11,632 nt of DNA from a bacterium (lineage in GTDB: Bacteria; BMS3Abin14): the NCBI GenBank assembly GCA_020350725.1, contig CP070719.1, forward strand, positions 1,150,681-1,162,312, in the 5' to 3' direction. This document shows, one piece after another, positions 1 to 11,632 of this stretch. The number at the start of each line of letters is the position of its first letter. Position 1 is the first letter of the stretch. The position numbers and the translations under genes are program-made. The notes below the pieces were generated by a model. It saw only the letters and a list, made by a program, of their open reading frames with translations, searched no databases and was not told the origin of the DNA.

Positions 1-84
1 CAGTTCACGGTTAGGACTTCCGTGATTTGTGATTCGTGATTTGTGATTCGTTTTTCCTCGTGTCCCCGCGTCCGCCATTCCCGA

Positions 85-117
85 GATTGCTTCACCCGGG
101 TATCGGTTCGCAATGAC
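85..117. repeat. GATTGCTTC...GCAATGAC dispersed inverted repeat
   Basis: A short module with ATTGC (86-90) and GCAAT (110-114) as inverted arms. The same module is present in opposite orientation at 11480-11512. Motifs of this shape (CATTGCGA...GAAGCAATC) are a familiar class of dispersed repeat in several bacterial lineages; I recall this from general knowledge and have not searched for it. It is absent from element B. Confidence 0.6.
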
Positions 118-145
118 AGCCGCTTATTCTCCCCGCGTCCCCGCC

Positions 146-342
146 TCAGAAGATTGAGGTCCCAGGCTGTCTGGTCAGTATCGGTGTAACGAGGTATGGA
201 GGTATCGAGGAATTCAACCTTGAGTTCCTTCATTATTGATCTAAACACTTCGACACTTCGCTACCTCGATACTTCGGTACGCATTACCTTTAAATCGCTC
301 CCTCTGGACGCTGGCCTCTGGGCTCTGGACTCATTTCTCCCC
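146..342 (-). repeat. Core of repeat element A
   Basis: This is the roughly 200-nt core shared with 3232-3430 and 11189-11388. On the minus strand it carries landmarks common to all three copies: GGAGCGATTTAA, GGTAATGCGTACCGAAG, GATCAATAA, GGTTGAATTCCTCGATACC and CACCGATAC. Two arms, 190-210 and 248-268, are imperfect inverted repeats of each other and could form a stem with a loop of about 37 nt. This copy is the most divergent of the three. Confidence 0.85.
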
Positions 343-384
343 TCCTCTCTCCTCTTTCCTGTAACAAAAGACGGAAATTCGCTG

Positions 385-390
385 TATACT
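385..390 (+). promoter_or_regulatory. Possible sigma-70-type -10 box upstream of resB
   Basis: TATACT (385-390), preceded directly by TG, resembles a -10 element about 75 nt before the resB start. It lies just outside repeat element A, in the only non-repeat stretch before the gene. No convincing -35 hexamer is visible 16-18 nt upstream; TAACAA at 362-367 is the nearest candidate and is poor. It is offered as the best candidate only. Confidence 0.25.
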
Positions 391-420
391 GCCACAGGAC
401 CCCTTTTTTTGCCCTCGGGC

Positions 421-436
421 TGACAGATTATTGTCA
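421..436. promoter_or_regulatory. TGACA-N6-TGTCA palindrome, possible operator
   Basis: A perfect 5-bp inverted repeat with a 6-nt spacer lies 28 nt before the resB start and about 30 nt after the candidate -10 box. The size and spacing suit a dimeric regulator, or it could be chance. No second copy was noticed elsewhere in the window. Confidence 0.2.
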
Positions 437-463
437 TCCGTTTCTCTGTGACGGAATTTTAAC

Positions 464-1732
464 ATGTCCTCACCACGAGACATCACCAACCGGCTCGGTT
501 CCCTCAGACTGACGGTGGTTCTTCTCCTCCTTCTGGCGGCCGTCTCCATCCTCGGCACCTTTCTGCCTCAGAGGAGGACTGCGGCCGAATACGACGAACT
601 CCTGGGACCCACCGCCTCCCGGGCCGTGCAGGTCGTGTCCCTCTCGGACGCCTACCACTCACCCTGGTACAGGTTCCTGCTCCTGGCCCTCGCCGTCAAC
701 ATGGTCTCCTGCATGTCTACCCGGGTACCGGCCATGCTGTCCAGCCTGCGGGGCGAGGCGGCCCGGCGGCGGGAGCCTGTATGGGAAGGCGAGATGGAGA
801 AAGAAACGGAGAGCAGGCTTGTGGAGGTCTTCCGGTCCCGGGGATTTCGGGAAAGCTCCCGGGACGGGGCTCGGCTCCTCTCCAGGGGTGGATGGGGTTA
901 CGCACTCACCCTCGCCGGCCACCTGAGCATCCTCGTCATCATGGCCTTCTCCGCCCTCGGCTCGGCGATGGGCTTCATCGGCACCCAGAGGGTGTACGTT
1001 GGCGATGCCGTGGACACCTACTTCAACTGGAAGACCATGTCCGACACCAGACTGCCCTACCTCCTGGCGGCCGAGGACCTGGTCAGGATACCCCACCCCA
1101 TCGCTCTCAGGATCGGGGTCCGGGAGGCGGCCTCGGGAAGGAAGGTCAGGCTGATCACCACCCACGTGGGAGATGATTTCAGCGTACCCGGCCTTCCCGG
1201 CCGCATAGAGATCACGGGTTTCGAGACCGGCGAGAAGAGATTGGAAGGATTCTGGGTGGATGACGAGGGACGGAGGACGGCCATCACGCCCGAGGAGGAG
1301 ATCGGGACCAGCGGCCTGGTCCTCGTCCCGGTGGCCTTTGCCCTGTATCCGGAGCGACAGGTCCAGGCCCGGACCTCCCTGGTGCGTGACGGCAGGGTCC
1401 TGATCACGGAGGAGATCGCCGTGAACCATCCCATGAGATTCCAGGGGATCGACATCTTCCTCACCGATTACGGGACGGATCCCTACGGCATCCCCTATGT
1501 GGGCTATCAGATCGTAAGGGATCCGGGAAGGGCGGGCGTCTGGGCGGGCTGCGTCCTCTTTCTCCTGTGCATCACCGGCGCTCTCTTTGTCCGTCATCGC
1601 TGCGTCGTCCTCGTCAGGCAGGGGGATTCGGTGAGGATCCACCTGTCGACAAGGGGGATGCGGCCGGCGGCGGTCGAGGAGATCCTGGAGGCCGTCGGAT
1701 ACGTTTCGGAGGGCGACCGCGATGGGGATTAA
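464..1732 (+). CDS. resB: ResB/Ccs1-like cytochrome c biogenesis protein
   Basis: A 422-residue membrane protein of the ResB (Ccs1) family. With ResC/CcsA it forms the System II complex that carries heme across the membrane and attaches it to CXXCH motifs of periplasmic c-type cytochromes. Visible family features are TM1 (residues 14-35), a YHSPWYR entry into TM2 (64-84), TM3 with a conserved-type histidine H153 in AGHLSIL (146-172), a large periplasmic domain (173-355) ending in NHPMRFQGIDIF (321-332), TM4 (356-377) and a short cytoplasmic tail. The length is normal for the family. The start ATG has only a weak Shine-Dalgarno sequence, but it is well placed before TM1. The gene overlaps the downstream kinase by 11 nt, so the two are cotranscribed. 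No ResC/CcsA partner gene is present in the window, which is unusual because the two are commonly adjacent. Confidence 0.9.
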   Translation: MSSPRDITNRLGSLRLTVVLLLLLAAVSILGTFLPQRRTAAEYDELLGPTASRAVQVVSLSDAYHSPWYRFLLLALAVNMVSCMSTRVPAMLSSLRGEAARRREPVWEGEMEKETESRLVEVFRSRGFRESSRDGARLLSRGGWGYALTLAGHLSILVIMAFSALGSAMGFIGTQRVYVGDAVDTYFNWKTMSDTRLPYLLAAEDLVRIPHPIALRIGVREAASGRKVRLITTHVGDDFSVPGLPGRIEITGFETGEKRLEGFWVDDEGRRTAITPEEEIGTSGLVLVPVAFALYPERQVQARTSLVRDGRVLITEEIAVNHPMRFQGIDIFLTDYGTDPYGIPYVGYQIVRDPGRAGVWAGCVLFLLCITGALFVRHRCVVLVRQGDSVRIHLSTRGMRPAAVEEILEAVGYVSEGDRDGD

Positions 1733-3230
1733 ACTCAGCTGGCCCAAGAAGATCCTCCTCTACTCCATTGTCCTGACGAGCGTTGCCGTTCTTCTCACAT
1801 CCTTCATAACAGTCCGGACCGCGGCCCATATATGGGAGAAGGAGTTCACGGAGAGAAATGTCGCCTACGCCAGGTACACCTCACTGGACGTCCTGCGCAT
1901 CTTCGGGGGGAGTTTCACCGGGGAGGTCCTTCCTGAGCTCACGGAGGCCATGGAGTTTCTCAGGGGCTACAACCAGGACCTCGTCGGGATCATGATCCTC
2001 ACCGAGAGCGGCCGGATCCTCTTCTCGACGGTGGCTCCCGAGATCAACCGGAGCCTGGAACGGGAGCGGGGAGACGGCCTGGCTGAGGCGGTGCAGGAGG
2101 TCATCCTCTCCGACGAGCCCGACGTGAGAGAGATCGGGACCGGCAGCAGCCGGCTGCAGGACGTCATCGCGCCCGTGTCCACGCGGGGCAGCAGCCGGCC
2201 CATCGCGGTCCGCTATGTGTACAGCTACGCCTCCCTCGAGCAGAGGGCGAAGGACCACATCCGGGCGGCCATCGCTGCCGCTCTGGCCCTTCTCCTCATC
2301 GGGGGACTCCTCTCCATCGTCCTGTCAAGGGGATTGGTCAGACCCGTCAGGGTGCTCTCGACCGGTGCGGCCAGGATCGCAGGCGGCGACCGGGAACATC
2401 GGATCGACGTGGAGACGGGAGACGAGATGGAACACCTGGCCCTCCAGTTCAACAGGATGGTGGATTCTCTCAGCACCCAGCAGGAGGAGCTCGAAGCCGC
2501 CAACCTGGAGCTGAGGGAGGCAAATGCCCGGCTCCGGGAACTTCAAGCCCAGCTCGTAAGGTCCGAGCGTCTGGCCGCCCTCGGCCAGCTGTCGGCCGGG
2601 GTCTCCCATGAACTGGACAACCCGGTGGGGGTCATCCTCGGATACGCCGAACTGATCCGGGACGAATCAGGAGAGAAAACCATCGACGAGTATGCGGCCA
2701 TTATCCTGGAGGAGGCCAAGAGGTGCAAAAGGATCATCGCCGGCCTGCTGGATTTCTCCCGTCCCAGCACAGGGCAGAGGGAGGTCCTCGACATGCGGGT
2801 CCTGGTGGAGGACCTCGTGGACCAGCTCAGGGACCAGAGGGCGTTTCGGGATGTTCGCTGGGAGCTCGTCCCCGGAGACGGGGAACCGGTGGTGTGCGCC
2901 GATCCCGACGACCTGCGCCAGATCTTCGTTAATCTCGGTCTTAACTCCGTCCACGCCATGTCCGGCTCGGGGGTGATCACGGTGGAGATCGCCGAACACC
3001 TCCATGGGGACCGGAGGGGTTTCCTGGTGCGGTTTGCCGACACGGGACCCGGTTTGACCGAAGAGATCGTCGAGAGGGTCTTCGATCCTTTCTTCACCAC
3101 CAAACGCAAGGGCGAGGGTACGGGCCTGGGCCTGTCCATCTGCAGGAAACTCGTGGAGGAGGCGGACGGCTGGCTTCGGGCGGTGGCCGGCCCCGTGGGC
3201 ATCTTCGAGATGTGGCTGCCGGGAGGATGA
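1722..3230 (+). CDS. Membrane sensor histidine kinase (HAMP-HisKA-HATPase)
   Basis: A 502-residue NtrB-like/PAS-less sensor kinase. TM1 is at 11-30, followed by a periplasmic sensor region of about 150 residues (31-180), TM2 (183-203), a HAMP linker (204-255), a coiled-coil stretch (252-285), and HisKA with H-box AGVSHELDNP, phosphoacceptor H296. The ATPase domain shows N-box NLGLN (N404, N408), G1 DTGPGL (440-445), F-box VFDPFFTTK (453-461) and G2 GEGTGLGLS (464-472). All catalytic boxes are intact. The start ATG at 1722 has GGAGGG (1708-1713) 8 nt upstream and lies inside the 3' end of resB, implying translational coupling. The sensor region has a fold typical of small-ligand sensors, but its ligand cannot be read from sequence. 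Its likely partner is the sigma-54 activator at 3762-5123, from which it is separated by repeat element B. Confidence 0.95.
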   Translation: MGIKLSWPKKILLYSIVLTSVAVLLTSFITVRTAAHIWEKEFTERNVAYARYTSLDVLRIFGGSFTGEVLPELTEAMEFLRGYNQDLVGIMILTESGRILFSTVAPEINRSLERERGDGLAEAVQEVILSDEPDVREIGTGSSRLQDVIAPVSTRGSSRPIAVRYVYSYASLEQRAKDHIRAAIAAALALLLIGGLLSIVLSRGLVRPVRVLSTGAARIAGGDREHRIDVETGDEMEHLALQFNRMVDSLSTQQEELEAANLELREANARLRELQAQLVRSERLAALGQLSAGVSHELDNPVGVILGYAELIRDESGEKTIDEYAAIILEEAKRCKRIIAGLLDFSRPSTGQREVLDMRVLVEDLVDQLRDQRAFRDVRWELVPGDGEPVVCADPDDLRQIFVNLGLNSVHAMSGSGVITVEIAEHLHGDRRGFLVRFADTGPGLTEEIVERVFDPFFTTKRKGEGTGLGLSICRKLVEEADGWLRAVAGPVGIFEMWLPGG

Positions 3231-3231
3231 T

Positions 3232-3430
3232 GCGGGGAGAAAAGAGTCCAGGGTCCAGAGGCCGGCGTCCAGAGGGAGCGATTTAAAGGTAATGCGTACC
3301 GAAGTATCGAGGTAGCGAAGTATCGAGGTGTTTCGATCAATAAAGAAGGAACTCAAGGTTGAATTCCTCGATACCTCCATACCTCCTGACACCGATACCG
3401 ACCGGATAGCGTGGAACCTCGATCTTCTAA
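3232..3430 (+). repeat. Core of repeat element B
   Basis: Same orientation as the core at 11189-11388 and very similar to it, with scattered single-base differences and almost no length change. It begins 2 nt after the kinase stop codon. Imperfect inverted arms at 3308-3328 and 3366-3386 could pair (about 18 of 21 positions by eye). The left arm itself lies in a run of four degenerate octamers (GAAGTATC, GAGGTAGC, GAAGTATC, GAGGTGTT). Confidence 0.85.
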
Positions 3431-3684
3431 CGAGGGCGAGGGGGAGAAGGGGCGATAACTGAGTCCAGAGTCCAGAGGCCAGGGTCCAGAGGGAGCGCAG
3501 AGGCGATGGGGCCCTTCAACAAGCTCCGTTCGACAAGCTCACGACAGGCGGGGCAGGCAGAGGGCCACAGAGATGTCTTCAGTTTTGGATTTTGGATTTG
3601 GGACTTTGGATTCGATACCTAATCACTAATCACGGCTCTTTCCTAGCTGTGAACAGGGAACCGTGAACTGCGAACTGGAATTTA

Positions 3685-3715
3685 CGAATCACGAATCACA
3701 AATCACTAATCACGG
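3685..3715 (+). repeat. AATCAC octamer array
   Basis: Four degenerate units in a row (CGAATCAC, GAATCAC, AAATCAC, TAATCAC) followed by GG. Nearly the same string, with the same GAACTGGAATTTAC lead-in, occurs at 11557-11586, and its reverse complement type at 21-50. Spacing of 7-8 nt makes it a short tandem repeat rather than a CRISPR array. Confidence 0.8.
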
Positions 3716-3748
3716 TAGTTTTCAACCGTGAACCGGGAACTTGTTTTC

Positions 3749-3753
3749 AGGAG
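3749..3753 (+). promoter_or_regulatory. Ribosome binding site fixing the response-regulator start
   Basis: AGGAG lies 8 nt before ATG 3762. It excludes the longer in-frame TTG at 3741, which would add seven residues before the receiver domain and has no Shine-Dalgarno sequence of its own. Confidence 0.8.
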
Positions 3754-3761
3754 CACAGACG

Positions 3762-5123
3762 ATGAGCGAAAAGATCCTCATAGTGGACGATGAACCCGGA
3801 ATGCGCAGCCTCCTGACGAGGGTCATGGAGAAGGAGGGCTATTCGGCGGCCGCGGTCTCCGCGGGAGAGGAGGCCATGGGCCTGCTGGAGGCGGAGGACT
3901 GGCAGCTGGTGATCGCGGATATCGACATGCCCGGGATGGACGGCATCGAGCTTCTCAAGAGGATCCGCTCGGAGAGGGCGGATACCCCGGTGATCATGAT
4001 CACCGCCTACGCTACGGTGGAGACGGCCGTCGAGGCGATGAAGCTCGGGGCACTGGACTACATAACCAAACCCTTCCAGGTCGACGAACTGAAGATCGTG
4101 GTGGGCAAGGTCTTCGAACGGCAGCGCCTGATAAGCGAGAAGAGGATCCTCCTCGACGAGATCCGAAACCGGTACGACACCAGGGGGATCGTCGGGGTCT
4201 CCCGGAGGATGAAGGACGTCATGGACCTTGCCCTCAGCGTCGCTCCGTCCAGGGCCAGCGTCCTCCTCGAGGGGGAGAGCGGGACGGGAAAGGAACTGGT
4301 GGCCCGTGCCATCCACGACAACAGCGAGAGATGCGACCGGCCTTTCGTCGTGGTCAACTGCGGGGCCCTTGCCGAAGGCGTCCTGGAGAGCGAGCTTTTC
4401 GGCCACGAGCGGGGCGCTTTCTCGGGCGCCATCGCGACGCGAAAGGGACGGTTCGAGCTTGCCGACCGGGGAACGCTCTTCATCGACGAGGTCGGCGAGC
4501 TGAATCTGACCGCCCAGGTCAAGCTCCTGCGTTTCCTCCAGGAGCACGAATTCGAGAGGGTAGGCGGGACCAGGGTCCTGAAAAGCGACGCCCGGATCAT
4601 CGCCGCCACCAACCGGGATCTTAAGGCCATGGTTCGGGAGGGGAAATTTCGGGAGGATCTCTTTTACCGGCTCAACGTGGTCCACATCCGCATTCCCCCC
4701 CTCAGGGACAGGATGGAGGATGTGGAACCATTGGCCGATTTCTTCCTGGACAAATACGCCTCCCAGATGAACAAGAAACTGAGGGGGATCGCCAGGGAGG
4801 TCGTCGTCGCCCTGCGGGCATACGAATGGGAGGGGAACGTCAGGGAACTGGAGAACGTCATCGAGAGGGCCGTGGTCCTGTGCAAGTCGGACACCGTCAC
4901 CCTCCGCGACCTGCCCGAGGAGCTGAGGGGCGAGGGGGGGGAGGAATACCTGTCGGACGGGGACCGGACCCTGACGGAGATCGTGGAATCCTTCGAAAGA
5001 CAGATCCTTGTCAGGGCCCTGGAGAAGAACAGGGGGAGCCAGACGAAGACGGCCGGAGAGCTCGGCATCAAGAGGACCACCCTCCGCTACAAGATGGACA
5101 AATACGGCATGCTGGACCGATAG
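3762..5123 (+). CDS. NtrC-family sigma-54-dependent response regulator
   Basis: A 453-residue activator. The receiver domain (1-120) has the acidic pocket D9-D10, phosphoacceptor D53, T81 and K103. The AAA+ domain (about 143-385) has Walker A GESGTGKE (171-178), a sigma-54 contact loop GAFSGA (218-223), Walker B LFIDE (239-243), sensor I AATNRD (281-286) and arginines R297/R303. A Fis-type HTH (about 409-447) ends the protein. It should hydrolyse ATP to open sigma-54 RNA polymerase complexes after phosphorylation, most likely by the upstream kinase. The contact loop has serine instead of the usual threonine (GAFTGA), a conservative change. The start ATG is chosen for its AGGAG box. A sigma-54 promoter lies 243 nt after its stop, so the operon 5396-11141 is the obvious target. 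Its last codons form the left arm of a perfect hairpin. Confidence 0.96.
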   Translation: MSEKILIVDDEPGMRSLLTRVMEKEGYSAAAVSAGEEAMGLLEAEDWQLVIADIDMPGMDGIELLKRIRSERADTPVIMITAYATVETAVEAMKLGALDYITKPFQVDELKIVVGKVFERQRLISEKRILLDEIRNRYDTRGIVGVSRRMKDVMDLALSVAPSRASVLLEGESGTGKELVARAIHDNSERCDRPFVVVNCGALAEGVLESELFGHERGAFSGAIATRKGRFELADRGTLFIDEVGELNLTAQVKLLRFLQEHEFERVGGTRVLKSDARIIAATNRDLKAMVREGKFREDLFYRLNVVHIRIPPLRDRMEDVEPLADFFLDKYASQMNKKLRGIAREVVVALRAYEWEGNVRELENVIERAVVLCKSDTVTLRDLPEELRGEGGEEYLSDGDRTLTEIVESFERQILVRALEKNRGSQTKTAGELGIKRTTLRYKMDKYGMLDR

Positions 5124-5139
5124 GTCCAGCATGCCGTAT
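5102..5139 (+). terminator. Perfect 17-bp hairpin spanning the regulator stop codon
   Basis: The left arm 5102-5118 (ATACGGCATGCTGGACC) and right arm 5123-5139 are exact reverse complements, with the 4-nt loop GATA. The stop TAG (5121-5123) lies in the loop and first base of the right arm, so the left arm encodes the last residues YGMLD. No T-run follows, so this is not a canonical intrinsic terminator. It may still terminate, protect the 3' end from exonucleases, or act as a DNA cruciform. It separates the regulator from the sigma-54 operon. Confidence 0.6.
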
Positions 5140-5365
5140 GGATTGCCGGTTTGCTGTTTCCGGTTCCCGTTTGGCACCACAATCAGGCAAAAAGCCCTTG
5201 GAATATAACGAAATTTTGGCCGGCTGCCGACCTCGGGTCCCGATCATTCGAAAATCCAGCGAAGATGTGGATGTTTTTTCTTTTCCGTGAGGATAACCGA
5301 AGGCGCCCTGACATCGGGATCGTGGGAGGACCATCAACCGGGAACCGTGAACGGGAAACTTTTTT
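5124..5365. promoter_or_regulatory. Probable upstream activator region for the sigma-54 promoter
   Basis: This gap between the regulator and its presumed target has the right place and size for enhancer sites of an NtrC-type activator. Visible symmetry includes TCGGGTCCCGA (5233-5243, 5-bp arms around one base). Related pieces are CGGTTCCCGTTT (5161-5172) and the oppositely oriented AACCGGGAACCGTGAACGGG (5337-5356); the latter also resembles the GTGAAC repeat units of elements B and C. An isolated TATAAC (5204-5209) lacks a properly spaced -35. No coding region is seen. Which palindrome, if any, binds the regulator is not decidable here. Confidence 0.35.
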
Positions 5366-5381
5366 TGGTACGGACATTGCT
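5366..5381 (+). promoter_or_regulatory. Sigma-54 (-24/-12) promoter
   Basis: TGGTACGGACATTGCT has the diagnostic GG (5367-5368) and GC (5379-5380) exactly 10 nt apart and matches the consensus TGGYAC-N5-TTGCW. It points at the operon starting at 5396, immediately after a sigma-54 activator gene. Counting from the -12 C, transcription would start near 5392. That leaves only about 4 nt before ATG 5396, and there is no Shine-Dalgarno sequence there. The leader would thus be almost absent. Confidence 0.75.
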
Positions 5382-5395
5382 GTGAACACCGGATA

Positions 5396-6406
5396 ATGAT
5401 GAGGAGAGAAAAGCTCATCCGTCCGGTCCTCGGCGGGGTCGTCCTCCTGGCCCTCCTCACGGCGGCGGGCTGTTCGGGTCCCTTCACCGGCAGGGAGCTG
5501 GCCGCCCTTCCCGTGGCCCGGGAACCCACCGGGGAGGACTGGGAGAAAACGGTTCCCCTGGTGGTAGAGGCCTGGATGGGGAACGTCCACGAGAGGCCGG
5601 AGATCGTCGCCCTGGACCGGGAGACCAGCCACAGGTCAACGGCCCAGTGCCACCACGGGCCCTCGGAGAGCGACCCGGTCGAGGTCCGGCTGCAGGCACT
5701 GTACAGCCGGGAGGAGATCTTCATCCTCGCCCAGTGGGAGGACAGGACGAGGGACACGGACCTGGGGCACTGGGAGAAAATGGCAGGGGGGTGGGCGGCG
5801 ACACCGGGGGCGGACGACGGCATCGCCCTGCTCTGGGGTCCTGCTGTGGAAGGAGAATTCAGGTGCCAGAGCGCGTGTCACATGGTGGATGTGGAGGTTT
5901 TCGACGGCCGGCGGGAGATGCAGATGAGGATGATGTTCGCCGGGGAGGGCATCGCCGATCTCTGGCGGTGGAGATCCGGGGTGACGGCACCCTTCGGTCT
6001 GGCCGACGACATGGCCGTCGACCGGAACGGCAAGCGCGGTGATGAGGGGCAGGCCCTGATCCTGGAAAACCACCCCCCCCCGACCGACGCCGAAGCGGCC
6101 GCCGAGGGGATGACGATACCATATGTCCTCATCGAGCCGCCGGGTGGAGATCAGGCCGACGTCCGGGCCGACGGGTCCTGGGACAGGGGACATTGGAAGG
6201 TCCTCTTCCGGCGCCGTCTCGTGACGGGAGACGGAGACGACAGGGTCTTCACCGCCGGCGACAGGTTCGGATTCGGCCTGGGTGTCTTCGACAACACCTT
6301 CAGGGATCATCATGTCGTCCAGGAGGGCCTCGAACTCAGGCTGGTGGCTGCCCAGGGGGGAGCGCTTAATGAAGGGAAGGAACGGTATGAACCGTTGGAT
6401 TTCTAA
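5396..6406 (+). CDS. Heme-binding lipoprotein, ethylbenzene dehydrogenase gamma-like (EB_dh) domain
   Basis: A 336-residue predicted lipoprotein with a basic n-region, hydrophobic 11-22, and TAAGC with C26 as the lipid-bearing cysteine. The rest matches the cytochrome c-552/DMSO reductase-like heme-binding domain family: EVRLQALYSREEIFILAQWED (96-116), DGIALLW (141-147), DLWRWRSG (188-195), GHWKVLFRRRL (265-275) and FGFGLGVFDN (291-300). Family members hold a heme and pass electrons as subunits of molybdenum enzymes or in multiheme chains. A CQSACH motif (C157-H162) followed by M163 looks like a CX3CH variant of a c-type heme site, and a second CH pair is at 85-86. No CXXCH is present. The start (tandem ATGs at 5396 and 5399) lacks a ribosome binding site and sits about 4 nt after the predicted sigma-54 transcript start. 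It is the first gene of the operon; its partner enzyme is not in the window. Confidence 0.8.
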   Translation: MMRREKLIRPVLGGVVLLALLTAAGCSGPFTGRELAALPVAREPTGEDWEKTVPLVVEAWMGNVHERPEIVALDRETSHRSTAQCHHGPSESDPVEVRLQALYSREEIFILAQWEDRTRDTDLGHWEKMAGGWAATPGADDGIALLWGPAVEGEFRCQSACHMVDVEVFDGRREMQMRMMFAGEGIADLWRWRSGVTAPFGLADDMAVDRNGKRGDEGQALILENHPPPTDAEAAAEGMTIPYVLIEPPGGDQADVRADGSWDRGHWKVLFRRRLVTGDGDDRVFTAGDRFGFGLGVFDNTFRDHHVVQEGLELRLVAAQGGALNEGKERYEPLDF

Positions 6407-7178
6407 CCGGCGGCCCCTGTCGGAAAGGTCCGCTGCCCTGGGGGCCATTGCGGCCGCCGTCCTGTCGGGGTTGTTCGTGTCGCCGGTTCTTCTTCTGACC
6501 GCCTGTCAGGAGAAAACCACCGGAGCTTCCGTGGTGGCCGGAAGGGTCGCCGTTCCCCTGTCCGAAGCCCGGATCTACATCTATCGGGAGGGTGAGGATA
6601 TCTACGGTCCGGCCCTTGTCGTCTCGGAACCCTCAGGACCCGACGGCCGATTCTCCCTCTCCCTCAAACCGGGCCGTTACATCGCTGTGGTGAGAAAGAG
6701 GCAGTCGGGTGACCTCGCCGGCCCGGTTTTGATCGGTGACTACAGGAGCGAGCCAATATCCTTCGAGGTCGCGGAGGGCAGACCGATAGAGCTCGACCTC
6801 GAGGCATCCGTCAAGACCGCCAACGAGAAGGTCTTCCCGCAGCCGGCCTCTGAGGTCCGGACCGGCATCGCCGGGACCGTCACCGACGCGGACGGCAAGC
6901 CGGTGGAGGGCGTCCGGATCCACGTCTACGACCACATCCAGATGTCCGAACGGCCCAAATATGTCGGCGAGAGGACAGGGGCCGACGGACGGTACATGGT
7001 ACCCGTCAAGAGGGGAGGGACCTATTATCTGGCCGCCCGGGACCGGTTCGGAGGCCCCCCCCAGCTGGGGGATCTCTTCGGAAGATACGATGAAGGAACG
7101 GTGGATCCGTCGGGGGTCGTGGTCAGGAAAGGGGAGGTCACCTCCGGCATCGACATCGTCGTGCATCGGGTGTGGTGA
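6387..7178 (+). CDS. Lipoprotein with two carboxypeptidase-regulatory-like domains
   Basis: A 263-residue predicted lipoprotein: a long signal with LLLTAC, C40 as the modified cysteine. Two transthyretin-like beta-sandwich repeats follow, about 49-136 (SVVAGRVAVPLSEARIYIY ... DGRFSLSLKPGRYIAVV) and 150-260 (GIAGTVTDADGKPVEGVRI ... DGRYMVPVKRGGTYYLAAR). The GxVxDxxGxPVxGVxV and DGxYxxxVxxGxYYLxAR patterns typify CarboxypepD_reg/Cna-B-like domains, which serve as binding or structural modules in envelope proteins. No catalytic residues are recognisable. ATG 6387 is chosen (GGGAAGG at 6374-6380); ATG 6369, preceded by a G-rich stretch, would add six residues and is a fair alternative. It overlaps the previous gene by 20 nt, implying coupling. 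It may be a scaffold or adhesion partner for the heme lipoprotein. Confidence 0.75.
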   Translation: MNRWISNRRPLSERSAALGAIAAAVLSGLFVSPVLLLTACQEKTTGASVVAGRVAVPLSEARIYIYREGEDIYGPALVVSEPSGPDGRFSLSLKPGRYIAVVRKRQSGDLAGPVLIGDYRSEPISFEVAEGRPIELDLEASVKTANEKVFPQPASEVRTGIAGTVTDADGKPVEGVRIHVYDHIQMSERPKYVGERTGADGRYMVPVKRGGTYYLAARDRFGGPPQLGDLFGRYDEGTVDPSGVVVRKGEVTSGIDIVVHRVW

Positions 7179-8068
7179 TGAGAGGATCCGTCGTCTCTCT
7201 GCTCGTCGTGGTCCTTGTCTCCTGCTCCACGGGCGAGGTCAGCGTCGCCGCCCTCGCCGAGGCCGCAGGAGAGGGCAATGCCAAGGCCGCAAAGAAGCTG
7301 ATCGAGACCATGGGATCGAAGGATGCCGAGAAGGCCCTGGCTGCCTATCAGTCGGTTCTGTCCCTGGGAAAGACGGTGGAGCCGCACCTTCGCCGGGGGC
7401 TGGACTCGAGGGATGCCGCGGTCTCCGAGGCATGTGCGGCCGTTCTCGGCAACCTGGGTTCACCGGACAATATTCCGTATCTCACCGCGGCGATAAGGGA
7501 AGGGGGGAAGGTACCCTACTCGGTCGTGTGGGCGCTGGGAGAGATCGGAGACCCGGAGGCGGTGCCGGCACTCGTCGAGGTCCTGCGGGGGCCCAACGAC
7601 GTGCTGAGAAAAGCAGCCGTCCGGTCCCTGATACGGATCGGCACCCCGGCCGGAGAGCACGTTCAGGCCCTGTTGGCCGAACCGCTCGGGAAAACCGGGC
7701 AACGGGCCGTGATCCGGGTCATCGGAGGGATCAGGCGCGGGGAAGCCCTGCGCCCCCTGACCCTGATCACCGGTGAGAACAGGGACGCCGCCGCGTGGGC
7801 TCTCGGCCGGATCGGCGATGCCGAGGCCCTCGAAGCGCTGGTCGGGGCCCTCGGGGACGCAAGGTGGGAGGTCCGCCGGGAGGCCGCCGAGGCCCTGGGC
7901 CGCCTCGAGGACGACCGGGCCGTGCCGGCACTGACGGATCGTCTCGATGACCCGGAGCCGGTGGTGAGGGAGTGGGCGGCGCGTTCTCTGGAGACCATCA
8001 CCGGCCGGCAGGTTCTGTACCGGGACGAGGACGGCAGGATGATCCCACCCTACAACCTCTACAGGTAG
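7178..8068 (+). CDS. HEAT-repeat lipoprotein
   Basis: A 296-residue predicted lipoprotein (hydrophobic 5-14, LVSC with C16). From about residue 66 it is a chain of HEAT/PBS-lyase-like helical repeats, for example PYSVVWALGEIGDPEAVPAL (113-132), VLRKAAVRSLIRIGTP (142-157), AAAWALGRIGDAEALEALV (204-222), EVRREAAEALGRLEDDRAVP (231-250) and VVREWAARSLETITG (262-276). Such repeats form a curved solenoid used for protein-protein docking; no enzymatic motif is seen, and a bilin lyase role is not implied. The C-terminus DEDGRMIPPYNLYR is non-repeat. ATG 7178 overlaps the previous TGA by one base (TGATG). GTG codons at 7172 and 7175 are in frame but less likely. A scaffold role in the envelope complex is inference. 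Confidence 0.8.
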   Translation: MRGSVVSLLVVVLVSCSTGEVSVAALAEAAGEGNAKAAKKLIETMGSKDAEKALAAYQSVLSLGKTVEPHLRRGLDSRDAAVSEACAAVLGNLGSPDNIPYLTAAIREGGKVPYSVVWALGEIGDPEAVPALVEVLRGPNDVLRKAAVRSLIRIGTPAGEHVQALLAEPLGKTGQRAVIRVIGGIRRGEALRPLTLITGENRDAAAWALGRIGDAEALEALVGALGDARWEVRREAAEALGRLEDDRAVPALTDRLDDPEPVVREWAARSLETITGRQVLYRDEDGRMIPPYNLYR

Positions 8069-8095
8069 AGAGTTCCCGGAGACGGACTGACCGAG

Positions 8096-9658
8096 ATGTC
8101 CAGAGAGCAGGCGGGACCGCTGACAGCTTCGAAGCTCTTTAAGAGTGCCACCTTCTGGACCTTCCTCAGGGGAGGGGCGGCCGCCGCCGCGGTCTGGATC
8201 CTTTTCACGGCCTGGGGACGCTGGGATATCCCCGGCGTCGACGTGGCCGATCCCCTCATGTACACCAACGCGGGAAATCTGGTCTTCTGGGTGGTGTGGA
8301 TGATGGCCCTCGTCGTCCTCGCACCCGTGGCGGGCCGGGCCTGGTGCGGGGTCTGCCCCCTGGGGACCCTGAACGAACTGGCCGCCCGCTGGGGGTTTTC
8401 CAGACCCTTTCCGAGGATCCTCCGGAACTCCTATCTCAAGGCGGCCGCTCTCGTCGGGACCGTTCTCCTCCTGGGCCTGGGCAGGATCCACCATTACCCC
8501 GCAGCCACTGCCTACTATGCGGCCGCGTGGGCCATCCTGGCGGTGGCCATGGGGGCCGTCTTCGCGGGGAGGTCCCTGTGCAGCTACGTCTGCCCCGTCG
8601 GCGGCGTACTGGCACTCTACGCCCGCGCGGCGCCCACGGTGATGGCGGTCCGGGCGACCGAAACCTGTGTGACGTGCACCGGCAGGGAATGCGTCAGGGG
8701 AAGCGAGCACTGGCTCCACATGGCCCTGGGCAGGCTTCGGTCCGCGTTACGGATCCGCCGCCATCCCTGCCCCGTGAACCTCAAGGTGTGGGAGATGGAG
8801 GGAGCGGAAAGGTGTCTGCTCTGCTTCAACTGCATGCGTGCCTGTCCCCTGGACAACGTGAAGCTCGCCCTCCGGAGTCCCTTTTCGTCCGTCTGGAACG
8901 AGAGGTACCCGAGGCTCTCGGACACGGTCCTGGCCGCGGCGGTAATGGGCTTCCTTCTCCTGAGCTTCTCCAGGTTCTGGCCCGCTCTCCAGGATATCCT
9001 GGCCCTCCCGGTGAGCGCGCTTGCGGGGGTGACCGGGGCTGCCCTCGCCAGACCCCTCTACCTCTTCTGGGTCGGCTTCGCCCTTCCCCTCGTCATCCTC
9101 GTCACACCATCCCTCTTCGTCGGCTGGGGCAGGTCCCTGCACCGGCAGCCGGTGAACGATCCGGGAGAAGGGGGACAGAAGGGGAGGAGGGTTTTCCCTG
9201 TCCGTCTCTGGCTGGCCCGGCAGTCGGCAGGGGGAGGGGAGAGGGGCGGCGAGGACGACGAGGAAAGGCTGGTGAACGGAAACGACTCCGTGCTGGGACT
9301 GGCCACCGTTCTCATGCCCTCTGTCGTGCCCGTGCTCCTGGGGGGACATCTCGCCCTGGCGGCTGTTAAGCTCAACGCGAAGGTGGCCTATATCGGCCTG
9401 GCCGCCGCCGACCCCACCGGCATCAGAACCTACATGGCGATCGAGGAGCTGGGCATCCTCCCGAGGCCCGGCCTCCTCCTTCCTTTAGCTGCCCTGAGGC
9501 CCCTCTCGGCGTTCCTGGTGGCCGGCGGCACGGCCCTCTCCCTTCTCGCGATCCTCAAGATCGCGAGAAGGGAGGCGGTTCCGGTGCTGCCCTACCTCGT
9601 CCAGGGGGTCGTCATCGGCGCCTGTTTCGCGGGAGGTCTGATCCATTGGCTGTTCTGA
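8096..9658 (+). CDS. NapH/NosR-like polytopic 4Fe-4S membrane protein
   Basis: A 520-residue integral membrane protein with roughly ten hydrophobic segments (e.g. 60-79, 115-130, 139-157, 275-292, 322-342, 398-417, 460-487, 498-518). Two family motifs sit at membrane edges: GRAWCGVCPLG (C84, C87) and GRSLCSYVCPVG (C162, C166). A classical ferredoxin motif CLLCFNCMRACP (C240, C243, C246, C250) is complete. A second Fe-S site is divergent, C191-x2-C194-x4-C199 with C225-P far downstream. Proteins of this kind (NapH, NosR, CcoG/RdxA) move electrons between quinone and periplasmic or cytoplasmic partners, or assist maturation. Residues 354-392 form a low-complexity Gly/Glu/Arg loop. The C-terminal extension with several membrane segments is longer than in NapH. 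The gene begins 27 nt after the HEAT gene with no strong Shine-Dalgarno near ATG 8096, so the start is less certain. A perfect inverted repeat lies near its 3' end. Confidence 0.8.
   Translation: MSREQAGPLTASKLFKSATFWTFLRGGAAAAAVWILFTAWGRWDIPGVDVADPLMYTNAGNLVFWVVWMMALVVLAPVAGRAWCGVCPLGTLNELAARWGFSRPFPRILRNSYLKAAALVGTVLLLGLGRIHHYPAATAYYAAAWAILAVAMGAVFAGRSLCSYVCPVGGVLALYARAAPTVMAVRATETCVTCTGRECVRGSEHWLHMALGRLRSALRIRRHPCPVNLKVWEMEGAERCLLCFNCMRACPLDNVKLALRSPFSSVWNERYPRLSDTVLAAAVMGFLLLSFSRFWPALQDILALPVSALAGVTGAALARPLYLFWVGFALPLVILVTPSLFVGWGRSLHRQPVNDPGEGGQKGRRVFPVRLWLARQSAGGGERGGEDDEERLVNGNDSVLGLATVLMPSVVPVLLGGHLALAAVKLNAKVAYIGLAAADPTGIRTYMAIEELGILPRPGLLLPLAALRPLSAFLVAGGTALSLLAILKIARREAVPVLPYLVQGVVIGACFAGGLIHWLF
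9538..9574 (+). repeat. Perfect 16-bp inverted repeat inside the Fe-S gene
   Basis: The left arm 9538-9553 (CTCCCTTCTCGCGATC) and right arm 9559-9574 are exact reverse complements separated by CTCAA. It lies in coding sequence for the last membrane region (SLLAILKIARRE), about 80 nt before the next gene starts. A perfect stem of this length within a reading frame is unlikely by chance. It might act as an attenuator, an RNase-resistant segment setting the expression of the two distal genes, or a recombination scar. Confidence 0.7.
9631..9637 (+). promoter_or_regulatory. Ribosome binding site for a TTG start
   Basis: GGGAGGT lies 8 nt before TTG 9646, inside the 3' end of the Fe-S gene. It decides the start of the small exported protein, as the nearby ATG at 9660 is out of frame. 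Confidence 0.75.
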
Positions 9659-10149
9659 GATGGCTTTTGACCCTGCTCCTGCTGTCGGCGGGAACTCCCG
9701 TCCAGGCGCACATGGGACGGACCATCTACCTCCTTTATCCCGAGGGCGCCGATGAATCCCTGGCCGCCAATATCGTGGCGGCCTACATGGGCGAACAGAT
9801 GGGCAGAGAGATCCTCGCGGAGGGCAGGAAGGGGACCGCCTCCTGTCTGGACGGTGTTATCGCCCGGGAGTCCCCCATGGCCCTCGTGCCGGCCGACGGC
9901 TGGGAGAGCGGGCCGTCCGGCCTGGTCAAGATGGACCCCGCCATCCGGGTTGGAACCAGCCGGTACGTACTGATCATGGGGCAGGAGGCGGCGGGACAGC
10001 TGCAGTTCAGCCTGGTCCGGCAGTACCTGTCCGTCCTCTCGGCGGGTCTCGATGGAAAAGACCTCGACAGGTCGATAGATCTGGTTCGGAGAGGAAGCGG
10101 GGCGCGCAAGGTGGCCCTCGACCTTCTCAGGGAAGGAGACATGCTGTGA
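9646..10149 (+). CDS. Small exported protein of unknown function
   Basis: A 167-residue protein I do not recognise. It starts at TTG with a strong Shine-Dalgarno sequence and overlaps the Fe-S gene by 13 nt. The N-terminus is a clean Sec signal peptide (LRWLLTLLLLSAGTPVQA, cleavage expected after A22). The mature part is soluble, with one cysteine and alternating alpha/beta character: TIYLLYPEG, ANIVAAYMGEQMGREIL, ALVPADGW, YVLIMGQEAAG and ARKVALDLLREGDML. The pattern vaguely recalls one lobe of a periplasmic binding protein, and the next gene encodes such a protein, but it is far too short for a complete one. It shares a 4-nt overlap with that gene. Periplasmic location is well supported; function is not. 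Confidence 0.75.
   Translation: MAVLRWLLTLLLLSAGTPVQAHMGRTIYLLYPEGADESLAANIVAAYMGEQMGREILAEGRKGTASCLDGVIARESPMALVPADGWESGPSGLVKMDPAIRVGTSRYVLIMGQEAAGQLQFSLVRQYLSVLSAGLDGKDLDRSIDLVRRGSGARKVALDLLREGDML
10133..10138 (+). promoter_or_regulatory. Ribosome binding site for a GTG start
   Basis: AAGGAG lies 7 nt before GTG 10146, which overlaps the previous stop as GTGA. It supports this start for the PhnD-like lipoprotein and tight translational coupling. Confidence 0.75.
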
Positions 10150-11141
10150 AGAAGCCCGCGGTGAAGATACTTCCTCCTGTTCCCCGGGTGCCCGCTCCCC
10201 CAACGAGAGCGCTGCCGGCCGGGGCGATCCTGATCCTGGCCGCCCTTCTCCTGCCTCTGCCCTCCTGTAAGGGTCCGGCCGGTGAGACGGGAAAAACCGA
10301 TCGGCAGGTTCAGGCGGAGACCAGACCCCTGCGGATGGGTTTCATGATCTGCGACAGCGTCGAGGACACACGGAGGAGGTTCGAGCCCCTCACCCGCCAC
10401 GTCTCCCAGGTCACCGGCCTCCCCATCGAGCCGGTCTATCTGAATACCTTCGACGTGCCCGAGGCCTACGAGAGGGGAGAACTCGACATCACCCACACAA
10501 ATTCCCTGCTCTACATCATGATGCGCGAGAAGGGACTCGAGCCCCTGGCCGGGGAGAAAAGGGGGAGCATGGGTACCATGGCAGCGGGAGGGATAGCGGT
10601 GAGGGCCGACAGCGACATCGAGACCCTTGCCGACCTGAAGGGCAGGAGCATGGTCTTCGGGCCCATGATGTCACCCACCGGTTACCTCGCCCAGTACGAG
10701 CTCCTCCTGAATGCAGGGATCGATCCGGAGGTTGACCTCGACTTCTACGCCATCCCGTGGGGCGCCTACAAACACGAGAAGGTGGTCTACGGTGTGTGGA
10801 TGGGCGCCTACGACGCGGCGGCGGTGCCCCTCCTCGACCTGGAGATCATGGTGGCCCAGAGAAAGATCGGCGGGGATGACCTCAGGATCATCGCCAGAAA
10901 CGACGCTGTGCCGTACTGCGTCTTCGGGGTTTCGCCGTCCGTCCCGGAGGAGACCAGGAACGCCGTCCGGTCCGCGCTCATGAACCTGACCGGCGACGTG
11001 ACGGTGCCGGTGGGCGAGGAGGTGGTCGCCGTCCTCAGGGCGGCCGAGGTCGACGGCTTCGTCCCCATCAGGGACACCGATTTCGACCGGCTCAGGGAGA
11101 TGGCGAAGAAGACGAACATGCCGCCGTATCAGGAGTATTAA
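10146..11141 (+). CDS. PhnD-like substrate-binding lipoprotein
   Basis: A 331-residue predicted lipoprotein (hydrophobic 26-39, LPSC with C41) with a type 2 periplasmic binding fold of the phosphate/phosphite/phosphonate (PhnD) family. Matching segments are RRFEPLTRHVSQVTGLPIEPVY (77-98), AYERGELDITHTNSLLYIMMREKGLEPLA (107-135), LADLKGRSMVFGPMMSPTGYLAQYELLLNAGIDP (161-194) and YGVWMGAYDAAAVP (215-228). Canonical members deliver ligand to the PhnC/PhnE ABC transporter, but no permease or ATPase gene is present. Related domains form the sensor part of histidine kinases such as TtrS, so a role presenting a ligand to the kinase is possible. The ligand cannot be read: the usual phosphonate-pocket residues are not clearly kept. 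It is the last gene of the operon, entered by a GTGA overlap. Confidence 0.82.
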   Translation: MKKPAVKILPPVPRVPAPPTRALPAGAILILAALLLPLPSCKGPAGETGKTDRQVQAETRPLRMGFMICDSVEDTRRRFEPLTRHVSQVTGLPIEPVYLNTFDVPEAYERGELDITHTNSLLYIMMREKGLEPLAGEKRGSMGTMAAGGIAVRADSDIETLADLKGRSMVFGPMMSPTGYLAQYELLLNAGIDPEVDLDFYAIPWGAYKHEKVVYGVWMGAYDAAAVPLLDLEIMVAQRKIGGDDLRIIARNDAVPYCVFGVSPSVPEETRNAVRSALMNLTGDVTVPVGEEVVAVLRAAEVDGFVPIRDTDFDRLREMAKKTNMPPYQEY

Positions 11142-11149
11142 AAGAGAGT

Positions 11150-11183
11150 AAAAAGGAGAAAGGGGAAAGGGGAAAGGGAGAAG
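11150..11183 (+). other. Homopurine tract after the operon
   Basis: A run of 34 purines without interruption (AAAGGGG-type units) lies between the operon stop and repeat element C. A homopyrimidine run of 27 nt (334-360) lies at the equivalent end of element A, so the tract seems to belong to the element. No hairpin-plus-T terminator is seen between 11142 and 11188. Confidence 0.6.
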
Positions 11184-11188
11184 CGGAC

Positions 11189-11388
11189 GCGGGGAGAAAT
11201 GAGTCCAGAGGCCAGCGTCCAGAGTCCAGAGGGAGCGATTTAAGGGTAATGCGTACCGAAGTATCGAGGTAGCTAAGTATCGAGGTGTTTAGATCAATAA
11301 AGAAGGAACACAAGGTTGAATTCCTCGATACCCCCATACCTCGTGACACCGATACCGACCGGATAGCGTGGAACCTCAATCTTCTGAC
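11189..11388 (+). repeat. Core of repeat element C
   Basis: About 200 nt, highly similar to the core at 3232-3430, with fewer than a dozen single-base differences in the central 180 nt as counted by eye. The TCCAG array at its start has one unit arranged differently. Imperfect inverted arms are at 11265-11285 and 11323-11343. Confidence 0.85.
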
Positions 11389-11632
11389 GCGGAGAGAAGT
11401 GAGTCCAGAGGCCAGCGTCCAGAGTCCAGAGAGGGCGAGGGGGCCCTTCGACAAGCTCAGGGCAGGCGAAAAGGAGTCTGTCATTGCGAACAGGAAACCG
11501 CGTGAAGCAATCTATAACCGTGAACCGTGAACCGTGAACGGTGAACTGGAATTTACTGATCACGAATCACAAATCACTAATCACGGCTCTTTGCCAACCG
11601 TGAACTGTGAACTGTCCTTTTGGATTTTGGAC
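11189..11632 (+). repeat. Composite intergenic repeat element C (runs to the window edge)
   Basis: Same orientation as element B. In order it has a TCCAG/GGCCAG array (11200-11233), the core (11189-11388), a second TCCAG array (11401-11430), TTCGACAAGCTCA (11447-11459) inside CCCT...AGGG, the CATTGCGAA...GAAGCAATC module (11480-11512), a run of ACCGTGA units (11515-11549), an AATCAC array (11557-11586), further GTGAACT units (about 11597-11613) and TTTTGGATTTTGGAC (11617-11631). The module order parallels elements A and B. No coding gene is supported here; it begins about 48 nt after the last gene's stop. Confidence 0.85.

Follow-up and report, generated by a model that had tools for sequence, protein, structure and literature searches.

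The question raised by this locus is whether an operon of six genes is transcribed from a sigma-54 promoter that lies so close to the first start codon that the message would have almost no leader, and, if so, what controls that promoter and how the first gene is translated. The window analysed is the whole stretch of 11,632 nucleotides; its source genome (G000) is a single contig of 2.78 Mb, and comparisons were made within a set of 12 genomes of the phylum, all of one family. The genes of the locus are as follows.

464..1732, + strand, ResB-like cytochrome c biogenesis protein (Pfam PF05140)
1722..3230, + strand, sensor histidine kinase (HAMP, HisKA, HATPase_c)
3762..5123, + strand, sigma-54-dependent response regulator of the NtrC family (receiver, AAA+, Fis-type HTH, GAFSGA loop)
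5396..6406, + strand, operon gene 1, ethylbenzene dehydrogenase-type haem-binding lipoprotein (EB_dh; Pfam PF09459), start ATGATG without a Shine-Dalgarno (SD) sequence
6369..7178 (start approximate), + strand, operon gene 2, lipoprotein with a carboxypeptidase regulatory-like domain (domain match)
7172..8068, + strand, operon gene 3, HEAT-repeat lipoprotein (domain match)
8096..9658, + strand, operon gene 4, NapH-like 4Fe-4S membrane protein (domain match)
9646..10149, + strand, operon gene 5, no family match
10146..11141, + strand, operon gene 6, PhnD-like periplasmic binding protein (domain match)

A preliminary description had placed an NtrC-family activator gene directly upstream of the operon, and Response_reg, Sigma54_activat, and HTH_8 domains were indeed found by Pfam in the product of 3762-5123. 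The regulator gene starts at ATG 3762, its product contains Walker A and B motifs, and the loop that contacts sigma-54 reads GAFSGA instead of GAFTGA in all eight orthologs, a departure that speaks against the mechanism proposed below, although GAFSGA activators are listed among the D. vulgaris sigma-54 activators (PMC4641369). The genome encodes one copy of rpoN (PF04552, E 3.4e-62) and gave 16 strong matches to the sigma-54 activator domain. About 390 bp past the window, just 3' of the operon, lies another gene for a sigma-54 activator (G000:C1:1162705-1163205). In the EB_dh-type lipoprotein (5396-6406), two motifs are invariant, FRCQxxCH (CX3CH) and CHHGP, both of them unusual possible haem or metal ligands.

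Two features lie between the regulator gene and the operon.

5366..5380, + strand, sigma-54 promoter -24/-12 element TGGTACGGACATTGC, kept in 8/8 orthologous loci
5391..5393, + strand, region where transcription is predicted to start from sigma-54 promoter geometry, 11-13 nt past the -12 C, 5392 likeliest

In the window sequence, TGGTACGGACATTGCT occupies 5366-5381, with GG at 5367-5368, GC at 5379-5380, and ten bases between them, and a T-tract (5359-5365) lies directly 5' of the element. The -12 C is 15 nt from ATG 5396, the T at 5381 is 14 nt from it, and a second in-frame ATG (5399) directly follows ATG 5396-5398. A GG-N10-GC sigma-54 promoter ending 14 nt before the start of a six-gene operon had been described previously; the coordinates were reproduced, and the element at 5366-5380 proved to be conserved across genera. 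Transcription from sigma-54 promoters usually starts 11-13 nt after the -12 C, and a leader of about 4 nt (3-5 nt) is accordingly predicted for the first operon gene. An SD sequence does not fit in a leader of that length, and none was found between the predicted +1 and ATG 5396, in agreement with the earlier observation that none was visible; the genomic sequence upstream of ATG 5396, beyond the predicted leader, is also free of one. In Campylobacter, starts lie 8-13 nt downstream of the sigma-54 motif (PMC3847290). A mis-annotated start was ruled out: an intact lipoprotein signal peptide of the first operon gene is obtained only from ATG 5396/5399, and no alternative start yields one in the near-leaderless orthologs.

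Full-length orthologs of the first-gene protein were identified in seven other genomes of the set. Searching the named genomes and viruses with the single protein produced no match, and searching the named genomes with the protein alignment returned three records of uncultured MAGs (SZUA-204, bin582, and bin676). The gene order resB, kinase, regulator, promoter, and six-gene operon is kept in the relatives as far as the contigs reach. Loss of the GG/GC pair from orthologous loci, named in the preliminary description as evidence that would speak against it, was looked for and not seen, since TTGGTAYNNNC[AC]TTGCT is present at the orthologous position in all eight. Measured from the -12 C, the start codon is 15 nt away in G000, 14 nt in G008, 13 nt in G011, G003, and G005, and 10 nt in G007; the near-leaderless geometry claimed for the window is thus conserved across genera (10-15 nt in six of eight loci, spanning five genera), with geometry-predicted leaders of 0-5 nt and diverged sequence between -12 and start. 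Short lipoprotein signal peptides in the orthologs begin right at the assigned start codons, and these starts are therefore not an artefact of gene calling. In two species of one sister genus the distance is 58 and 217 nt, the 217-nt leader containing dispersed-repeat-like DNA, and the short leader is therefore not essential there.

The set was scanned for the sigma-54 promoter pattern followed by an ATG at 9-16 nt, and candidates lying within genes or having a later start with an SD sequence (e.g., L175, L209, L248, and L253) were discarded. Raw pattern counts were set aside as proof of a genome-wide class. The reversed pattern gave 6 matches against 70 for the real pattern, but the two differ in CpG content. 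About 0.9 per genome was estimated with an order-2 Markov model, against 11 matches (10 distinct sites) in G000, while values as high as 4.6 came from a small order-3 simulation. Conservation per gene was used as the evidence for a class instead. All ten genomes that have lpxC (PF03331), which lies 3' of an Rnf-type gene, carry GG-N10-GC upstream of it; the ATG follows the -12 C at 14-16 nt, and in none of the ten does an SD sequence fall within the predicted transcript. The sigma-54 assignment of lpxC is supported by the activator-controlled sigma-54 transcription of lpxC known in Desulfovibrio vulgaris. TGGCA-N6-TTGC with 12-13 nt to the ATG was found in seven genomes before the gene for a ComEA-like helix-hairpin-helix protein, in five before comEC (PF03772), and in two before the gene for a ComF-like zinc-ribbon protein. 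The same motif, about 12-16 nt before the ATG, was also observed at Y1 transposase-like, GIY-YIG, four-helix-bundle-like, and GxxExxY-type PD-(D/E)XK genes; the mobile-type and other loci with this arrangement are L227, L259, L269-L271, L273, L172, L187, L252, L179, L241, and L261, and the signal before these four gene types may be a sigma-54 promoter or another one. For the comEA-, comEC-, comF-, and mobile-type genes the assignment to sigma-54 is made from sequence alone, and it is possible, though rather unlikely, that TGGCA-N6-TTGC before comEA, comEC, and the small mobile-type genes is read by something else and that the class comprises just the EB_dh operon and lpxC. The comEA-, comEC-, and mobile-type genes have no known activator, and the TAC/CAC extension is missing at several of their sites; against this, GG-N10-GC and TTGC are kept, at a constant 12-13 nt from the ATG. 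The preliminary description had called sigma-54-driven leaderless mRNAs unusual; in this lineage the predicted arrangement is not a one-off, its layout being shared by lpxC and the competence-type genes. Repeated TGTTGCA motifs were observed 100-250 nt upstream of the lpxC promoter in several genomes (L174, L180-L182, and L185) and are candidate activator sites.

Two candidate sites for the regulator were located upstream of the promoter.

4998..5014, + strand, AGACAGATCCTTGTCAG, dyad GACA-N6-TGTC, candidate intragenic enhancer, invariant at synonymous sites in 8 genomes
421..436, + strand, TGACAGATTATTGTCA, palindrome related to the intragenic dyad, upstream of resB, candidate autoregulatory site, only full match in G000

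The regulator's binding region had been placed at 5124-5365 in the preliminary description. As a general site for the enhancer this gap was rejected, being only about 55-76 nt long in three relatives and otherwise filled with dispersed repeats, and the conserved candidate site was found instead at 4998-5014, within the activator's own coding sequence. Nine locus genes were codon-aligned, and synonymous conservation was scored in 3321 six-codon windows, the strongest of which (z 7.7) encodes RQILVR (AGA CAG ATC CTT GTC AG). Third-position GC ranges from 0.62 to 0.87 among the eight genomes, yet this 17-mer is identical in all of them. No other invariant run of at least 14 nt occurs in the nine aligned genes, and the RQILVR codons are absent from those paralogous activators that have readable tails. 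The dyad lies about 180-441 bp upstream of the -24 element in the eight loci, varying with the intergenic gap, and both the distance and its variability fit a looping enhancer. A close relative of the dyad, the palindrome TGACARAWTAYTGTCA, precedes resB in 7/7 readable loci, and its full form was found nowhere else in G000, with about 0.1 expected per genome. The two sites have GACA-N6-TGTC in common; we infer that the regulator may bind both, and 4998-5014 is the likely enhancer. That the 17-mer is instead some other conserved DNA or RNA signal, such as an mRNA element, a promoter inside the gene, or a site for a different factor, is unlikely without being far-fetched: only one clear dyad was seen in the regulator gene, whereas enhancers are often paired, which counts against an enhancer, while the half-sites shared with the resB palindrome and, in each of the eight loci, a distance of 180-440 bp to the downstream promoter, compatible with looping, speak for one.

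No sigma-54 promoter was found upstream of resB. Blocks at near-constant spacing were observed there (370-465) in seven genomes, namely TGTAAC, GTAWWAC/GTATAC, a T-tract, the GACA-TGTC palindrome, and TGACRGA, and the region has the look of a complex promoter or operator that lacks a -24/-12 element. A perfect 16-bp inverted repeat (TACGGCATGCTGGACC / GGTCCAGCATGCCGTA, 4-nt loop) spans the regulator stop codon at 5103-5138 with no T-run after it, and a similar but different fold-back occupies the same place in G008; these are possibly template-switch products or unusual terminators. Dispersed repeats (accgtgaaccgggaac, cgaggtatcgaagtatcgaggt, and relatives) fill the intergenic DNA at 1-400, 3250-3760, 5320-5362, and 11150-11632. 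In several genomes related repeats separate the enhancer candidate from the promoter, and G001 has them in its long leader.

A real sigma-54 promoter could also coexist with translation of the first gene mostly from a longer upstream transcript, through read-through from the regulator operon or from another promoter, the short transcript being minor or poorly translated. The two relatives with long leaders fit such an arrangement, which is nevertheless improbable: the 10-15 nt spacing is kept in six genomes of five genera, and a longer transcript would not help, because the genomic sequence upstream of the start has no SD sequence either. In a rough test, 69 of 127 long ORFs in G000 had an SD-like motif before them, and a control position gave 24 of 127. 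The PII gene is preceded by the extended element MKKVEAIIKPFKLEE in most genomes, usually with an SD sequence and 28-43 nt to the start; two or three genomes with intervening repeats have a longer leader, and a pilin-like gene with a TTGGTAY sigma-54 element has 84 nt to its start. The promoters of the TTGGTAY type other than that of EB_dh, mostly at this nitrogen regulator gene, have longer leaders, and nearly all of these leaders contain an SD sequence. The ordinary leaders of the PII and pilin-like genes indicate that a short leader is not simply normal for sigma-54 in these genomes.

The element at 5366 is the best (one mismatch) of three window matches to TGGCACN5TTGC with up to two mismatches allowed, a match count not above chance; the extended element TTGGTAYN5TTGCT occurs 4 times in the 2.78 Mb genome against 0 for a reversed control. 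The element at 5366-5380 is taken as real because of its conservation, not because of the window match count, and a chance resemblance, which the frequency of loose matches would allow, has a negligible probability given 8/8 conservation beside a sigma-54 activator gene in a genome with rpoN.

Conservation of the promoter, its spacing, the enhancer-like DNA, and the synteny is observed. In the mechanism that we propose, the kinase (1722-3230) and response regulator (3762-5123) would control the promoter at 5366-5380; the phosphorylated regulator would bind the GACA-N6-TGTC dyad within the 3' portion of the regulator gene (4998-5014), loop over 180-440 bp of variable DNA, and drive open-complex formation. 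Transcription would start near 5392, with the mRNA beginning 0-5 nt before ATG 5396 or 5399, and the first gene would be translated without an SD sequence, the 5'-proximal AUG probably being recognised directly. A rough probability of 0.7 is given to this joint reading, which comprises a real sigma-54 promoter, control by the pair, the intragenic dyad, and a near-leaderless start and translation. We take the locus as one member of a real class of near-leaderless sigma-54 promoters that is conserved in this phylum, here with an enhancer inside a gene; the layout kept here and at lpxC suggests that sigma-54 messages in these bacteria may often lack the usual ribosome landing site. A broader statement is tentative, at somewhat short of even odds: that a whole sigma-54 class (EB_dh operon, lpxC, and comEA-, comEC-, and comF-type genes) abuts the start codon in this candidate phylum and couples activator-gated transcription to leaderless translation, with the EB_dh activator reading an enhancer that lies within the activator gene itself, adjoining the segment for its DNA-binding domain. 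If true, the most tightly gated bacterial transcription, in which no transcript is made without an activator, would be joined to SD-free translation, and -24/-12 scans that demand an SD-sized leader would miss targets. The results also suggest that this uncultured phylum has a sigma-54 regulon with genes for lipid A synthesis and DNA uptake among its members.

Sigma-54 leaderless genes were not found described as a class in the open-access literature, most subscription journals lying outside the search, and their novelty is provisional. In Sinorhizobium, leaderless and sigma-54 starts were both mapped, with no link drawn between them in the consulted part of the paper (PMC3616915). The arrangement resembles that of sigma-54 promoters with NtrC-family enhancer-binding proteins in its -24/-12 element, adjacent kinase and AAA+ response regulator, rpoN, and distant upstream dyad, and differs from the usual form in that the start codon follows the -12 by 10-15 nt, with almost no leader, and the conserved dyad lies within the activator's own gene. 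Leaderless mRNAs have been tied to sigma-70-type boxes in Campylobacter (PMC3847290), Bradyrhizobium (PMC4842269), and Deinococcus-Thermus (PMC12340547). As predicted here, those transcripts begin at or within a few nucleotides of the AUG and have no SD sequence; theirs is a -10-type box next to the ORF, whereas here a -24/-12 element abuts it and an activator is needed. The lpxC gene of D. vulgaris, a target of the sigma-54 response regulator DVU2934 (PMC3333781, PMC4641369), is a sigma-54 target, as lpxC is predicted to be here; a near-leaderless layout is not mentioned in the consulted parts of those papers, whereas here it is kept in 10/10 genomes. Targets of Myxococcus Nla28 have intragenic sigma-54 promoters (PMC9765219), so that sigma-54 control DNA overlaps coding sequence in both cases; in Myxococcus it is the core promoter that lies inside a gene, and long leaders occur, whereas here only the candidate enhancer is intragenic.
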